Positions 1 through 64,000 of a stretch of 64,000 nt of DNA are shown piece after piece. Position 1 is the first letter of the stretch. Each line of letters opens with the position of its first letter. Source of the DNA: Pedobacter kyungheensis. GTDB lineage: Bacteria; Bacteroidota; Bacteroidia; Sphingobacteriales; Sphingobacteriaceae. Where the stretch lies: positions 124,001-188,000 of the forward strand of contig NZ_JSYN01000002.1 of assembly GCF_000812965.1 (NCBI RefSeq). Reading direction: 5' to 3'. The notes below the pieces were generated by a model. The model was not told where the DNA came from. It did no database searches and was given only the letters and a program-made list of their open reading frames with translations. A program made the translations under genes and the position numbers.

Positions 1-105
1 TTAAATATTTATCTGTGTTTATTCTGTATATCTGTGGTTGAAAATAAGGTTTGTATTTACAACTGTAGCCAAAAAAAACATTTTCGTGCTAATCCGTGCT
101 TAAAG
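1..105. repeat. Intergenic repeat of the ATCCGTGCTT/TCTGTGG type
   Basis: The noncoding left edge holds ATCTGTG-like words and the word TAATCCGTGCTT, which recurs at about 5459-5470. Such words form loose inverted repeats between genes elsewhere in the window (about 5396-5480, 44183-44216 and 49967-50090). No gene is seen here. The copy is degenerate and may continue beyond the edge. Confidence 0.4.
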
Positions 106-113
106 TCAATGTT

Positions 114-764
114 CTACTTTTTGTATTCTGCCAGTAAAACCGGGATGTCTTTCTTTAATTGCTCAACCTGGTCTTCTTTGGTGCCATCGTAAGCGCCACG
201 AATCCGACGGTCTTTGTCGATTAAAACCAGATACCCCTGGTGAATGTAGCCATCTTTAGCCGTGCTGTCTTCACCAACCGCCACCAGGTAATTTTTTTCG
301 GCCAAAGTATAAACACTGTCTTTGGTACCATAGAGAAACTGCCATTTCGGACCATCAACGCCTAGTTTTTTTGCGTATTTTTTTAAGGCTGAAGGTTTGT
401 CGTATTTAAAATCAATAGTGTGCGAAACAAACATCACATCGGGGTTGCTTTTAAAATCGTTGTAAACCGTCATTAAGTTGCGGTGCATGGTAGGGCAGAT
501 GGTGGTGCAGGAAGTGAAAAAGAAATCGGCCACATATATTTTTCCGTCTGTTGCTTTATTGGTTGTTAAAACACTATCCTGGTTTAAGAAAGCCCAGTTG
601 GGAATGGTTTGATAAACTGTATCAATTTTTTCTACCCCGGCGGCATCTTTAACTACTTCTGCATGGCGTTCGCCATAAAAAGGTAGTTTTTTTTCTTGCT
701 TACAGGCGGTAAATATAGAAACGAACAACAGGCTGGCTGCTGCATAAGAAATGATTTTATTCAT
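114..764 (-). CDS. Sco1/SenC-family copper chaperone lipoprotein
   Basis: A 216-residue thioredoxin-fold protein that, by family knowledge, delivers copper to the CuA site of cytochrome c oxidase or acts as a thiol reductase for it. The copper ligands are visible: CTTIC at residues 86-90, followed by proline, and a conserved His at about 175 in a YIHQGYLVLID stretch. The N-terminus is a lipoprotein signal with lipobox Cys21, so the protein is probably anchored facing the periplasm. It is the last gene of a same-strand run that also carries YHS, MbnP-like and MbnH-like genes, which supports a copper role. Family assignment is firm; the exact client is inferred. Confidence 0.9.
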   Translation of the reverse strand: MNKIISYAAASLLFVSIFTACKQEKKLPFYGERHAEVVKDAAGVEKIDTVYQTIPNWAFLNQDSVLTTNKATDGKIYVADFFFTSCTTICPTMHRNLMTVYNDFKSNPDVMFVSHTIDFKYDKPSALKKYAKKLGVDGPKWQFLYGTKDSVYTLAEKNYLVAVGEDSTAKDGYIHQGYLVLIDKDRRIRGAYDGTKEDQVEQLKKDIPVLLAEYKK

Positions 765-813
765 GTTTTGAATTTAAAAATGTAAATATACGATCTTAGT
801 TTGCTTGAGATAT

Positions 814-886
814 CGTCATGCTGAATTTAATTCAGCATCTCTTTAAGGTGAGGCCCTGAACCGATAGCTATCGGTTCAGGGTGACG
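814..886. repeat. Interspersed inverted repeat, CGTCATGCTGA...GTGACG type (copy A)
   Basis: The stretch begins CGTCATGCTGA and ends TTCAGGGTGACG. Inside are smaller palindromes, TGAATTTAATTCA and CCGATAGCTATCGG. It lies between the YHS and Sco genes. Related copies lie at 4494-4582, 10371-10440, 37436-37515 and 56450-56578. It looks like a REP-type intergenic element and could fold in RNA. Confidence 0.65.
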
Positions 887-893
887 AAGAGGT

Positions 894-1154
894 TTATTTC
901 TTTACAAACTTGGCCGGTTCTGCAATAAACTTCTGCTTACAGCTTTCTGAACAGAAATAGTAAGCTTCTTTATTGTAAACGGTAGTTTTTGCTGTGGCTG
1001 ATTTTATCTTCATTTTACAAACAGGATCGATCACTACTTTTTTAGCCGAATCAATCACGTTTGCTTTTTGTTTGGTGATGATTGGATTCGCATTTATTTT
1101 CAAGACAAATGTGCTTAATCCCATCAGGATAATTGCTATACTTAATTTTTTCAT
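894..1154 (-). CDS. Secreted YHS-domain metal-binding protein
   Basis: An 86-residue protein with an N-terminal signal peptide (about residues 1-22) and a YHS domain filling the C-terminal half: DPVCKM (Cys46), then YYFCSESCKQKF (Cys68 and Cys72). YHS domains are small treble-clef-like metal-binding modules found in copper and mercury handling proteins and at the ends of metal ATPases. Here the domain stands alone and is exported. It lies between the Sco gene and an uncharacterised lipoprotein gene in the copper-like cluster. The metal is not readable from sequence; copper is inferred from context. Confidence 0.82.
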   Translation of the reverse strand: MKKLSIAIILMGLSTFVLKINANPIITKQKANVIDSAKKVVIDPVCKMKIKSATAKTTVYNKEAYYFCSESCKQKFIAEPAKFVKK

Positions 1155-1261
1155 ATCTATTGTTTTATGGAAAGTCCGAAGTCGGAAGTCAGAAGTAAAT
1201 GTGCATATTCTTGCTTACCAGCTTACACCATATCTTCTGTCTCCGGTCTCCCGACCTCTGA

Positions 1262-1693
1262 CTATTTAATATTGTAAACTTTTAAAACTGAATCTGATTC
1301 GCGGGTAACCTTAATGTAACCATCTTCTACATCACGGATTTTAATCATCTGCGATTTGTAATAATCCAGGTCTTCCTGTTCGGTTTTGCCTTTAAAATCA
1401 TCTTTAAAAAAATGCATCCAATCCATCATTTTTTCATCTGCAGCATTTAAACGGGCAATTACATCACTTACTTGCTGTTTGGCAGCAGTAGAATCAGGTG
1501 ATTTTTTTAGTTTATCGGAAAGCAGCAGGGTATCGAGCTTCATTTTGTTTTTTACCACTTTTTCTCCGTCAACCATCAGCTTATCGTGGATATTTAAAAC
1601 TTCTTTACGTACTGCTTCGGCATTGGGTTCCGTTTTGCAGGAACTGAAAAGGATAGCTAAAACGCCGATTGCGGTTGTGATTTGTCTTTTCAT
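1262..1693 (-). CDS. Small helical lipoprotein, function unknown
   Basis: A 143-residue protein beginning MKRQITT with lipobox LFSSC (Cys19). I chose the ATG at 1693 because it gives a compact lipoprotein signal and sits 4 bases after the stop of the upstream barrel gene; an in-frame start 30 bases upstream would add a tail before the signal. The mature part is charged and probably all-helical, with a MMDWMHFF stretch at about residues 85-92 and coiled-coil-like heptads. I do not recognise a named domain. Tight spacing suggests co-transcription with the barrel, MbnH-like and MbnP-like genes. Confidence 0.75.
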   Translation of the reverse strand: MKRQITTAIGVLAILFSSCKTEPNAEAVRKEVLNIHDKLMVDGEKVVKNKMKLDTLLLSDKLKKSPDSTAAKQQVSDVIARLNAADEKMMDWMHFFKDDFKGKTEQEDLDYYKSQMIKIRDVEDGYIKVTRESDSVLKVYNIK

Positions 1694-1697
1694 ATTT

Positions 1698-2675
1698 TTA
1701 AAAATTATAAGTAATGCCAACATAAGCCTTGCCGGCGCTCATCGGGTGATCGGTTTCAGCTTCCCAGATATTTTTCTGTACACCTATATTTAAGGCAATG
1801 TTTTTGTAGAAAATATCGGCACCTACACCACCCATTAAATTATTCATTACATGTTCGCCGGTTTTTTGCCCTTTGTATTTTTCGCCCGCCGAATATTCGT
1901 AAAAGAACTGTGCCGAAGGCATGAATTGCCAATCTTTGCCGATACTTTGTTTGTAAAAAATATTCAGGAAACTGGTTGTACTATTGGCAATTCCCTCATC
2001 TCGGCTGTTGGTGCCATTCACTTTATATGAGGTGTTTAAACTTGCACCAAATTTACCTAATCCAACCAGGTAGTTCAGGTAAATAAAACCATCGGTACTA
2101 CCGGTTCCGGCTTGCATAAGCGAAGAATAACGGATACCAGCCGTGTTTTTGAAATCGTTTTTTCCGGTAGGTAATTTAATTCCAGCACCTGCAATAAGCT
2201 GCTGTTTAAAATCAGCATCCAGTTTTTGCATTAGATGATAACCTGCATAGACATTGATATCGCCCACACCACCAATGGTTGAGGTGTAGCCGTTATAACG
2301 TTCGCTGTTAGAAACATAAGGCAAAATGGCATTCACTTCTAATCGGTTGCCGATAAAATATTTGCCTCTTATTTCAAGTGAACGATATAATTCATAATCA
2401 CCAGGGTTACCCGCATGCCCGGTAATTGGCGCGTCCTGACTTCTGGCTGGAATAAAGAATTTTCCGCCGTTCGGAAACAAGGAATGTGATTGCCCTTCGT
2501 AACCGTTAAATGAGCGGTAGCGGTACAAGAGGCTGATGCTGTTTCGGTTATAGTAGGGGGTAATGCCCATAAAACAACCGCAAATATCGCAGGCAAAAGC
2601 CTTACTGCTGAGCAGTATGAAAGCCAAAATGAATAATTTACGATTCGCTAAATAATGTATTTTTGATAAACTCAT
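1698..2675 (-). CDS. Outer-membrane beta-barrel protein with N-terminal CDICGC motif
   Basis: A 325-residue protein with a signal peptide ending near Ala28, followed at once by CDICGCFMG (Cys29, Cys32, Cys34). The rest is a run of amphipathic beta strands with Gly/Tyr/Asn turns, ending in an aromatic residue (TYNF) as outer-membrane barrels do. It resembles transporter-type barrels annotated in Bacteroidota, but I cannot name a substrate. The Cys cluster right after cleavage could bind metal or haem, or take a lipid on Cys29. Its start lies 38 bases inside the 3' end of the di-haem gene, so the two are probably translationally coupled. Confidence 0.72.
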   Translation of the reverse strand: MSLSKIHYLANRKLFILAFILLSSKAFACDICGCFMGITPYYNRNSISLLYRYRSFNGYEGQSHSLFPNGGKFFIPARSQDAPITGHAGNPGDYELYRSLEIRGKYFIGNRLEVNAILPYVSNSERYNGYTSTIGGVGDINVYAGYHLMQKLDADFKQQLIAGAGIKLPTGKNDFKNTAGIRYSSLMQAGTGSTDGFIYLNYLVGLGKFGASLNTSYKVNGTNSRDEGIANSTTSFLNIFYKQSIGKDWQFMPSAQFFYEYSAGEKYKGQKTGEHVMNNLMGGVGADIFYKNIALNIGVQKNIWEAETDHPMSAGKAYVGITYNF

Positions 2676-3675
2676 GATCGGTTAATGTTTTTAAAAATGC
2701 TTTAATCTGCTCTTTCTGAGCACTATTTAAAGGAATGCCGCTTTTTAAGGAAGCATCCAGATTTTCAGCTGCTTTTACCCCCGAATCGTAGTGGTTTAAC
2801 ACTTCATCCAGACTGTAAAAACGACCATCGTGCATGTACGGACTAGTATATTCGATATTGCGTAAAGTGGGCACGCGGAATTTGCCAAAATCAGCTTGTA
2901 GGCTAGTAATGTGCGACCGGCCTTCATCGGCACTCAATAAATCTAAACCGTTGCTGCGATAAGAAAAATCGGTAAAAAAAGGCTCGGCATGGCAAGAACT
3001 GCACTTTTCTTTAAAAAGCGTATAACCAGCCTGCTCAGAAGCTGTAAAAACAGCCCCATTTTCTTTGCGCATTACCTGGTCATATTTCGAATTGGCCGAA
3101 ACCAGTATAGCAGTAAACTGCGTAATCGATTTTAAAATCAGTTGCGAATTGATTTCGGTTGAACCAAAAGCCTGTTTAAACATATCGGGGTATGGCGCTG
3201 TAGCTTTTAAAAAAGCAACGATGGTTTGAATATCGGTACCCATTTCGCAGGCATCGGTAATGGCATTTAAGGGCGAAGTTTCGATGTTTTTTACGCCACC
3301 ATCCCAAAAGAAGGCTTTTTGCCAGGCCAAATTAACCAAAGGAGGGGTATTGCGTTTACCCTGGCAGTTGTTTACACCATGACTCACCTTATGATCTAGT
3401 TGGGTAAAAGCAGCAAATTGCTGATGGCAACTTCCACACGAAACGCTTTTGTCGGCCGATAAGCGGGCATCGTAAAACAGCTTTTTACCCAGCGCAAAAC
3501 CAGCATTACTTAGTTTATTATCTTCGAAATTATATGCTGGTGCAGGAAAATTTGATGGAACTGTAAAGGCAATTTTTGTTTCTTGCTGGCTTACCTCATC
3601 CTCATTTTTACTGCAGGCATACATCAACGCAATGCTTAAGGCAAGCATTGCGAAGACTGCTATTTTCCTCAGCAT
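2638..3675 (-). CDS. Di-haem cytochrome c peroxidase/MauG-family lipoprotein, MbnH-like
   Basis: A 345-residue member of the CCP/MauG family with two c-type haem sites, CGSCH at residues 80-84 and CSSCH at 225-229. The N-terminus is a lipoprotein signal (lipobox around Cys21). The late stretch RVPTLRNIEYTSPYMHDGRF is typical of the family. The gene starts one base downstream of the end of an MbnP-like gene. In methanobactin loci the MbnH di-haem enzyme oxidises a Trp of MbnP to kynurenine, so this is best read as an MbnH-like partner rather than a plain peroxidase. Substrate and chemistry are inferred from this pairing. Confidence 0.88.
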   Translation of the reverse strand: MLRKIAVFAMLALSIALMYACSKNEDEVSQQETKIAFTVPSNFPAPAYNFEDNKLSNAGFALGKKLFYDARLSADKSVSCGSCHQQFAAFTQLDHKVSHGVNNCQGKRNTPPLVNLAWQKAFFWDGGVKNIETSPLNAITDACEMGTDIQTIVAFLKATAPYPDMFKQAFGSTEINSQLILKSITQFTAILVSANSKYDQVMRKENGAVFTASEQAGYTLFKEKCSSCHAEPFFTDFSYRSNGLDLLSADEGRSHITSLQADFGKFRVPTLRNIEYTSPYMHDGRFYSLDEVLNHYDSGVKAAENLDASLKSGIPLNSAQKEQIKAFLKTLTDHEFIKNTLFSES

Positions 3676-4446
3676 TTAATTGTGGATATGGTCTAAACGA
3701 AACAACCCGTTAGCATAATTATTGGCCACAATTACCGAATTTGGTCCACCCATGGTAAAATTCAGCGTAGCGAAACTTACATCGGTTTTACCGGTAAATA
3801 GCGCAGCGGCATTTACGATAAAGTGCATATTGGGTTTGCCGTCAGTCCTGATGCGCAAAGGGTTAGCTGCATTAATTTCTGTCGCAAAGGTTCTGATGGT
3901 ATTGTTGGGGTCAACCACACCTCCAATGTGGAAAGTTAGTGCATTGTTAGCCGCTGTAGATTGTGGCGAAGTACCTTCGAGTTTTACAAAAATATAACCA
4001 CTGTTCCAGGTCCAGAACATGCCATTTGCCGGATCTAAAGCACCTGTTTGGGCACCGGCAAAGTTACGGGCGTAATCTACACCAATAGTATATTCGATTT
4101 TGGTATAATCGCCGGTTGGTACATCTTTTAAAGTAATATTGGTCGATTCGGCTTTTGAAGCATCGATTAAAAAGTAGCTTTCCCGAATCAGGTAGCTGCT
4201 GCCATCGGCTTTGCTTAATTTGATGTTGCTAACATAGTATTTAAATACGTTGATTTTGAAATCTTCGCCTTTAGCGTTTTTATATGTGGTTGTATTTAAG
4301 GTTAAAGGGCTTCCGTTTACCTGGTTATCGAACTCGATTGTGAAAGTAGATTTGGTTTCGGCAGTGATTTCGTTGTTGTCTTTTTTGCAGGAAGTTAAAA
4401 GCAGGGCAGGACACAATAATGCCAATAAGTATGTTGTGATTTTCAT
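3676..4446 (-). CDS. MbnP-like copper-binding lipoprotein
   Basis: A 256-residue lipoprotein (lipobox Cys20) with the layout of the MbnP family: an N-terminal IEFDNQVNGSPL strand, the INVFKYYVSNIKL segment and the aromatic NGMFWTWNSGY motif at about residues 141-151 (Trp145, Trp147). In characterised MbnP a Trp is converted to kynurenine by MbnH and takes part in copper binding. The di-haem partner gene follows immediately on the same strand. A C-terminal LDHIHN supplies extra His ligands. Family is likely; which Trp is modified, and whether copper is bound here, is inference. Confidence 0.85.
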   Translation of the reverse strand: MKITTYLLALLCPALLLTSCKKDNNEITAETKSTFTIEFDNQVNGSPLTLNTTTYKNAKGEDFKINVFKYYVSNIKLSKADGSSYLIRESYFLIDASKAESTNITLKDVPTGDYTKIEYTIGVDYARNFAGAQTGALDPANGMFWTWNSGYIFVKLEGTSPQSTAANNALTFHIGGVVDPNNTIRTFATEINAANPLRIRTDGKPNMHFIVNAAALFTGKTDVSFATLNFTMGGPNSVIVANNYANGLFRLDHIHN

Positions 4447-4493
4447 TTTAAGAAAATGGAATAAGTAAAAAAAATGGGAATTATGAACGTAAT

Positions 4494-4582
4494 CGTCATG
4501 CTGATCCGATAACTATCGGACTTATTCTGCGTCTCAAAAAATTAAATTAATTGAGAGACACTGAAATAAATTCAGGGTGACG
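4494..4582. repeat. Interspersed inverted repeat, CGTCATGCTGA...GTGACG type (copy B)
   Basis: It opens CGTCATGCTGATCCGATAAC and closes ATTCAGGGTGACG, with an inner CCGATAACTATCGG palindrome and a GAGAC-type central part. It fills most of the gap between the small Cys-rich gene and the MbnP-like gene, and might act as a hairpin in the transcript. Confidence 0.6.
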
Positions 4583-4603
4583 TACGTACTTGAATTAAAT
4601 TAC

Positions 4604-4975
4604 TTAAACCGTTTTCGGCGGATGAAAAATGGAGATAGAAAGATCTTTAGCTGGTTTTTCCAGATAACCACTTTCTGCTTTAATAACAAAGAAAGGAATA
4701 GTATGGTTAAGTACTACAATTTTAAACTGAGGTTCAGCTTCAACAACACGTTTCAGGTTTTCCTGCGCCTGTTTATTCTTACCATCTAAATCTTTAAGCT
4801 TTTTAGCAAGGAAACATTGCCCATCGCAATGTAGCTCAGGATGAGCCTTGTTGATACAAAATACACTGGTAATGTATTCTTTGTTCATCTGATAACCCGA
4901 GTACACAATTAGCTGCATGTAACAATTGGAAATTGTACAGATCACTAAAAGATATATCAGAATTCTTTTGAACAT
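4604..4975 (-). CDS. Small Cys-rich exported or membrane-anchored protein of the copper cluster
   Basis: A 123-residue protein beginning MFKRILIYLL, with one N-terminal hydrophobic segment (about 3-20) and then FCINKAHPELHCDGQCFLAK at about residues 39-58, which carries three Cys and a His in a compact set. The tail is Lys/Glu-rich, then hydrophobic. I chose the ATG at 4975 because the extra eight upstream codons precede the signal-like segment. Similar small proteins with an ELHCxGxC motif occur next to metal genes in Bacteroidota, to my recollection, but I know no assigned function. It leads the cluster containing MbnP and MbnH, so copper handling is a reasonable guess. Confidence 0.7.
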   Translation of the reverse strand: MFKRILIYLLVICTISNCYMQLIVYSGYQMNKEYITSVFCINKAHPELHCDGQCFLAKKLKDLDGKNKQAQENLKRVVEAEPQFKIVVLNHTIPFFVIKAESGYLEKPAKDLSISIFHPPKTV

Positions 4976-5080
4976 GCGTATTGAGCTGCAAATGTACAAA
5001 CGAAATTGAAAGCCACAAAGAAAAAATATGAAACTATAGCAAGGGCTAAGATTTAATGTTTGTTTTAAACTACATAACCA

Positions 5081-5290
5081 TTATCTATTCCAGGCTTTCT
5101 GACGAAGTTCTTCTGAATTAATATCGTAATCACTCCATATTCCTTTAGAAAGCGTGAACTCAGCTGTCCGGACTGATTTTTCAGGGTCAGTTATCCTTAA
5201 CTCAGCATCAATATCCCACGACTTTAAAAAGTTTAATAACGCATCAATTTTGCGTTGTTCTACATTATCTTTTAAAATTATCGCTGTCAT
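5081..5290 (-). CDS. Orphan antitoxin-like protein
   Basis: A 69-residue protein (start MTAIILKDN at 5290). It ends SKGIWSDYDINSEELRQKAWNR, a tail style seen on antitoxins paired with PIN-domain toxins in Bacteroidota. The stop overlaps a possible downstream ATG (TAATG), as in toxin-antitoxin pairs, but that frame closes after three codons and no toxin follows. It is therefore called an orphan antitoxin-like gene. Assignment rests on length, tail and layout only. Confidence 0.5.
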   Translation of the reverse strand: MTAIILKDNVEQRKIDALLNFLKSWDIDAELRITDPEKSVRTAEFTLSKGIWSDYDINSEELRQKAWNR

Positions 5291-5395
5291 GATGATCCTT
5301 TTTGTAATTGTAAATATAAGCAATCTATTTTTATTGGTGTGTTGACTTCTTGTAATTCTATAGTTTACGTATCAGTTAAGGTGCAATTATTTTCT

Positions 5396-5480
5396 GCCAC
5401 GGATTCACTGAGACCACCGAAAATCCTCCAGTCATTTTCTAAGTGGTTTTCTGTGTTAATCCGTGCTTGCGTGGCTGAAA
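5396..5480. repeat. Intergenic inverted repeat, GCCACGGATT...AATCCGTGCTTGCGTGGC
   Basis: GCCACGGATT near the left end is answered by AATCCGTG and GTGGC at the right end, with TCTGTG words between. It belongs to the loose family also seen at 1-105, 44183-44216 and 49967-50090. It sits between the orphan antitoxin gene and the terminator of the phosphohexomutase gene. Confidence 0.5.
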
Positions 5481-5505
5481 TAAAATTATTGGATTAGGCA
5501 TAAAA

Positions 5506-5536
5506 AAACACAGATGAATCACCTTCATCTGTGTTT
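5506..5536 (-). terminator. Rho-independent terminator of the phosphohexomutase gene
   Basis: A perfect 13-bp stem (5506-5518 with 5524-5536, AAACACAGATGAA and its complement) around a 5-base loop, followed on the minus strand by a run of T. It lies 25 bases after the stop of the minus-strand mutase gene. Confidence 0.8.
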
Positions 5537-5560
5537 ATCTCTATTTATTAAAGGATAAAA

Positions 5561-7297
5561 TTATGCCTGTAAATCAGTCATTACTGCCTTAATTTTGTCA
5601 CCTAATTCAGTATTTACTTTTTCGAAATCTTTTCTATCTGCTAAAGGTGCATTAACACTGCAATAGAACTTAATTTTGGGTTCGGTACCACTCGGACGGG
5701 CAGAAACAATGCTTCCATCGGCAGTAATAAATTGTAAAACATCAGAAGTCGGATAATCCAGTTTGGTTACCTTTCCGGTGGCCAAATCCGTTTCCTGACT
5801 TAATTCGTAATCTTTCAATACTGAAACCGGTGAACCACCCAAGCTTGCCGGAGGATTCTCTCTGAACTTCACCATCATGGCTTTAATTTCTTCAGCACCG
5901 GTTTTACCTTTTTTGGTTAACGATACCAGGTCTTCTTTATACAAGCCGTATTCTACATACATATCCAGTAAAGCATTGTATAAGCTGGCACCTTTATCTT
6001 TGTAATAAGCGGTCATTTCGGCAATAAATGCAGCAGAAACCACCGCATCTTTATCACGTACCAGATCTCCAATCAGGTAACCGTAGCTTTCTTCGCCACC
6101 ACCAATAAAGTATTTTTTGCCTTCCAGTTCGGTCATTAACTGGCCGATGTATTTAAAGCCGGTTAAAGTATTGTAGTAGGTTACGTTTTTCTTTTTTGCA
6201 ATTTCTTCAATCAGGTTAGAAGTAACAATTGTTTTTACAATAAACTGATTGCCGTCCAGTTTTCCGCTTTCCTGCCAGGCCGATAATAAATAGTTGATTA
6301 ACAGGCATCCGGTTTGGTTACCGTTTAACAACACCCACTCACCGTTATTGTCCTTTACTGCAATACCCACACGGTCAGCATCAGGATCTGTTGCCAGAAC
6401 TAAATCAGCATCAATCTCTTTTGCCTTGTTCATGGCTAAAGTAAGCGCTTCTTTTTCTTCAGGGTTTGGATAAACTACCGTAGGGAAATTACCGTCCGGT
6501 TTGCTTTGTTCTTCAACAATGGTAACATTGGTGAAACCGAATTGCTCAAGTGCTTTAGGCACCAGGGTAATACCTGTACCGTGAATAGGAGAGAACACAA
6601 TTTTTAAATCGTGCTGTCTTTTAATCGCCTCTGGCGAAATAGATAAAGCAGTAATGCCATCGAGGTAAAGTTTATCTACATCTTCCCCAATTAACTGGAT
6701 ATTGGCATCTACACGGTCAAATTTAACCTCGTCGATATTTTTGATTTTGTTTACTTCATCAATAACCAGTTTATCATCAGGAGAGGTAAACTGACCTCCA
6801 TCTGCACCATAAGCTTTATAACCATTATATTCTTTAGGATTGTGTGATGCCGTTAGCATTACACCGCTTTTGCAACCAAAATGGCGCACTGCGAAAGATA
6901 ACTCGGGCGTTGGTCTTAATGCCGAAAAGAAATAAACGTGGATGCCGTTTGCCGAGAAAACATCGGCTGTAATTTTGGCAAAATAATCAGAATTATTGCG
7001 GCTATCGTGCGCAATGGCAACTTTAATCTTCTCGTTAGGATATTTATTGTTTAGGTAATTGGCTAATCCTTGTGTGGCGGTACCAATCGTATATTTATTA
7101 ATGCGGTTTGAGCCTGCACCCATAATACCGCGTAAACCACCTGTACCAAACTCTAAACTTTTATAAAAGGCATCGGTTAATTCTGTTGTGGCATTGTTAT
7201 CAACAAGCGCCTGAATTTCGGCCTTGGTATTCTCATCATAATTTCCGCTTAACCATTGATTAATTGTGGCTTGCGTTGCTTGATCAATTGCTTGCAT
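5561..7297 (-). CDS. Phospho-sugar mutase (phosphoglucomutase/phosphomannomutase, alpha-D-phosphohexomutase family)
   Basis: A 578-residue cytoplasmic enzyme interconverting hexose 1- and 6-phosphates. All four family loops are visible: the phosphoserine loop TASHNPKEYNGYK (active Ser about 151), the metal loop DPDADRVG (304-311), the sugar loop GGEESYG (400-406) and the phosphate loop RPSGTEPK (534-541). Length fits the long PGM2-like subgroup that prefers phosphoglucomutase or phosphodeoxyribomutase activity. I chose MQAIDQA at 7297: the longer frame to 7378 adds 27 residues that do not look like part of the enzyme. It is monocistronic, with its own terminator. Confidence 0.92.
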   Translation of the reverse strand: MQAIDQATQATINQWLSGNYDENTKAEIQALVDNNATTELTDAFYKSLEFGTGGLRGIMGAGSNRINKYTIGTATQGLANYLNNKYPNEKIKVAIAHDSRNNSDYFAKITADVFSANGIHVYFFSALRPTPELSFAVRHFGCKSGVMLTASHNPKEYNGYKAYGADGGQFTSPDDKLVIDEVNKIKNIDEVKFDRVDANIQLIGEDVDKLYLDGITALSISPEAIKRQHDLKIVFSPIHGTGITLVPKALEQFGFTNVTIVEEQSKPDGNFPTVVYPNPEEKEALTLAMNKAKEIDADLVLATDPDADRVGIAVKDNNGEWVLLNGNQTGCLLINYLLSAWQESGKLDGNQFIVKTIVTSNLIEEIAKKKNVTYYNTLTGFKYIGQLMTELEGKKYFIGGGEESYGYLIGDLVRDKDAVVSAAFIAEMTAYYKDKGASLYNALLDMYVEYGLYKEDLVSLTKKGKTGAEEIKAMMVKFRENPPASLGGSPVSVLKDYELSQETDLATGKVTKLDYPTSDVLQFITADGSIVSARPSGTEPKIKFYCSVNAPLADRKDFEKVNTELGDKIKAVMTDLQA

Positions 7298-7560
7298 TGA
7301 GCTGTTTTTTAAATTTAATATCTGGTGTTGAACAAATTTTAATGCATGAAGTTTGGTTAAAAACCAATTAATTTTCATCCATCCAAATTTTATTTTGTTG
7401 AGGGTGTTGCTTTTAAGCTGCTTTTGCTTATTTTCACGCCCCGATACAATAATAAAGAAATTCCGGTATTAAAGTGGGCCGACTGTAACTTTTTTAAAAT
7501 AGTTTTAAAACTTGTAAAGTTATCGCCCTTTTTTCGCTGGAAAAAACAACAAAGAACTAG

Positions 7561-8874
7561 ATGAAAATATTAAAATTTGGGGGTACTTCTGTAGGTAGTC
7601 CCGAGCGCATGACGAAATTATTGGATATCATTAATCCAAATGAAGAGCAGATTGTGGTTTTATCAGCAGTGTCTGGTACCACAAACAGTTTAGTAGAAAT
7701 TGCAAATCATTTTTTAGCTGGCGATAAGAAGAAGGGTAGCGAGTGCGTCGAAAACCTTTACCAAAAATATAAAACCTTTGTAATAGAACTTTTGCCTGCT
7801 GCCGAATTTCAGGAGCAGGGAAATGAGGTGATTGATTATCACTTTGGCTTTTTAGCTGGCCTGGCTAACGACCTCTTTACTTCGATTGAAGAAAAGGTTG
7901 TTCTGGCACAAGGTGAATTGTTATCTACTACTTTATATCACATCTATTTAAAATCTATCGGTGTACCATCGGTATTATTGCCTGCTTTAGATTTTATGAA
8001 AACGGATGAGGATAATGAACCTGATATTCCTTTTACTACCAAACACTTAATGCCACTTTTAGAGCAGCATAAAGATAATAAGCTGTTTATTACACAAGGT
8101 TACATTTGCCGCAACAGTTTTGGCGAGGTAGATAACCTGCGTCGTGGCGGAAGTGATTATACAGCATCATTATTAGGTGCAGCAATTCTGGCTGAAGAAG
8201 TTCAAATCTGGACGGATATTGATGGTATGCACAACAACGATCCGCGTATTGTTAAAGGTACCAAACCAATTGCGCAGTTATCGTTTGATGAGGCTGCTGA
8301 GTTAGCTTACTTCGGCGCTAAAATTTTACACCCGCAGTCGGTTTTCCCGGCTCAGAAATATAAAATTCCGGTTCGTTTGTTAAATACCATGGAGCCAGCA
8401 GCTGCAGGTACTTTAATTACGCACGATAGCGAAAAAGGCAAAATCAAGTCAATTGCAGCCAAAGATGGTATTACGGCAATCCGTATCCAATCCAGTCGCA
8501 TGTTATTGGCCTATGGTTTCCTGCGCAGGGTTTTCGAAGTATTTGAAAGATATAAAACGCCAATTGATATGATTACCACTTCGGAGGTTGCCGTATCGTT
8601 AACCATTGATGAAACGGCTCATTTACCACAAATTATCGAAGAACTGGAAAGTTTCGGAACGGTAGAAGTAGATAGGGACCATAGCATCGTTTGTGTTGTA
8701 GGCGACTTCGGCTCTGAAAAGCATGGCTTTGCCAGCAGGGTTTTAGAAGGTTTAAAACACATTCCAATCCGCATGATTTCTTACGGTGGTAGCAATTACA
8801 ACGTTTCGCTTTTAATTTTAAGCGAATATAAAACCGAAGCTTTAAGAAGCTTGCACAACCGTTTATTCGAATAA
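7561..8874 (+). CDS. lysC: Aspartate kinase
   Basis: A 437-residue monofunctional aspartokinase that makes aspartyl phosphate, the first step to lysine/diaminopimelate, threonine and methionine. It opens with the nucleotide-binding motif KFGGTSVGS (4-12); RRGGSDYTA lies near residue 195, and the C-terminal third (about 300-437) contains ACT-type regulatory sequence, so feedback control by an amino acid is likely. lysA lies 318 bases downstream in the same direction, which supports the lysine/DAP assignment. The last 12 bases overlap a tiny opposite-strand gene. Confidence 0.93.
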   Translation: MKILKFGGTSVGSPERMTKLLDIINPNEEQIVVLSAVSGTTNSLVEIANHFLAGDKKKGSECVENLYQKYKTFVIELLPAAEFQEQGNEVIDYHFGFLAGLANDLFTSIEEKVVLAQGELLSTTLYHIYLKSIGVPSVLLPALDFMKTDEDNEPDIPFTTKHLMPLLEQHKDNKLFITQGYICRNSFGEVDNLRRGGSDYTASLLGAAILAEEVQIWTDIDGMHNNDPRIVKGTKPIAQLSFDEAAELAYFGAKILHPQSVFPAQKYKIPVRLLNTMEPAAAGTLITHDSEKGKIKSIAAKDGITAIRIQSSRMLLAYGFLRRVFEVFERYKTPIDMITTSEVAVSLTIDETAHLPQIIEELESFGTVEVDRDHSIVCVVGDFGSEKHGFASRVLEGLKHIPIRMISYGGSNYNVSLLILSEYKTEALRSLHNRLFE

Positions 8875-9027
8875 CAGAAAAAACGCGCCGGTTATTACCA
8901 GCAGTCCGATGAGGCAGTGAACCGCTAAGAAAGCTGCTGGTAATAATCCGTTTTTATACTTTTTGTAGGAGTTAAATAAACCCAGCGAAAGGATAAGGAC
9001 AATAAAAAGGGCTGCTGCTATTTTCAT
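8863..9027 (-). CDS. 54-residue membrane protein, overlapping the lysC 3' end
   Basis: Reading the minus strand from the ATG at 9027 gives 54 residues beginning MKIAAALFIVLILS and ending GAFFLLFE, with a TAA at 8863-8865. It has two predicted membrane segments (about 3-18 and 31-52) joined by a NSYKKYKNG turn. The start overlaps the stop of the upstream small gene in an ATGA arrangement, a good sign that both are real and co-translated. Its 3' end runs 12 bases into lysC from the opposite side. No family is recognised. Confidence 0.6.
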   Translation of the reverse strand: MKIAAALFIVLILSLGLFNSYKKYKNGLLPAAFLAVHCLIGLLVITGAFFLLFE

Positions 9028-9194
9028 TTTCTGATAAATAAAAGGAAAAGTACAATCAGCAGTAATACGATAAAAAACCGGATTTTGCCGTTGTATTGTT
9101 TATGGGTAATTCTTCCGTGCTTTAAATCGAGGTAGTTACCAATATATACCAGCCCAAAGAATAGAATTAAAATTATAATAAGGAATTTGAACAT
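9024..9194 (-). CDS. 56-residue membrane protein, head-to-head with lysA
   Basis: The ATG at 9194 gives 56 residues: a hydrophobic segment (about 3-20), a charged loop containing DLKHGRITHKQYNGKIR, and a second hydrophobic segment (about 41-54) ending RK. The layout is a two-helix hairpin. Its start codon overlaps that of lysA inside the palindrome ACATGT, so the two genes begin on the same bases in opposite directions. It is followed, with a 4-base overlap, by another tiny membrane protein gene. Function unknown. Confidence 0.6.
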   Translation of the reverse strand: MFKFLIIILILFFGLVYIGNYLDLKHGRITHKQYNGKIRFFIVLLLIVLFLLFIRK

Positions 9195-10359
9195 GTTCGC
9201 CGATAAAGATATATCAAAGTTTAACAATATAGAAACACCTTTTTACTATTATGATACTGAGTTGTTGCAGAAAACTTTGCGCACCTGCGCAGATGCTGCT
9301 GCTCCATACGGGTTTCATATCCATTACGCGCTAAAGGCCAACTTCAATGCTGTTTTGTTAGAACAGATTAAGGGAATTGGTTTCGGTGCCGACTGTGTAA
9401 GTGCAGGCGAGGTGAGAAGGGCAGTAGAAGTAGGCTTTGAGGCCGGTAAAATTGTATTTGCCGGTGTGGGTAAATCAGATAAAGAGATAAATGAAGCACT
9501 TGATCTGGATATTTTCTGCTTTAACGTAGAATCGATACAGGAATTAGAAGTGTTGAATGAATTGGCGGCCAAAAAAGGCAAGACGGCTCAGGTTGCTATC
9601 CGCATTAACCCTAATGTAGATGCGCATACACACCATAACATTACCACAGGTTTAGATGAAAATAAATTCGGGATCAACTCATGGGATTTACCTGAGTGTG
9701 CCGAAACTTTAAAAGCTTCTGCAAATCTGAAATTTATTGGTATTCACTTTCATATCGGTTCGCAGATTACTAACCTGGATGTTTACAAAAATCTTTGCGT
9801 GCGCGTTAACGAATTTGCAACCTGGTTTGAAGATAAGGGCTTTAATTTAAAGGTTTTAAATGTTGGCGGTGGTCTAGGTATTGATTATCATAATCCTGAT
9901 AACCAGATTCCTGATTTTGAAGCTTATTTTAAAATTTTTAACGAATTTTTGGAAGTAAAAGCCGGTCAGGAAGTACATTTTGAATTGGGCAGGGCATTGG
10001 TTGGGCAATCAGCTTCGTTAATCACCCGTGCTTTGTACATCAAAAAAGGTAAGAAAAAGAACTTTGTGGTATTAGATGCAGGTATGACTGAGTTAATGCG
10101 TCCGGCATTGTATCAGGCGTATCATAAGATTGAAAATTTGTCTCAAATCTCAAATCTCAAATCTCAAATCTCAATTAGGTATGATATAGTAGGCCCAATT
10201 TGCGAAAGTACCGATTGTTTTGGTAAGGAAGTTGAACAACCAGAATCATTCAGAGGCGATATTTTTGCTATTCGCAGCGCAGGTGCGTATGGAGAGGTTA
10301 TGGCTTCGAAGTACAATTTGCGCGATGCCATTAGATCAGTTTACAGCACTGAGATATAA
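9193..10359 (+). CDS. lysA: Diaminopimelate decarboxylase
   Basis: A 388-residue PLP enzyme converting meso-diaminopimelate to lysine. The PLP lysine lies in HYALKAN (Lys48); HFHIGSQ, the glycine-rich NVGGGLGI and the C-terminal GPICESTDCFG (substrate Cys) are all present. I chose the ATG at 9193, with AGGAA eight bases upstream, over an in-frame TTG at 9187. Unusually, codons around residues 317-328 consist of a 7-base tandem repeat that inserts a SQISNLKSQISI stretch just before the conserved GPICES motif. The frame stays open, so the gene is probably functional. Confidence 0.93.
   Translation: MFADKDISKFNNIETPFYYYDTELLQKTLRTCADAAAPYGFHIHYALKANFNAVLLEQIKGIGFGADCVSAGEVRRAVEVGFEAGKIVFAGVGKSDKEINEALDLDIFCFNVESIQELEVLNELAAKKGKTAQVAIRINPNVDAHTHHNITTGLDENKFGINSWDLPECAETLKASANLKFIGIHFHIGSQITNLDVYKNLCVRVNEFATWFEDKGFNLKVLNVGGGLGIDYHNPDNQIPDFEAYFKIFNEFLEVKAGQEVHFELGRALVGQSASLITRALYIKKGKKKNFVVLDAGMTELMRPALYQAYHKIENLSQISNLKSQISIRYDIVGPICESTDCFGKEVEQPESFRGDIFAIRSAGAYGEVMASKYNLRDAIRSVYSTEI
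10141..10175 (+). repeat. 7-bp tandem repeat inside lysA (TCTCAAA x5)
   Basis: Four exact TCTCAAA units are followed by TCTCAAT. Because the unit is 7 bases, gain or loss of one copy would shift the lysA frame, while three copies make 21 bases and keep it. The repeat encodes a polar loop in the present frame. Confidence 0.85.
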
Positions 10360-10370
10360 AAAATAAGTTT

Positions 10371-10440
10371 ATCATACTGAGCTTGTCGAAGTGCTTTTAG
10401 CATTTGTTTATGCTAGTCCTTCGACAGGCTCAGGATGACA
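10371..10440. repeat. Intergenic inverted repeat between lysA and an ABC permease gene (copy C)
   Basis: TCATACTGAGCTTGTCGAAG at the left is answered by CTTCGACAGGCTCAGGATGA at the right, around a TAGCATTTGTTTATGCTA inner palindrome. It lies between convergent genes and could serve as a terminator for both. It is related in style to the CGTCAT...GACG copies, with the common TCGAAG/CTTCGACAGGCTCAG variant. Confidence 0.7.
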
Positions 10441-10453
10441 ATTCAGGGTTAGA

Positions 10454-11812
10454 TTAAATCCGCTTTCTAAGTAAAAAATAGCCAACCCAGGCTAAAATCA
10501 CTGTTAGGGTGGTTATGGATAGCAAGTTAATCCAGATAACAGGCACATCTTTAGGAACATACTTTTCCAGTTTATAATTTTCAATATCTGTATTTTTAAG
10601 CTCGTCATCAGTAAAAATGGCCGGGTAAAAATGCAACCGGATTGTTTCATGATATTTCCTAACGGCCTGCTGAAAATTAAGATGACTATCCAGATCGGTA
10701 CCTGCAAGCTCATTAACGCCCAATTGTAATTGGATGCTAGGGATAAAGAGCGCAACTGTTTCTGTAAAGTTTTGTCGCGAAGCCAGCTTTTTTTCAATTA
10801 ATACACGACTTCCCAAAGCAGCATCGTCGCCCATTTGCTGCATGCCATAATACCAGTACCAGCTAAAAGTTTTCTCTTCCGGAAAAGGATATTTTTTCAG
10901 TTGCGGATAATGCTTAAAAAAGGGCGCCATGGTTACCGACTTAGCCATATCCCACTTTTCATGGTAGCCTTCGCGCTGGTTAATTACATTTTGCAAGGCC
11001 TCAGGTATCGGATATTTTTTGGTTAACAGAAGATTTAAACTTGCCGGTACGACAATGCACAGCAACACCCAAATGGCGATCAGTGCCGATGCATTAAAAT
11101 TTGATGATTTATGGAGTGAAATAACGACGAAAGCAACCGCAAACCAGAATGCCAGGTAAAGCAGTATCAAAACCATTAAAGCTGCAAAGGTACCGTCAAA
11201 GGGAAGCTTCAGGTAAATAGCAGCTACAAACATGAGTAAGAATGCTAGTGCAAAAATCACCATAAGCCTCACTAAAATCTTGCGCCAGATAATTGTGAAA
11301 GTTTTATCGGTTTGCGCTTTTAGCAAGGGCCAGATACCACTTTCTTTTTGTTCGGACAGCAGGTTATAACTGAAGGCTATAATGACCAGCGGAAACAGAA
11401 AAATAAAAACAAAACTGAGATCCATTTTACCCAGCAGCAGGCTTAGCGGATTACTTAAATCGGTATCATACAGCTGACCTTCCAGACCGAGCATAGTTAC
11501 CGATATGAGGTAAGGATTAACATCTCGCTGTCCGTTGGCAAAAGCTGCCCATGCGTCTGGTGTATTGGCCAAAGAAAACTTGTTGTGATAGAAAAACAAG
11601 CCAATATCATTACCAAAATGTGCTATGTTTTGCCTGGTTTGTTGCTTTTGTAAACTTGCAGCTTTTGTAATTACCTGTTCCTGTTTTTCGATAAATGTTT
11701 TGCCGAAATACAAGCCTGCAAAACCCATTAAAATTAACAGGATGATGCCCATCCAGGTAGCACTGTTTCTGAAAAACAGCTTGAACTCTAGTATATAAAT
11801 GCTTTTATTCAT
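10454..11812 (-). CDS. ABC-2 type exporter permease, DUF3526-type (second copy)
   Basis: A 452-residue membrane protein with one N-terminal helix (about 17-35), a large soluble segment, a block of helices (about 135-270), a second soluble domain and a C-terminal helix (about 430-448) followed by LRKRI. This is the NosY/DUF3526-like layout of ABC-2 permeases. The motif LSEQKESGIWPLLKAQ matches the ERESGTLKLLL signature of the class. It follows a similar permease, a TonB receptor and an ABC ATPase on the same strand, so it is probably half of a heterodimeric channel. Substrate unknown. Confidence 0.82.
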   Translation of the reverse strand: MNKSIYILEFKLFFRNSATWMGIILLILMGFAGLYFGKTFIEKQEQVITKAASLQKQQTRQNIAHFGNDIGLFFYHNKFSLANTPDAWAAFANGQRDVNPYLISVTMLGLEGQLYDTDLSNPLSLLLGKMDLSFVFIFLFPLVIIAFSYNLLSEQKESGIWPLLKAQTDKTFTIIWRKILVRLMVIFALAFLLMFVAAIYLKLPFDGTFAALMVLILLYLAFWFAVAFVVISLHKSSNFNASALIAIWVLLCIVVPASLNLLLTKKYPIPEALQNVINQREGYHEKWDMAKSVTMAPFFKHYPQLKKYPFPEEKTFSWYWYYGMQQMGDDAALGSRVLIEKKLASRQNFTETVALFIPSIQLQLGVNELAGTDLDSHLNFQQAVRKYHETIRLHFYPAIFTDDELKNTDIENYKLEKYVPKDVPVIWINLLSITTLTVILAWVGYFLLRKRI

Positions 11813-11825
11813 TTGTAGGAGGTGT

Positions 11826-13283
11826 TTAATTTTGGTTTGGGATTGTTTTAACCCAGCGGGCTGTGCATTGGATCATGATGATTACTAATGTTAACCAGCA
11901 TAATAGCGAAGCAAGCGCCAGTAGTTCACTTTTAAGTACGGTACCTAAGTGGCTAAACCGGTAATTGAAATCGGGCTGTTGTGCCCAGTTAGACCGGCTT
12001 ATGGCCAGTGGTTTAGCGGTTTCGCCCGGTGCGATGTTGCTGATTTTATCGATCTGCAACTTGTTCATTTTTTGTGCCAACCCGTAACGATAGGTTTCTG
12101 CCTGATTTTGAAAATCGACAAAGGTTTTAAAATCCGAAGCGGTAAGCGCCATGGATACGTTTTTGAGCGATAAATAAGGATTTAGAAAGCCAGAGAGCAC
12201 AGTGAGGCGGTTCTGCTTTTCGAAAGTCGCGTTCAGCTGTCGCTGGTGGTTACTGTATATTTTCGAACTGATCTTTTCACCTTCTGCCATAATATAGCCT
12301 CCGTAATTGAAAGGCAGTTTTTTTACATCATTTACTTTGTAGGCTTTAAGTAACGAATCTTTAATGGAGGCGTAGTGCACATCGTCGGGGTTGTGACTAT
12401 CGCCTTGCCTGCTGATATCGGCTGCAATGGCATCAGCAAATTCTATTTTAGAAGGCGAGGGGTGGATTTTATCGCCAATGGCTTGTGTAATCCGCGGCAT
12501 AATTACCATAAAGAAAATCCAGCAGGCCAATAAAGTGGTTAATGCAGCTTTCGAACTTTGGTGGTAAGCTGATACCAAAACCGTAATGGCCGAAACGATG
12601 AAAAAATATACCGAGTAACATAAAATCAGCATCAGCAGCCGCAAGCTCGAATCGGGATTAATTTCCCAATTGCTTAAAGAAGCCCACAATAAAATGGTGA
12701 GCAATATGAGCGGTAAAAAAATAGAAAGGCAAACACTGATAATACCCAGTGTTTTGCCCCAAAGCAGCTGTTTCCAGCTCACATTCTGGCAAAGTAAAAT
12801 CTTCAAAGTGCCCGATTCGCGCTCGGCAGAAATACTGTTATAGCCTAAAAAGAAAATGAGCAGCGGAACCAATAGCTGCAGTACCATGGCTACGCTGATT
12901 TCGCCGAAACGTAACATGCCGTTTGCAAAACTGGCTTCGCTAAAATTAACGGTATTTTGTTTATGGGCTTCTAAAAAGATACTTACCCCTGCAAAGCTTT
13001 CAATACCGAAATCAAAAAAGCTGAGCTCATGTTTTTCGCGGAAGGCCAGGTATCCATAATGTGCCATCCGGTGCGGATGTTTATCGGGTTTGGCAAGCCA
13101 TTGTGCCCTAACCAGTGCTTTATAATGCAGTCTTTGGTTTTGCTGCGATTTGTAATTTTGCCAACCTACATAAGTGGCCAGACAAAGTGATACGCCCAAT
13201 AAAATCAGGAGCGCCAGGGTGGCTTTGTTGCTAAATGCAGTTTTAAAGGTTTGTTTGGCAATAGTGGTAATAATATTCGACAT
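11826..13283 (-). CDS. ABC-2 type exporter permease, DUF3526-type (first copy)
   Basis: A 485-residue permease with an N-terminal helix (about 20-40), an extracytoplasmic domain, SAERESGTLKILLCQNVSW (the ABC-2 coupling motif) before a block of helices, another soluble domain and a final helix near residues 450-472. It is a paralogue of the permease directly downstream and shares its order of domains. Its start overlaps the final base of the TonB receptor gene, showing tight coupling. Together with the ATPase at 15785-16480 it makes a complete ABC-2 transporter. Substrate is not evident from sequence. Confidence 0.84.
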   Translation of the reverse strand: MSNIITTIAKQTFKTAFSNKATLALLILLGVSLCLATYVGWQNYKSQQNQRLHYKALVRAQWLAKPDKHPHRMAHYGYLAFREKHELSFFDFGIESFAGVSIFLEAHKQNTVNFSEASFANGMLRFGEISVAMVLQLLVPLLIFFLGYNSISAERESGTLKILLCQNVSWKQLLWGKTLGIISVCLSIFLPLILLTILLWASLSNWEINPDSSLRLLMLILCYSVYFFIVSAITVLVSAYHQSSKAALTTLLACWIFFMVIMPRITQAIGDKIHPSPSKIEFADAIAADISRQGDSHNPDDVHYASIKDSLLKAYKVNDVKKLPFNYGGYIMAEGEKISSKIYSNHQRQLNATFEKQNRLTVLSGFLNPYLSLKNVSMALTASDFKTFVDFQNQAETYRYGLAQKMNKLQIDKISNIAPGETAKPLAISRSNWAQQPDFNYRFSHLGTVLKSELLALASLLCWLTLVIIMIQCTARWVKTIPNQN

Positions 13284-15775
13284 TATATGCGGTAGGTTAC
13301 ATTAAACATGATATTTCTGGGGGTGCCCGGGAAAAGGCGCAAATAGTTTTGGGCGCCAACCCAATAGGTTTTATTCAAGATATTATTCAGATTTGCAGCC
13401 AACTGGACTCTGCTGCCTACTGGCGAATAATAAAGAGCTGCATCCAACAGGGTATAGGCCGGCAATTCAAAATCTCTGATGTACAGCGGAAGTTTAGTGC
13501 CACTGTACTGTACGCCTGCGCCAAAACCAAGACCTTTTAATTTTATGGTTTCGAGATTGTAACGCGTCCATAAGCTGGCACTGTGTTTTGGGGTATTTTG
13601 TACCCTTTGACCAATTAATGCCGGATTAAAATCATCTTGAATAATGGCATCGATATAGCTGTAGCCTGCATTAAATTGCCAGTTGGCACTAATAAAACCA
13701 GAAGCTTCAAATTCGAAACCCCTGCTTCGCTGCGCACCACGTTCAATTAAACGGTTTACATCTAAGGGATCGTTGGCATTCATCAACAGGTTTTTCTGAT
13801 TGATTTCAAAAAACGCCACATTTATCATTAAACGCTTGTTAAGCCATTCTGATTTGGCACCAATTTCTTTAAGATCGCTTTCTAAAGGTTTGAAATTACT
13901 GCCTGCAGGTGGCGGTACTATCACCAGGCTCGAAGTGTTGCCTTGTGGCTGGTAGCCCTGTAGATAGGTGCCGTAAATATTAATGTTCGGATTAACCGCA
14001 TAGGTAATTCCAGCTCTTGGTAAAAGTTTGTGTTGGGCTATTTTCTTTTCAGTAGCCAGTTTGTAATTGCTGTAATCTTCGTACCACTCTTGTCTTAAGC
14101 CTAGCGTAAGTGTTACTTTGCCATAGGTAAGCTGATCTTGCAGATACACGCCATTAACCAGATAGTAAGATGGGGGTATCTCTGTTTTAGTGAAAGTATA
14201 ATCGCTTAAGTTCTTGAGGGTATAAGCCGGATTGGCCAGGTTAAAATGCTCTACGTTAGGTACTGGTGCATTAATCCCATTTACGGTTTTAAAAAGGTAC
14301 AGGTCTTTTTTCGCCGGATCGTAGCGCGTTGCAATGGTGCCATCTTTTAACCGGTAACCCTGAGCCGAATTTTCTCCACCACCTCTCAGCTTTTGGGTGT
14401 TTATTCGGTCGTAGCCAATTACCAGTTTATGACCGATATGGAATGTATTGGCATTAATACTAAAATAAGTACTCAAATTATCAGTGCCCCATTTTTGCTG
14501 CCGCTGTACTGCGCGCATAGCGGCTAAAGTTGGGATAGCCTGATTATTTTCATCTACCCCAAAGGCATTGGTTGTTCTGTGCTCCAGCAGATCTTCATTC
14601 CAATTCTGCTTCATGTAGGCGGCATTGAAAACAATATTTTCGGTCAGTTTATGCGAAAAACTCGTCATCAACATCAAATCTTGCGTGTTAAAGCGATCGT
14701 TGCTGGCGCCCATGTTAAAAGTAATTGGCGTACTGTTTAAGTCTGTTTGGCCAGCAATAGCACCAAAAATAGCCTGGCCACGATCTAAGCGCGAGTTGCT
14801 GTTGTTCATCACCACCTCAACATTTAAACTGGTACGATCTGATGGCCGGTAGGAGAATGAAGGTGCAATCATATATCCTTTCCGGTATTGCAAATCTCTA
14901 AAGCTTTTACTGTCTTCGTAACCAATATTTAAGCGGTAAAGCAAAGTTTTAGCTGCGTTTAATGGCCCGGTAAAATCGAACGCGCCGCGGATGGTACTAA
15001 AACTTCCGGCTGAAATGCTCACTTCTTTGCGGTCTTCGGTCAGCGGTTTTTTGGTTACCAGGTTAATACTGCCACCGGGATCTACACTTGAAAATGTAGC
15101 ACTGGCCGGACCTTTTATCACTTCAATCCGTTCGAGGTTATTGGTTAAGGGCTGATTAAAATAATACTGGCGTGTACGCATGCCATTAATAATTGCCCCT
15201 TCCTCGTTTTGGTTAATACCCCTGATGGCGAATTGGTTGTAATAACTGCTTTGCGATACACCGGTTACATTTTTAACCGCATCAGCCAGCACAGCAGCCT
15301 GCCTGTCGGCCATTAATTCTTTCGAAACGGATGAAATGGCTTGTGGTATATCTTTATTGACTGTGGCAGTTTTAGTGGCCGAAAAGGAATAATCTCCATA
15401 ATACTTTCGGGCATTGGTTCCTACAATTTCAACAGTCTGGAGTTCTTCATTGGAGGGGGCCAAAATAACAGGATCCAGAACTAAATCACTGCTAATAAGG
15501 TAAGTTTTAGTAAAACCGGCGTAACCTACAGCGCTCGCATTAAAGGTATAACTACCTGCTTTAGGTAAAATTATAGCAAAGTTACCGAGCGAATCGGTAC
15601 TGGTATGTAGAAGGTCTTTGCCGCTTTTTAATTTAATATTGGCCTTATAAATGGCCTGGTTGCTGGCATCGCTTACTTTTCCGCTTACTTTAATCTGTGC
15701 CATAACCTGTAGGCTGGTCAGTAATATGCAAACGAAAATAAAGCTGATCCGAAAAATATGATATATCAATTTCAT
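13283..15775 (-). CDS. TonB-dependent siderophore-type outer-membrane receptor
   Basis: An 830-residue receptor with a signal peptide ending near Ala26, a CarboxypepD_reg-like beta-sandwich domain (about 27-112, IKVSGKVSDASNQ), a plug (about 140-240, with VLADAVKNVTGVS, GINQNEEGAIINGMRT and RIEVIKGPASATF) and a 22-strand barrel. The C-terminal NKTYWVGAQNYLRLFPGTPRNI is typical of siderophore receptors. It lies between an ABC ATPase and two ABC permease genes in one operon, an unusual position for a receptor whose uptake partners are normally BtuCD-like importers. Ligand unknown; iron or copper chelates are guesses. Confidence 0.9.
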   Translation of the reverse strand: MKLIYHIFRISFIFVCILLTSLQVMAQIKVSGKVSDASNQAIYKANIKLKSGKDLLHTSTDSLGNFAIILPKAGSYTFNASAVGYAGFTKTYLISSDLVLDPVILAPSNEELQTVEIVGTNARKYYGDYSFSATKTATVNKDIPQAISSVSKELMADRQAAVLADAVKNVTGVSQSSYYNQFAIRGINQNEEGAIINGMRTRQYYFNQPLTNNLERIEVIKGPASATFSSVDPGGSINLVTKKPLTEDRKEVSISAGSFSTIRGAFDFTGPLNAAKTLLYRLNIGYEDSKSFRDLQYRKGYMIAPSFSYRPSDRTSLNVEVVMNNSNSRLDRGQAIFGAIAGQTDLNSTPITFNMGASNDRFNTQDLMLMTSFSHKLTENIVFNAAYMKQNWNEDLLEHRTTNAFGVDENNQAIPTLAAMRAVQRQQKWGTDNLSTYFSINANTFHIGHKLVIGYDRINTQKLRGGGENSAQGYRLKDGTIATRYDPAKKDLYLFKTVNGINAPVPNVEHFNLANPAYTLKNLSDYTFTKTEIPPSYYLVNGVYLQDQLTYGKVTLTLGLRQEWYEDYSNYKLATEKKIAQHKLLPRAGITYAVNPNINIYGTYLQGYQPQGNTSSLVIVPPPAGSNFKPLESDLKEIGAKSEWLNKRLMINVAFFEINQKNLLMNANDPLDVNRLIERGAQRSRGFEFEASGFISANWQFNAGYSYIDAIIQDDFNPALIGQRVQNTPKHSASLWTRYNLETIKLKGLGFGAGVQYSGTKLPLYIRDFELPAYTLLDAALYYSPVGSRVQLAANLNNILNKTYWVGAQNYLRLFPGTPRNIMFNVTYRI

Positions 15776-15784
15776 GATTCTTAG

Positions 15785-16480
15785 TTAAATGGTTTGGAGG
15801 TACAATTTTTGAAGATCGGCAGCGCTGATATCGCTGGCCTGTAGGGTATGGATTAATTCACCCTGTTTCATAATGCCGATGTGCGAGCCCACACTTACGG
15901 CGTTAAAAATGTCGTGTGTAGCCATTAGGATGGATTTGCCTTCTGCGGCCAGCTGTTTTACCAGTTGCGTAAAATCTTCAGTTGCTTTAGGATCGAGGCC
16001 ACTGGTAGGTTCATCCATGAAAATGATCTTTGCATTTTTTGCCAGGGCGATGGCAATCCCCACTTTCTGACGCATGCCCTTACTAAAGCCAGATAACTGT
16101 TTCTGGTGTGCGCTGGTTGCTAAGCCGCATTGGCTCAGGAAATGAGTTAGCAATTCTTTTTCATAACTGAAACCTGCGAGTTTCGAAAAATAATCGAGAT
16201 TTTCTAAAGCAGACAGATGACCATAAAGCATCACCACTTCGGGTATATAGGCCAGTTGTTTGCGGCGATCGTTGTCGTAGGGCGAAACTTCTATATTATC
16301 GATCAGGATTTTCCCTTCAGTTGGCGTAATAAAACCTAAAAACAGGTTAATTGTGGTGGTTTTTCCGGCGCCGTTCTGGCCAAGTAAGCAGTACACTTCG
16401 CCTGGATTAACGGTTAAATTCAATTGGTTAAGGGCACGAAAAGATTGATAATTCTTGGATAAAGAAATAGCTTGAAGCAT
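15785..16480 (-). CDS. ABC transporter ATP-binding protein (ABC-2/NosF-like)
   Basis: A 231-residue ATPase with Walker A GQNGAGKTTT, signature LSGFSKGMRQKVGIA, Walker B IIFMDEPTSGLDP and the H-loop MATHDI. The LSGFSKGMRQ form is typical of ABC-2 exporters such as NosF and Na+/gliding exporters. I chose MLQAISL at 16480, the usual beginning of such proteins; the 13 upstream codons look spurious. It powers the two DUF3526-type permeases encoded after the receptor gene. The spacing to the receptor gene is 9 bases. Confidence 0.9.
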   Translation of the reverse strand: MLQAISLSKNYQSFRALNQLNLTVNPGEVYCLLGQNGAGKTTTINLFLGFITPTEGKILIDNIEVSPYDNDRRKQLAYIPEVVMLYGHLSALENLDYFSKLAGFSYEKELLTHFLSQCGLATSAHQKQLSGFSKGMRQKVGIAIALAKNAKIIFMDEPTSGLDPKATEDFTQLVKQLAAEGKSILMATHDIFNAVSVGSHIGIMKQGELIHTLQASDISAADLQKLYLQTI

Positions 16481-16565
16481 AAAAATAGGGGTATAGGTGC
16501 AGGCCATGTGGCAGCACATTAAAAGAAATGAATAATTAAGTAAGGGATTGCCTTTCTACGGGGTT

Positions 16566-16922
16566 TTAGGCCATCGAAGCTGGTGGACCTTTATTGCTAC
16601 AGGATAATATAAAGCCGGCAGGATGCTTCAATATATAGTTGTCGGTCGTAACTATGGGTTTAACCAAAGGCAACGCCAATACAATAGGAGCGGGGAGATT
16701 AAAGAAATGCGATTGATGTTTGAGCACTTCGCAAAGATTACATTTTACCTTTGCAGTACTCAATTGTTTAGACTGACTGGTGTACTGGCTTTTGGTAATG
16801 CTTTTTTCAACTCCGTGGTGGTGCAGGGCTTCAATCAGAATGGCGTTCAAAAATATAACCAAAAGCAATAATGCCCTTAAACGGGAAAATAAATGATTAT
16901 GGTATGGGGTATATGGCGACAT
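16566..16922 (-). CDS. Small His/Cys-containing membrane-anchored protein, function unknown
   Basis: A 118-residue protein with a hydrophobic segment (about 17-32) followed by ALHHHG, then KVKCNLCEVLKHQSHFF and a C-terminal LSCSNKGPPA. Many Bacteroidota short proteins upstream of TonB receptors end in a similar RGPPA-like motif, but none that I recall has an assigned role. The HHH, CNLC and HQSH sets suggest metal or haem binding in the periplasm. It is the first gene of the ABC/TonB operon, separated from the ATPase start by 85 bases. Confidence 0.65.
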   Translation of the reverse strand: MSPYTPYHNHLFSRLRALLLLVIFLNAILIEALHHHGVEKSITKSQYTSQSKQLSTAKVKCNLCEVLKHQSHFFNLPAPIVLALPLVKPIVTTDNYILKHPAGFILSCSNKGPPASMA

Positions 16923-17015
16923 GAACGCAACAAAGTTACATTTAAAAAGAGTATAAATGCAGCTTTGTTGCGAAAATATTTTAATAAAAGCCGGTATTTG
17001 CCACTTTTAATGAGT

Positions 17016-17228
17016 TTATTTCTTTTTTGAAGCAATAAATACGAAAACACCCGCTACTAAAATAATACCACCTGCATAAGGCGGCCAGTTAACCGATTTT
17101 TCTTTATCGGCCGATACCTGAATAGGGCCGGCATCGATTATTTTTTCTTTTTTGGTATAGGTAAAGCCTGTCCATATCAGCATGGCAGCGCCTAACACAA
17201 TTAAAATAAATCCTACAGTTTTGTTCAT
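17016..17228 (-). CDS. Small two-helix membrane protein
   Basis: A 70-residue protein starting MNKTVGF with helices at about 4-21 and 48-66, ending ASKKK. The intervening segment reads TKKEKIIDAGPIQVSADKEK. It resembles short DUF3185-like proteins in shape, but I am not certain of that family. I took the ATG at 17228, because upstream codons would place a Cys-rich tail before the first helix. It lies 41 bases after an envelope lipoprotein gene on the same strand. Function unknown. Confidence 0.6.
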   Translation of the reverse strand: MNKTVGFILIVLGAAMLIWTGFTYTKKEKIIDAGPIQVSADKEKSVNWPPYAGGIILVAGVFVFIASKKK

Positions 17229-17268
17229 GATATTTTTTATTTCAGAACAGCTGCAGATCAATTATGTT

Positions 17269-18078
17269 TTACCTGAATGAATAACCGAGACTTATTTTTT
17301 GTGCGTAATTTGCATTATCGGCCATTTCATAAGAAAGAGAAAAGCGATGTATGTAAAGGAAATAATTAAAAACCCAGCCCATTGAATTTTTTCCGCGGAG
17401 TTCATCATAAGCTTTAACCCCCGATCTGAAACTGTCGGCAAAATTAGGTGTACCGCCAATAAAAAGCCTGAAGGCATGTCTGATATCGTGGTTTTGTCTT
17501 GCCCGCCACATTACTTCTGTAGACAATCCTGTTGTCCAGAGCACTTTTCGGTTTGTAACCGCAACATAATCGGGAAGGGGAGCGTTGTAAACCTCTTGCC
17601 TGAAGCGGGCATAATCCCCACCTTCGAAACTAATCGCATTTTCGAAGTTAAGATATCTGAAATCGGTATTTTGATTGGCAGAAGTATGCTGAAGTCCGGT
17701 AGAAAATCTGAGGCCTAATCCAGCTGCTGATTTTTTAAAACCCTGTAGATAATTCTTTAAATCATCTGTACTGTTATTTTCTCTATAAGAAGCATTTCCT
17801 GCATATCCGTAGATTCCGTAAGAAATGTTCCATTCTTTGAAGGTATTTGATCTGCTGATATTGGCCATCCCAAATTCAAAACTGGGACCTGAAATTCGAG
17901 AGGCGGCTCCGGCATAACTTGCTGAAACAGTGGTTAAAGTTTTAACCGAATCGGCACCCATTGCTTTTGGGATATAGCCCATGTTATTACCCATAATCGC
18001 TGGGGTAAAAAGAGATGTACAGGAACTTAGGGCAGCAAGGAAAATTAAAGAAGTTAGAGCGGTAATTTTAGACTTCAT
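17269..18078 (-). CDS. Envelope lipoprotein, beta-strand rich, function unknown
   Basis: A 269-residue protein with lipobox LAALSSC (about Cys20). The mature part has alternating strands with Gly/Ser/Asn turns (for example MNNWNISYGIYG-like segments) and ends in an aromatic GYSFR, which suggests a small barrel or beta-sandwich held at the outer membrane. No named domain is recognised. It follows the START-like gene by 14 bases, so it may be in one transcript with it and with the DUF3857 gene. Confidence 0.7.
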   Translation of the reverse strand: MKSKITALTSLIFLAALSSCTSLFTPAIMGNNMGYIPKAMGADSVKTLTTVSASYAGAASRISGPSFEFGMANISRSNTFKEWNISYGIYGYAGNASYRENNSTDDLKNYLQGFKKSAAGLGLRFSTGLQHTSANQNTDFRYLNFENAISFEGGDYARFRQEVYNAPLPDYVAVTNRKVLWTTGLSTEVMWRARQNHDIRHAFRLFIGGTPNFADSFRSGVKAYDELRGKNSMGWVFNYFLYIHRFSLSYEMADNANYAQKISLGYSFR

Positions 18079-18092
18079 GTTTTTATCAGGGT

Positions 18093-18473
18093 TTATTCGT
18101 CAAAGAAATCAATCAATCCACCCAAAAAATATTCTTGTATTCCTTCGGTAAAGTCGGTGTAGTCTTCATCAGGGATGTTGGTTTGCTTAAACTCTAATGA
18201 GGTTCCCTTTTTATCTTCGTGCAGTTTAATGGTTACAATTGAAGCTTCATTTTCTTCGCCAAAATACCATTGCTGCACAATTTGTTTTCCATATACAAAT
18301 TCGATGTTTTTGCCGGTAATATCACCATCCCAGAAAGAAAATTCGGTGCCCGGTACTTCTTCAAACTCTACTTCAGCGCCAGTCCATAATTTTATACTGG
18401 TTTCTTTGGTAAGGGCTAAATAAACTTCTTCTGGTGGGGCAGGGATGTAGGTGTATTTTTTAAAGTCTTTCAT
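18093..18473 (-). CDS. START-like (SRPBCC/AHSA1-type) domain protein
   Basis: A 126-residue soluble protein matching the activator-of-Hsp90-homologue type of the SRPBCC superfamily: IPAPPEEVYLALT at the start, EFSFWDGDITG in the middle, and a final amphipathic helix. Such folds form a hydrophobic pocket for a small ligand; the ligand here is unknown. It overlaps the 3' end of the upstream DUF3857 gene by 14 bases, so the two are probably translationally coupled. Confidence 0.85.
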   Translation of the reverse strand: MKDFKKYTYIPAPPEEVYLALTKETSIKLWTGAEVEFEEVPGTEFSFWDGDITGKNIEFVYGKQIVQQWYFGEENEASIVTIKLHEDKKGTSLEFKQTNIPDEDYTDFTEGIQEYFLGGLIDFFDE

Positions 18474-21132
18474 TTTCTACTGTATCTAGTGTTTCTTGCT
18501 GTTCAATCATTTCTTGCTTTTTTAAATTCTCGAGCCTAAAATTTTCATTTAAATCCTGAATTACTGCCGTTCTCCATGCGGATGCCGGATAAGCAAACAC
18601 AAAGGTACTTTTTACCCGACTAGATTTTATAAAATAGGCGACCCAAATGCCAGAAATAATTATTTTTCTGATCAACGTGGTAACATCCGAATTGGTAAAG
18701 AGTTGATTACCTATGTGGTTGCCCATTGAAAACAGAAAAATGAAATCTAATATCGCTACGGTAATACCGGCAATTTTAAATCCGATGTAATATTTTGGAA
18801 ATTCTTTCCGGCGTTCAAAAAATAAAATTATAAGCAGCAAGCTAAATGTAATCAGGCACATGTTTAATGCCGTTTCAATAAGCAGGCAAAGCTGGTATAC
18901 AAAGGTAGTAAAGCGACTATAACGTTCAAGATTATCCCAGGTACTTTGACTAAACGTATCCATGTTAATCATCGTAAATAAGGAGAAAAATGGTAAGCCA
19001 ACTAAACCAATACCCGCTAAAATAAGCCACCCGTTAATTTTCGGCGCTTCCTTTATTTCCTCAAGATCAAATGATTTTTTACGTGTATAAAGAAATACAC
19101 ACGCAACCATTGTAATCATAAAAACCAGTACACATAAAGTTACCATCCAGTAATTTAAATCTGAATCATCTCCAGCTTCATCTGCGCCCGTCCAAAATAA
19201 ACTGTAACTCAGTTTATCCATGATGTTGGCTCGATCCTTAATGTATTGCTTAATATCTGTAGCGGATAGCTCATCAGTTAAGTTCTGATAGACATAGGTA
19301 ATTGTTAGGGTATCTGATTCTGATTTTACAGAATAATTGAATTTATAACCAGGCCTGTCAATATTAAATGCTTTGTCTTTGAGGTCCCAGGTATCAGCGG
19401 AAACAATTTTTAACTTTTGGTTGATATTGAAGGGGTAAGCCAGTTCCATGGGTACATTACGCCACTGTTTTAGCTTTCGTAAGTCGTTACTAACCAGGTC
19501 TCCGTAAAAATAAACATCAAATCTATGTGGAATGGAGTCGTCTTTTACCCACATGTTTTCAATTTCATAACTTTCAGTTAAGTATATGATATTTTTAACT
19601 TCATCATCTTTAACTGTAAGGCTTTTTACTGTTTTTACGCCCGGATATAATTTGCCGTAATAACTTAAATAATCTTTTTCCAGTTTATCAGTTCCATCGC
19701 TGTTTAAAGTTGTTCTGATTTGATCGGCACAATTGTGTGTATAAATCGTTTTGATTTCCAGGGTTGCTTTTTTGCCTTGGGCAGTGTCTGGCAAATTGAT
19801 CAGCGATGTTGCATCAATCTTGCCTTTAGGATTACTTTTAACCCATTCAAGTTTATCGTTGCCGGGTTTTAAAACCAAAACATTGGCCGAGTAAGGAAAA
19901 TAGTTGTCGGTTATTGGCCCACGCTGATCAGACATCGTCGCATCGATCCAGATTTTCTTTTGGTTAAACTCTACCATTACCACAACATGGTCAAAAGCAC
20001 CCGTGGAGGGAAGTCTTTCTATTGTTTTATCGCGGAGGTATGTGTTGATTAAAACCGGATAAGCTGGTATCCCCATGTTTTTGAGTAAGTAAACCAGTAA
20101 AAGTGATTTATCTTTACAATCGCCATAACGTTGCTTTAAAACTTTTTCCGGAGAGTTTGGACGATGGGAATATTGGCCCATTTCTATCCCCATATATCTG
20201 ATTTGGTCTTGTACAAATCGGGTAGCGAGCTGTAAATATTGCTCGGGATCGTTTTTGGCTCTGGCTTTTAATTCTTTAATCTTAGCGTTAAGTATGGCAG
20301 AATTTTTCAGGTCGTAAGTGTTTAAACGAATAGACCAGTCTACAATATCTTTCCAGCTTTGGTATTCGCTAATTTGAACACGGCCATAAGGGTTATACCA
20401 CTCAGGTTCGTAATCGTATGTAGTGAAGGTTTTAGAAACCTGACTTTGCCATTGGTATACTTTTAGGTCTCCTTTTTCAAGCATTTTCAATGGAGGAACA
20501 TAATTGAAGTTCTTGAGCTGGATATTGCGTTTTTTATTAAAAAGTACGCTTACATAAACATTGGAGATCTGACTTCCACCCTCAAAATAAATCAGATTGC
20601 TGTAGCGCGAATCAAAAACCGGATTTTTGCCTTTTACCGTGTAAGAAAACTCAATTCTGTCACCTTTGCGTACATCATCTAAAATGAGAAAAGCATTAAA
20701 TGTACCGCTGTAAATAAACTTGCTGAGTTCCTTCTCATTCTGGATGATTTTAAAATTATGGGCATTAAGTTTATCAATAGGCTTATTGTCTCTCCAGATG
20801 ATAATCTTATGAAAAAGAAGTTGTTGATAGGAGGGATCGTAGGTAACCGATATTTCTGAGCCATTTTGAACACCTGTGTCTGAAATAATTTCACGGATAT
20901 CGTGTTCATACTCCTCCGAGGTTTCTATATTGGTTTGTTGCTCATAAAGAAATAAGTACCAGCCATCCTGAACGTCTTTTGCAGCTGGTCGTTTATCAAC
21001 AGTTTTAACTTTTTGCAGCCATTGCGGTTCCGTTCTGGAAACGAAAAAGTTATTTTGCTGAGCAAATGCTGTACTGATCCAAAAAGTTAAAACAAATAAA
21101 ATAAGTTTTTTGAGGGCGTTTTTGTTGAGCAT
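18460..21132 (-). CDS. DUF3857-transglutaminase-like membrane protein with C-terminal DUF2569-like helices
   Basis: An 890-residue exported protein. A signal peptide (1-24) is followed by a DUF3857-like beta domain (about 60-240), a transglutaminase-like domain with Cys339 in YGDCKDKS, His382 in FDHVVVM and Asp397 in WIDATM (a complete Cys-His-Asp triad), a C-terminal beta domain, then a membrane helix (about 656-680) and a four-helix DUF2569-like block (about 700-850, KINGWLILAGIGLVGLPFF). The triad suggests a peptidase or crosslinking function in the periplasm. The DUF2569-like fusion makes it longer than ordinary DUF3857 proteins. Substrate unknown. Confidence 0.86.
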   Translation of the reverse strand: MLNKNALKKLILFVLTFWISTAFAQQNNFFVSRTEPQWLQKVKTVDKRPAAKDVQDGWYLFLYEQQTNIETSEEYEHDIREIISDTGVQNGSEISVTYDPSYQQLLFHKIIIWRDNKPIDKLNAHNFKIIQNEKELSKFIYSGTFNAFLILDDVRKGDRIEFSYTVKGKNPVFDSRYSNLIYFEGGSQISNVYVSVLFNKKRNIQLKNFNYVPPLKMLEKGDLKVYQWQSQVSKTFTTYDYEPEWYNPYGRVQISEYQSWKDIVDWSIRLNTYDLKNSAILNAKIKELKARAKNDPEQYLQLATRFVQDQIRYMGIEMGQYSHRPNSPEKVLKQRYGDCKDKSLLLVYLLKNMGIPAYPVLINTYLRDKTIERLPSTGAFDHVVVMVEFNQKKIWIDATMSDQRGPITDNYFPYSANVLVLKPGNDKLEWVKSNPKGKIDATSLINLPDTAQGKKATLEIKTIYTHNCADQIRTTLNSDGTDKLEKDYLSYYGKLYPGVKTVKSLTVKDDEVKNIIYLTESYEIENMWVKDDSIPHRFDVYFYGDLVSNDLRKLKQWRNVPMELAYPFNINQKLKIVSADTWDLKDKAFNIDRPGYKFNYSVKSESDTLTITYVYQNLTDELSATDIKQYIKDRANIMDKLSYSLFWTGADEAGDDSDLNYWMVTLCVLVFMITMVACVFLYTRKKSFDLEEIKEAPKINGWLILAGIGLVGLPFFSLFTMINMDTFSQSTWDNLERYSRFTTFVYQLCLLIETALNMCLITFSLLLIILFFERRKEFPKYYIGFKIAGITVAILDFIFLFSMGNHIGNQLFTNSDVTTLIRKIIISGIWVAYFIKSSRVKSTFVFAYPASAWRTAVIQDLNENFRLENLKKQEMIEQQETLDTVENERL

Positions 21133-21147
21133 ATTTTTTTAATCGTT

Positions 21148-22338
21148 TTACTTAAAAGCATTTATGCCGGTAACATCCATACCGGTAATCAGCAGGTGAA
21201 TATCGTGGGTACCTTCATAGGTAACCACCGATTCGAGGTTCATCATGTGTCGCATGATCGAATATTCGCCGGTAATACCCATTCCGCCCAGCATTTGGCG
21301 TGCATTGCGGGCAATATCGAGGGCAATTTCTACACTGTTTCTTTTAGCCATCGAGATTTGTTCGGCTGTAGCACGGTTTTCGCTTTTTAATGTACCTAAA
21401 CGCCAAACCAGAAGCTGTCCTTTGGTAATTTCGGTTACCATTTCGGCCAGCTTTTTTTGTTGTAGCTGGAAACCGCCAATCGGTTTGCCAAACTGTACGC
21501 GTTCTTTCGAATAGCGTAAAGCGGTATCGTAACAATCCATAGCAGCACCTAATGCACCCCAGGCAATGCCATAGCGGGCTTGGTTTAAACAGCCTAATGG
21601 ACCTTTTAATCCGCTTATTTCCGGAAAAACATTTTCTTTGGGGATTTGGATATTATCAAAAACCAGTTCACCCGTAGCAGATGCCCTTAAGCTCCATTTA
21701 TTATGCGTTTCGGGAGTTGAAAAGCCTTCCATGCCACGTTCTACTACCATTCCTCTGATTTTACCCGCTTCATCTTTGGCCCATACCACTGCAATATCAG
21801 CAAAAGGTGCATTACTGATCCACATTTTGGCTCCGTTTAAAATGTAATGGCTGCCAGCATCCTTAATATTGGTTACCATACCACCAGGGTTCGATCCATG
21901 ATCGGGCTCAGTTAAACCAAAGCAGCCCATTATTTCGCCACTGGCCAGTTTAGGTAAATATTTTTTACGCTGTTCTTCGGTACCATAGGCATAAATCGGG
22001 TACATCACCAGCGAGCCTTGTACCGATGCCGTTGAGCGGATGCCCGAATCGCCACGCTCAATTTCCTGCATTAAAATCCCATAAGCAGTGTAATCTAAAC
22101 CTGCACCACCATATTCAACTGGTATAGTCGGGCCAAAAGCACCAATTTCGGCCAGCCCTTTTATCAAATGTTTGGGGAACTCGGCTCTTTGTGCATAATC
22201 TTCAATAATGGGACTTACCTCTTTTTTTACCCATTCGCGTGCAGTTGCACGAATCAGTTTATGTTCATCGGTTAACAATTCATCCAATAAATAATAGTCT
22301 GGTGCTTCGTATAAGTCTTTTTTTGCTGATTTGCTCAT
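21148..22338 (-). CDS. gcdH: Acyl-CoA dehydrogenase, probably glutaryl-CoA dehydrogenase
   Basis: A 396-residue FAD enzyme. CFGLTEPDHGSNPGGM and the C-terminal YEGTHDIH (catalytic Glu375) match the glutaryl-CoA dehydrogenase subgroup; the conserved Arg101 in GIRSTASVQGSL corresponds to the residue that holds the glutaryl carboxylate in characterised GCDH. It would convert glutaryl-CoA to crotonyl-CoA in lysine/tryptophan breakdown. It is the first gene on this strand here and is separated by 112 bases from divergent folB. Family is certain; the substrate is likely. Confidence 0.88.
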   Translation of the reverse strand: MSKSAKKDLYEAPDYYLLDELLTDEHKLIRATAREWVKKEVSPIIEDYAQRAEFPKHLIKGLAEIGAFGPTIPVEYGGAGLDYTAYGILMQEIERGDSGIRSTASVQGSLVMYPIYAYGTEEQRKKYLPKLASGEIMGCFGLTEPDHGSNPGGMVTNIKDAGSHYILNGAKMWISNAPFADIAVVWAKDEAGKIRGMVVERGMEGFSTPETHNKWSLRASATGELVFDNIQIPKENVFPEISGLKGPLGCLNQARYGIAWGALGAAMDCYDTALRYSKERVQFGKPIGGFQLQQKKLAEMVTEITKGQLLVWRLGTLKSENRATAEQISMAKRNSVEIALDIARNARQMLGGMGITGEYSIMRHMMNLESVVTYEGTHDIHLLITGMDVTGINAFK

Positions 22339-22450
22339 GGTTGTATACTAATCTGGTTAAGCAATAGGGTTCATTTCAAAGGTAACAATTTACGGCAATG
22401 GGCATTATATTCGTGAATAAAAATTTAATTTTGCAACATACAAAACATAG

Positions 22451-22819
22451 ATGGGCCATATCAAACAAACCGTAGCTTTAAAAGATGTAAAATGCTTTGC
22501 CTTGCACGGATACTATCCGGAAGAGCAATTGACTGGAAATCATTTTATTATAGATTTAACAACCAAATTTACACCTTTGGGCTTTGATGATGAACTGACA
22601 CAGACCGTTAATTACGAAGATCTGAACAGCATCATCAGAACGGAGATGAAAAATACCCAAAAGCTATTGGAAACTGTTTTGAATAACATCATCGCTAAGG
22701 TGATTGAAATCTATCCTTTTGTAGAGAAGATCGATGTGAGCATGAAAAAACTCAATCCGCCAATGCCCGGCCAAATAGGCCATTCTTTTGTTCAACTTAG
22801 TTACTCAGCCACCAATTAA
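22451..22819 (+). CDS. folB: Dihydroneopterin aldolase
   Basis: A 122-residue enzyme of folate synthesis that cleaves 7,8-dihydroneopterin to 6-hydroxymethyl-dihydropterin and glycolaldehyde. The conserved Glu in HGYYPEEQL (about 21-24) and the Lys in SMKKLNPPMPG (about 99-100) are present. The next gene begins 2 bases after its stop, so the two are co-transcribed although functionally unrelated. Confidence 0.93.
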   Translation: MGHIKQTVALKDVKCFALHGYYPEEQLTGNHFIIDLTTKFTPLGFDDELTQTVNYEDLNSIIRTEMKNTQKLLETVLNNIIAKVIEIYPFVEKIDVSMKKLNPPMPGQIGHSFVQLSYSATN

Positions 22820-22820
22820 A

Positions 22821-24245
22821 ATGAATTTTACCAAAATAAATACCGAAATTTTAGCAGAAATCACCTCAGCAATTGGTGCCGATAAGGTTTTTACTGATGC
22901 AGAGAGTTTAGCGAACTACAGTCATGATGAAACCGAAGATTTGCGTTACCAGCCCGAGGTTGTAGTAAAACCCACTACACCAGAGGAAATTTCGGCCTTG
23001 TTAAAGATCTGTAATGCACATCACGTGCCGGTAACACCCCGCGGTGGGGGTACAGGGTTAAGTGGCGCTGCTTTACCCATCTATGGAGGGGTTTCTTTAT
23101 CGATGGAGAAGTTTAAAGCCATTTTAGAAATTGATACCGAAAATCTGCAGGCGACTGTTGAACCAGGTGTAATTACCGAAGAATTTATTAACGCCGTTGC
23201 CGAAAAAGGTTTGCTGTATCCGGTTGATCCGAGCAGTAAAGGATCTTGTTTTATTGGTGGTAACGTAGCGCATGGCTCAGGCGGACCACGTGTAGTGAAA
23301 TATGGCACCATCCGCGAGTATATTTTAAACCTGGAAGTGGTTTTGCCTAACGGCGATATTATCTGGACGGGTGCCAACACCCTTAAATATGCTTCAGGCT
23401 ATAATTTAACCCAGCTAATGATTGGCTCAGAAGGCACTTTAGGTGTGGTAACTAAAATCGTAACCAAGTTATTGCCTAAACCTTCGCAATCGGTATTGAT
23501 GATGGGCTCTTTTAGTACCAATGAAGATGCCTGTGCGGCCGTTTCGGCTATTTTCAGGGCTGGAGTAACCCCATCTGCTTTGGAGTTTATGGAGCGAAAA
23601 GGAGTGGAGTGGGTAATTAAATTCGACGATATTAAGTTTGATTTAAAAGATGATGTTGCAGCTTTGCTGATGATTGAATTTGATGGCGATGATTTAGATG
23701 ATATTTTTAAGAATTGCGAAAAAACCAACATCGTTTTAGAAGAACACAAATGTACGGAGGTTTTATTTGCAGATACGGCTGGTCAGAAAGAAGAACTTTG
23801 GCGCATGCGCAGAACCATGGCCGAATCGGTAAAATCGAATTCGGTTTATAAAGAAGAAGATACAGTTGTGCCGCGTGCTGCTTTGCCTAAACTGGTAAAC
23901 GGCATTAAAGAAATTGGCAGCAAATACGGTTTCGAAAGCGTTTGTTACGGGCATGCCGGTGATGGAAACCTACATGTAAACATTATTAAAGCCGGAATGA
24001 GTGATGAGGACTGGAAAAACAAACTCAAATTTGGTATCGCCGAAATTTTTGAACTCACCACAGCTTTAGGTGGTACATTATCTGGCGAGCACGGAATTGG
24101 TTTGGTACAAAAGGAATTTATGCCAATCAAGTACTCCGAAATCCATTTAAATTTAATGCGTGGAATTAAGCAGGTTTTTGATCCTAAGGGGATTTTAAAT
24201 CCTGGGAAGATTATGCCCGAACCCCCAACCCCTAAAGGGGAGTAG
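22821..24245 (+). CDS. FAD-linked oxidase, GlcD/D-lactate dehydrogenase type
   Basis: A 474-residue flavoenzyme of the vanillyl-alcohol-oxidase fold. The FAD-binding PRGGGTGLSGAALP loop is near residue 80, and the C-terminal GHAGDGNLHVN and SGEHGIGLVQK match glycolate oxidase subunit GlcD and bacterial D-lactate dehydrogenase. It probably oxidises a 2-hydroxy acid to a 2-keto acid. No GlcE or GlcF gene is adjacent, so the D-lactate reading is slightly preferred. The ATG at 22821 follows the folB stop. The last codons (PPTPKGE) come from an inverted repeat shared with the convergent gene. Confidence 0.88.
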   Translation: MNFTKINTEILAEITSAIGADKVFTDAESLANYSHDETEDLRYQPEVVVKPTTPEEISALLKICNAHHVPVTPRGGGTGLSGAALPIYGGVSLSMEKFKAILEIDTENLQATVEPGVITEEFINAVAEKGLLYPVDPSSKGSCFIGGNVAHGSGGPRVVKYGTIREYILNLEVVLPNGDIIWTGANTLKYASGYNLTQLMIGSEGTLGVVTKIVTKLLPKPSQSVLMMGSFSTNEDACAAVSAIFRAGVTPSALEFMERKGVEWVIKFDDIKFDLKDDVAALLMIEFDGDDLDDIFKNCEKTNIVLEEHKCTEVLFADTAGQKEELWRMRRTMAESVKSNSVYKEEDTVVPRAALPKLVNGIKEIGSKYGFESVCYGHAGDGNLHVNIIKAGMSDEDWKNKLKFGIAEIFELTTALGGTLSGEHGIGLVQKEFMPIKYSEIHLNLMRGIKQVFDPKGILNPGKIMPEPPTPKGE

Positions 24246-24282
24246 CATGTTTATGCTATGCCCCCTTCAGGGGGTTAGGGGG
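24222..24282. repeat. C-rich inverted repeat between convergent genes, encoding both C-termini
   Basis: CCCCCAACCCCTAAAGGGGA at the left is answered by CCCCCTTCAGGGGGTTAGGG at the right, with TAGCAT/ATGCTA in the centre. The GlcD-like stop (24243-24245) and the thioesterase stop (24275-24277) both lie inside. It can act as a bidirectional terminator. Confidence 0.75.
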
Positions 24283-24763
24283 CTAATTGCTCAAAATCCA
24301 GCATTTTCTGTTTTTCTGCTTCAGGGATTGTTGTTGGCCGTTGGGTTGCATAATCAATGGCAATGCAAACGGTTTTTCCTTTGCTGCAAATAATTTCTTC
24401 ATTTCCTTTTACTTTAACGATCTGGTATTCCAGGTCGAAACTTGTATCGCCAATTCTGGATGTTTTAACATGGATGGCAACCTGATCGTGCATCACAATA
24501 GGTAAAATATAATTCAGCTCGGCATGGGCAATTACAATTCCGGTTTGTTTCCAATCCCATTTAATAATTTCTTCCCAATATTGACTACGGGCCATTTCCA
24601 GGTAGGTAAAGTATACCGCATTATTAACGTGACCCATCATATCGAAGTCGATAAAGCGCAATGGAATCTTAGTTCTGTAGTTAAATTTGTCGGAAAAACT
24701 GTTTAAAACTGACGTTTTGTCTTTTGTTTTGCTTTGTCTTTGCCAAAATGTCTTAAAAATCAT
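24275..24763 (-). CDS. Acyl-CoA thioesterase, hotdog fold (4HBT family)
   Basis: A 162-residue protein with the 4-hydroxybenzoyl-CoA thioesterase pattern: RFIDFDMMGHVNNAVYFTYLE at about residues 37-57 (catalytic Asp in the FDMMGHVNN block), then IAHAELNYILP. It probably hydrolyses short- or medium-chain acyl-CoA. The first 28 residues (Lys/Gln/Ser-rich) precede the fold; a later start is possible. It converges with the GlcD-like gene, and its final Leu-Ala-Pro codons lie in the C-rich repeat. Confidence 0.86.
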   Translation of the reverse strand: MIFKTFWQRQSKTKDKTSVLNSFSDKFNYRTKIPLRFIDFDMMGHVNNAVYFTYLEMARSQYWEEIIKWDWKQTGIVIAHAELNYILPIVMHDQVAIHVKTSRIGDTSFDLEYQIVKVKGNEEIICSKGKTVCIAIDYATQRPTTIPEAEKQKMLDFEQLAP

Positions 24764-24832
24764 AAAAAATCGCTTTGGTATGTAAGTTGAATAAGGTGTA
24801 TTATCAAATTAAAAAAATAAAAAATTAGAGAT

Positions 24833-25267
24833 ATGACACTTGTAAATTTTAACAACAGAACCCGTAACACAGCTCCTTACTTTAACAATGTTTTCGATTC
24901 ATTGTTTAGCGATGCGATCACTAAAAATAAAGCAGTTGATAAATCGCCTAATGTAAATATTCATGAAAATGAAACCGCTTATGTGATTGAGTTGGCTGCA
25001 CCTGGATTGAAAAAAGAAGATTTTCAGATCAATTTAAAAAAAGATACCCTTTCTGTTTGGGCAGAAGTTAAAAAAGACGAAACCCAGGTAGCTAAAGATT
25101 TTACCCGTAAAGAGTTTGATTACAGCTCATTTGCAAGATCATTCAATTTACCAGATACTGCCGATGGCGATAAAATTACTGCCGAATATAAAGACGGTAT
25201 TTTAAATATCAACATCAGCAAAAAAGACGATGCTAAATTACAACACAAAGAAATTGTAGTATCGTAA
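24833..25267 (+). CDS. Hsp20/alpha-crystallin small heat-shock protein
   Basis: A 144-residue chaperone with an alpha-crystallin domain (about 40-140) including VIELAAPGLKKEDFQINLK, the FARSFNLPD segment and EYKDGILNINISKK, the standard end of the domain. It holds unfolding proteins during heat or other stress in the cytoplasm. It is monocistronic with its own terminator at 25322-25358. Confidence 0.94.
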   Translation: MTLVNFNNRTRNTAPYFNNVFDSLFSDAITKNKAVDKSPNVNIHENETAYVIELAAPGLKKEDFQINLKKDTLSVWAEVKKDETQVAKDFTRKEFDYSSFARSFNLPDTADGDKITAEYKDGILNINISKKDDAKLQHKEIVVS

Positions 25268-25321
25268 TCAAAAATATTCTCGAAAGAGGGTTTTTCATAA
25301 TAGTTTAAGTTTAGGTTTTAT

Positions 25322-25358
25322 AAGGTTAATGCTGGATGGCATTAACCTTATTTTTTTC
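25322..25358 (+). terminator. Rho-independent terminator after the Hsp20 gene
   Basis: An 11-bp stem (AAGGTTAATGC, 25322-25332, with GCATTAACCTT, 25339-25349) around a 6-base loop, followed by a T run. It lies 55 bases after the Hsp20 stop. Confidence 0.85.
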
Positions 25359-25448
25359 AAAACTGCTATCGTACACCAATAAGTTAAATCCAGTATTTAG
25401 ATTGATTTTAAGTTACAGACTTAAAATTAGCTTAATCTCAATTTTTTG

Positions 25449-25456
25449 TACTTTTG
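25449..25456 (+). promoter_or_regulatory. Bacteroidota -7 promoter element TACTTTTG
   Basis: TACTTTTG fits the Bacteroidota -7 consensus TAnnTTTG and lies only 4 bases before the ATG at 25461, so transcription would begin almost at the start codon. No Shine-Dalgarno is visible there. The -33 element is not clear. Confidence 0.45.
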
Positions 25457-25460
25457 CGGC

Positions 25461-26777
25461 ATGGAGAGAGAAATTCTGGATACGAAGCGTAAAGCACTTA
25501 AAATAAACCTTGACCCCCGAATTTATGGCACTTTTGCCGAAATTGGTGCAGGTCAGGAAGTTTCGCGAAACTTTTTTAATGCCGGTGCTGCATCCGGAAC
25601 AGTTGCCAAAACCATGTCGGCTTACGATATGACTTTTAGTGATGCCATTTACGGTGCCGAAGCCAATGGCCGTTACGTAAGTCAGAACCGGCTTTTACAA
25701 ATGCTCGATCACGAGTTTGGTTTATTAAACGAACGTTTATCGGGCGAAAAATATGAAAGCCGTACTTTTTTTGCTTTTGCCGATACCGTAACCACCTTAA
25801 ATTATAAACGTACCAACGAACCGCATGGCTGGGTAGGTATCTGTTTTCAGAGTGAACCGGGAGGTTTACCAAACGAAATCTTTTTTCACGTACGTTTGCT
25901 TGATACCGATGTAAACATGCAGCAACGTGTTTTGGGCATTATTGGGGTAAACCTGGTTTATGCCGCGTTTTACCATTATCAGGATCCTAAATTAATGGTC
26001 GAATCGCTGGCCGATAACTTAACCATCGATTCGGTAGAAATTGATTTGATTTCGGTTAAAGGTCCTGCTTTTGAAGGGGTTGACAATATCTTGCTTAATC
26101 TGTACATGATTATGAAAGATTTCTCTGCTGCAGCAATTTTTGACGCCGATGCGCATCCGCGTCAGGCGAAAGATTTGTTGTATAAAAAAGATATCATGAT
26201 TTTGCGGACCAAATACGGTCAGAAATCATTACCTAACTTTAGCTTATTCAATAAAGCTACCGATCAGTTTAAGCGCACCAATAAAGTAGAAGAAGGCAAC
26301 CTGGCGGTAATGATAGAGGTTTTACTCACCAACGTACTTACAGAGGCACACGAAACTCCTGATGATATCGACCTGGCTGCGGTAGCTAAACGTACCCAGG
26401 AAATGTGCGATACCGGAAACATCGTTATTGTATCGAACTTTACCCGTCATAACCGTTTAGCTAAATATCTGGCCCGTTGTAAACCGAAAAGCGTGGGTTT
26501 AGCTACCAACATCAACAACTTAAAATTTGTGTTTAACTCGTCGAATTTTAAAGGCGATAACTATTCGGGGCAGTTGTTGAGCTACGTAAACGATATGTTT
26601 AACACCAATGTGCGTTTGTTTGCTTATCCTTTCTTAGATAAAAAGACCAATCAGGTAATTAATACTACCAATATGCCGGTTACGCCTGAGGCCAAGCCAT
26701 TGTTCGATTTCTTATTGATAAACGGCTATATTACGGATATTGAAGATTACGCCGAGAACGAAGTGAAAACCGTTTAA
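25461..26777 (+). CDS. Conserved protein of unknown function (FAEIGAGQEV family)
   Basis: A 438-residue soluble protein with no signal peptide or membrane segment. The N-terminal block LDPRIYGTFAEIGAGQEVSR, the following AAGTVAKTMSAYDM stretch and VNLVYAAFYHYQDP look strongly conserved, and I recall homologues in distant phyla, sometimes mislabelled as TonB receptors or nucleotide adenylyltransferases. It has no receptor features. Charged and aromatic motifs (HGWVGICFQ, IFDADAHPRQ) suggest a cytoplasmic enzyme, possibly nucleotide-related. I chose MEREILD over an in-frame start 15 bases upstream. The gene is monocistronic with a strong terminator. Function is not known to me. Confidence 0.8.
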   Translation: MEREILDTKRKALKINLDPRIYGTFAEIGAGQEVSRNFFNAGAASGTVAKTMSAYDMTFSDAIYGAEANGRYVSQNRLLQMLDHEFGLLNERLSGEKYESRTFFAFADTVTTLNYKRTNEPHGWVGICFQSEPGGLPNEIFFHVRLLDTDVNMQQRVLGIIGVNLVYAAFYHYQDPKLMVESLADNLTIDSVEIDLISVKGPAFEGVDNILLNLYMIMKDFSAAAIFDADAHPRQAKDLLYKKDIMILRTKYGQKSLPNFSLFNKATDQFKRTNKVEEGNLAVMIEVLLTNVLTEAHETPDDIDLAAVAKRTQEMCDTGNIVIVSNFTRHNRLAKYLARCKPKSVGLATNINNLKFVFNSSNFKGDNYSGQLLSYVNDMFNTNVRLFAYPFLDKKTNQVINTTNMPVTPEAKPLFDFLLINGYITDIEDYAENEVKTV

Positions 26778-26800
26778 CATGGTTTGATAGAACTAATTTA

Positions 26801-26829
26801 AATGCTGGGTTTATCCCGGCATTTTTTGT
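26801..26829 (+). terminator. Rho-independent terminator after the FAEIGAGQEV gene
   Basis: A 9-bp stem (AATGCTGGG, 26801-26809, with CCCGGCATT, 26815-26823) and a T run. It lies 24 bases after the stop. Confidence 0.85.
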
Positions 26830-26861
26830 AAGGGTTTTATCGGGATGTTACGTTTTTAACG

Positions 26862-27144
26862 TTATTTGTCACCATAATGACCTAAAGCAGAGATGATGGT
26901 AACGGTTATAATCTCGTCTTTCTATTTTATAAATTAAACGATCTTTTTAATTGATTCTCCGAGACCAAAGTCCTGATAGTTCAAACTTTAACTTTTCAGG
27001 ATTTCCTACGCCCGTTTCAGGATGAACATAGAGCTCGGCAATAATTTTTTCGATTTTTTTTATCGAAGCCTTATCTCCGGATTTTTGGATGGTTAATAAA
27101 TTTTTTTGAGCCCTCTCGGAAATGATTACTTTATATTGTCCCAT
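26862..27144 (-). pseudogene. Disrupted YoeB/Txe-family toxin gene
   Basis: The intact N-terminal part (65 codons from ATG 27144) matches YoeB/Txe mRNA interferases, ending GLWSRRIN, where the Arg is the catalytic one. An in-frame TAA then interrupts, and after it the expected KDRLIYKIE continues in the same frame. One extra A in the GAAAGACGAG stretch then shifts the frame, after which DEIITVTIISALGHYGDK and a stop can be read. The catalytic His and Tyr (ALGHYG) lie beyond both lesions, so no active toxin should be made. Its partner antitoxin gene is intact. Confidence 0.85.
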
Positions 27145-27335
27145 ATAGATTTATTAGGGTCAAGTGTAATGTAGTTTCCTTTCTTTACTTCTGCGATGCT
27201 TTGTTTTACCTTAGCTACAAACTCAGGGTTATACGGACTTTCATCTTCCTTTACAAAAGAAACATTTAAAGCTTTAAGAACGGCTTCTATGGCTGCTTCC
27301 TGCTTTTTGTTTTTTGGATGTGCGATTATAGTCAT
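27126..27335 (-). CDS. Antitoxin partner of the broken YoeB-type toxin
   Basis: A 69-residue protein, MTIIAHPKNKKQEAAIEAVL, with an acidic mid-part (KEDESPY) and a C-terminal SIWDNIK. It lies upstream of, and overlaps by 19 bases, the YoeB-type gene, the standard antitoxin position. It is not clearly of the YefM family and looks like a DUF2683-type antitoxin. It may now serve as a solitary anti-toxin or repressor, or be a relic. Type assignment is by position and size. Confidence 0.7.
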   Translation of the reverse strand: MTIIAHPKNKKQEAAIEAVLKALNVSFVKEDESPYNPEFVAKVKQSIAEVKKGNYITLDPNKSIWDNIK

Positions 27336-27454
27336 AACAGATTTTTATACTCAAAAATACGAAATTATTCGATCAAATTTAATGATAACCGTATCTGAGA
27401 AATGGGATATTCATGTCGTACACTAAACACTTACTTTATACACTATAAATGCTT

Positions 27455-28153
27455 TCATTTTAATAATTTTTCAATTACCGTTTTATAGCTATCGCTTACG
27501 GGCAGCTCTTTTTCTCCAATAAATACAGCGTTTTTGCGGATAGCGGTTATCTTATTGGTGTTGATTATAAAAGATTTATGGATCCGTTCAAAATAGGCAG
27601 GCAGTTGCTCTTCTATGTTTTTCATGGGCATGCGTACTATAGCAGCTTTCGTGCTGGCAGAAAGATGGATCTGAATGTAATCTTTTAAACCTTCTATATA
27701 GATAATCTCTTCAAAAGTAACTTTCATCAGGCTATAGCCCACATTAACAAACATATAATCCTGTTTTGGTGCAGATGTGTGTGCAACTGCATGTTTAAGC
27801 TCGTATAAATCCTTTGCTTTGTTGCAGGCTTTCATAAAACGCTCAAGCGAAACCGGTTTCATTAAATAATCTATCACATCAAGGGCAAAACCATCAAGTG
27901 CATATTGTTTGTAAGCGGTTACGATAATCACCATCGGTTTTTTAACCAGGCTTTGCAAAAACTGTAATCCGGTAATTCCGGGCATCTGGATGTCGATAAA
28001 AATCAGGTCGATGGCTTGTTCCTGCATAATTTTATTCGCCGCAAAGGCATCATCACAACTGGCTACAAGCTCCAGAAAGGGAATGCGGCTGATATTGTCT
28101 GCAAGTAATTGCAAAGCCAGTGGTTCATCATCTATAGCCAGGCACTTAATCAT
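27455..28153 (-). CDS. LytTR-family response regulator
   Basis: A 232-residue regulator: receiver domain (about 1-118) with the phosphoacceptor Asp54 in IDLIFIDIQMPG and acidic Asp8/Asp9, then a LytTR DNA-binding domain (about 130-232, MFVNVGYSLMKVTFEEIIYIEG). It overlaps by 4 bases the end of the sensor kinase gene directly upstream, so they form one two-component pair. Promoter targets are not visible; the efflux operon upstream is a candidate. Confidence 0.92.
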   Translation of the reverse strand: MIKCLAIDDEPLALQLLADNISRIPFLELVASCDDAFAANKIMQEQAIDLIFIDIQMPGITGLQFLQSLVKKPMVIIVTAYKQYALDGFALDVIDYLMKPVSLERFMKACNKAKDLYELKHAVAHTSAPKQDYMFVNVGYSLMKVTFEEIIYIEGLKDYIQIHLSASTKAAIVRMPMKNIEEQLPAYFERIHKSFIINTNKITAIRKNAVFIGEKELPVSDSYKTVIEKLLK

Positions 28154-29220
28154 ACCGTTAATTTTAAAGTTAAATTTACATCAAACCAGCCATCTTTTTT
28201 CTCAATTTTAAGCTCATGTGCTTTGCCGTATAACAGGTTCAGTCGCCTGCATACATTGGCCAGTCCAATACCCGATGCACTGTCTTTCACTTCATTTCCA
28301 TATTCATTAAATTTATTTTTTACAGAGAAGGTGAGTACCTCATTTTCGGTTTTTAAATCAACGATCAACTCTGGTTTATCAATCATGCCAACGCCATGTT
28401 TAAAGGCATTTTCTATAAACGGGATCAATAACATAGGCTCTATTTCATCAAACTCACTTTCTATCACAATGTTTGTTTCAATGGCTACTTTTTTTCCAAA
28501 ACGTTGTTTCTGAAGATCGATATAGGCCTGCAGGTACTCGGTTTCAGTTTTGATCGATACTTTTTCTTCGTCGGTTTCGTAAAGCATATATTGCATCAGG
28601 CCTGATAATTTCATTACTGTAGGCTCCAGTTCGTTACTTTTTAACCTTACCAGCGCTACAATATTGTTAAGCACATTAAAAATAAAATGCGGACTGATTT
28701 GAGAACGCAGAAATGAAAGCTCGGTTTTCATGTTTTCCTGTTCGCGCTGTAAAGATCGCTTTTCTTCGCTGATGCGATCAGAGATCATGGTATAAGCCGT
28801 GCTTGCGGCAATGGTTAACAGAAAGGTGGGCGTGTTAAACCATAAGGTACGCCCCAGATTAAAGTTAAAATCGGGTAGCAGTAGCCTGAAAAAAATGGAA
28901 TGCAAGGTAATGGCCAGCAGTAAACAGCCCAAAAATGATAAGCCGTAAAGCAAATATTTTTTCGGGTAAAAGAATTGGGGAATCAAAAAAGCACTGTTCA
29001 GGTAAAATATGGCAATCCAGTAAAAATAACTGATAAAATTAAGTTTGATGAACTGCATTTCCTCGTAACTGCTTAAAGGGCGGGGCGGACGGCTGCGGTT
29101 TACGTTGATGATGTAAGGCAAGGTGATTAAAACCATCCATACCAGCACATGCAGGGTGATTTTGATCCACTTTTTGGAGAAATTAATCGTCATTATTTTT
29201 TGTTTTGTGCTTTGCATCAC
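28150..29220 (-). CDS. LytS-like sensor histidine kinase (His_kinase/HATPase_c)
   Basis: A 356-residue membrane kinase with four predicted helices (about 22-145), a short coiled segment, and the catalytic part: phospho-His178 in LRSQISPHFIFNVLNNI (LytS/YehU-type) and the ATP-binding LIPFIENAFKHG. There is no extracellular sensor domain, so the signal is probably sensed in the membrane. An alternative ATG at 29193 (MTINFS) gives 347 residues and is equally plausible. Overlap with the response regulator gene shows coupling. It follows the MacB permease gene after 103 bases, so the pair may report on, or belong to, the efflux operon. Confidence 0.9.
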   Translation of the reverse strand: MMQSTKQKIMTINFSKKWIKITLHVLVWMVLITLPYIINVNRSRPPRPLSSYEEMQFIKLNFISYFYWIAIFYLNSAFLIPQFFYPKKYLLYGLSFLGCLLLAITLHSIFFRLLLPDFNFNLGRTLWFNTPTFLLTIAASTAYTMISDRISEEKRSLQREQENMKTELSFLRSQISPHFIFNVLNNIVALVRLKSNELEPTVMKLSGLMQYMLYETDEEKVSIKTETEYLQAYIDLQKQRFGKKVAIETNIVIESEFDEIEPMLLIPFIENAFKHGVGMIDKPELIVDLKTENEVLTFSVKNKFNEYGNEVKDSASGIGLANVCRRLNLLYGKAHELKIEKKDGWFDVNLTLKLTV

Positions 29221-29323
29221 TAAGATATTATTTATTATGTTTTTTAAGGCGCTTTCAGTACTTTGAATATAATCAAGGTGATATTTTTAAATTTTTAAGC
29301 ACCCGGATCACTACGAAATATTG

Positions 29324-30547
29324 TTATTCATACCTTAATGCATCGATAGGATCGAGGTTAGATGCTTTTTTTGCAGGATAATAACCAAAAAAGACTCCTG
29401 TAACTGCACATACCACGAAAGAAATAACGATTGAAGATTCAGCTATTAAAATGGGCCAGTTTAGAAAGTAAGAAATAAGAAATGCTGACGTTACACCCAG
29501 CAATACCCCGATAACACCACCGGTAACACTGATTAAAATGGCTTCTATCAAAAATTGCATCAGCACATCCTGTCCACGTGCCCCGATCGACATGCGCAAA
29601 CCGATCTCCCTGGTACGTTCGGTAACTGAAACGTACATGATGTTCATGATGCCGATACCACCAATAAACAATGAAATACCGGCAATTGCCGTTAAAAGAA
29701 CAGTGAGCATGCTGCTGGTAGAACTGATGGTATTAATCAACTCAGCCTGGGTACGTACCTGAAAATCGTCACCTTCGGCAGGGGTTAAACGGTGACTTTC
29801 CCTCACAGCGTCAGAAATTTCGGTTGTGGCTGCCGCACTGGCTGCTTCTGAAGTGGCCGAGGCATAGATGCTCTGCAGGTAAGTGGTTGCCGTAATCCTT
29901 TTTTGTACGGTGGTGTAAGGCGCCAGGATAATGTCGTCCTGATCCTGCCCAAAATTACTCTGACCTTTAGGTTCCAGCACACCGATTACCTGAAAGGGAA
30001 TGTTCTTAAAACGGATAATCTGACCTATAGGATTACTACCGTCAGGGAACAAATTGTCTATTACCGTTTTACCCAATAAACATACTTTGGCAAACCTTTT
30101 TACGTCGGTATCCGAAAAAAGAATCCCATCCTGAAGTTTTAACTGACGGATGTTAAGGTAATCGGGACTTACACCGGTAATGGTTGTAGGCCAGTTATAG
30201 CCACCTTTAATGGCTTGTCCGCTGGTAGAAACCACAGGCGATAAGCCATTGATGTTTTTCGATTGGAGCTTTTGGATAGCGGTAATATCTTCCATCTTAA
30301 GGGTTTGGATACTGCTTCCCTGTAACCTTACGCCACCAGGCTCGTTACTTTGTGGCATAATGGTAATCATATTGGAACCCATTCCGGATAATGATGACCG
30401 GATACTTTGTTTAGACCCTTCGCCAATGGCCATCATGGCAATTACCGCTGCCACACCAATGATAATGCCGAGCATGGTAAGAAAAGCGCGGAGCTTATTT
30501 CTTTTTAAAGCCCTGAAGGCTATTTTTAATAAATTGATAATGCTCAT
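29324..30547 (-). CDS. MacB-type ABC exporter permease (FtsX family)
   Basis: A 407-residue permease with an N-terminal helix (about 20-40), a periplasmic MacB-core domain (about 45-245), and three C-terminal helices (about 280-395). The SVTERTREIGLRMSIGARG segment is the FtsX coupling motif, and the protein ends LDPIDALRYE, a common MacB tail. The ATPase is a separate gene upstream, as is usual in Bacteroidota. Together with MacA- and TolC-like genes it forms a tripartite pump that moves molecules from the periplasm to the outside by mechanotransmission. Confidence 0.92.
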   Translation of the reverse strand: MSIINLLKIAFRALKRNKLRAFLTMLGIIIGVAAVIAMMAIGEGSKQSIRSSLSGMGSNMITIMPQSNEPGGVRLQGSSIQTLKMEDITAIQKLQSKNINGLSPVVSTSGQAIKGGYNWPTTITGVSPDYLNIRQLKLQDGILFSDTDVKRFAKVCLLGKTVIDNLFPDGSNPIGQIIRFKNIPFQVIGVLEPKGQSNFGQDQDDIILAPYTTVQKRITATTYLQSIYASATSEAASAAATTEISDAVRESHRLTPAEGDDFQVRTQAELINTISSTSSMLTVLLTAIAGISLFIGGIGIMNIMYVSVTERTREIGLRMSIGARGQDVLMQFLIEAILISVTGGVIGVLLGVTSAFLISYFLNWPILIAESSIVISFVVCAVTGVFFGYYPAKKASNLDPIDALRYE

Positions 30548-30558
30548 GTCCTTTAATT

Positions 30559-31305
30559 TTAATAATCGTCCGTTTCAGGCAAACCGGCCAGTGCCTCTTT
30601 AGCCGAACGCTGATTTAGATTGATGCTGTCTTTCTGGATTTTACCGTCACGAAGCATAATGGTTCTGGTGCTAAAGGCCGCTATGTCGGGTTCGTGGGTA
30701 ACAAAAACAATGGTTTTTCCTTCTGCATTGAGTTCCTGCATCAGCGCCATAATTTCATAAGAGGTACGGGTATCCAGGTTTCCCGTGGCTTCGTCGGCCA
30801 GGATCATCACGGGCTGGTTAACCAATGCCCTTGCGATGGCTACGCGCTGTTGTTGCCCGCCAGAAAGCTGACTAGGGGTGTGATCAAAGCGCTCGGCCAG
30901 TTTTACCGATTCAAGTGATTTGATTGCCCTTTCTTTCCTTTCTTCGGCAGATATCGTTTTATTATAAAAAAGTGGCAATTCTACATTTTCAAGCGCCGAA
31001 GTTCTTGGCAGCAGGTTATAGGCCTGAAATACAAAGCCAATTTTTGTATTCCGAAGGCCTGCCAGTTCATCACGGTTTAAGCTTTTCACATCAACACCAT
31101 CAAGCTGATAACTGCCATCACTTGGCTTATCCAGACAGCCCAGTATATTGAGAAGGGTTGTTTTTCCCGATCCGCTGCTGCCCATTATGGTTACAAACTC
31201 GCCTGCTTTAATGTCGAATGTAATTCCTTTTAAGGCTTTTACCGTCTGATCGCCCATTACGAATTCGCGTTTGAGATCCTGAATATTTAATATTTTCTTT
31301 TCCAT
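30559..31305 (-). CDS. MacB/LolD-type ABC transporter ATP-binding protein
   Basis: A 248-residue ATPase with Walker [11 protein letters not shown], signature [13 protein letters not shown], Walker [15 protein letters not shown] and the H-loop FVTHEPD. The [20 protein letters not shown] beginning and the ADEATGNLD form are typical of LolD/MacB. It serves the permease encoded 11 bases downstream. Its ATG overlaps the last base of the adaptor gene stop. Confidence 0.94.
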
Positions 31306-32504
31306 TATTTCCTCCTGTTTCCGCCCGGACGTTTAGGCATAAAAGGACTTGACTGGGCCTGGCTTACCGTGCCAGCTTGCCCTTTGCCTGCGTGTTCTGC
31401 ATTTGTAACCACTAAATCTGCTGTTGATAAACCTGATAGCACTTCTACGTGGGTATTATCGTTAATGCCGGTTTTAATTTTCTTTTGTACCAGCTCATGC
31501 GCTCCTTTTTGCACCCAAACATAGGCTTCATCAGCACCAGCCGGTTTCTTTTCGGGATTAATCCAGCTGAGGTGGTATTTGCCGGCCAACGTACTATCTG
31601 GCGCAAATTTGATGGCCTTTGTTGGGATAAGCAGGGCATTGTTTACCTCTTTAGCATAGATGGTAATGTTTGCCGTCATACCCGGTTTTAATTTATTGGC
31701 ATCGTTTGAAGTATTAATAATGGTTTTATAGGTAACCACATTGGATGAAATGGAAGGACTTAACCTGATTTCCTGTATGGTTCCTTTAAAGGTATCATTA
31801 AGGAAGGCATCTACCGTAAAAGTAGCCCTTTCGCCTTTAGAAATATCACCAACATCAGCCTCATCAACAGAAGCTTCCACCTGCATTTTGGTCAGGTCTT
31901 TTGCAATACTGAAAATGGTTGGTGTACTGAAGCTTGCGGCAACTGTTGTACCTTCACTCACACTTCTCGAAAGCACAGTGCCATCAATAGGTGAATAAAT
32001 ACTGGCCAGCGAGAGGTTTTTTTGTGCTGACGCGAGTTGCGCCCTGATACTGTTTACCGAGGCTTTAGAAGCAGTATAGGTATACAATGCATTGTCGTAA
32101 TCCGCTTTGCTTATAGCGCCAACTTTATAAAGGTTACTTTGGCGGCTAAAATTACCCTCCTGGTAAATTAATGCGCTTTGGGCACTTACCAGGTTGGCCT
32201 GGTATTGGTTTACTGTGGCTTCGAACAGGGTTTTATCGAGTTCGGCCAGTAGCTGCCCTTTTTTAACTTTCGAGTTGAAATTGGCATAAAGTGTTTTAAT
32301 GGTGCCCGATACCTGTGTACCTACGGCTACAGTATCAACCGGCTGCACTTTGCCTGTGGCGGTAACGTTTTCGGAAATGTAACCCATTTTAGGCCTTTCT
32401 GACTCGAGCACAACAACCTGCTCTTTTTTGCGCAGCGCGAAGTACCATACCGCAAATAATGCGATGGCAATGCCGATGATGATAAATATGGTTTTCTTTT
32501 TCAT
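31305..32504 (-). CDS. MacA-like periplasmic adaptor (RND/HlyD-type membrane-fusion protein)
   Basis: A 399-residue protein anchored by one helix (about 5-22). It has a lipoyl-like half (TATGKVQPVDTVAVGTQVSG), a coiled-coil hairpin (about 85-170), the second half-lipoyl and a beta-barrel domain ending near 290, with the C-terminal NTHVEVLSGLSTADLVVTNA. I chose MKKKTIF at 32504 since the preceding 15 codons lack signal character. It joins the MacB permease/ATPase to the TolC-like channel. Confidence 0.9.
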   Translation of the reverse strand: MKKKTIFIIIGIAIALFAVWYFALRKKEQVVVLESERPKMGYISENVTATGKVQPVDTVAVGTQVSGTIKTLYANFNSKVKKGQLLAELDKTLFEATVNQYQANLVSAQSALIYQEGNFSRQSNLYKVGAISKADYDNALYTYTASKASVNSIRAQLASAQKNLSLASIYSPIDGTVLSRSVSEGTTVAASFSTPTIFSIAKDLTKMQVEASVDEADVGDISKGERATFTVDAFLNDTFKGTIQEIRLSPSISSNVVTYKTIINTSNDANKLKPGMTANITIYAKEVNNALLIPTKAIKFAPDSTLAGKYHLSWINPEKKPAGADEAYVWVQKGAHELVQKKIKTGINDNTHVEVLSGLSTADLVVTNAEHAGKGQAGTVSQAQSSPFMPKRPGGNRRK

Positions 32505-32548
32505 GATTGAAATATTAAATAGACCAGGCAACAGCCTTGTCGTATACA

Positions 32549-33844
32549 TTAATTGTTAATCGGGATTCCGGTGTAAAAATTATAGATCCTGGTATATAAA
32601 CTTGCGGTGTATTTTGCCTGTACAAAAGACTGTAATGCCTGTACATATAAATTTTTCTGCTGAAGGTTTTCTACAATGTTGTTGGTGCCTTCTTTTAAAG
32701 CCGCGTTCGAAATCCTTAGCGCTTCACTCGTGTAGTTAAACTGTTCTTTTGCCGCGGCATATTGGCTGTTTGCGTTTTGAACATTAATGTAGGCCCGTTC
32801 TACATTCTGTGTGAGTGTGGTTTTAGTATCCTGTAAAGCTAAACGTGCCTGCTCGATGCCAATGTTGGCTTTTGCCACATTTGTTTTGGTTACTTTCCGA
32901 TCGAAAATAGGAATGGAAAGCGTTAAACCAAGGTTTTGGTAAAAGCTATTGTTTAACTGGTAACCATAATTGCCGGGATTATTATTGTTGTAACCCGTAT
33001 TTAACGATCCTCCTAAACTTAAGGTAGGGCGTAATGTTGATTTAGCCTTGGCCAGTTCGGTATTTTGCAGCTGTATGTTCAGTTCGCTGCTTTTTATTTC
33101 CGGACGGGTACGCAGGGCTTTATCCTGCGCTGTTGCGAGATTATCTAAAGCAGGAGCAACCGTAACGGTATCGGTTGTACTGATGTCGAATGCTGTTGCG
33201 GTTGGTAACTGAAGCAGCTGCTTTAAAGTTAAAACATTCTGTTGCAGCGTGTTTTCGGCGGTAACCAAAGTGTATTTATCGTTAGCATAGGTAGCCTGTA
33301 ATTGTAAAAGATCTTTTTTGGCAATGGTTCCAACCTTAAACTGCTGTTCAGCTTGTTTTACCTGAGCTTCGCTGGTACTGAGCAAATCTTTTAAGTAAGT
33401 GATGTTTTCTCTGGCCAGTAGTATGTTCAGGTAGGCCTGGGTAATAGAAATGGTAATGTCGTTTTTGGCTGCTTCTACCGATAGATTGGCGGTCTGCAAA
33501 CTCAGGGTTTTAGCCTTGATATCGTTCTTTAAATAACTGCCATTGTATAGCGTAATATCTGAACTTAAACCAAAACCACTGGTGTTTTGTAAGCCAGATT
33601 TATAGTTGGTAATGGCCTGCGATACATTTCCATTTAGGTTGGGTAATACAGCAGCTTTTGAGGCAATTAAATTCTGTCCGGCTGTTTGTGCATCAAGTTT
33701 TAAGGTATTGATGTTGATGTTTTTTTCTTTCGCATAATCTATACAGGCTTTAAGATCCCACACCTGGGGTAAATCCTGGGCGCGGGCAGTGCAGGCCGCG
33801 ATCAGCAAAGCGAGTATGACCGTATATTGGAGGTATCTGCTCAT
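32549..33844 (-). CDS. TolC-family outer-membrane efflux channel
   Basis: A 431-residue protein with a signal peptide (1-22, ending TARAQ) and the two-fold repeated helical coiled-coil of OEP proteins (about 40-225 and 250-425). Typical pieces are LKACIDYAKEKNININ, VEAAKNDITISITQAYLNILLARENI and QARLALQDTKTTLTQNVERAY. It is the first gene of the efflux operon; adaptor, ATPase and permease follow on the same strand. Drug, peptide or lipid substrate is not deducible. Confidence 0.92.
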   Translation of the reverse strand: MSRYLQYTVILALLIAACTARAQDLPQVWDLKACIDYAKEKNININTLKLDAQTAGQNLIASKAAVLPNLNGNVSQAITNYKSGLQNTSGFGLSSDITLYNGSYLKNDIKAKTLSLQTANLSVEAAKNDITISITQAYLNILLARENITYLKDLLSTSEAQVKQAEQQFKVGTIAKKDLLQLQATYANDKYTLVTAENTLQQNVLTLKQLLQLPTATAFDISTTDTVTVAPALDNLATAQDKALRTRPEIKSSELNIQLQNTELAKAKSTLRPTLSLGGSLNTGYNNNNPGNYGYQLNNSFYQNLGLTLSIPIFDRKVTKTNVAKANIGIEQARLALQDTKTTLTQNVERAYINVQNANSQYAAAKEQFNYTSEALRISNAALKEGTNNIVENLQQKNLYVQALQSFVQAKYTASLYTRIYNFYTGIPINN

Positions 33845-34035
33845 GGCGAATAAATTTTATGTTCTGATAACTGAACACAAAAATATATCCGTTTAAGGCC
33901 TTAATCTGGTAATTGCGACGAATGGAAAAGATGTTGAGACGAATAATCTATACTTTGAGATCACTGCTTTTTGGCAGCTTAATACAGGTTGTACCTTTTT
34001 AAACACAGCCTAAACTACATGCGGTAAAACCAGCG

Positions 34036-35058
34036 TTAAACTGTCCTTAATACTGTACCTGTTTCGTTCACGGTCAGATTATGTTTTGCTCCGCATTTCA
34101 GCGCAAAATTATTCCGTTGGTGCCCTACGGGAAAATCGAAAGCGACAGGGTAGGCGTATTCTTTTACTTTTTCGAGCACAGTATCATAAACGCTTTTGCC
34201 AAACTCTTCGCCGGCATCATCGGGCTTAACTTTAAATCCACCTATTATTAAGCCTTTCAGATTTTTAAGTTTACCACTGCGTTTTAAATTCCACAACATT
34301 CTATCGATACTATAAAGGTACTCGCCTGTATCTTCTATGAAAAGGATTTTGTCTTTGGTATCTAAATCCGAGCCGCTGCCGGCAAGGGTTTCTATAATAC
34401 TCAGGTTACCTCCAACCAATATACCATCGGTTTTTCCGAACCGGTTGTTGCTGTTTGCAGCCGCGGTATAACCCATCTCTTGGCCAATTAAGGCGTTTTT
34501 GATGGAGAGGATGGTTTCAATCTGTATTGGTTCTGCTTTGGCCCAGTCGTCCGGGAAACTGTTGCACATTTTGGAATGGATAGAAGCAATACCAAAATTT
34601 TTGGCCAGGTGGCAGTGAAGTACGGTGATATCGCTGAAACCAATTATCCACTTGGGGTTTCTTTTAAAGGCCGAAAAATCAAGCTGATCGATAATGCGGA
34701 CAAAACCATAGCCTCCGCGGGCACACATAATGGCTTTTATGTTCGGGTCGTTTAACATTTGCTGAAAATCTGCCAGTCTTTCTTCGTCGGTACCCCCATA
34801 GGTAAAATCGCGTTTGCCAATGGTTTCGCCTACTTTGATGTTAAAACCCCAGCTTTGCATTTGTAAAACCGATGGCTGGATCTGCTCCGGTGTAATGTAT
34901 CCTGCCGGACTGGTAACGCCGATTGTATCGCCGGGTTTTAGATAGGGAGGGATTTTAAAAGCTAAACTTTCACTTTCGATGCTATGAGCTAAAGTTTTAA
35001 ATGCAGGGAGTACAGTTGTTGCTGCAATAAATGAAGAAAGGAAATGTTTTCTGTTCAT
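34036..35058 (-). CDS. LD-carboxypeptidase, S66 family, exported
   Basis: A 340-residue enzyme with an N-terminal twin-residue signal (1-25, MNRKHFLSSFIAATTVLPAF) and the S66 fold. The catalytic triad is visible: Ser142 in IIGFSDIT, Glu242 in LFIEDTGE and His313 in PVGHQ. It removes the terminal D-alanine from L,D-tetrapeptides in murein recycling, or cleaves a peptide such as microcin-like ones. An exported form is common in Bacteroidota; LdcA itself is usually cytoplasmic, so periplasmic action is inferred from the signal. Monocistronic. Confidence 0.9.
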   Translation of the reverse strand: MNRKHFLSSFIAATTVLPAFKTLAHSIESESLAFKIPPYLKPGDTIGVTSPAGYITPEQIQPSVLQMQSWGFNIKVGETIGKRDFTYGGTDEERLADFQQMLNDPNIKAIMCARGGYGFVRIIDQLDFSAFKRNPKWIIGFSDITVLHCHLAKNFGIASIHSKMCNSFPDDWAKAEPIQIETILSIKNALIGQEMGYTAAANSNNRFGKTDGILVGGNLSIIETLAGSGSDLDTKDKILFIEDTGEYLYSIDRMLWNLKRSGKLKNLKGLIIGGFKVKPDDAGEEFGKSVYDTVLEKVKEYAYPVAFDFPVGHQRNNFALKCGAKHNLTVNETGTVLRTV

Positions 35059-35120
35059 CTAAAATGGGAAGTAGAAATTGCGATGGCTAAATATAGGATT
35101 TAAAATTCTGGCATAAAAGA

Positions 35121-35153
35121 AAAGGGATTTATATCCATAAATCCCTTTTTTAA
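35121..35153. terminator. Bidirectional rho-independent hairpin upstream of the carboxypeptidase gene
   Basis: A 12-bp perfect stem (AAAGGGATTTAT, 35121-35132, with ATAAATCCCTTT, 35137-35148) with a 4-base loop, flanked by A and T runs. It separates the minus-strand carboxypeptidase gene from whatever is transcribed upstream, and could terminate from either direction. Confidence 0.7.
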
Positions 35154-35281
35154 ACCAAACAAATTAATCTGTAAAAGATTAGTATAATGTGAATTATATA
35201 AATAACCACGAGCAGGCTAAAAGGTTTTAAGATTTTTGAAATAAAGGATTTTATGGCATTTTACAACAGGCTGCTGTACAA

Positions 35282-35372
35282 TAGCCCTGATGGGAGCGGA
35301 AATACTTTTTGGCACGGTTGGATAATTTGTGCTTGAATGGACCTGCCAAAAAGATTGGAGTGGACAGCAGGA
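35282..35372. ncRNA. Structured intergenic hairpin element (AGCCCTGATGGGAGCGGAAA...CAGCAGGAA)
   Basis: A perfect 10-bp stem, CTTTTTGGCA (35305-35314) with TGCCAAAAAG (35344-35353), is flanked by an internal loop with GCGGAAATA on one side and ATTGGAGTGGA on the other, and closed by CCTG/CAGG outer pairs. I recall similar AGCCC...GCGGAAAT...CTTTTT...AAAAAG...GACAGC(A/G)GG elements in many Bacteroidota intergenic regions, function unknown to me. No protein is convincing here: the opposite-strand frame of 66 codons overlaps it and has no family features. Strand of action is unclear. Confidence 0.5.
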
Positions 35373-35452
35373 AGGCATGAAGCGATAAGCATTGCAGTTG
35401 CGCTTTAAAATCAGCACGAAAGAAAGGATTTACAAATTGGGGTTAAAAAGTT

Positions 35453-35482
35453 AAGGCTACCCCTCGCGGGTAGCCTTTGCTA
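35453..35482 (-). terminator. Terminator-like hairpin AAGGCTACCC/GGGTAGCCTT
   Basis: A 10-bp perfect GC-rich stem (35453-35462 with 35468-35477). On the minus strand it is followed by TTAACTTTTT. It lies downstream of the 53-residue gene and tRNA-like sequence and may end that transcript. Confidence 0.65.
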
Positions 35483-35561
35483 ACAACAAAACAAATATAA
35501 GATAACCAAATCTTAACTGACCTGAGCAGGATCAGTGTAAAGTGCTATGAAATACACTTAG

Positions 35562-35632
35562 CGGCCTAGTAATGGATTCGAACCATTATAAAAAGTTTAT
35601 GAAACTCCAACCTTCCAATCGGTCAACTGGCC
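35562..35632 (-). tRNA. tRNA-like sequence, CAU anticodon, flawed acceptor stem (possible pseudo-tRNA)
   Basis: Read on the minus strand, the 71 bases fold as a cloverleaf: GGCCAGT acceptor, TG, a D arm ACC-GATTGGAA-GGT, T, an anticodon arm GGAGT-TTCATAA-ACTTT with anticodon CAT at the right place, variable loop TTAT, a T arm AATGG-TTCGAAT-CCATT (five perfect pairs and the TTCGAAT loop), and ACT-A-GGCC on the 3' side. The acceptor has one bulged A, two anticodon pairs are G-T, and no CCA is encoded. It resembles a Met- or Ile2-type tRNA that has decayed, or an unusual tRNA. It begins 7 bases after a small protein gene. Confidence 0.5.
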
Positions 35633-35639
35633 GTATTTA

Positions 35640-35801
35640 TTAAACTGGTTTTAAGGTTAAAAAATCTTTGAGTGCCAAAACCTGTTCGGTATTAATCTCA
35701 TCTTCATCGGACTGAGCGGGTGTTTCATTTTGTGTTGCTTCAAGCGGTTGCGCTAAAGCAGGGTACTCATCAATGGCCGGATATTGAAAATAGATTGACA
35801 T
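35640..35801 (-). CDS. 53-residue acidic protein, function unknown
   Basis: The ATG at 35801 opens 53 codons, MSIYFQYPAIDEYPALAQ..., with a run of acidic residues (SDEDEINTEQ) and a Lys-containing tail ending LKPV. No signal, membrane segment or known domain is seen. It sits alone in a long non-coding stretch, directly upstream of the tRNA-like sequence on the same strand. Composition is protein-like and short acidic proteins of this kind occur in related genomes to my recollection, but reality is unproven. Confidence 0.5.
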   Translation of the reverse strand: MSIYFQYPAIDEYPALAQPLEATQNETPAQSDEDEINTEQVLALKDFLTLKPV

Positions 35802-36128
35802 GTTTTTGCGTTTAATTGTTTAACCTCATACATTCGTTAATGATTAATGTTGAGCAAATATATAAATAAGCATATAATATCTATAGATTTAGTAGTGTTT
35901 ATTTTGAAATATGTTGTAAGCTATTGATTGTTAGTTTTTTAATTTTATAATATTTTTATTGCTGTTGGAGGAAGCCAGCTTTTTATCCTGAAATAAGCTT
36001 AAAAATAATTTCAATAAGAGCCGCACACGGCCAGATTTCGGATGCGATTTAAAAGCCTTTGCATTCAGTTTCGTTAAAAGCTAATTATTTTAAGGATATT
36101 TGCATTTTCAACCATTAAAATAGTATCC
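35802..36128. other. AT-rich intergenic stretch
   Basis: About 330 bases between the divergent small acidic protein gene and the DEAD-box-like gene, rich in A and T (for example TATATAAATAAGCATATAATAT). I see no coding frame, repeat copy or clear promoter consensus. It presumably holds the promoters of both flanking genes. Confidence 0.5.
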
Positions 36129-37427
36129 GTGTCTTTAGATAAATTAAAACTTAGCAAACCACTTGTAGCGGCCATGACTGATGCAGGATTTTTAACACCA
36201 AAGGAAATCCAGGCCAGAACAATGTCGAGAATTTTAGGTGGCCAGGATGTTATAGCGGTAGGGCCAGAGGGAGCAGGCAAAACAACAACCTATGTTTTAG
36301 CTACTTTAATGAAATTGAAATATGCCTTTGAAGAAGCACCAAGGGCATTGATTTTGGTTCCGGATATTGAACACGTAGATCATGTGCTGGAGCAATTTAA
36401 ATTATTGAACCGCAACAGTACTTTCAGGATTTTGGGGATTGATAGCCGTGGTGTTATTGAAACGCAAATGAACGAGATTACAGATGGCTGTGATATTATT
36501 GTTGCAGTACCTGATCGTGCCCGTGCCTTGTATTTAAAACTGGCACTAAATACCAATAAAATACAATTATTTATTGTAGATAATGCCGAACTTATTGTTA
36601 AAAAAGGTTTGCAGCTACCGGTTGTCGAATTAGCCAACAGCGCTTACAAATCTCAGCATGTAGTGTTTACAGAAGTGTTGCACGATAAACTAAACCACAT
36701 GATTGCCCCTTTCATGAAAGATTCGGCAGCTACCATTGAAGTGGAAGAGATTGGCGAGAAACAGGCAGAAGTTTACCAGCAGATGTTGTATCAGGTACCT
36801 AATTTCAGAACCAAGCTTAACCTGTTAACGCTCTTGTTGAATGATGCTGAAGTTTTTGATAAGGTGGTAGTTTTCGTTAATACCCGTTTAACTGCTCAAA
36901 CGGTTTACAAAAACTTTAACCACAAAAAAGAAGGCGAAATTTCTATTTACCGCTCGTTATTTTTTGATGATAAGGGTTACGATGATATTGAAGATTTTAA
37001 AGCGAATGCCGAAGCCAGGGTTCTAATTGTAGCAAACGAAAATCTGGGCGAACTGGATATTCAAGGCATTCCGTTTATTTTACACTTCGAATTGCCTGAG
37101 CAAAAGGAAACTTTAATTCAGCGTATTGTAAAGCATGGCGATGATGATGTAGTGGCGATTACTTTTTCAACCGATATCGAACTGATTGAAGTAAGAAAGA
37201 TAGAACAGGCGATTGGACAAAAATTAGAAGTAATGGAGTTGCCTGAAGGTTTAAAAGTAGTGGATGCAGCCAGTAAACCCAAGAAAAAGAAAGGCGAGGA
37301 AGATGAAGATACAAGTGAGCGTGGTGCCGCTTTTCACGAAAAGAAAGCCAGTAACCAGAAAAATTACAATTATAGCGCTGGTGCCAAAGCTAAAATGACT
37401 TATAAAAACAAAAAAGGATTATCTTAA
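36129..37427 (+). CDS. DEAD-box helicase-like protein with degenerate motifs
   Basis: A 432-residue protein with GTG start, laid out as a DEAD-box protein: a Q-motif-like LTPKEIQ (22-28), Walker A GPEGAGKT (45-52), two RecA-like halves and a basic C-tail with KKKKGEEDEDTSERG. Motif II is DNAE (151-154) instead of DEAD, motif Ia is VPDIEH instead of PTRELA, SAT is FTE, and motif VI reads QRIVKHGDDD where HRxGRxxR is expected, so arginine fingers are missing. It may bind ATP or RNA with altered or no unwinding. Terminator 105 bases downstream. Function inferred only from homology of layout. Confidence 0.85.
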   Translation: MSLDKLKLSKPLVAAMTDAGFLTPKEIQARTMSRILGGQDVIAVGPEGAGKTTTYVLATLMKLKYAFEEAPRALILVPDIEHVDHVLEQFKLLNRNSTFRILGIDSRGVIETQMNEITDGCDIIVAVPDRARALYLKLALNTNKIQLFIVDNAELIVKKGLQLPVVELANSAYKSQHVVFTEVLHDKLNHMIAPFMKDSAATIEVEEIGEKQAEVYQQMLYQVPNFRTKLNLLTLLLNDAEVFDKVVVFVNTRLTAQTVYKNFNHKKEGEISIYRSLFFDDKGYDDIEDFKANAEARVLIVANENLGELDIQGIPFILHFELPEQKETLIQRIVKHGDDDVVAITFSTDIELIEVRKIEQAIGQKLEVMELPEGLKVVDAASKPKKKKGEEDEDTSERGAAFHEKKASNQKNYNYSAGAKAKMTYKNKKGLS

Positions 37428-37435
37428 AAATCGTT

Positions 37436-37515
37436 TCGTCATGCAGATCCGATAGCTATCGGATTTGTTTCAGTAACTCTTAATTGCAAATTATTAAACT
37501 AATAGATCCTGAGAC
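37436..37515. repeat. Interspersed inverted repeat, CGTCATGCAGATC...GAGACG type (copy D)
   Basis: It opens CGTCATGCAGATCCGATAGCTATCGGAT and closes ATAGATCCTGAGACG, with the same CCGATAGCTATCGG palindrome as copy A. It lies right after the DEAD-box-like gene. Confidence 0.6.
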
Positions 37516-37531
37516 GTATTTCTATAAAAAC

Positions 37532-37569
37532 AAAAAAGCTCCTCAGAACTAAATCTGAGGAGCTTTTTT
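37532..37569. terminator. Strong bidirectional terminator between convergent genes
   Basis: A perfect 15-bp stem (37532-37546 with 37555-37569, AAAAAAGCTCCTCAG) around an 8-base loop, with A and T runs on both sides, so it works in both directions for the DEAD-box-like and OmpA genes. Confidence 0.92.
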
Positions 37570-37588
37570 GTTAACCGTTATTTACGGC

Positions 37589-38905
37589 TTAGTATAAAGT
37601 AAACTCTACACGACGGTTTTGTTGACGGCCAGTTGCAGTTTTGTTGCTTGCAATCGGTTGGTCAGGTCCGTAACCTGTAGCTTCGATTCTTGATGCATTT
37701 GCTCCTTGAGAAACTAAGTAAGCTTTTACCGATTCTGCTCTATCTTTAGATAAACGTAAGTTTAATTCTCTACCACCAGTGTTATCGGTATGGCCCGCAA
37801 GTTTTAAGCTGAAGTTTTTCTCTACCAATAGTGCGGCAACGCGGTTTAAGGTAGCAAATGATTTAGAACGGATGGTTGATTTACCTAAATCGAATTCTAA
37901 GTTAGAAATGGCATCTTTAACTACTTTACGGTCAGCATCAGTAACCACAACCTTAGTTTCTTTAATTACTTCACGTTGTACTTTAATCGGACAACCTGAA
38001 CCATCAACTACAGTACCTGAAGCTGTTCCAGGGCACTTGTCGAATTTGTTTGCTACACCATCGTTATCATCATCGCCCATATCCTTAGCATATTGCTCTC
38101 TATCTCTTGCTGCATTTTGCTCAGCTGTTGATAATGCTCTTCTTAATTCAGCACTTTCTTCTGCCGTTTGCTTGTTTAAGTTTGCCAATGAGCTATAGTT
38201 TTGCAACTGAGGTTTTGATTTATCGCCGATGGCAAATTCCAGACCTGCATGTGCATAAGCAAAACGATCGTTTGTAGCACCATTAAAACCATCAAATTTA
38301 GCTGATTTTACGAAGTTAACATCGTAGCCTAAATCTACATTGATCCCTTTAGCTACGCCTAATTTTAAACCTGCTCCAACTGGTACAAACCAACCTTCTC
38401 TGTAAGAACCGGCATCAACCGTATTTGGAGAGGTTGTAGCACCCGACGACATATAACCTGCACCAGCTTTTAAGTAAGGTGTTAAAATACCATTTTCCTG
38501 GTTAATGCTGATGTTGGCTACATTCCACACCGCAGATAAAGCACCTGACCACTGAATGTTTGTTTTATAACCAGTATTTGCTATAAAACCACCTGCACCA
38601 TTCGATGCTCTAAGCTCTTCTACTTTTCCTGCTAAGAAATCAGCCTGGATACCCAATTGCGGTAAAATTTGTTTTTTAACATAACCACCATAACCGATAT
38701 GCTCAACAGGCGTTTCGAACTGGTGATTCGAATTGCCAAAAATAGTTCTTGGGGTTAACAAACCTCCGTGTACACCTACCGACCAGGTACGGAACTGGGT
38801 AGGAGAGAAACGGCCGGTAGCCGCAGGGGTTTCTTGTGCAAATAATTGTGATGATAATCCTAGTAAGGCAATCAACATTGTTGATTTTGTAATTCTCGTA
38901 TTCAT
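37589..38905 (-). CDS. OmpA-family outer-membrane protein with TSP3-like calcium repeat
   Basis: A 438-residue protein: signal peptide (MNTRITKSTMLIALLGLSSQLFAQ), an eight-strand N-terminal barrel (about 40-230), a coiled linker, a calcium-binding thrombospondin-3-like DDDNDGVANKFDKCPG segment near residue 282, and a C-terminal OmpA peptidoglycan-binding domain (about 320-438, LAGHTDNTGGRELNLRLSKDRAESV). It anchors the outer membrane to the cell wall. I chose ATG 38905; an in-frame TTG further upstream is unlikely. Confidence 0.93.
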   Translation of the reverse strand: MNTRITKSTMLIALLGLSSQLFAQETPAATGRFSPTQFRTWSVGVHGGLLTPRTIFGNSNHQFETPVEHIGYGGYVKKQILPQLGIQADFLAGKVEELRASNGAGGFIANTGYKTNIQWSGALSAVWNVANISINQENGILTPYLKAGAGYMSSGATTSPNTVDAGSYREGWFVPVGAGLKLGVAKGINVDLGYDVNFVKSAKFDGFNGATNDRFAYAHAGLEFAIGDKSKPQLQNYSSLANLNKQTAEESAELRRALSTAEQNAARDREQYAKDMGDDDNDGVANKFDKCPGTASGTVVDGSGCPIKVQREVIKETKVVVTDADRKVVKDAISNLEFDLGKSTIRSKSFATLNRVAALLVEKNFSLKLAGHTDNTGGRELNLRLSKDRAESVKAYLVSQGANASRIEATGYGPDQPIASNKTATGRQQNRRVEFTLY

Positions 38906-39142
38906 ATTTTTCAATTTTGTAAATATTAGTCCTTAACAGTTTTTATTTCGTACTGTTTTGTTGTGACTAAGAAAAAATCTTGCCAAAAGACCAGTTTTTT
39001 ACACAAATACCCTATTTATCAGAAGATTAGGGGGTGAAAATTATTTCACGAAAAAGTTACGCAACAATAGCTATTATGCGCTTTTTTGTATAGTATTGTA
39101 TACAACATCGTTGTTTTGCCCGGGAATATTATTGCAGGAATT

Positions 39143-39805
39143 TTATTTATCTGAAGGATTTTTCTTCTTGTTTAACAACATTTCTATTGTTTTTTCAAGC
39201 CTGCTGGTACGTGTTTTTTCCTGTTTTGCAGTTAAAATCCAAAGTACATATTCCTTTTTATGAGAATAAGCAAGCGTATTGAAATAAGCATAAGCTTCAG
39301 TATGGGCGGCCAAAAGTATTTGTAAATCTTCAGGCAGTTTCACCGTTTTGCTTACTGGATCGATGTACTCACCAAATTCGTTCGTTTTGATATGATCGTT
39401 CCGCATACCGGAAGGTTTTACTTCAGAAATAAACTTTAACCGGAGTGCCGTCCAGGTTTCATTTACAGCTGCCGAAGCACATGGCGTTAAGCCAAAACTG
39501 CTCAGTTCTTCCCAGCTTTTCATTAGTTCGAGATCTGATGGTATTTTTGAAGTTTTTTTGGGGTAAAATACCCAGCAGATCGTTTTGGTATCCATTTGCC
39601 CTATATTATCTTTAATTTGGGCGTTGAGCTGTGCTTTACTGGTCGAAAAAGTAATCAGTGCACTAAAATCAGCTTTATCCTGGTATTGCATCAGCACATC
39701 TGCCGGGATATCTCCAAATATAGCTGCTGCATTTTCGGGCGCATCAACTATTTTAACTTTAAAGCCGGGCTTAACCTGAAGTTTTTTTAAGAATGAATTT
39801 TCCAT
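39143..39805 (-). CDS. YdeI/OmpD-associated (OmdA-type) family protein
   Basis: A 220-residue soluble protein with an N-terminal DUF3052-like half (about 1-110, with TKTICWVFYPKKTSKI) and a C-terminal YdeI/OmdA-type half containing PEDLQILLAA and the AYAYFNTLAYSHKKEYVLWI motif, ending in a basic helix. YdeI-type proteins are annotated as bacteriocin-protection or OmpD-associated, but their chemistry is uncertain. No operon partner. The two-half arrangement is what I see; function is not established. Confidence 0.8.
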   Translation of the reverse strand: MENSFLKKLQVKPGFKVKIVDAPENAAAIFGDIPADVLMQYQDKADFSALITFSTSKAQLNAQIKDNIGQMDTKTICWVFYPKKTSKIPSDLELMKSWEELSSFGLTPCASAAVNETWTALRLKFISEVKPSGMRNDHIKTNEFGEYIDPVSKTVKLPEDLQILLAAHTEAYAYFNTLAYSHKKEYVLWILTAKQEKTRTSRLEKTIEMLLNKKKNPSDK

Positions 39806-39913
39806 TTTGGTTTATTAAACAGTCCGATTCCCAATATTGAAGACAATAAGATCCTTAGGCAAACTTAGCGCGCTTCTCGTCCTTTTCTTCGTGTACTTTG
39901 CGGTTAAAAGAAA

Positions 39914-40444
39914 CTACAATCTCAATTTAGCAAAGAAATCCCAGAATACAATCCCTGCCGAAATCACAATATTAAACGAATGTTTGGTGCCAAACTGAGG
40001 AATTTCAATGCATTCATCAATCCTGGCCATTACCTCATCGCTAACGCCGTCCACTTCATTGCCGAATATTAAAGCATATTTTTTATTGGGATCGGGATGG
40101 AAAGTGTTCAGCATGGTGCTGTTTTCGGCCTGCTCAATAGCCACTATTTCGTAACCCAGTTCGCGCAGGGCATCAACGGCTTGTACCGTATCAGCGTAAT
40201 GAATCCAATCTACCGACTGTGTGGCACCCAAAGCTGTTTTTTCGATTTCGCGATGGGGTGGTTGAGCTGTAATGCCACAAAGTATTACTTTTTCGAGAGC
40301 AAAACCATCTGCTGTGCGGAATATCGAACCCACATTGTGCATACTGCGCACATTATCTAAAACCACTACCACAGGTAACTTTTCCTGTGCTTTAAACTCC
40401 TCAATATCCGGACGGTTTAACTCGTCTAATTTTAATTTTCTCAT
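39914..40444 (-). CDS. SpoU/TrmH-family RNA 2'-O-methyltransferase
   Basis: A 176-residue SPOUT enzyme using S-adenosylmethionine to methylate a ribose in tRNA or rRNA. The knot motifs are present: VVVLDNVRSMHNVGSIFRTADGFA-like motif 1, ALIFGNEVDGVSDE (motif 2) and EIPQFGTKHSFNIVISAGI (motif 3). It is shorter than rRNA-specific RlmB and lacks its N-terminal substrate-binding domain, resembling TrmL/TrmH-like tRNA enzymes. Target unproven. Confidence 0.9.
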   Translation of the reverse strand: MRKLKLDELNRPDIEEFKAQEKLPVVVVLDNVRSMHNVGSIFRTADGFALEKVILCGITAQPPHREIEKTALGATQSVDWIHYADTVQAVDALRELGYEIVAIEQAENSTMLNTFHPDPNKKYALIFGNEVDGVSDEVMARIDECIEIPQFGTKHSFNIVISAGIVFWDFFAKLRL

Positions 40445-40504
40445 TTTTGAATTGATTACACAGATTTATGAATTGCACCGATGACGGGAACTCAAAATCT
40501 ATGT

Positions 40505-41653
40505 TTATAATTTAGTTGGTCCGCTGCCAATTTCGCTGATATAAATGGCCGCCGGGTAACCAACCTGGTCTACATAATAATCGGTTAAATGTTTCGCAAA
40601 ATCTTCTTCAAAACCTTTCTCCAGCAAGGCAATGGCACAGCCACCGAAACCGGCACCGGTCATGCGGGCACCAATTACGTGCGGATAGCCAGTACAAAAA
40701 TCTACTACTGCATCAAGCTCTTTTCCGCTTACTTCGTACAGGGTTCTTAGTGATTGGTGTGACGCGTACATCAGGCGGCCAAATTCTTCGAGATTGCCGC
40801 CATTTAATGCTTTTGCAGCTAAATGCACCCGGTCGTTTTCTTTAACCACGTGCGTAGCACGGTTTAAAACTACCTCATCTTTAATCAGGTGACTGTGTAA
40901 GGCCAGTTTTTCTGCAGTGAGCTCACAAAGGTTGTGCAGCGTAATTTCGGTATTTAAAAGTCTTAAAGCTTCCTGGCACTCGGCTACGCGCTCATTATAT
41001 TTCGAGTCGGCAAGCTCACGTGGTTTATTGGTGTTGATGATGGCCAGTACATAATTGCCCAGGTTAACATCAACCAGCTTATATTTTAAGGTTTCGCAAT
41101 CTAAAACTATGGCTTTATCTTTTTCGCCAAAAGCTACGGCAAACTGGTCCATAATGCCCGAATTCAAACCAATGAAATCATTTTCAACTCTTTTAGCCAT
41201 TTTTACCAGTTCGAGTTGCTGGTAACCCAGATTAAAGAAGTTATTGAGTGCGTAAGCCGTGGCAATTTCTATAGATGCTGAAGAGGAGAGACCTGAGCCA
41301 ATTGGAATGTTACCATAAAAGAGGAAGTCGAGCCCGCTAATTTCTTTACCATCCTGAATCATTTCGTTAAGGATACCAATTGGATAATTTGCCCATACGC
41401 CGCCATTTTTAGCATTAGGCTGGTTGTCAACTTCTGTTTCAATATCGAAGTTCAGGCTTTTAAACCTGAATTTATTATCGTTATTTCTGGCAATGGCTAC
41501 CCAGGTGCCTAAGGTAATGGCGCAAGGCATAACCAGGCCACCATTGTAATCGATATGCTCGCCAATCAGATTAACCCGGCCAGGCGTAAAATAAAGTGCA
41601 TCGGCTTTTTTATGGTAATGCCCGGCAAATTTTTCCTCAAGATTAATGTTCAT
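40505..41653 (-). CDS. galK: Galactokinase
   Basis: A 382-residue GHMP kinase phosphorylating galactose at C1 (Leloir pathway). Signature RVNLIGEHIDYNGG near residue 25, the ATP-binding GSGLSSSASIEIATA near 125 and the C-terminal GAGFGGCA are all present. I chose MNINLEE at 41653 since this is the usual beginning; the 19 codons upstream do not fit. It is divergent from galM, sharing a 76-base gap that should hold both promoters. Confidence 0.95.
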   Translation of the reverse strand: MNINLEEKFAGHYHKKADALYFTPGRVNLIGEHIDYNGGLVMPCAITLGTWVAIARNNDNKFRFKSLNFDIETEVDNQPNAKNGGVWANYPIGILNEMIQDGKEISGLDFLFYGNIPIGSGLSSSASIEIATAYALNNFFNLGYQQLELVKMAKRVENDFIGLNSGIMDQFAVAFGEKDKAIVLDCETLKYKLVDVNLGNYVLAIINTNKPRELADSKYNERVAECQEALRLLNTEITLHNLCELTAEKLALHSHLIKDEVVLNRATHVVKENDRVHLAAKALNGGNLEEFGRLMYASHQSLRTLYEVSGKELDAVVDFCTGYPHVIGARMTGAGFGGCAIALLEKGFEEDFAKHLTDYYVDQVGYPAAIYISEIGSGPTKL

Positions 41654-41729
41654 TTGACTAAAAATATTTATAAAAAGCGAGTAATAATAGTATGTTTGTT
41701 TACAAAACAAAAGCCCTAAGTTACAATTT

Positions 41730-42779
41730 ATGAGCGTTCAGCAAATACCAACCGGAAAAATTATTGATGGCGAAGAAGTTATCGCAATCGAACTAACCAA
41801 TAGTAAAGGCACTTACGTTAAAATATTTAATTACGGTGCAATCATCAGCAAGTTTGTAGTTAAAAATGCAAATGGCGAAATGCAGGATATTGTATTGGGT
41901 TTCGATGATATTGAAGGATACCTTGACCCGGCCTACCTGGCTAATTACCCTTATTTTGGAGCAGTAGTTGGCCGTTATGCTAACCGCATTAAAAACGGCC
42001 GTTTTACCATTGATGGGGAAACGTACCAATTGGCTCAAAATGCAGGTACCGATACGCTACATGGAGGTATTACCGGCTTCGATAAAAAAGTTTGGGATGT
42101 GATTGATATTGTAGACGGACCACAATCGGCTGTTACTTTGCAATACGAAAGTCCGGGTGGTGAAGAAAACTTTCCGGGAAACCTGATTGTAGATTTAACC
42201 TTCGAACTGACCGAAAATGATGAACTGATTCTGAGTTTCGAAGCAGAGACCGATCAGGCTACAGCCATTAACTTAACTCACCATGGTTACTTTAATTTAG
42301 CACCAAAGGGCGGAAATATTAAAAACCATAAATTACAAATCTTCTCATCTAACTATCTGGAGCAGGATGATAATTATTCGGTAACCGGTAAATTGATTCC
42401 TGTTAAAGATACTGCACATGATTTTACGCAGTTAAAAGAAATTGGCCGCGACTGGAACGAAGACGAAGGCTATGATCAGACTTTTGTGCTCGATAAAATT
42501 TATGGTGACTTATCGCTGGCTTCGAAAACAATTGAGGATGAAAGTGGTTTAACTTTAAATGTATATACTACCGAGCCAGTAGCGCATTTATATACAGCTA
42601 AATATTTAGATGTGAAAAATGGCAAAGAGGGTCGTGATTACGAAAGTTACAGTGCTTTTTGCGTAGAAACGCAGCACCATCCAAACGGAATTAATATTCC
42701 GGAATTTCCAAGTACAGTGTTAAGGCCAGAGGATTTATATACACAAACAACAGTTTACAAGGTTTCATTAAACAGATAA
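41730..42779 (+). CDS. galM: Aldose 1-epimerase (galactose mutarotase)
   Basis: A 349-residue beta-sandwich enzyme interconverting alpha- and beta-D-galactose. The catalytic acid/base residues are visible: His in LTHHGYFNL near residue 182 and Glu in VETQHHPNG near 313, and the early NRIKNGRFTIDG and LHGGITGFDKK pieces match the family. Divergent galK supports galactose use. The DUF1398 gene begins 3 bases after the stop. Confidence 0.95.
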   Translation: MSVQQIPTGKIIDGEEVIAIELTNSKGTYVKIFNYGAIISKFVVKNANGEMQDIVLGFDDIEGYLDPAYLANYPYFGAVVGRYANRIKNGRFTIDGETYQLAQNAGTDTLHGGITGFDKKVWDVIDIVDGPQSAVTLQYESPGGEENFPGNLIVDLTFELTENDELILSFEAETDQATAINLTHHGYFNLAPKGGNIKNHKLQIFSSNYLEQDDNYSVTGKLIPVKDTAHDFTQLKEIGRDWNEDEGYDQTFVLDKIYGDLSLASKTIEDESGLTLNVYTTEPVAHLYTAKYLDVKNGKEGRDYESYSAFCVETQHHPNGINIPEFPSTVLRPEDLYTQTTVYKVSLNR

Positions 42780-42782
42780 AAT

Positions 42783-43178
42783 ATGTTTACCATTTCAGAC
42801 ATCCAGACAGCAGCTGCAAAGATTAAAACCGGCGCAGATTTTCCTCAGTTTATTAAAGAAATTAAGGCTATGGGGGTTAAACGGAATGATGTATATGTAA
42901 ACAATGGCTTATCTATTTATTTTGACGATGAAGATAATGCACAGCAGGAGAGTCCGGAGGATTATCCTGCTTTAATTATTAACGAAGCATCTTCTGCTGG
43001 AAAACTGGAGCATGCTTTGAAAATACATCAGCAAGGCGAAACTGATTTTATTACTTTCTGTAAGCAGGCTGCCGATGCAGGTGTAGAAAAATGGATTATT
43101 GATACAGAAGAAATGACCTGTACCTACTTAGATAGCGCCGGGAATGAACTGGTTAAAGAAGAAATACCTGAAGTGTAA
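42783..43178 (+). CDS. DUF1398-family protein
   Basis: A 131-residue soluble protein with the DUF1398 pattern (FPQFIKEIKAMGVKRNDVYV, and FITFCKQAADAGVEKW, with an acidic middle). It is likely co-transcribed with galM (3-base gap). The family has no known biochemical role to my knowledge; it is reported in phage-infection or stress contexts only loosely. Function unassigned. Confidence 0.82.
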   Translation: MFTISDIQTAAAKIKTGADFPQFIKEIKAMGVKRNDVYVNNGLSIYFDDEDNAQQESPEDYPALIINEASSAGKLEHALKIHQQGETDFITFCKQAADAGVEKWIIDTEEMTCTYLDSAGNELVKEEIPEV

Positions 43179-43245
43179 GTGTCTATATGAGTGGGTTGGT
43201 ATTATGTATGAACATCCATCCACTCAATCTTTCAAAATACATTAA

Positions 43246-44106
43246 TTAAATCCGCTCTAATACCATCTTAATCGCATCTTCAACTACTTTATCGGGGTTG
43301 CTGCTGAATTCGAATTTTACCCTGCTGGCTAAAATGGCATTTACCGAAAGTGCTTTGTGGCCTAAAACCTTTGCTAAAGCATAAATTCCGGCAGTTTCCA
43401 TTTCTAAATTGGTAATACGGTGCTGGTTGCTGTTAAAGCTGTTAATTAAACTGATGAAATCGGGTATTGAATTTTTGGCGCGTACCATTCTGCCTTGCGG
43501 GGCATAAAATCCGGGTGCAGTGATGGTGATGCCATGGTGCATATCTTTGCCTATCGTATTGAGTAAAACATCATTGGCGGCTGTTAAATAAGGATTTATA
43601 TTTTTCAGATGACCAAAATGTGCTTTCAGGTCGTCCATTAAGCTGCGTTCATCGCCGGTAAGTTCATGGTAGTAGTAATTCATGAGTGCATCCATGCCCA
43701 GGCCATAAGATGAAGCCAGGATTGTACCCACAGGGATATCGGGCTGAACTGTTCCCGAAGTGCCGACGCGAATAATATTTAATGAAGTGAGGTGCTTTTT
43801 AACCTCGCGGCTTTCGAAATCAATATTTACGAGTGCATCGAGTTCGTTAAAAACAATATCAATATTATCGGTACCAATACCTGTTGAAAGTACCGTAACG
43901 CGTTTTTTGCCCACATAGCCTGTATGCGTTATAAATTCGCGCTTACCTTTTTTTAACTCAATTTTATCGAAATATTTACTTACTTCGCCAACCCGGTCAG
44001 GGTCGCCAACAGTAATTACGTGGTCGGCAACATCACCTGGCAATAAATTTAAGTGGTAAATACTGCCATCCGGATTGATAATTAAGTCGCTTTCAGCTAT
44101 TTTCAT
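43246..44106 (-). CDS. Nucleoside phosphorylase (uridine phosphorylase type)
   Basis: A 286-residue PNP/UDP-family phosphorylase splitting nucleosides with phosphate. VITVGDPDRVGEVSKYFD (16-residue phosphate loop), STGIGTDNIDIVFNELDAL and NLEMETAGIYALAKVLGHK (the substrate Glu-Met-Glu motif) are present. The Bacteroidota form is a distinct short-phosphate-loop branch often called uridine phosphorylase. Monocistronic; promoter region of about 165 bases upstream contains an inverted repeat. Substrate preference is not proven. Confidence 0.9.
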   Translation of the reverse strand: MKIAESDLIINPDGSIYHLNLLPGDVADHVITVGDPDRVGEVSKYFDKIELKKGKREFITHTGYVGKKRVTVLSTGIGTDNIDIVFNELDALVNIDFESREVKKHLTSLNIIRVGTSGTVQPDIPVGTILASSYGLGMDALMNYYYHELTGDERSLMDDLKAHFGHLKNINPYLTAANDVLLNTIGKDMHHGITITAPGFYAPQGRMVRAKNSIPDFISLINSFNSNQHRITNLEMETAGIYALAKVLGHKALSVNAILASRVKFEFSSNPDKVVEDAIKMVLERI

Positions 44107-44182
44107 GGTATCATCGGTTAGTTTAAACTATACAATTCAGCAAAAAATTGTTGATTTGAACAAATTCCTATTTCAGCGGATA

Positions 44183-44216
44183 CAGATTCACAGATTGGAT
44201 CTAATCTGTGAATCTG
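44183..44216. repeat. Perfect 14-bp inverted repeat CAGATTCACAGATT/AATCTGTGAATCTG
   Basis: The arms 44183-44196 and 44203-44216 are exact complements around a 6-base loop. It belongs to the TCTGTGG/ATCCGTG intergenic family and lies between the nucleoside phosphorylase gene and the YigZ gene. Confidence 0.75.
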
Positions 44217-44270
44217 TGGCTTATAATAAATTTCAATCCTATGGATTTTCAATTCATAATGATTTAATGG

Positions 44271-44885
44271 CTAAACAGTTTGCAGGTATTTTAATTTAAC
44301 ACCTGCTATTTTATCAAATTTACCTAAAATCTGGTTTAACTGGTTTTTCCTGATTTCGAATTTCAATACGCATTGCGTGTCGAATTGTTGTGCCAAAACA
44401 TCAATATGCTCTTCTTTCACCAGTTTCATTACATCGTTCATTTGAAGATAATCAAAATTAGCTTCATAAACATCATTTACGGTTTTGTTTATGATTTTTG
44501 ATGCTTTAAGTGCTTCAATACTAGCAGTTTTATATGCGTTAATTAAACCCGGAACACCCAATAATGTTCCGCCGAAATAGCGCACTACAACCATTAAAAT
44601 ATTGGTTACATCTTCTGAAAGCAGGTAGTTAAGTATAGGTCTGCCAGCAGTACCTGATGGTTCACCATCATCATTTATGCGGAATACTGAGCGATCGGGC
44701 GTGAGCCGGTAAGCATAGCAAAAGTGCCTGGCCTTGGCATGCTCAGCTCTTAATGCAGTGATAATGGGTTTTACTTCCTCTTCCGAACGGATAGGATAAG
44801 CATAGGCAATAAATTTACTGCCTTTATCCCGAAATATGCCTTCTGAAGCACTTTCGATTGTTTTATAAGTATCATCGAACAGCAT
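44271..44885 (-). CDS. YigZ/IMPACT-family protein
   Basis: A 204-residue protein of the UPF0029/IMPACT family (DKGSKFIAYAYPIRSEEEV, then DDGEPSGTAGRPILN and VVRYFGGTLLGVPGLINAY), with a C-terminal ferredoxin-like domain (about 140-204). Its role is unknown in bacteria; eukaryotic relatives regulate translation under stress. It overlaps the end of the EamA gene by 14 bases and is the third gene of ribD-eamA-yigZ. Confidence 0.88.
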   Translation of the reverse strand: MLFDDTYKTIESASEGIFRDKGSKFIAYAYPIRSEEEVKPIITALRAEHAKARHFCYAYRLTPDRSVFRINDDGEPSGTAGRPILNYLLSEDVTNILMVVVRYFGGTLLGVPGLINAYKTASIEALKASKIINKTVNDVYEANFDYLQMNDVMKLVKEEHIDVLAQQFDTQCVLKFEIRKNQLNQILGKFDKIAGVKLKYLQTV

Positions 44886-45738
44886 TTTGTGATAGTGTTA
44901 TGCAAACAACCGCGGCAATAGCCATGATTATTCCGATGTAATTTACCTTTGTTAATTTTTCTTTAAATACCAGAACGCCGATCAAGGTGCCAACAATAAT
45001 AACCCCCAGGTTCATTGCTGCGAATACAGTAGAAGGGGTTTGCGCCAGTGCCTGATGTGCTTTCAGGTAAAAGAGGATGTTGCCGAAATTAAAGAAGCCT
45101 AAAATCAGTCCGCAGGCCAGGTTAACCAGTTGCAGCTTTATTTTTCCTGAAATCGTCATTACAGTAACAATGATTAACGAAACCACAAAAGCCATACAGA
45201 AAACAGTAAACAGCGAGGTGGTATAAGGTAATGCTTTGTATAAGGCAATTTGCTTAAAGAGTACATCAATTGCTCCGAAACCAATAAATACCATTACCGG
45301 GAAGATCAGATTTCCTGTTTTTTGATCAGGATTGCTTTTCCGTAAAAACGTAAGGAAGATGGCTACAAAACCGATGGCGAGGCCAATTATTTTTAAATCG
45401 TTAAAATCTTCTTTAAAAATAAAATATGCTGCCAGTATGGGTATAAATAGCGACAAACGCTGAGCAATATCGGTTTTAACAATGCCCAGGCTTTTAACCG
45501 AAGCTGCAAGAAACAAGAATATAGTCGGTAAGAGTATAGCCAGTGCCGTGTAGATGGACCATGGAGCCGTACTGTTTAGTAAATTAATATCAGGTTTGAA
45601 AAAGAAAAAACAAAGCGTTAAGGCGGCAAAATAGTTTACTGTAACGGCTTGTATGATGCTGATTTGATACCTTTTAGCCAGTTTTAATAATATGGCTACG
45701 GTAACACTACAGCAAATGCTTAAAATAATGTAGATCAT
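44872..45738 (-). CDS. EamA/DMT-family transporter
   Basis: A 288-residue integral membrane protein with about ten helices in two repeated halves, the EamA layout of drug/metabolite transporters (IIQAVTVNYFAALTLCFFFF early, FKEKLTKVNYIGIIMAIAAVV late). Its start overlaps the end of ribD by 4 bases. Substrate unknown; the operon gives no clear hint apart from riboflavin synthesis. Confidence 0.86.
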   Translation of the reverse strand: MIYIILSICCSVTVAILLKLAKRYQISIIQAVTVNYFAALTLCFFFFKPDINLLNSTAPWSIYTALAILLPTIFLFLAASVKSLGIVKTDIAQRLSLFIPILAAYFIFKEDFNDLKIIGLAIGFVAIFLTFLRKSNPDQKTGNLIFPVMVFIGFGAIDVLFKQIALYKALPYTTSLFTVFCMAFVVSLIIVTVMTISGKIKLQLVNLACGLILGFFNFGNILFYLKAHQALAQTPSTVFAAMNLGVIIVGTLIGVLVFKEKLTKVNYIGIIMAIAAVVCITLSQNAVR

Positions 45739-46790
45739 TTATTTAGGTCGTTTATATAGATAGAAAGTTTATCGTTTCCAACTTGAACCTGCTCTTGCAG
45801 ATTGCCATTAATTACAGGTGAAGCAATGCCTTCAGTCCAGCTGGTTGAGGAAGTAAAAACACGGGCTTCATCCCAGAGACCGGCATCTAAAAATTGTTTT
45901 AAAATTTGTGCACCACCTTCTATAATTACCGACTGTATATCCATTAAATAAAGTTGAAAAGCAATCTTCTGCGGGAGATAGAAATGCATGTCTTCCATTT
46001 GAATATAGTGGATATTGCCAACTACATCGGTTTTAACTTCGTTAAAAATAATGGTTTTGGCTTCGTCGTTATAAAGGTGATTGCTTTGCGGAACCTGCAG
46101 GTTTTTATCAATAAGCAAACGTATTGGGTTTTTCCCCGGCCATTCTCTTGAGGTTAACCGTGGATTATCGATAATAGCCGTTTGTTTGCCGATCAGGATA
46201 GCATCTTCTTCAGTACGCCATTGGTGCGCCAAACGTTTGGCTAAAGCACCGCTAATCCATTTCTGATGGCCATCGTTTGTGGCGAAATAACCATTGGCTG
46301 TTTCTGCCCATTTTAAAATAACGTAAGGTCGTTGTTGTTGTATGCGGGTGAAAAATCTGCGGTTGAAATAACGGCATTCAGCATCTAAAACACCACTTAC
46401 TACTGCTATACCCGCGTTTTTAAGTTTTGCTATTCCTTTGCCATCTACGCCCGAAAAAGGATCGCGGTTACCGATTACAACCTTTTTAAGCTGATGTTTT
46501 ACCAATAAATCGGCACAAGGCGGAGTTTTGCCAAAGTGCGCACAAGGTTCTAAATTTACATAAGCAGTGGCTTGTTTCAACAGACTTTCTGCCTGTTCGC
46601 CATATTTATCGAACACTGCTTTTACTGCATTGGGTTCGGCATGTGCCTGACCATATTGCTGGTGATAGCCTTCGCCAATAATTTGGTTATTAGCCACAAT
46701 TACACAACCAACCATCGGGTTTGGACTAACCTGACCACTGCCTAAAGCAGCCAATTCCAGGCAGCGTTTGATGTAAAATTCGTCGCTCAT
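45735..46790 (-). CDS. ribD: Bifunctional riboflavin deaminase/reductase
   Basis: A 351-residue enzyme for steps two and three of riboflavin synthesis. The N-terminal deaminase has His50-Ala-Glu52 and PCAHFGKTPPC (Cys83, Cys92), the zinc site; the C-terminal reductase domain (about 145-351, PYVILKWAETANGYF) is NADPH-dependent. It is slightly short but complete. The promoter region is a 148-base gap shared with divergent prmC. Confidence 0.94.
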   Translation of the reverse strand: MSDEFYIKRCLELAALGSGQVSPNPMVGCVIVANNQIIGEGYHQQYGQAHAEPNAVKAVFDKYGEQAESLLKQATAYVNLEPCAHFGKTPPCADLLVKHQLKKVVIGNRDPFSGVDGKGIAKLKNAGIAVVSGVLDAECRYFNRRFFTRIQQQRPYVILKWAETANGYFATNDGHQKWISGALAKRLAHQWRTEEDAILIGKQTAIIDNPRLTSREWPGKNPIRLLIDKNLQVPQSNHLYNDEAKTIIFNEVKTDVVGNIHYIQMEDMHFYLPQKIAFQLYLMDIQSVIIEGGAQILKQFLDAGLWDEARVFTSSTSWTEGIASPVINGNLQEQVQVGNDKLSIYINDLNK

Positions 46791-46838
46791 GGTGGCAAAA
46801 ATAGTAAAAAAATGAGTGATGGAATGCTCAAAACAGAA

Positions 46839-46866
46839 TTGATATCGTCCTAAATAAGTAATTTTG
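46839..46866 (+). promoter_or_regulatory. Candidate Bacteroidota promoter of prmC (TTG...TAATTTTG)
   Basis: TTG at 46839-46841 and TAATTTTG at 46859-46866 match the -33 TTTG-type and -7 TAnnTTTG elements with a 17-base spacer. It lies 72 bases before the prmC start. Consensus match only. Confidence 0.4.
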
Positions 46867-46938
46867 CTGCCATTAAAATTCAGGCGGAGGCAGCAATCTG
46901 TTTGTTGATGAACCTGTCTGCTAAAATAAATTTTGTGA

Positions 46939-47796
46939 ATGAAAATCGAAGAATTAGAAGCAATTTATCAGTCGGAACTCGAAACTTTGTATGATGGTGA
47001 AGAAGCTAAAGCCTTGTTTAGCCTTGCTGCAGAGCATGTTTTAGCCTTGTCGCCAACCCGTTTGCGGATGGACCGTGATACTGATGTTACTTTTATCCAC
47101 GAACAGCAATTGTTGAGTATCCTTAACGATTTACAGTTGGGAAAGCCCATACAGTATATTTTAGGTGAGGCGCATTTCTATGGCCTCGTATTTAAGGTTA
47201 ACGAACATGTGCTCATTCCAAGGCCTGAAACTGAAGAGCTGGTTGATTGGGTTATAGCAGATAACAATTCGCAGTTTGCAGTTAGCGACATTAAAATTTT
47301 AGATATTGGAACAGGTTCGGGTTGTATTCCGGTTACGCTTAAAAAGCACCTGCCGCAAGCAAAGGTATCAACTTTAGATGTTTCGGGCGAAGCAATAGCA
47401 GTTGCCAGACAAAATGCTATGCAAAATGGTGTGGAAGTAGATTTTATAGAAGCAGATATATTAAGTTTTAAAAGTGAATTAAAATTTGATGTAATTGTTA
47501 GTAACCCGCCTTATATCAGGTTGTTAGAGCTGGCAGAAATGCACGAAAATGTTTTGGCAAATGAACCACACCTGGCGCTTTTTGTAAGTGATGAAGACCC
47601 GTTGATTTTCTACGAAGCTATAGCCAGTTTTGCGCAAACTAACCTCAATCCAGGTGGAAAGCTGTACTTCGAAATTAACGAATATTTGGGTAAAGAAACA
47701 GTTGATATGTTGGATACTAAAGGATTTAAAAATATTGAGTTACGAAAAGATATGCAGGGAAAGAATAGAATGGTACGCTGCGATTTAAGTGCCTAA
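46939..47796 (+). CDS. prmC: Peptide-chain release factor N5-glutamine methyltransferase
   Basis: A 285-residue methyltransferase that modifies the GGQ glutamine of RF1 and RF2. The SAM-binding LDIGTGSGCIPVTL is near residue 121, and the catalytic NPPY is at 189-192. The N-terminal helical domain (about 1-85) is complete. Its stop overlaps that of xerD by 4 bases in convergent orientation. Confidence 0.95.
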   Translation: MKIEELEAIYQSELETLYDGEEAKALFSLAAEHVLALSPTRLRMDRDTDVTFIHEQQLLSILNDLQLGKPIQYILGEAHFYGLVFKVNEHVLIPRPETEELVDWVIADNNSQFAVSDIKILDIGTGSGCIPVTLKKHLPQAKVSTLDVSGEAIAVARQNAMQNGVEVDFIEADILSFKSELKFDVIVSNPPYIRLLELAEMHENVLANEPHLALFVSDEDPLIFYEAIASFAQTNLNPGGKLYFEINEYLGKETVDMLDTKGFKNIELRKDMQGKNRMVRCDLSA

Positions 47797-48692
47797 GATC
47801 TGGGGTGAAATTGAGTAATAACTTCTCTTAAATAATCACGGTCAATATGGGTATAAATTTCGGTAGTGGTAATGCTCGAGTGACCCAACATTTCCTGTAC
47901 AGCACGTAAATCGGCACCACCTTCAATTAAATGCGTGGCAAAAGAATGCCTTAAAGTATGTGGACTAATGGTTTTCTTCAAGCCCGTACCTACAGCCAGG
48001 CTTTTGATTAAATTAAATATCGATATCCTTGAAAGCTTTGCACCAAAGCGGTTTAAAAAGATAAAGTCTTCATGGCCTTTTTTAATGTTGGCATGTACAC
48101 GGACTTCGTTAATGTAGATTTCCATCAGCTTCAATGCTTCACTTCCAATAGGAATTAAACGTTCTTTATTCCCTTTACCAATTACTTTTATAAATTCGAT
48201 TTGTGGAAAAATATTGGATATTTTTAAATCTGTTAACTCGCTAACCCTAAGTCCGCAACCATATAATACTTCAATTATTGCTTTATTACGCATACCCTCA
48301 GGTTTAGAGGCATCGATAGCAGCAATTAGCGCATTGATTTCGTATATATTCAGGGTATCGGGCAGTTTCCGGCTAAGCTTAGGGGCTTCAATTAATGCGG
48401 TTGGATCGTTAGTAATTACTTCTTCGAGCATTAAATAAGTGAAAAAAGCCTTTAAGCCCGATATTACCCTGGCCTGTGTACTGGCTTGCATACCGAGCTC
48501 GTTTAACCACGAAATGAAAGATTTAATATCCGTTGCATGGATATCGCTAAGCTGTGGCGCTTCATTCAGCGATTGATAGTATTGTGCCAGTTTTTCAATA
48601 TCGCCCAGATAGGCATCAACAGAATGTACTGCCAAAGATCGCTCGAGCTTTAAATACGACTTAAAACCTTTAATATATGATTGCCAAAGCAT
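47793..48692 (-). CDS. xerD: Tyrosine recombinase XerD-type
   Basis: A 299-residue site-specific recombinase that resolves chromosome dimers at dif. Catalytic residues: Arg149 (GLRVSEL), Lys173 or Lys176 (GKGNKER), His245 and Arg248 (HTLRHS), His271 (GHSS) and Tyr280 (TTEIYTHID). Length and the N-terminal SAM-like core domain match XerD rather than integrases of mobile elements, and its neighbours are housekeeping genes. Confidence 0.93.
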   Translation of the reverse strand: MLWQSYIKGFKSYLKLERSLAVHSVDAYLGDIEKLAQYYQSLNEAPQLSDIHATDIKSFISWLNELGMQASTQARVISGLKAFFTYLMLEEVITNDPTALIEAPKLSRKLPDTLNIYEINALIAAIDASKPEGMRNKAIIEVLYGCGLRVSELTDLKISNIFPQIEFIKVIGKGNKERLIPIGSEALKLMEIYINEVRVHANIKKGHEDFIFLNRFGAKLSRISIFNLIKSLAVGTGLKKTISPHTLRHSFATHLIEGGADLRAVQEMLGHSSITTTEIYTHIDRDYLREVITQFHPRS

Positions 48693-48753
48693 GCTTTTAT
48701 TTGAGATTTTTTATAACATTGCAAGGTTACAACATTTAACGTTACAACAGAAC

Positions 48754-49170
48754 ATGAAAATACAAATTATTAACGGCCCCAACTTAAATCTTTTAGGCGT
48801 ACGCGAACCTTCTATTTACGGCAATACCAGCATCGAAGATTATATTAAAGAACTGAAAACAGCGTATCCGGCTATCGAAATCGATTATTTTCAAAGCAAT
48901 GTAGAAGGCGAATTGATTAATAAATTGCATGAAATTGGTTTTAGTTATGATGGTATTATCCTAAACGCGGGTGGTTATACGCACACATCTGTTGCCATTG
49001 CAGATGCTATTGCTGCCATTAAAACGCCGGTTGTAGAGGTACATATTTCGAATATTTATGCACGCGAAGAATACCGCCATGTATCTTTAACCGGTAAGAA
49101 CTGCCAGGGCGTATTAACCGGTTTTGGAATGAAAGGTTACCGCCTTGCATTGGAAAGTCTTTTAAACTAA
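48754..49170 (+). CDS. aroQ: 3-dehydroquinate dehydratase, type II
   Basis: A 138-residue dodecameric enzyme of the shikimate pathway removing water from 3-dehydroquinate. NGPNLNLLGVREPSIYG, the active-site VEVHISNIYAREEYR and ILNAGGYTHTS are present. I chose MKIQIIN at 48754; the longer frame from 48691 would overlap xerD's start and adds 21 atypical residues. The TlpA-type gene starts 11 bases after the stop. Confidence 0.95.
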   Translation: MKIQIINGPNLNLLGVREPSIYGNTSIEDYIKELKTAYPAIEIDYFQSNVEGELINKLHEIGFSYDGIILNAGGYTHTSVAIADAIAAIKTPVVEVHISNIYAREEYRHVSLTGKNCQGVLTGFGMKGYRLALESLLN

Positions 49171-49181
49171 TCAAAAATAAT

Positions 49182-49898
49182 ATGTTTAAATATCTAATAT
49201 TAACTGCTCTTCTCTTTACAAGTCTGTTTGCACAGGCTCAGGAAACTACTACCCAAAAGACTATCCTTAACGAACAATCGGTTATACGGGGCGAAGACGG
49301 GATGGTTTATCCCTACAATGCCTGGAAAAAGCTGATGCAATCGGGTAAATATGGGATAAAGGATAGAAAAACCTTTACCGACAGAGGCGAAAAGGAATAC
49401 CTGATTTATGAACTCTCTGCCGACCAGAAAGCAGCTTATATGAATAGAATGCCCAGGCCGCGCGAAAGCGAATCTTTTAAAGAAGGTGAGTTGTTTAATG
49501 GCTTTAAGGCCAGCGATATAGATGGCAATAAATATAACCTGAAAGATAGTACCGGAAGGGTTTATGTAATTAATTTCTGGTTTATCAATTGCCCTCCCTG
49601 TAAGGCCGAAATTCCGCATTTGAATGAGATTGTGGCGAAATATAAAGACAACAAGGATGTAGTTTTTCTTGCGATAGCTCTGGATGAAAAGTATGAGCTT
49701 AAGCCTTTTCTAAAAACAACACCCTTTGATTATCACATTATCAGCGGCGGGCGTTCTATTGCCAGCAAATATGGCGTAAAAGGCTATCCTACGCACGTGG
49801 TGATTGATAAAAAGGGCTATATTAAATTCAGCACGCTGGGGCTTGGGGCAAGTACGGTAAACTGGGTGGAAAAATCGATTGAAGAATCTTTAAAATAG
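49182..49898 (+). CDS. Exported thioredoxin-like (TlpA/ResA-type) protein
   Basis: A 238-residue protein with a signal peptide (1-19, ending AQAQ) and a C-terminal thioredoxin fold (about 100-238). The redox motif is CPPC (Cys137, Cys140) in NFWFINCPPCKAEIPH, with the cis-Pro in GVKGYPTHVV. It probably reduces disulfides in the periplasm, for instance for cytochrome c maturation. Its N-terminal 80 residues are not recognised. It follows aroQ by 11 bases, and a terminator follows. Confidence 0.88.
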   Translation: MFKYLILTALLFTSLFAQAQETTTQKTILNEQSVIRGEDGMVYPYNAWKKLMQSGKYGIKDRKTFTDRGEKEYLIYELSADQKAAYMNRMPRPRESESFKEGELFNGFKASDIDGNKYNLKDSTGRVYVINFWFINCPPCKAEIPHLNEIVAKYKDNKDVVFLAIALDEKYELKPFLKTTPFDYHIISGGRSIASKYGVKGYPTHVVIDKKGYIKFSTLGLGASTVNWVEKSIEESLK

Positions 49899-49937
49899 TT
49901 GATGTTTTTTACTGCATTGATATATGCTTAGCACTAT

Positions 49938-49966
49938 GCTCCATGCTTTTTTATTGGAGCTTTTTT
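49938..49966 (+). terminator. Rho-independent terminator after the TlpA-type gene
   Basis: A short stem GCTCCA (49938-49943) with TGGAGC (49955-49960), followed by TTTTTT. The loop is long (11 bases) so it is weaker than others in the window. Confidence 0.6.
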
Positions 49967-50090
49967 CACCACCGAGGTCACAAAGCTTTACACAGAGTAA
50001 CAGGGAGTTTTATGATATTTAACATTAACCAGAATAGTAATATACTTAACTCTGTGCGCTTCGTGCCCTGCTCAGTGTGCTCTGTGGTTA
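49967..50090. repeat. Long intergenic inverted repeat CACCACCGAGGTCACAAAGC...CTCAGTGTGCTCTGTGGTT
   Basis: Imperfect arms face each other around an AT-rich centre; TTACACAGAGTAAC and TTAACTCTGTGCG form the inner part. It belongs with the TCTGTGG/ATCCGTG family. The stop codon of the glycosyltransferase gene (50088-50090) lies in the right arm. Confidence 0.6.
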
Positions 50091-51101
50091 AAATAAGCCT
50101 GAGAAGTATTTGATTTTCCGGATAAAAAAAGCCCAGACTACACTGTTGTTAAATACACCCTGATGTGTGGCATAAGGTTTTTGAAATGCCCGTCGCTTTT
50201 TATTCGTTTTAACAAGCGATTTTAAGAAATGCCAGTGTCCTTTACTTACCGCCATGGTAAATTTGGGCTTTCCGCTCAGTAAGAAGTGCCACCAGGCCAC
50301 AAAATCAATGCACATCCTGATAAAAATCCTGAAAACAGCGTCGCCTGCAGGCAAGTTTTTTTGCATAATAATCAGGTTATTCCTGAAATTAAGATAAGTT
50401 TTAAACGGATTTTCAGTTTGTAAAGTGCCACCACCCACATGGTAAACTTCAGCATCCGGACAATACATCACTTTGTAATTCAGGTTTTTTAGGCGCCAGC
50501 ACAGATCAATTTCTTCCATGTGTGCAAAAAGGTCGGCATCTAATCCGCCAGCCTCTTTCCAGCATTTACTTTTAATGAAAAAGGCAGCACCGCTTGCCCA
50601 GAAAACTTCCCTGGCATCATTGTACTGACCATTATCCTGTTCGTATACATTAAATAACCTGCCTCTGCAAAACGGAAAGGCATAAATATCAAGATAACCA
50701 CCAGCTGCCCCAGCGTATTCGAACTGGTTTTTGTCGTTGTACCATTTAATTTTTGGCTGTGCAGCAGCAATTGTAGCATCGCTTTCCATTAAATCAATCA
50801 CTGGTTGAATCCAGTTGGGCGTAACTTCTACATCCGAGTTGAGCAAAATGAAATAATCGGCGTCAACGCGTTCCAATACCTTGTTGTAACCACCAGCAAA
50901 GCCATAATTAATTTCGTTATGGATAATTTTAACACTGGGGAATTTTTCCTGCACAAATGAAACAGAATCATCTGTTGAGGCATTATCGCCTACAATAATT
51001 TGTAGGTTATCGTACTTGCTCTGTAAAATTCCGGGTAAAAATTGTTCTAAATATGCTTTTCCATTCCAGTTTAAAATTACAACGGCTACTGAAGGACTCA
51101 T
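50088..51101 (-). CDS. Glycosyltransferase family 2
   Basis: A 337-residue GT-A enzyme (PSVAVVILNWNGKAYLEQFLP, then VGDNASTDDSV and ILLNSDVEVTPNW with the DxD-type metal site). It carries AHMEEIDLCWRLKNLNYKV, typical of rhamnosyl- or similar transferases that act on surface polysaccharides. A late hydrophobic stretch (about 265-280) suggests membrane association. No neighbouring polysaccharide genes; sugar unknown. Confidence 0.9.
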   Translation of the reverse strand: MSPSVAVVILNWNGKAYLEQFLPGILQSKYDNLQIIVGDNASTDDSVSFVQEKFPSVKIIHNEINYGFAGGYNKVLERVDADYFILLNSDVEVTPNWIQPVIDLMESDATIAAAQPKIKWYNDKNQFEYAGAAGGYLDIYAFPFCRGRLFNVYEQDNGQYNDAREVFWASGAAFFIKSKCWKEAGGLDADLFAHMEEIDLCWRLKNLNYKVMYCPDAEVYHVGGGTLQTENPFKTYLNFRNNLIIMQKNLPAGDAVFRIFIRMCIDFVAWWHFLLSGKPKFTMAVSKGHWHFLKSLVKTNKKRRAFQKPYATHQGVFNNSVVWAFFIRKIKYFSGLF

Positions 51102-51368
51102 TCTTTTTATTTCGGGGTTAAATTTCCGTTTTATGGCTGTTAGGCCAAATCATCTGTTTGTTTATATCGATAAATTTAAAAATAGGAGCTATTTGCTATA
51201 CTTTTTTCTGAGGCCATGGCACAATAAAGCAGATAATGTAGTAATCTTGCAGAAAAAAGCAGTGGGGGAACAATTGCTATAGCCGGGTATATAAAAATAC
51301 ACCAGGATGTGAATTTCCTCTTTTAATCATTATTTTTAAACGTTTCAGCTACAAACATAAATTTTCAA
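51102..51368. other. Divergent intergenic region
   Basis: A 267-base gap between the divergent glycosyltransferase and WbqC genes. No gene or repeat copy is convincing; a plus-strand frame here overlaps the glycosyltransferase start and looks spurious. It presumably contains both promoters. Confidence 0.4.
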
Positions 51369-51980
51369 ATGCAGAATACAGCTATACTTCCATTATTTTA
51401 TCTCCCGCCAGTTGGTTATTTTAGTTTATTGCAAAAGTTAGGGGGCGATTTTTTAATAGAAAAACACGAACATTTAACCAAGCAAACGTACCGGAACCGG
51501 GCCAGCATTTATTCGCCAAATGGAAAGCTCGATCTGACCGTTCCGGTGGTTAAAGGTTCGAAAACGCATACCAAAATGAAAGATGTGCGCATTAGCTACG
51601 ATTTTAAATGGCAGCGTTTACATTGGCTTAGTTTAGAAGGCTGCTACCGAAGTTCGGCTTATTTTGAATATTATGAAGATGAATTATCGCGCTTTTATCA
51701 TGAAAAATTTGAGTTTTTGTTTGATTATAACCTCGAATTGGTAGAATGGCTGAATAAAAAACTCAAACTGCCCCTTGTAATGAATACCACCTCAGAATAT
51801 TGTGATACTGTGCCTTCTGAGCTTGATTTTAGGGGAATGATGAGCCCGAAAAAGGAAGAAGATATTGTAAATAACAAGCCATATTATCAGGTTTTTGAAG
51901 ACAGGCATCAATTTTTACCCAACTTAAGCATCGTTGATTTGTTATTCAATCAAGGCCCGCAGGCCCGGTTATATTTATAA
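51369..51980 (+). CDS. WbqC-like family protein
   Basis: A 203-residue protein of the WbqC-like family (LPLFYLPPVGYFSLLQKLG; KQTYRNRASIYSPNGKLDLTVPV; then HWLSLEGCYRSSAYFEYYE). Family members lie in polysaccharide or signalling-peptide loci, but the chemistry is unclear. The next gene, corA, starts 2 bases after the stop, so they are co-transcribed. Function not assigned. Confidence 0.85.
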   Translation: MQNTAILPLFYLPPVGYFSLLQKLGGDFLIEKHEHLTKQTYRNRASIYSPNGKLDLTVPVVKGSKTHTKMKDVRISYDFKWQRLHWLSLEGCYRSSAYFEYYEDELSRFYHEKFEFLFDYNLELVEWLNKKLKLPLVMNTTSEYCDTVPSELDFRGMMSPKKEEDIVNNKPYYQVFEDRHQFLPNLSIVDLLFNQGPQARLYL

Positions 51981-51982
51981 TT

Positions 51983-53104
51983 ATGGGTAAAAACAAACCA
52001 CGTAACAGGCATAAGCACTACAAAGTGCCAGCACCGGGCACCAGTCCGGGCTTATACGCCATTGATGAAGATGCTTTAAAGCCAATTATCGTGCTGCATA
52101 CTTATAATGAGAAAAGTTATAAGAAAGTAGAGTTGGATAATATCAATAACATTGATAAGCTGATTGAAAGCAAAGATTTTAATTACTGGTTTGATATTAA
52201 GGGATTGGGCGACCCCGCGATATTCGAAACTTTATATTCGAAATACGATATCAGTCGTTTGGTTTTGGAAGATATTACCAGTTCTTACCAGCGCCCGAAA
52301 TTAGATGAATACGACAACGATAAATATATTTTCTCGGTTAGCCGGCACCTGTATTTAAATGATGAGGGTGTTTTAAATAACGATCAGATCTCATTTATCC
52401 TTTCTGAACGGACTTTAATTACTTTTCAGGAAACTTATGCTGATTGTTTTGAGCCTGTACGCAAACGTTTGGAAGTAGGTAAGGGAAATATCAGGATAGG
52501 CGGGAGTAGTTATCTCATGTATGCCATTATGGATGTGATTGTAGATAACTATTTTGCACTTTTAAACTTCTGGGGCGAGGAGCTGGATGCGATTGAAGAC
52601 CGCCTTTTCGATAATCCGGATAAGCGGATCATGTACGATACACAGGGGATTAAACGCTCGCTGATTACCATCAGAAAGGTAGCCTGGCCAGAGCGTGATA
52701 AACTGAACGATATTATCAGAACTGATAGTCCATTAATTTCTGACCTGACCAAAACCTATATGAAAGATGCTTACGATCACTGCATCCAGATTATTGATTT
52801 TATCGAATCGCTAAAGGAGATTGCTTCTGCCAATATTGATATGAACCTGTCGATTATCAGTAACCGCATGAACGAGATTATGAAAGTGCTGACAATCATC
52901 TCCTCTATTTTTATTCCGCTAACCTTTATTGCAGGTATTTACGGCATGAACTTTAGTCGAGAAGATCCGGCTACAGGCAAGGTATTGCCCGATAATATGC
53001 CCGAACTATACAGTCCGCACGGTTATACATGGACGTGGATTGTGATGCTGGTAATTGCCTTGCTGCAAGTGATTTATTTTTGGCGCAAGGGTTGGTTTAA
53101 ATAA
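51983..53104 (+). CDS. corA: CorA-family magnesium/cobalt transporter
   Basis: A 373-residue homopentameric divalent-cation channel. The large cytoplasmic N-terminal domain (about 1-305) precedes two C-terminal helices (about 302-322 and 350-368). The selectivity motif YGMN is at 320-323 (GIYGMNFSRED). It imports Mg2+ (and Co2+/Ni2+). mgtE, 0.7 kb downstream, gives a second Mg2+ channel in the region. Confidence 0.94.
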   Translation: MGKNKPRNRHKHYKVPAPGTSPGLYAIDEDALKPIIVLHTYNEKSYKKVELDNINNIDKLIESKDFNYWFDIKGLGDPAIFETLYSKYDISRLVLEDITSSYQRPKLDEYDNDKYIFSVSRHLYLNDEGVLNNDQISFILSERTLITFQETYADCFEPVRKRLEVGKGNIRIGGSSYLMYAIMDVIVDNYFALLNFWGEELDAIEDRLFDNPDKRIMYDTQGIKRSLITIRKVAWPERDKLNDIIRTDSPLISDLTKTYMKDAYDHCIQIIDFIESLKEIASANIDMNLSIISNRMNEIMKVLTIISSIFIPLTFIAGIYGMNFSREDPATGKVLPDNMPELYSPHGYTWTWIVMLVIALLQVIYFWRKGWFK

Positions 53105-53122
53105 TTTTTTATTTTTAAAATG

Positions 53123-53137
53123 TACCAATTTTTGGTA
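53123..53137. promoter_or_regulatory. Candidate ParD operator, palindrome TACCAA-ttt-TTGGTA
   Basis: A perfect 6-bp inverted repeat (53123-53128 with 53132-53137), 29 bases before the ParD-like start, in an AT-rich promoter region. Antitoxins of this family bind palindromes in their own promoters; binding here is inferred. Confidence 0.5.
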
Positions 53138-53165
53138 ACTTTAATCATATTTTAATATAAAAACT

Positions 53166-53417
53166 ATGGGACGAAATACATCAATGGCTTTAGGAGATCA
53201 TTTTGAAAATTTTGTTGATGAAAGAATTTCTGAAGGAAGATTTAAGAATGCAAGTGAAGTTATTCGCGCAGGGTTAAGATTATTGGAAGAAGAAGAAAAT
53301 AAGATTAAAATTTTGAGAGAAGCACTTCAGGTTGGAATTGATAGTGGTGTGGTAAAAGATTTTGATCCGAAAAAACATCTTGAAATGTTAAAAGCCAAAA
53401 AGAGAAAAAATGGCTAA
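53166..53417 (+). CDS. parD: ParD-type antitoxin (CopG/ribbon-helix-helix)
   Basis: An 83-residue protein with an N-terminal ribbon-helix-helix (TSMALGDHFENFVDERISEG, GRFKNASEVIRAGLRLL) and a disordered basic tail that binds the toxin. It overlaps the ParE-type start by 8 bases. It should repress the operon and neutralise the toxin. Confidence 0.92.
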   Translation: MGRNTSMALGDHFENFVDERISEGRFKNASEVIRAGLRLLEEEENKIKILREALQVGIDSGVVKDFDPKKHLEMLKAKKRKNG

Positions 53418-53712
53418 GTTCTCACTTAGTCATAAAGCACTTGAAGATTTAAGTGAAATTTGGAATTATACTTATGATGTTTGGTCTGAAAAACAAGCAG
53501 ACAAATATTATAAACTGCTAATGGGATTCTGCGATCAGATTGTTGAAAGACCAGAGATTGGAAGGAATTACAAGGAAACAAATCAGGATATATTTGGAAT
53601 CAAAGCTGGTGAACATATCATTTTCTATCGAATAATGGAAAACAGAGAAATTGAAATAGCCAGGATTTTACATGCTAAGATGGATTTAGAAGGTAAAATG
53701 TCAGAATTTTAA
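53410..53712 (+). CDS. parE: ParE-type toxin (RelE/ParE superfamily)
   Basis: A 100-residue RelE/ParE-fold protein: SHKALEDLSEIWNYT near the start, RPEIGRNYKE and then FYRIMENREIEIARILHAKMD at the end, the typical ParE pattern. ParE toxins poison DNA gyrase; the exact target here is inferred. Gene intact, unlike the YoeB-type one at 27 kb. Confidence 0.92.
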   Translation: MAKFSLSHKALEDLSEIWNYTYDVWSEKQADKYYKLLMGFCDQIVERPEIGRNYKETNQDIFGIKAGEHIIFYRIMENREIEIARILHAKMDLEGKMSEF

Positions 53713-53800
53713 TTATGCTGAATGATTGACTTAATAGTCGATTTTTGCAATATACATTTTTAATAATTGTAGCTTTAGGGCGTTTTAGGTTAGGCAACAA

Positions 53801-55150
53801 ATGCAGTCATTCGAAATAGATAAAAGCGACGTACTGAAGGTTAAAAATGCAATTTTAGCCGGTGATGAGGTTTTGATGGAGGTTTTGGCAGAATACCATG
53901 CCTCAGAAATTGCGATTTTATTTGAGCGGTTAGATAAATCAGAACAGCAGCATATCATTAATTTGTTGCCAGCTGAAACAGCATCCGAAATTATTTCGGA
54001 AATGGACGAAGAGTCACATCCCGAGGATTTGCTTTTTCAACTGCATCCGGATAAGCGTACTGAAATTGTTGAGGAGCTTGATTACGATGATGCTACCGAC
54101 ATTATTTCGCAGCTCGAAGACCACGAGCAGAAAGAAATTCTCGAAGATCTGGAAGATGACCATGCTTCCGAAATCAGGAACCTGTTAACCTACGACGAGA
54201 AAACAGCGGGGGGATTAATGAACACGGAGCTGATCTGTGTAAACATTAACCTTACTAAAAAAGATGCTATCGATGAAATTATCCGCCAGAGCGAAGAAAT
54301 GGAAGAGTTTTATACCATTTACGTGGTTGATGATGAAGCGATTTTTAAAGGCATCGTATCGCTAAAAGATATCATCAAGGCTAAGCACAATGCCCAGATA
54401 ACCGAACTGGTAAAGGTTGATGCCGTTTATGTGCACCCCGATACCGATCAGGAAGAGGTGGCTAATTTGATTTCGCAATATAATTTAACCAGTATTCCGG
54501 TAATAGATGATCACCAGAAACTACTGGGAAGAGTAACTTTCGATGACGTAATCGATGTAATGGAGGCCGAGAGTACCGAAGATATCCTTAAAATTTCGGG
54601 GGTATCGGAAGATGAGGAACTGAGCGGTAACTGGGTTGAGGCGGTAAAATCGCGTTTACCCTGGCTCATCATTAATCTGGGTACCGCTTTTCTAGCCTCT
54701 TCGGTAGTGCGGTATTTCGATCCAACCATTAAATTAATCCCTTCACTAGCCGCCTATATGACCATTATTGCCGGAATGGGTGGAAATGCCGCTACGCAAG
54801 CACTTGCGGTAACCGTAAGGCGTATTTCGCTTTACGATTTGACCGATAAGCAGGCTTACCGCACTGTTTTAAAAGAGTTCACGGTAGGTTTAATCAATGG
54901 TGCTGCTAACGGTTTAATCGTATTTATTTTTGCTTTCTTTTTTGATGGAAATCCAATGTTGGGTCTGGTTATCTTCCTGGCAATGACCGGGAACCTGATT
55001 ATTGCAGGTATCACCGGGGCCGGTATCCCGTTAATTTTAAAAAGGGTAGGTATCGATCCTGCCATTGCATCATCTATAATTATTACTACTTTTACCGATG
55101 TTTTTGGCTTCCTGTTAATTCTAGGTTTAGCCAGCAAACTTTTACTATAG
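53801..55150 (+). CDS. mgtE: MgtE-family magnesium channel
   Basis: A 449-residue protein with the MgtE N domain (about 1-128, superhelical), paired CBS domains (about 133-255), a plug helix and five membrane helices (about 285-449, including GMGGNAATQALAVTVRR). CBS and N domains sense intracellular Mg2+ to close the pore. The gene is alone; bioB starts 21 bases after its stop. Confidence 0.95.
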   Translation: MQSFEIDKSDVLKVKNAILAGDEVLMEVLAEYHASEIAILFERLDKSEQQHIINLLPAETASEIISEMDEESHPEDLLFQLHPDKRTEIVEELDYDDATDIISQLEDHEQKEILEDLEDDHASEIRNLLTYDEKTAGGLMNTELICVNINLTKKDAIDEIIRQSEEMEEFYTIYVVDDEAIFKGIVSLKDIIKAKHNAQITELVKVDAVYVHPDTDQEEVANLISQYNLTSIPVIDDHQKLLGRVTFDDVIDVMEAESTEDILKISGVSEDEELSGNWVEAVKSRLPWLIINLGTAFLASSVVRYFDPTIKLIPSLAAYMTIIAGMGGNAATQALAVTVRRISLYDLTDKQAYRTVLKEFTVGLINGAANGLIVFIFAFFFDGNPMLGLVIFLAMTGNLIIAGITGAGIPLILKRVGIDPAIASSIIITTFTDVFGFLLILGLASKLLL

Positions 55151-55171
55151 CTTAAACAAATCCTGATCCGA

Positions 55172-56173
55172 ATGCAAACGACAAGACACGATTGGACAAA
55201 AGAAGAAATATACGAAATTTACAATAGACCATTTTTAGATCTGGTTTACGAAGCAGCAAGCATACATCGCGCAAATAAAGATTACAATGAGGTTCAGGTA
55301 AGCTCATTGATTTCGATTAAAACCGGAGGCTGTAAGGAAGATTGTTCTTACTGCCCGCAGGCCGCCCGTTACCATACCGATGTAGAAGTACAGCCCATGA
55401 TGCAGGTAAGCCAGGTAGTGAGTGCTGCTGTTAAAGCAAAAGAGGGTGGTGCATCACGTTTATGTATGGGCGCTGCATGGCGCGAAGTGCGCGATAACCG
55501 CGATTTTGATCGTGTTATTGATATGGTTAAAGCTGTTAATGATATGGATATGGAAGTGTGCTGTACATTGGGTATGCTTACAGAAGATCAGGCACAGCGT
55601 TTAGCTGATGCCGGTTTATATGCTTATAACCACAATCTGGATACCTCTGAAGATGATTACAAACGTATTATATCTACCAGAACTTACGACGACCGTTTAA
55701 ATACCATTAATAATGTACGTAAAGCTAAATTAACAGTATGTAGTGGTGGAATTATTGGTTTAGGCGAAACCGTTGAAGATCGCGTTTCGATGCTGCAGAC
55801 CTTATCTAACATGGAAACTCATCCAGAGTCTGTTCCGGTTAATGCTTTGGTACCAGTTAAAGGAACACCTTTAGAAAACCAGCCGCGTGTACCCATTTGG
55901 GATATGGTAAGAATGATTGCCACTGCACGTATTGTAATGCCAAATTCAGTAGTACGTTTATCGGCTGGAAGAAATGAAATGAGCACTTTAGAGCAGGCTT
56001 TCTGTTTCATGGCGGGTGCAAGCTCTATCTTTGCCGGCGATAAATTGTTAACTACGCCTAACCCGGCTTTTGTTGATGATATGGCCATGTTTGAGTTATT
56101 GGGATTAAAAACCCGCGATGCTTTCAAAAATGGTCGTCCGGCGAATACTTTGGTTAAAGAAGAAGCAGTTTAA
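55172..56173 (+). CDS. bioB: Biotin synthase
   Basis: A 333-residue radical-SAM enzyme that inserts sulfur into dethiobiotin. The [4Fe-4S] motif CKEDCSYC (Cys54, Cys58, Cys61) is present, with [16 protein letters not shown] and [16 protein letters not shown]. No other bio genes are adjacent here. A terminator follows. Confidence 0.96.
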
Positions 56174-56249
56174 TTTATTTTCATGATGTCAGATGTTACT
56201 ATCTGGTATGATTTAAATATTCATCAATAGGCTGTTATCATTCGATATA

Positions 56250-56288
56250 AAAAAAAGGTCTCGATTTTTAATCGGGATCTTTTTTTTG
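56250..56288 (+). terminator. Rho-independent terminator after bioB
   Basis: An 11-bp stem with two G-T pairs (AAGGTCTCGAT with ATCGGGATCTT), with A run before and T run after. It lies about 76 bases after the bioB stop. Confidence 0.8.
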
Positions 56289-56449
56289 GAAAAAAACATT
56301 TAAATGTTCCTTTTAAGGGATTGTCATTGCCAGCTTGACTGACATTTTTAATGCAGTAAATAGGTCATTGAGATATGTTTGACTTTTAAGTTATTTTCTT
56401 GAGCACTAAGTGTTTCCAGGTTCCTTTGCTAATGACAACCCCAGTAGTA

Positions 56450-56578
56450 AGATCGTCATTTCGACTGTAGCCAGCCGGTTTCTCCGGCGGCGAAACGGAG
56501 AAATCTATCTATACAGATTTAGCTTCGCTGAGCCTTCGGGTTCTCGACTCCGTTGCACTCCGCTCGAAATGACGATCT
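56450..56578. repeat. Intergenic inverted repeat AGATCGTCATTTCGA...TCGAAATGACGATCT (copy E)
   Basis: Perfect 15-bp arms (56450-56464 and 56564-56578) enclose about 99 bases with further hairpins (CCGGTTTCTCCGG, CCGGCGGCGAAACGGAG) and TCTCGACTCCGTTGCACTCC. It is longer than copies A-D but shares the GTCAT...GACG ends. It resembles a REP-type element and lies between convergent genes. Confidence 0.75.
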
Positions 56579-56668
56579 CTTAAAGCTGATCCTATCATTC
56601 TAACTCCTGTGTTTTTTCTAAAACTGACTTCTCGAAATAACGGTTATTCTATACATTTATCAAAGAAC

Positions 56669-57079
56669 CTACACCGCAGTTACCCTAACTTCTATATTTC
56701 CTCGGGTAGCCTTAGAATACGGACATGTTTTGTGCGCTTTTTCGGCCAGTAACTGCGCTTCTTCGTGCGATATTCCGGGAATATGTACATCCAGATCGGC
56801 AGAAAGTGCAAATGCGTTTCCATCTTTATTAAACGAAACGAGCACTTTCACATTGGCTTCGCTCACATCTACGCCTTCGCGTTCGGCAATTGAACCTAAG
56901 GCTCCTAAATAACACGGCCCCCATGCTGCGGCGAATAATTCTTCGGGGTTGGTTGCCCCACCTTGCCCGCCTAACTCTTTTGGTCTTCTTAAATCAAAGT
57001 CTAATATTCCATCAGCCGATTTAATGTGACCGTCTCTTCCTCCTGTAGCTGTTACTTCAGCTGTATACAATTTTTCCAT
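56669..57079 (-). CDS. ohr: Organic hydroperoxide resistance protein (Ohr/OsmC family)
   Basis: A 136-residue peroxidase reducing organic peroxides with two redox Cys: Cys56 in WGPCYLGAL and Cys119 in HKTCPYSKAT. TATGGRDGHIKSADG at the start is Ohr-type. A MEKLY start at 57079 is preferred to the preceding Met codon. The upstream 400-base gap should carry its promoter. No OhrR gene is adjacent. Confidence 0.94.
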   Translation of the reverse strand: MEKLYTAEVTATGGRDGHIKSADGILDFDLRRPKELGGQGGATNPEELFAAAWGPCYLGALGSIAEREGVDVSEANVKVLVSFNKDGNAFALSADLDVHIPGISHEEAQLLAEKAHKTCPYSKATRGNIEVRVTAV

Positions 57080-57082
57080 CAT

Positions 57083-57480
57083 TTTCTCTTAGTTGATTTA
57101 GAGATAACAATGCCTTTGCAGTCTTTGTTTTTATATGTTGTCTATGTAGTTAGTACTTATTTTTTGGTAAAAAATAATCTTCACCAAATGTTTTTTGCTG
57201 ATTCATGTAAAAAAATAAATCATTGAAATAAAATTTCATCGCTAAAGTTCGCAGTTAAGCAGGTTTTGAGAATGTTGTATATCTCCTTTTTAATGCGTAA
57301 ATGCTTTGTATACAGTGGTTTGTTTTGTGTTAGGTGGTTTCTCGTAGAAAGATACTTGCAAAAGTAAATTTTAGCCATTTCTGGTTTCGTGTAAAAAACA
57401 ATGACTTTAAACTGACATGATGTTTATGGTTATACTAAAACAATATTTTTATGGAGTAACTATTTAAAATCGTCCCAAGT
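57083..57480. other. AT-rich divergent intergenic region
   Basis: About 400 bases between divergent ohr and the type IX module. No repeat copy, gene or clear promoter consensus is seen; a plus-strand frame of 66 codons overlapping the ohr start looks spurious. Confidence 0.4.
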
Positions 57481-59898
57481 TTGATTTATAGGTTGTTTTT
57501 GGTGTTGTTCATAGCTAGTTTTGTTATGACAACCGAATCTTATGCGCAATCCTGTCCGGAGAATATCGGTTTTGAAAATGGCAATTTTCAGAACTGGAAA
57601 CTATTTACCGGCGTGTTAAGCATGGAGAACAATCAAACTTCTTTTACCCTAAACGAAGTTGCTAAACCGGCAACCGGAAGGCATACCATTATCAGTAAAA
57701 AAAATCTGGTTGATGCTTACGGAGGCTTTAGCCTGATTCCACCTTCAGGTGGTAATTTTGTAGCTAAAATAGGCGATAACGGTACCGGAAGCCAGGTAGA
57801 TGGTATTTCTTACCTGATGACTGTGCCTGCAGACCGGCCAGACTTTACCTTAACTTATCAGTACGCCGTAGTATTAGAAGATCCGGATCATGAACCTTAC
57901 GAGCAACCACGCTTTATTGCCCGCGTAAAAGACGTAGAAAAAGACGAATATATTCCTTGCGTATCTTTCGAGTACGTGGCTACTTCATCGTTACCGGGCT
58001 TCAAAAAAGCGGAGGGATACGAAAGTGTAATTTATAAAGATTGGTCGCCGGTTACCATTAACTTGTCTGGTTATCAGGGTAAGCAATTACTAATAGAATT
58101 TATCAGTACCGATTGTGCCAGGGGAGGTCATTTTGGTTATGCTTATGTAGACATTAACAATGTTTGTGGCGGCCCGATAGCAGGCAGTACCTACTGCAAA
58201 AGTGCCGATGCCTTAAATATATCAGGACCAAGTGGCTTTCAGGATTATTACTGGTACAATGCCGACCGATCTGTTAAATATGGCACCGGACAATCCATCA
58301 GCATTAAACCAAAGCCAGCCGATGGATCGAAGATTGTTTTAGATCTGGTTCCATATGCAGGTTTCGGTTGTCCAAGTACCATCAGTACCGTAATAAAAGG
58401 TGTTGATTATGATTTGAAGGTTTTAAACAAGGATGTGGTTTGCCAGAACAGTGAAATCGATCTGCTTAGCGAAAAGTATATTTTAAACAAATCAGCTGAT
58501 TTTACGTACCTGGCTTACGAAGATAAAGACCTGACCAAACAAATTGGGTCTTTGGTTAAAATAACAGGCAACAAGACCTTTTACATTAAGGCAACGAATA
58601 ATAAAGGTTGTGAAAGCATAGTACCAATCGATATTGCAGTATATGAAGTAGCCAACATTACGGTAAACAATCCGGCTGCGGTTTGTTATTCGGAAAGTGT
58701 CGATATTACGAAGAACGAATTGGTTGTGGGCGAAATGGCGGGTATTACCAAAACCTATTATACTGATGAAGCTGCAACACAGGTATTAGCCGATCCGCAA
58801 CATATTAAAGTTTCGGGCAGGTATTTTATTCAATTTTCAAATCAGTTTGGATGTAGTAAGATTGTTCCGGTAGAGGTTACCATTCAGGAGAAACCCATAC
58901 TTAAAATTACCAATCCAAAAGCGGTATGCCAGGGCAGCCAGATAGATCTTACAGCCATAAATAATTTTGAGGGCAGCGATGCTACATTCCAATATAGCTT
59001 TTATGAAGATGAGGCTTTAACCAAAATTTTAAGTAATCCCTCGAAAATTGATAAATCAGGCACTTACCATGTAAAAGCAGTTAGTGCAGCAGGTTGTATC
59101 GTTAGCGGCCAAATAGCGGTAACCATAAGTAATCCTCCGGTATTTACGATTAACCAGCCTGCTACGGCCTGCTATCCCGATAAAGTAGATTTAACCAATC
59201 CGGCATTGTATACCGAAGCTAATGGCCATTTTACTTATACCTTTTTTAACGATGAAACGCTGAGCAGTCCGCTTACATCGCCCAAAGCAATTGCCAAACC
59301 AGGCACATACTATGTAAAAGCCACCAACGAAAGTGGTTGCTTTAGTAGTGCCAAAATTGTGGTAAAGTATAACGAAGCACCAAAACTCGTTTTAAACGCA
59401 CCAAGAGCCGTTTTTGATAATGAATTTATAGACTTAACGGTACCTGAAATTACCCGCGGAAGCAGCCCGTTTGTAAAAGTTACTTATTTTGAAGATCAGT
59501 ACCTGAAACATCCCTTGCAAAACCCTGCCAGGGTAAACAGGGCAGGAGTTTATTATGTGGCCATACAAAGTGCAAATGGCTGCACCAGCAGCGCTCCGAT
59601 TACCGTAACTGTTTTGCCACAGCCTAAAATTATCGTACCAACTGCTTTTACACCTCAAAAAGAAACCAATAACCGTTTGTATCCTTTCCTGGTAAATGTT
59701 AAGCAGCTAACCAGTTTCAGAGTTTACAACAAATGGGGCATTTTGGTTTATGAGAGCGCGGTTTTAGCCAATGGCGGTTGGGATGGACAGTTTAAGAGTA
59801 AAATGCAACCTTTAGAAACATTTTCGTGGTTTGCAGAAGGCATTGATCTGTTCGGTGGGAAAATTCAATCAACAGGAAAAACGATTCTGATATTATGA
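57481..59898 (+). CDS. Large secreted protein with five Ig-like repeats and gliding-motility C-terminal sorting domain
   Basis: An 805-residue protein. A signal peptide (about 1-22, ending YAQ) is followed by a conserved SCPENIGFENGNFQNW segment and a beta domain (about 30-230), then five tandem repeats of about 80 residues (about 313-716; each with an AVC near the start and GC near the end, except that the fifth has AVF), and a type B gliding-motility C-terminal domain (IIVPTAFTPQKETNN, VYNKWGILVYES, WDGQFKSKM). This domain directs type IX export. The start is TTG, as no ATG fits the signal. Substrate and binding partner unknown. Confidence 0.88.
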   Translation: MIYRLFLVLFIASFVMTTESYAQSCPENIGFENGNFQNWKLFTGVLSMENNQTSFTLNEVAKPATGRHTIISKKNLVDAYGGFSLIPPSGGNFVAKIGDNGTGSQVDGISYLMTVPADRPDFTLTYQYAVVLEDPDHEPYEQPRFIARVKDVEKDEYIPCVSFEYVATSSLPGFKKAEGYESVIYKDWSPVTINLSGYQGKQLLIEFISTDCARGGHFGYAYVDINNVCGGPIAGSTYCKSADALNISGPSGFQDYYWYNADRSVKYGTGQSISIKPKPADGSKIVLDLVPYAGFGCPSTISTVIKGVDYDLKVLNKDVVCQNSEIDLLSEKYILNKSADFTYLAYEDKDLTKQIGSLVKITGNKTFYIKATNNKGCESIVPIDIAVYEVANITVNNPAAVCYSESVDITKNELVVGEMAGITKTYYTDEAATQVLADPQHIKVSGRYFIQFSNQFGCSKIVPVEVTIQEKPILKITNPKAVCQGSQIDLTAINNFEGSDATFQYSFYEDEALTKILSNPSKIDKSGTYHVKAVSAAGCIVSGQIAVTISNPPVFTINQPATACYPDKVDLTNPALYTEANGHFTYTFFNDETLSSPLTSPKAIAKPGTYYVKATNESGCFSSAKIVVKYNEAPKLVLNAPRAVFDNEFIDLTVPEITRGSSPFVKVTYFEDQYLKHPLQNPARVNRAGVYYVAIQSANGCTSSAPITVTVLPQPKIIVPTAFTPQKETNNRLYPFLVNVKQLTSFRVYNKWGILVYESAVLANGGWDGQFKSKMQPLETFSWFAEGIDLFGGKIQSTGKTILIL

Positions 59899-60893
59899 TG
59901 TACAAAGCCCTGATAACTTTTCTTTTGTGTTTGGCTACTGTATGTTGTTCGGCACAAGACCCTAAATTTTCGCAGTACTTTGCTGCGCCACTGTCACTCA
60001 ATCCGGCTTTTACAGGTTTTTTTGATGGCGATTACCGGATTGCGGTTAATACCCGGCAGCAATGGGGCAATCTCGGCGATCCTTATAATACTTACAGTGT
60101 TTCGGGCGATATAAAATTGCTTGAAGATGAGAATTTTACCAATAATTATTTTAGTATCGGTGTAAGCGGCTTGTTTGATGAATCGTTAAACAAAGCTTTA
60201 AAATCACAATATCTCAGTGCCAGTGTTTCCTATTACCAGTATTTTGACGAGGAACACCGATTCAAATTCGGACTGGCACCACAAGTTGCCTATGTGTCTA
60301 AATACCTCGATTATAACAAACTTACCTTTGCTTCGCAATACGATGGTGGTGGTTTCGATAGTTCCATGCCCAATTATCTCGATTTAAAAAACGATAAAAC
60401 AGCTTATTTCGATGTGAACATCGGGCTTAACTTTTCGGCAAATTTCGATAGGTTGAGCATTGCCGGTGGTTATGCGCAATATCATTTAACAAAGCCTAAA
60501 GATGCCTTGCTCAACAGCAGCCGCGAGTTTGTTGCCGCCCGCCGTACCGTTAATCTGGGCATGGTTTATTTGCTTAACGATTATGCGGATTTAAACATTA
60601 CTGGGCTTTACAACGTGCAGAATAAAAATAAAGATGCGATTTTGGGCACGGTACTGGGTTTAAAACCTGGCGAAGAAACCAAAGTAAAACTCAACTTAGG
60701 GCTTTGGTATAAATTTAATGAAGCTTCTTTTTTCCCTTACGTGGGGGCAGCCGTTGGCAATATTAGTGCTGGTATAAACTATACGGTGTATGGCAGTAAA
60801 TTATTAAATGCCACACCACGCACTTACGAATTATCTTTTATATACCGGCATAATAACTTTAAAGGGTTTAAAGTGCCTTGCCCCAGATTTTAA
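59895..60893 (+). CDS. PorP/SprF-family outer-membrane protein
   Basis: A 332-residue barrel protein with a signal peptide (1-20, ending CSAQ) and the PorP/SprF pattern: DPKFSQYFAAPLSLNPAFTG, RIAVNTRQQWG and FSIGVSGLFDE. Such proteins assist type IX export and surface attachment of the co-encoded type B protein. It starts 4 bases inside the end of the upstream gene (or at a Met one codon later), so translation is coupled. Confidence 0.92.
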   Translation: MMYKALITFLLCLATVCCSAQDPKFSQYFAAPLSLNPAFTGFFDGDYRIAVNTRQQWGNLGDPYNTYSVSGDIKLLEDENFTNNYFSIGVSGLFDESLNKALKSQYLSASVSYYQYFDEEHRFKFGLAPQVAYVSKYLDYNKLTFASQYDGGGFDSSMPNYLDLKNDKTAYFDVNIGLNFSANFDRLSIAGGYAQYHLTKPKDALLNSSREFVAARRTVNLGMVYLLNDYADLNITGLYNVQNKNKDAILGTVLGLKPGEETKVKLNLGLWYKFNEASFFPYVGAAVGNISAGINYTVYGSKLLNATPRTYELSFIYRHNNFKGFKVPCPRF

Positions 60894-60896
60894 TGT

Positions 60897-61310
60897 ATGA
60901 AAACCTTAATATGCTTACTGTTTGGCCTCGTGCTGGCCAACACTGCTTATAGCCAGAAAAAGAATATCGATTACCAGTATTTCCGCGAGGGTAAAACCTA
61001 TTATGCCTTTAGTCTTTTTAGTGATGCTGTGAAGGCACCGGGCAATTTGATGCTTGATTTTACCACCAAAGCTAAGTTCAGTAAGATCGAAAAAATATCG
61101 CTTAAAGCAGGAGGGGTTGAGGTAAAACTTAAATTCGGTGTTAGAACAGATTTAATCCAATCAGACAATCCGGAGCAAAAAGCTTATCCTGTTATTTTCA
61201 ATGCAAGTGATATTATAGCTAAAAATCTGAGTTGTGATGGTCAGATTACTTTTAAACTGGACAACGGAGAAACCTATACACTACCTTTTAATGCCTGCCT
61301 GATTAAATAA
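60897..61310 (+). CDS. Small exported protein of the type IX module, function unknown
   Basis: A 137-residue protein with signal peptide (1-19, ending TAYSQ) and a mature part rich in beta strands (IEKISLKAGGVEVKLKFGV, ITFKLDNGETYTL). One Cys in FNACLIK is near the end and another in NLSCDG. It starts 3 bases after the PorP/SprF gene and may be a third, accessory component. No family is recognised. Confidence 0.7.
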   Translation: MKTLICLLFGLVLANTAYSQKKNIDYQYFREGKTYYAFSLFSDAVKAPGNLMLDFTTKAKFSKIEKISLKAGGVEVKLKFGVRTDLIQSDNPEQKAYPVIFNASDIIAKNLSCDGQITFKLDNGETYTLPFNACLIK

Positions 61311-61313
61311 GGC

Positions 61314-63473
61314 TTACAGCTTTATTTTAACCGATAGCTTATAAATGTCGTATGCTACTTTCTGGATCAGATCGAACTGTTCTGGTACCAGATCTTCGCC
61401 TTTTTTTGCGCTTAAGCCATTGTCATTCAATCTAATTAGTGGTACATTGTCGATAGTGCTTGTACCTTGCAAGAGATTTTCAATTGCTGTATCCAACAAG
61501 TAATTGGTATTGTTGGCTATAGGTTTTAAGTGATCAAAACTTTCAAAAATAAACTCGTGCTCTTTATTGTAAAGCGAAAGCGTAGCTACATACGAAGACA
61601 GCAGGTGACTTAAAGCCGTAAACTGGTGTACTTCTTTAATAAAAAGCTGCTTGCTTTTGGGTTCAGAAAACATCCTCTGGAACAAAGAAGCCAGGTTAGC
61701 CGTACTCACATACACTTCTTTACGCGCCAGTTTATAATCGGTGCGGTTGTAGCTCTTTTCAAAATACAATTTTTTTACCTGATCGTAATACGTCTTGTTT
61801 GCTTTTAAAATATCGACCATGGCCTCCTTCAGGTTTTCGTACTCCCAGGTAGGGAAAAGCGAATAACTGGCCAATAGAGCAATACCCGAGCCGATAAAAG
61901 TATCGTAAATCCGTTCTTTGGCCAGGGCTATAGATCCCATACCTAAAAAATCGAAGAGAATGAGGATATAGGGCGTCATGAAAAGTACGCTTACTACATA
62001 ATTTTTACGCTGAAAACTGTAGCAGCCAATCATGCAAATCAAAAGGATCACAAATAAGGTATTGCGGTCGTGGATATAGGTAAGCACACCCATCCCCACA
62101 AATGCACCCACCGTGGTACCAATTAAACGCTGGTAATTGCGTTCTTTGGTTAAACTAAAGCCTGGTTTGGAAATCACCAGGATGGTGAGTAAAATCCAGT
62201 AACTGTGCGAGAAATCTAAGGCCAGCGATACCACAAAGCCCAGAAGCATAACCACAGTAACGCGTAGCGAATGCCTGAAAGTAGAAGAGCTGTAGGTTAA
62301 GTTCTCTGTAAACAGTTTAAAATCGAACTTCTGGCGGGTAATAAATTTTTCGGTATCTACCTCTGCCTGACGAATATCTTTACTATTCCTGACTTTAAAA
62401 TAACTGAAAATGGTTTTAACACGCGAAAGGATATTCTCGATATTTACCTCAATATTTTTCAGCGCTATAATACCCAGTGTATTGTATTCCTGATTTTGGT
62501 TATTCTTTTCCAGGTGGTTGATTTTGATTTTTAAACGCTCTATTTCAATGAGCAGACGCTTGGAAACAACCGGTGTACCACCACTTTTCAATGCAAAGGC
62601 AATATCATCTAAAGCATAAGAAATGCGTTTTATGGCCATTTCATAATCAGACAGGATCCCGGCCTTATCAAACTGATCGTGCAATTGCTGATAGTTGTAA
62701 TAGGTTGACATTACCTGCTCAAAAAGATCGACCATATCTACAAAAACCAATAACAAAAAGCGACCTTCCGGTGTCGAATCGCGCACAATTTCGCGCGTTC
62801 TGAAAAGCAACTCCCTAACGGCATCCTGCTTTTCGTGCACCGATACCTGGAGTTGTAACAGGTCGGCATACGTTTTTTCGTAGTTATTGTTCTGGTGGTA
62901 AAATTTGGCTTTTTCCCTTAAAAATTCGGCAACCTCAATAATCGAATCGCTTAACGATTGCTGAACCAGGCGGAAAGGGCGCAGGCGATAAACCAGATAA
63001 CTTAAGCCTGTATACCATAAACTTCCGGCCAAAACCAATGCCGAATGAAGCATTACTTCCTGCCATGGCCTGATATCATCAATACTGAGTACCATGATCA
63101 ACAAAACTGCCGTACCCACAGAAGCTGCACGAAGGCCGTAGATGTAAAACATCGAAAATATAAAACTCGATATAGCCAGTAAAAAGCCAATAAAATAATG
63201 GTTTTTGTTGGTGAGCCCGGTAATAATTGAAAAGGTAAAAATGAGTGCCGTGGTAATCAGCATGGCATTTCTCCGGTGTACCATTGGCCCCGGACTATCA
63301 ACTACGCTTACACATAAAGCACCCAGTGATAAAGTCATGCCATATTTAAGCATGCCAAATTGTGCAAATATTAAAGAAGGGAGCAGTACACCAATGGTAA
63401 TGCGCAGGCCGTCGGCAAAATACGTACTCAGCAAAAAGTCTTGTATGTTTCGGATGGGTTGCCTGATCTGCAT
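61314..63473 (-). CDS. FUSC-family inner-membrane protein (YccS/YhfK-like)
   Basis: A 719-residue membrane protein with two blocks of hydrophobic helices (about 20-160 and 405-540), each carrying an FUSC-type signature, separated by a cytoplasmic domain rich in charged helices (about 170-400), and a soluble C-terminal domain (about 545-719). YccS/FusC-like proteins are thought to be efflux-related, for example of aromatic acids, but substrates are unknown. It converges with the type IX module with a gap of 3 bases. Confidence 0.88.
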   Translation of the reverse strand: MQIRQPIRNIQDFLLSTYFADGLRITIGVLLPSLIFAQFGMLKYGMTLSLGALCVSVVDSPGPMVHRRNAMLITTALIFTFSIITGLTNKNHYFIGFLLAISSFIFSMFYIYGLRAASVGTAVLLIMVLSIDDIRPWQEVMLHSALVLAGSLWYTGLSYLVYRLRPFRLVQQSLSDSIIEVAEFLREKAKFYHQNNNYEKTYADLLQLQVSVHEKQDAVRELLFRTREIVRDSTPEGRFLLLVFVDMVDLFEQVMSTYYNYQQLHDQFDKAGILSDYEMAIKRISYALDDIAFALKSGGTPVVSKRLLIEIERLKIKINHLEKNNQNQEYNTLGIIALKNIEVNIENILSRVKTIFSYFKVRNSKDIRQAEVDTEKFITRQKFDFKLFTENLTYSSSTFRHSLRVTVVMLLGFVVSLALDFSHSYWILLTILVISKPGFSLTKERNYQRLIGTTVGAFVGMGVLTYIHDRNTLFVILLICMIGCYSFQRKNYVVSVLFMTPYILILFDFLGMGSIALAKERIYDTFIGSGIALLASYSLFPTWEYENLKEAMVDILKANKTYYDQVKKLYFEKSYNRTDYKLARKEVYVSTANLASLFQRMFSEPKSKQLFIKEVHQFTALSHLLSSYVATLSLYNKEHEFIFESFDHLKPIANNTNYLLDTAIENLLQGTSTIDNVPLIRLNDNGLSAKKGEDLVPEQFDLIQKVAYDIYKLSVKIKL

Positions 63474-64000
63474 ACTACAAAAATAACATAATAGCTATTC
63501 TTTTTGTTGAGATTAAAATTAAGTTTTTTGGTTTTTTTATGATTTTAAGCAGAAAAAATGCAAGATTTTGATATTCAGTTGGATAGCTTTTGTGTATAAC
63601 CGAAAATGCGGCAAATGTTAATAACCTAAAAATAAGTGCTTTTGCAGCCTGAAATATAAGTTTTATATAGTTTTAAATTGTTGATAAACAGGATATTCAG
63701 GTTGAAAACTTTGTGTATAAAAACCATTGTTTTTTCTTGACAGATAATGGATTAACACCTAAATTAGATTATATCAAATACGAAGTACTTTGAATTCTGA
63801 TAAAACAATCCAAAAGAAATAAAGAACCGAGAGGTGACAGATTTCGGATAGTTTACAAGGTAACGGTTAGTTTCAGAAAGGGTTAAACCGAGTAAGAATA
63901 TACATTGCCATCGAGAGATTGGCCAATGAGAAAACCGCACAGACCTAACAGAGATTATTGAAAGCTAAGAAGTTTACGGACAGAAGAGCTGGAAATAAAT
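63474..64000. other. Non-coding right edge
   Basis: About 530 bases upstream of the FUSC gene contain no coding frame I can support. The first part is AT-rich and should hold the FUSC promoter; the last about 200 bases become purine-rich (for example AACCGAGAGGTGACAGATTT) with a short frame MRKPHRPNRDY at 63928-63963. This may be the leader of an RNA or operon outside the window. Confidence 0.4.

Follow-up and report, generated by a model that had tools for sequence, protein, structure and literature searches.

The closest described counterparts of the locus analysed here are the adjacent MbnP and MbnH proteins of Methylosinus trichosporium OB3b, for which the structures 7l6g and 6e1c are available. 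In the known MbnP, the first Trp of a WxW motif is reportedly converted to kynurenine, and a Met and a His are said to bind copper. MbnP/MbnH pairs are widespread and their existence outside methanobactin operons is already known, Kenney et al. (2013; PMC3621798) describing a pair conserved far beyond methanobactin producers; partners outside methanotrophs have so far been obscure, and it is the genomic context that is new here. The methanotroph systems MopE/SACCP and CorA/CorB likewise have a di-haem partner gene (PMC3912023). They possess a kynurenine-Cu(I) site and act in copper acquisition, and the pair analysed here would share both traits; however, they use two His ligands, whereas one His and one Met are expected in our MbnP. 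Uptake of ionic copper across the Gram-negative outer membrane is described as poorly known in PMC8610252, which also covers the TonB copper receptors OprC and NosA.

We analysed a window of 64,000 nt from Pedobacter kyungheensis (GCF_000812965.1, contig NZ_JSYN01000002.1, 124,001-188,000), in which the first-pass annotation had placed seven ORFs in one run. All seven are present at window positions 114-4975, on the minus strand and read right to left, and the run is backed by family matches and conserved loci. In reading order they encode a small Cys protein, designated CysSm (4604..4975; 123 amino acids; no Pfam family), an MbnP-like lipoprotein (3676..4446; 256 amino acids; PF20243, 3.7e-58), an MbnH-like di-haem enzyme of the MauG superfamily (2638..3675; 345 amino acids; CCP_MauG, 7.5e-50), a probable outer-membrane beta-barrel with the motif ACDICGC (1698..2675; 325 amino acids), a helical lipoprotein, HelLP (1262..1693; 143 amino acids; three-helix model), a YHS-domain protein that is an optional member (894..1154; 86 amino acids; PF04945, 1.8e-13) and a Sco/SenC copper chaperone lipoprotein (114..764; 216 amino acids; PF02630, SCO1-SenC, 2.7e-21). 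The MbnP, MbnH, YHS and Sco matches all exceed the Pfam cut-offs. The intergenic gaps from CysSm to Sco are 157, 0, -38, 4, 107 and 129 bases. The adjacency of MbnP and MbnH noted previously holds, while their spacing of 'one base' is a matter of counting, as MbnP ends at 3676, MbnH starts at 3675 and zero bases lie between. An eighth gene, for a cytochrome c lipoprotein, lies outside the window (L043:7535-7957, about -466 to -44 in window numbering), 157 bases past the end of Sco.

Profile, predicted fold and residues agree on the identity proposed earlier for the MbnP/MbnH pair. MbnP scored 197 bits against Pfam PF20243 (cut-off 27), and comparison of its structural model (pLDDT 90.4) with known MbnP, which had been suggested as a check, gave six Foldseek matches at E<=0.001 that were the six chains of 7l6g. 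With VIA-align the model matched 7l6g at Z 17.9 and rmsd 2.8 over 209 aligned residues, the next entry reaching Z 7.0; the window protein is thus predicted to fold like solved MbnP. The single sequence gave no phmmer match in the PDB up to E 1, and a family profile found 7l6g as its sole convincing match among PDB sequences, with the M, WxW and H aligned (beta-sarcoglycan, at E 0.47, was taken as chance). Among 126 distinct relatives M143 is kept in 124, W145 and W147 in 125 each and H173 in 123, and the conserved WxW suggests that Trp145 would be the residue converted to kynurenine. MbnP contains two Cys, which lie in the leader and the lipobox respectively.

For MbnH, the best PDB match was 6e1c (2.5e-38). 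Both CxxCH motifs are present in 129/129 relatives and W124 in 120/129; Y296, which is Tyr in 124/129 (F in 4, M in 1) and aligns with a Tyr of 6e1c, presumably occupies the axial-ligand position of MauG and MbnH. Two c-haem motifs together with a Tyr in this slot point to an MbnH/MauG-superfamily enzyme. C21, the predicted lipoprotein Cys, is kept in 124/129. The window pair therefore resembles that of OB3b in predicted fold, in the M-x-WxW and His residues and in the adjacent di-haem enzyme. Unlike the OB3b pair, it scores below the NCBIfam cut-offs, with 60.2 bits for MbnP against TIGR04052 (MbnP_like_WxW; cut-off 140) and 201.6 bits for MbnH against TIGR04039 (cut-off 362.85), the best NCBIfam model among those listed; both proteins are predicted lipoproteins, MbnB is absent, and the pair is joined to a barrel and CysSm. 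The claim that methanobactin genes are lacking stands in that the MbnB family (PF05114) had no match in the organism's own genome (0/1; controls matched in 2/14), and a methanobactin operon was rejected on this ground, but on its own such an absence is nothing out of the ordinary (Kenney et al., 2013). PF05114 was found in 13/151 genomes of the family, four of which also carry MbnP (4/74 MbnP genomes).

Conserved co-occurrence of the genes, also suggested as a check, was found in named loci, in family regions and in loci across the phylum. In the named loci, which are the best 79 of 350 relatives picked by barrel, MbnP is present in 76/79, CysSm in 74/79 and MbnH in 72/79, with largely constant order, and Sco and cytochrome c are each present in 43/79, HelLP in 41/79 and YHS in 20/79. 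Barrel occurs with MbnP in 37 of 40 family regions examined, from 110 matches listed. Across 296 genomes of the phylum, comparison of 39 strong barrel places (E <= 1e-15) with 66 MbnP places put MbnP within 5 kb at 33/39, leaving six without; the remaining MbnP places are on other contigs than the six MbnP-less barrels, or about 140 kb off (G250), and therefore the count holds. We conclude that the gene cluster is confirmed as real and conserved, beyond chance. Its core in Bacteroidota is CysSm, MbnP, MbnH and the CxxCxC barrel, in that order, often followed by HelLP, YHS, Sco and the cytochrome c lipoprotein. Among loci sampled from barrel-less MbnP places, 13/15 have MbnP-MbnH with neither barrel nor receptor within 4 kb. 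The cassette is not described in the literature that we searched, from which subscription papers were mostly missing, and its novelty is not proven by this.

Window barrel, HelLP and CysSm had no Pfam or NCBIfam match above cut-off. CysSm has one N-terminal hydrophobic stretch, the motif C-x9-C-x-G-x-C and a C-terminal PP; an upstream TTG would give an alternative start and 131 amino acids. In 165 distinct relatives C50, P119 and P120 are invariant and C40 and C54 are each kept in 164, and Pfam searches with 27 relatives gave no consistent match (DAN in 4, best 1.9e-5). The 325-residue CxxCxC protein, in which ACDICGC stands where the mature N-terminus would be expected, is probably an outer-membrane beta-barrel; its counterpart in P. 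soli, a cultured species that also has the cassette, is 98% identical. CxxCxC lies in the first 70 residues of 110/121 distinct relatives (E<1e-20) and is missing from 11/121; some relatives weakly match barrel families (Phenol_MetA_deg in 3/24, best 3.4e-9), and the barrel profile found nothing convincing among PDB sequences. CysSm and barrel occur without MbnP-MbnH in L085-L087, L171, L172 and L252, and CysSm and a barrel relative stand together with Sco and PCuAC in L220 and L221.

HelLP is modelled as three helices (pLDDT 89.7), and H36, M40, M89, W92 and M93 are invariant in 79/79 distinct relatives. The model had no Foldseek match at E<=0.001 and reached at most Z 12.5 with VIA-align, below the value of about 13 named for helical bundles; a family profile found nothing convincing among PDB sequences, CusF not being among the matches, and no consistent Pfam family was found for the HelLP or CysSm families. 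CusF (PMC7558416) is a small beta-barrel, but its single His, its Met residues and its Trp are residue types that also make up the invariant set of HelLP. Sco has the SCO1-SenC profile match, a CxxxC motif (C86xxxC90) and a distal His, H175, and C86, C90 and H175 are kept in 18/18. When HelLP itself was used to fetch loci, 21 were obtained with none near a barrel; within 2.5 kb, Sco was present at 10 of them and cytochrome c at 10, and 11 had no Sco nearby. The HelLP-Sco-cytochrome c module thus also lives apart from the barrel, the link with Sco or cytochrome c being seen in L235, L238, L239, L241 and L242.

Of 77 family genomes without MbnP, 18 were searched for CysSm and 17/18 had it; 16 of these loci were examined, after exclusion of weak matches in G024 and G009. 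It can be seen that CysSm is followed by a TonB receptor in 14 of the 16 (directly in 11, past a short doubtful ORF in two and past a lipoprotein in one), by a barrel in one and by HelLP-Sco in one. In L208, whose flanks are 69-75% identical to those of the window, CysSm, Sco and cytochrome c are kept, and a TonB receptor and a BNR lipoprotein occupy the place of MbnP-MbnH-barrel-HelLP-YHS. We counted all 39 receptors within 2.5 kb of CysSm, comprising 32 picked by hand and 7 more. Twelve have CxxxM and HxM motifs 159-198 residues apart, for which C143 and H323 of OprC are the reference (PMC8610252), 17 have M-x7-HxM near the N-terminus and 10 have neither, against 0/16 with either motif among control receptors farther from CysSm; related receptors are counted several times in these figures, and the controls are few. 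The L123 receptor, the one OprC-type receptor tested, matched only OprC sequences in the PDB (6/6 at E<=0.001). The second class, with M-x7-HxM, is nearer to siderophore and B12 receptors than to OprC, and the L204 receptor has a PepSY_TM partner and an HMBD protein alongside; iron uptake would be compatible with this class and with the PepSY_TM partner as well. For any protein except the one in L204, resemblance to PepSY was judged by eye.

In relatives, then, OprC-type receptors adjoin CysSm and MbnP-MbnH, whereas the window cluster, unlike OprC/NosA (PMC8610252), has no TonB receptor among its ORFs and instead a 325-residue barrel, too short for plug and barrel. Searched with the L123 receptor at E<=1e-10, its own genome gave no match, and with the L245 receptor at E<=1e-30, 9/10 cassette-bearing genomes of the genus gave none, both searches being run without a positive control; the tenth had one match (3e-33), without the motif. 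A strict swap of MbnP-MbnH-barrel for a TonB receptor was considered and is weakened by mixed loci and by CysSm-barrel loci lacking MbnP-MbnH. The exchange is not strict because MbnP-MbnH, receptor and CysSm co-occur in L049, L072, L073, L122 and L123 and barrel and receptor in L046, L060, L100, L108, L168 and L184, L108 having both modules in one run. We conclude that barrel and receptor share one slot and that MbnP-MbnH can accompany either. This sharing is the strongest clue to a putative copper role.

The first-pass annotation had offered copper uptake or cytochrome oxidase assembly; this remains the best reading, although the two alternatives are better combined, with an entry module joined to a delivery module. 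We consider it fairly probable that the cluster acquires copper at the cell envelope and supplies it to Sco and cytochrome oxidase, the barrel standing in for a TonB receptor as the route of entry. In the entry module, MbnH would oxidise Trp145 of MbnP to kynurenine, which with Met143 and His173 would form a high-affinity Cu(I) site. The CxxCxC barrel would be the outer-membrane conduit that brings copper to the periplasm, its N-terminal cysteines trapping Cu(I) on the inner side, and membrane-anchored CysSm would accept it, as it may do beside the TonB copper receptors of relatives. In the delivery module, with copper presumed to flow inwards, HelLP (His-Met-Met-Trp-Met) would ferry Cu(I), and Sco and the cytochrome c lipoprotein would load and reduce the CuA site of cytochrome oxidase, the putative target. 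A more specific version, which we put forward tentatively as possible rather than probable, is copper uptake free of a TonB receptor, from kynurenine-Cu(I) MbnP to a plugless barrel with a periplasmic CxxCxC hook that is evolutionarily interchangeable with OprC-like receptors, together with two undescribed Cu(I) carrier families (C-x9-CxGxC and HxxxM/MxxWM). A cassette that recurs in Bacteroidota and has a barrel where copper-type receptors sit elsewhere offers a concrete, testable system in culturable soil bacteria, and marks two protein families, CysSm and HelLP, with invariant soft-metal residues.

A potential explanation that would reverse the purpose of the cluster is copper detoxification, with MbnP sequestering surplus Cu(I) and the barrel exporting it or acting as a passive porin. 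The Cys, Met and His soft ligands would suit resistance too, and YHS and HMBD domains, found here in the cluster and beside the L204 receptor respectively, occur in metal resistance. We nevertheless regard detoxification as unlikely: the slot is shared with TonB receptors, which are importers, no efflux ATPase, RND pump or regulator is among the eight genes, and Sco and PCuAC, which occur as partners, function in the assembly of cuproenzymes (PMC7558416). That Sco, cytochrome c and HelLP form the cluster tail in many Pedobacter would agree with oxidase assembly alone, in which MbnP, facing the periplasm, would donate to Sco, the barrel would be an accessory porin and no dedicated outer-membrane uptake would exist; however, 36 of the 79 named loci show no Sco, although contig ends truncate some of these, and CysSm keeps its barrel where MbnP-MbnH is missing, which makes this explanation improbable as well.

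We judge it very unlikely that MbnH and MbnP are a redox or peroxide-handling pair to which copper is incidental, the TonB receptors by CysSm importing iron chelates. The MbnH superfamily does include peroxidases, and the siderophore/B12-like second receptor class and the PepSY_TM partner in L204 agree with it; against this, the axial-ligand slot holds Tyr, not Met, in 124/129 MbnH, the copper residues of MbnP are retained, 12/39 receptors are OprC-like in motif, and Sco and PCuAC are neighbours.

Above CysSm lies TACATTTG (4989..4996, minus strand), a Bacteroidota-type -7 element that, read by the Bacteroidota consensus, is likely the promoter of the cluster. TTTG sits 19 bases upstream of it. 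In a search for operators above CysSm, by eye among the loci listed, the conserved part was the promoter core. The inverted repeat GCTGCAA..TTGCAGC, seen by eye in many of the Pedobacter listed, is absent from the window's own promoter, and for this reason no regulator is proposed. Genes flanking the cluster looked by eye like those for an aspartokinase, a decarboxylase and a phosphomutase. Counting by eye in an alignment of 39 Pedobacter-type loci gave TACnTTTG above CysSm in 37.

The seven ORFs that the first-pass annotation had placed at 114-4975 of the window are present on the minus strand in ORF calls, and run, in order of transcription, from a small Cys protein (CysSm) through MbnP, MbnH, a probable outer-membrane beta-barrel with a CxxCxC motif, a helical lipoprotein (HelLP) and a YHS protein to Sco. 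The window's Sco, YHS, MbnH (CCP_MauG) and MbnP proteins scored far above Pfam cut-offs, and its barrel, HelLP and CysSm proteins gave no family above cut-off in Pfam or NCBIfam; family searches with relatives of these three matched barrel families, for some barrels only. An eighth gene, for a cytochrome c lipoprotein, lies just past the left edge of the window (L043:7535-7957). MbnP and MbnH do adjoin, with no base between them ('one base apart', as had been described, is a matter of how one counts), and the MbnH gene shares 38 bases with that of the barrel. Within window positions 4976-5019 (minus strand), a likely -7 element ends 13 bases before the CysSm ATG, so that the leader would be just a few bases long. 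By eye, REP-like palindromes ccgataactatcgg and ccgatagctatcgg, with gtgacg close by, lie between cluster genes at window positions about 4490-4590 and 820-890. The window's contig, C12, belongs to a genome of 6.36 Mb, which has three more CCP_MauG proteins on contigs C9, C7 and C3 (two being open frames of >620 aa), all of them on contigs other than that of the genome's only MbnP.

The identity of the pair is well supported. An MbnP profile built from 28 relatives had 7l6g, the solved MbnP structure, as its sole convincing match among PDB sequences (E 9e-6), with M, WxW and H in register, and the MbnP model (pLDDT 90.4) likewise matched 7l6g far above the other listed entries. In 126 distinct MbnP proteins adjoining MbnH, these residues were retained at M143 (124), W145 (125), W147 (125) and H173 (123); we take copper in the solved MbnP to be bound by a His and a Met, next to the kynurenine formed from the first WxW Trp, and kynurenine in the window MbnP is inferred from this likeness. 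Both CxxCH motifs were found in 129/129 distinct MbnH proteins and Y296, presumably the MauG/MbnH axial ligand, in 124/129. MbnB is absent from the own genome, in line with the first reading of a cluster lacking methanobactin genes; this is not new, because passages of Kenney 2013 (PMC3621798) already describe conservation of the pair well outside methanobactin producers.

PF20243 (MbnP) is present in 74/151 genomes of the window's family, and CysSm-MbnP-MbnH-barrel is the rule in 40 fetched family regions, the barrel occurring in 37 and a TonB receptor in its stead in the other three. The Pedobacter soli barrel is 98% identical to that of the window. Among 79 loci of named records, picked as the best of 350 barrel relatives (Pedobacter, Hymenobacter, Adhaeribacter, Fulvivirga and others; loci cut by contig ends included), all with a barrel by selection, MbnP was found in 76, CysSm in 74, MbnH in 72, Sco and cytochrome c in 43 each, HelLP in 41 and YHS in 20. 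In draws of 296 phylum genomes, the same number each time, the counts were 68 for the barrel, 78 for MbnP, 119 for CysSm and 34 for HelLP, and MbnP lay <=5 kb from 33/39 strong barrel places. We conclude that this arrangement of the known MbnP/MbnH pair is real and conserved; as far as searches show, the cassette arrangement is undescribed, the pair itself being already known. L070, L071, L074 and L067 each have a single run with two distinct MbnP-MbnH pairs placed back to back, the first MbnP of L067 being broken into short ORFs and probably decayed.

CysSm is also found without MbnP, and is there usually ahead of a TonB-dependent receptor. In 20 phylum loci chosen as CysSm with no MbnP near, 22 genes standing right after CysSm were scored: 13 were receptors, 3 barrels, 2 a further CysSm, 1 HelLP and 3 something else. 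When 18 of the family's 77 genomes without MbnP were searched, 17 had CysSm, and a receptor followed in 14/16 fetched loci (11 directly, L250 and L255 past a short doubtful ORF, L259 past a lipoprotein), the remaining two having a barrel (L252) or HelLP-Sco (L249). Locus L208 shares the window's flanks (by eye decarboxylase, aspartokinase and phosphomutase; 69%, 75% and 71% identity) and retains CysSm, Sco and cytochrome c at 35%, 52% and 47% identity; in place of MbnP-MbnH-barrel-HelLP-YHS it carries a TonB receptor together with a BNR lipoprotein. L245, L246 and L251 carry CysSm, receptor, a PepSY-looking protein (by eye), HelLP and Sco, with cytochrome c too in L251. A BNR-repeat protein of ~400 aa follows the CysSm-linked receptor at L208:9223-10521 and L212:10074-11273, and L206:3167-4126, placed between such a receptor and HelLP, encodes a fusion of DJ-1/PfpI and YHS domains. 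In distant phylum genomes (family f17; L217, L218, L219, L223) CysSm precedes a TonB receptor or a barrel relative, the latter with ACAACGC right after its leader.

Passages of PMC8610252 give the copper binding of OprC as Cys143/Met147 with His323/Met325. Receptors no more than 2.5 kb from a CysSm gene numbered 39: 12 had a CxxxM and an HxM separated by 159-198 residues (182-183 in most), another 17 had M-x7-HxM (in the Plug domain where checkable, L204 and L208; a NEQHxM copy in each of the 16 whose residues were read) and 10 had neither; both motifs were absent from 16/16 control receptors >2.5 kb from any CysSm. Against the PDB, the L123 receptor matched OprC sequences only (6/6), and that of L251 matched siderophore, B12 and other receptors. 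An OprC-type receptor lies directly ahead of MbnP-MbnH in L073, L122 and L123 and ahead of the CysSm-MbnP-MbnH run in L072. At E<=1e-30, in a search run without a positive control, no match to the L245 receptor was found in 9/10 cassette-bearing genomes of the window's genus; the tenth had a 27% identical match without the motif.

HelLP-Sco-cytochrome c also exists with no barrel nearby, although among 21 fetched HelLP about half lacked these partners, Sco and cytochrome c each lying <=2.5 kb away in 10. L220 and L221 have CysSm and a barrel relative together with Sco and PCuAC, which are oxidase copper chaperones according to passages of PMC7558416. The predicted HelLP model is a bundle of three helices, and H36, M40, M89, W92 and M93 are invariant in 79/79 distinct relatives; from the helix limits, H36/M40 (helix 1) would face M89/W92/M93 (helix 2) in an antiparallel hairpin. 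The Cu(I) ligands of CusF, as passages of PMC7558416 describe them, are the same kinds of residue, but in an unrelated fold.

We read the cluster as copper acquisition joined to copper delivery. In the acquisition part MbnH would make MbnP competent to acquire copper, with the predicted barrel as conduit and CysSm as acceptor; HelLP, Sco and cytochrome c would form the delivery part. By analogy with importing TonB receptors, flow may be inward. Two findings count against a strict exchange of barrel and receptor: among 15 loci drawn from MbnP places that lack a barrel, 13 have MbnP-MbnH with neither of the two <=4 kb away, and elsewhere barrel and receptor can adjoin. At L108:7057-13577 both entry modules form one run, CysSm-MbnP-MbnH-barrel-CysSm-TonB receptor.
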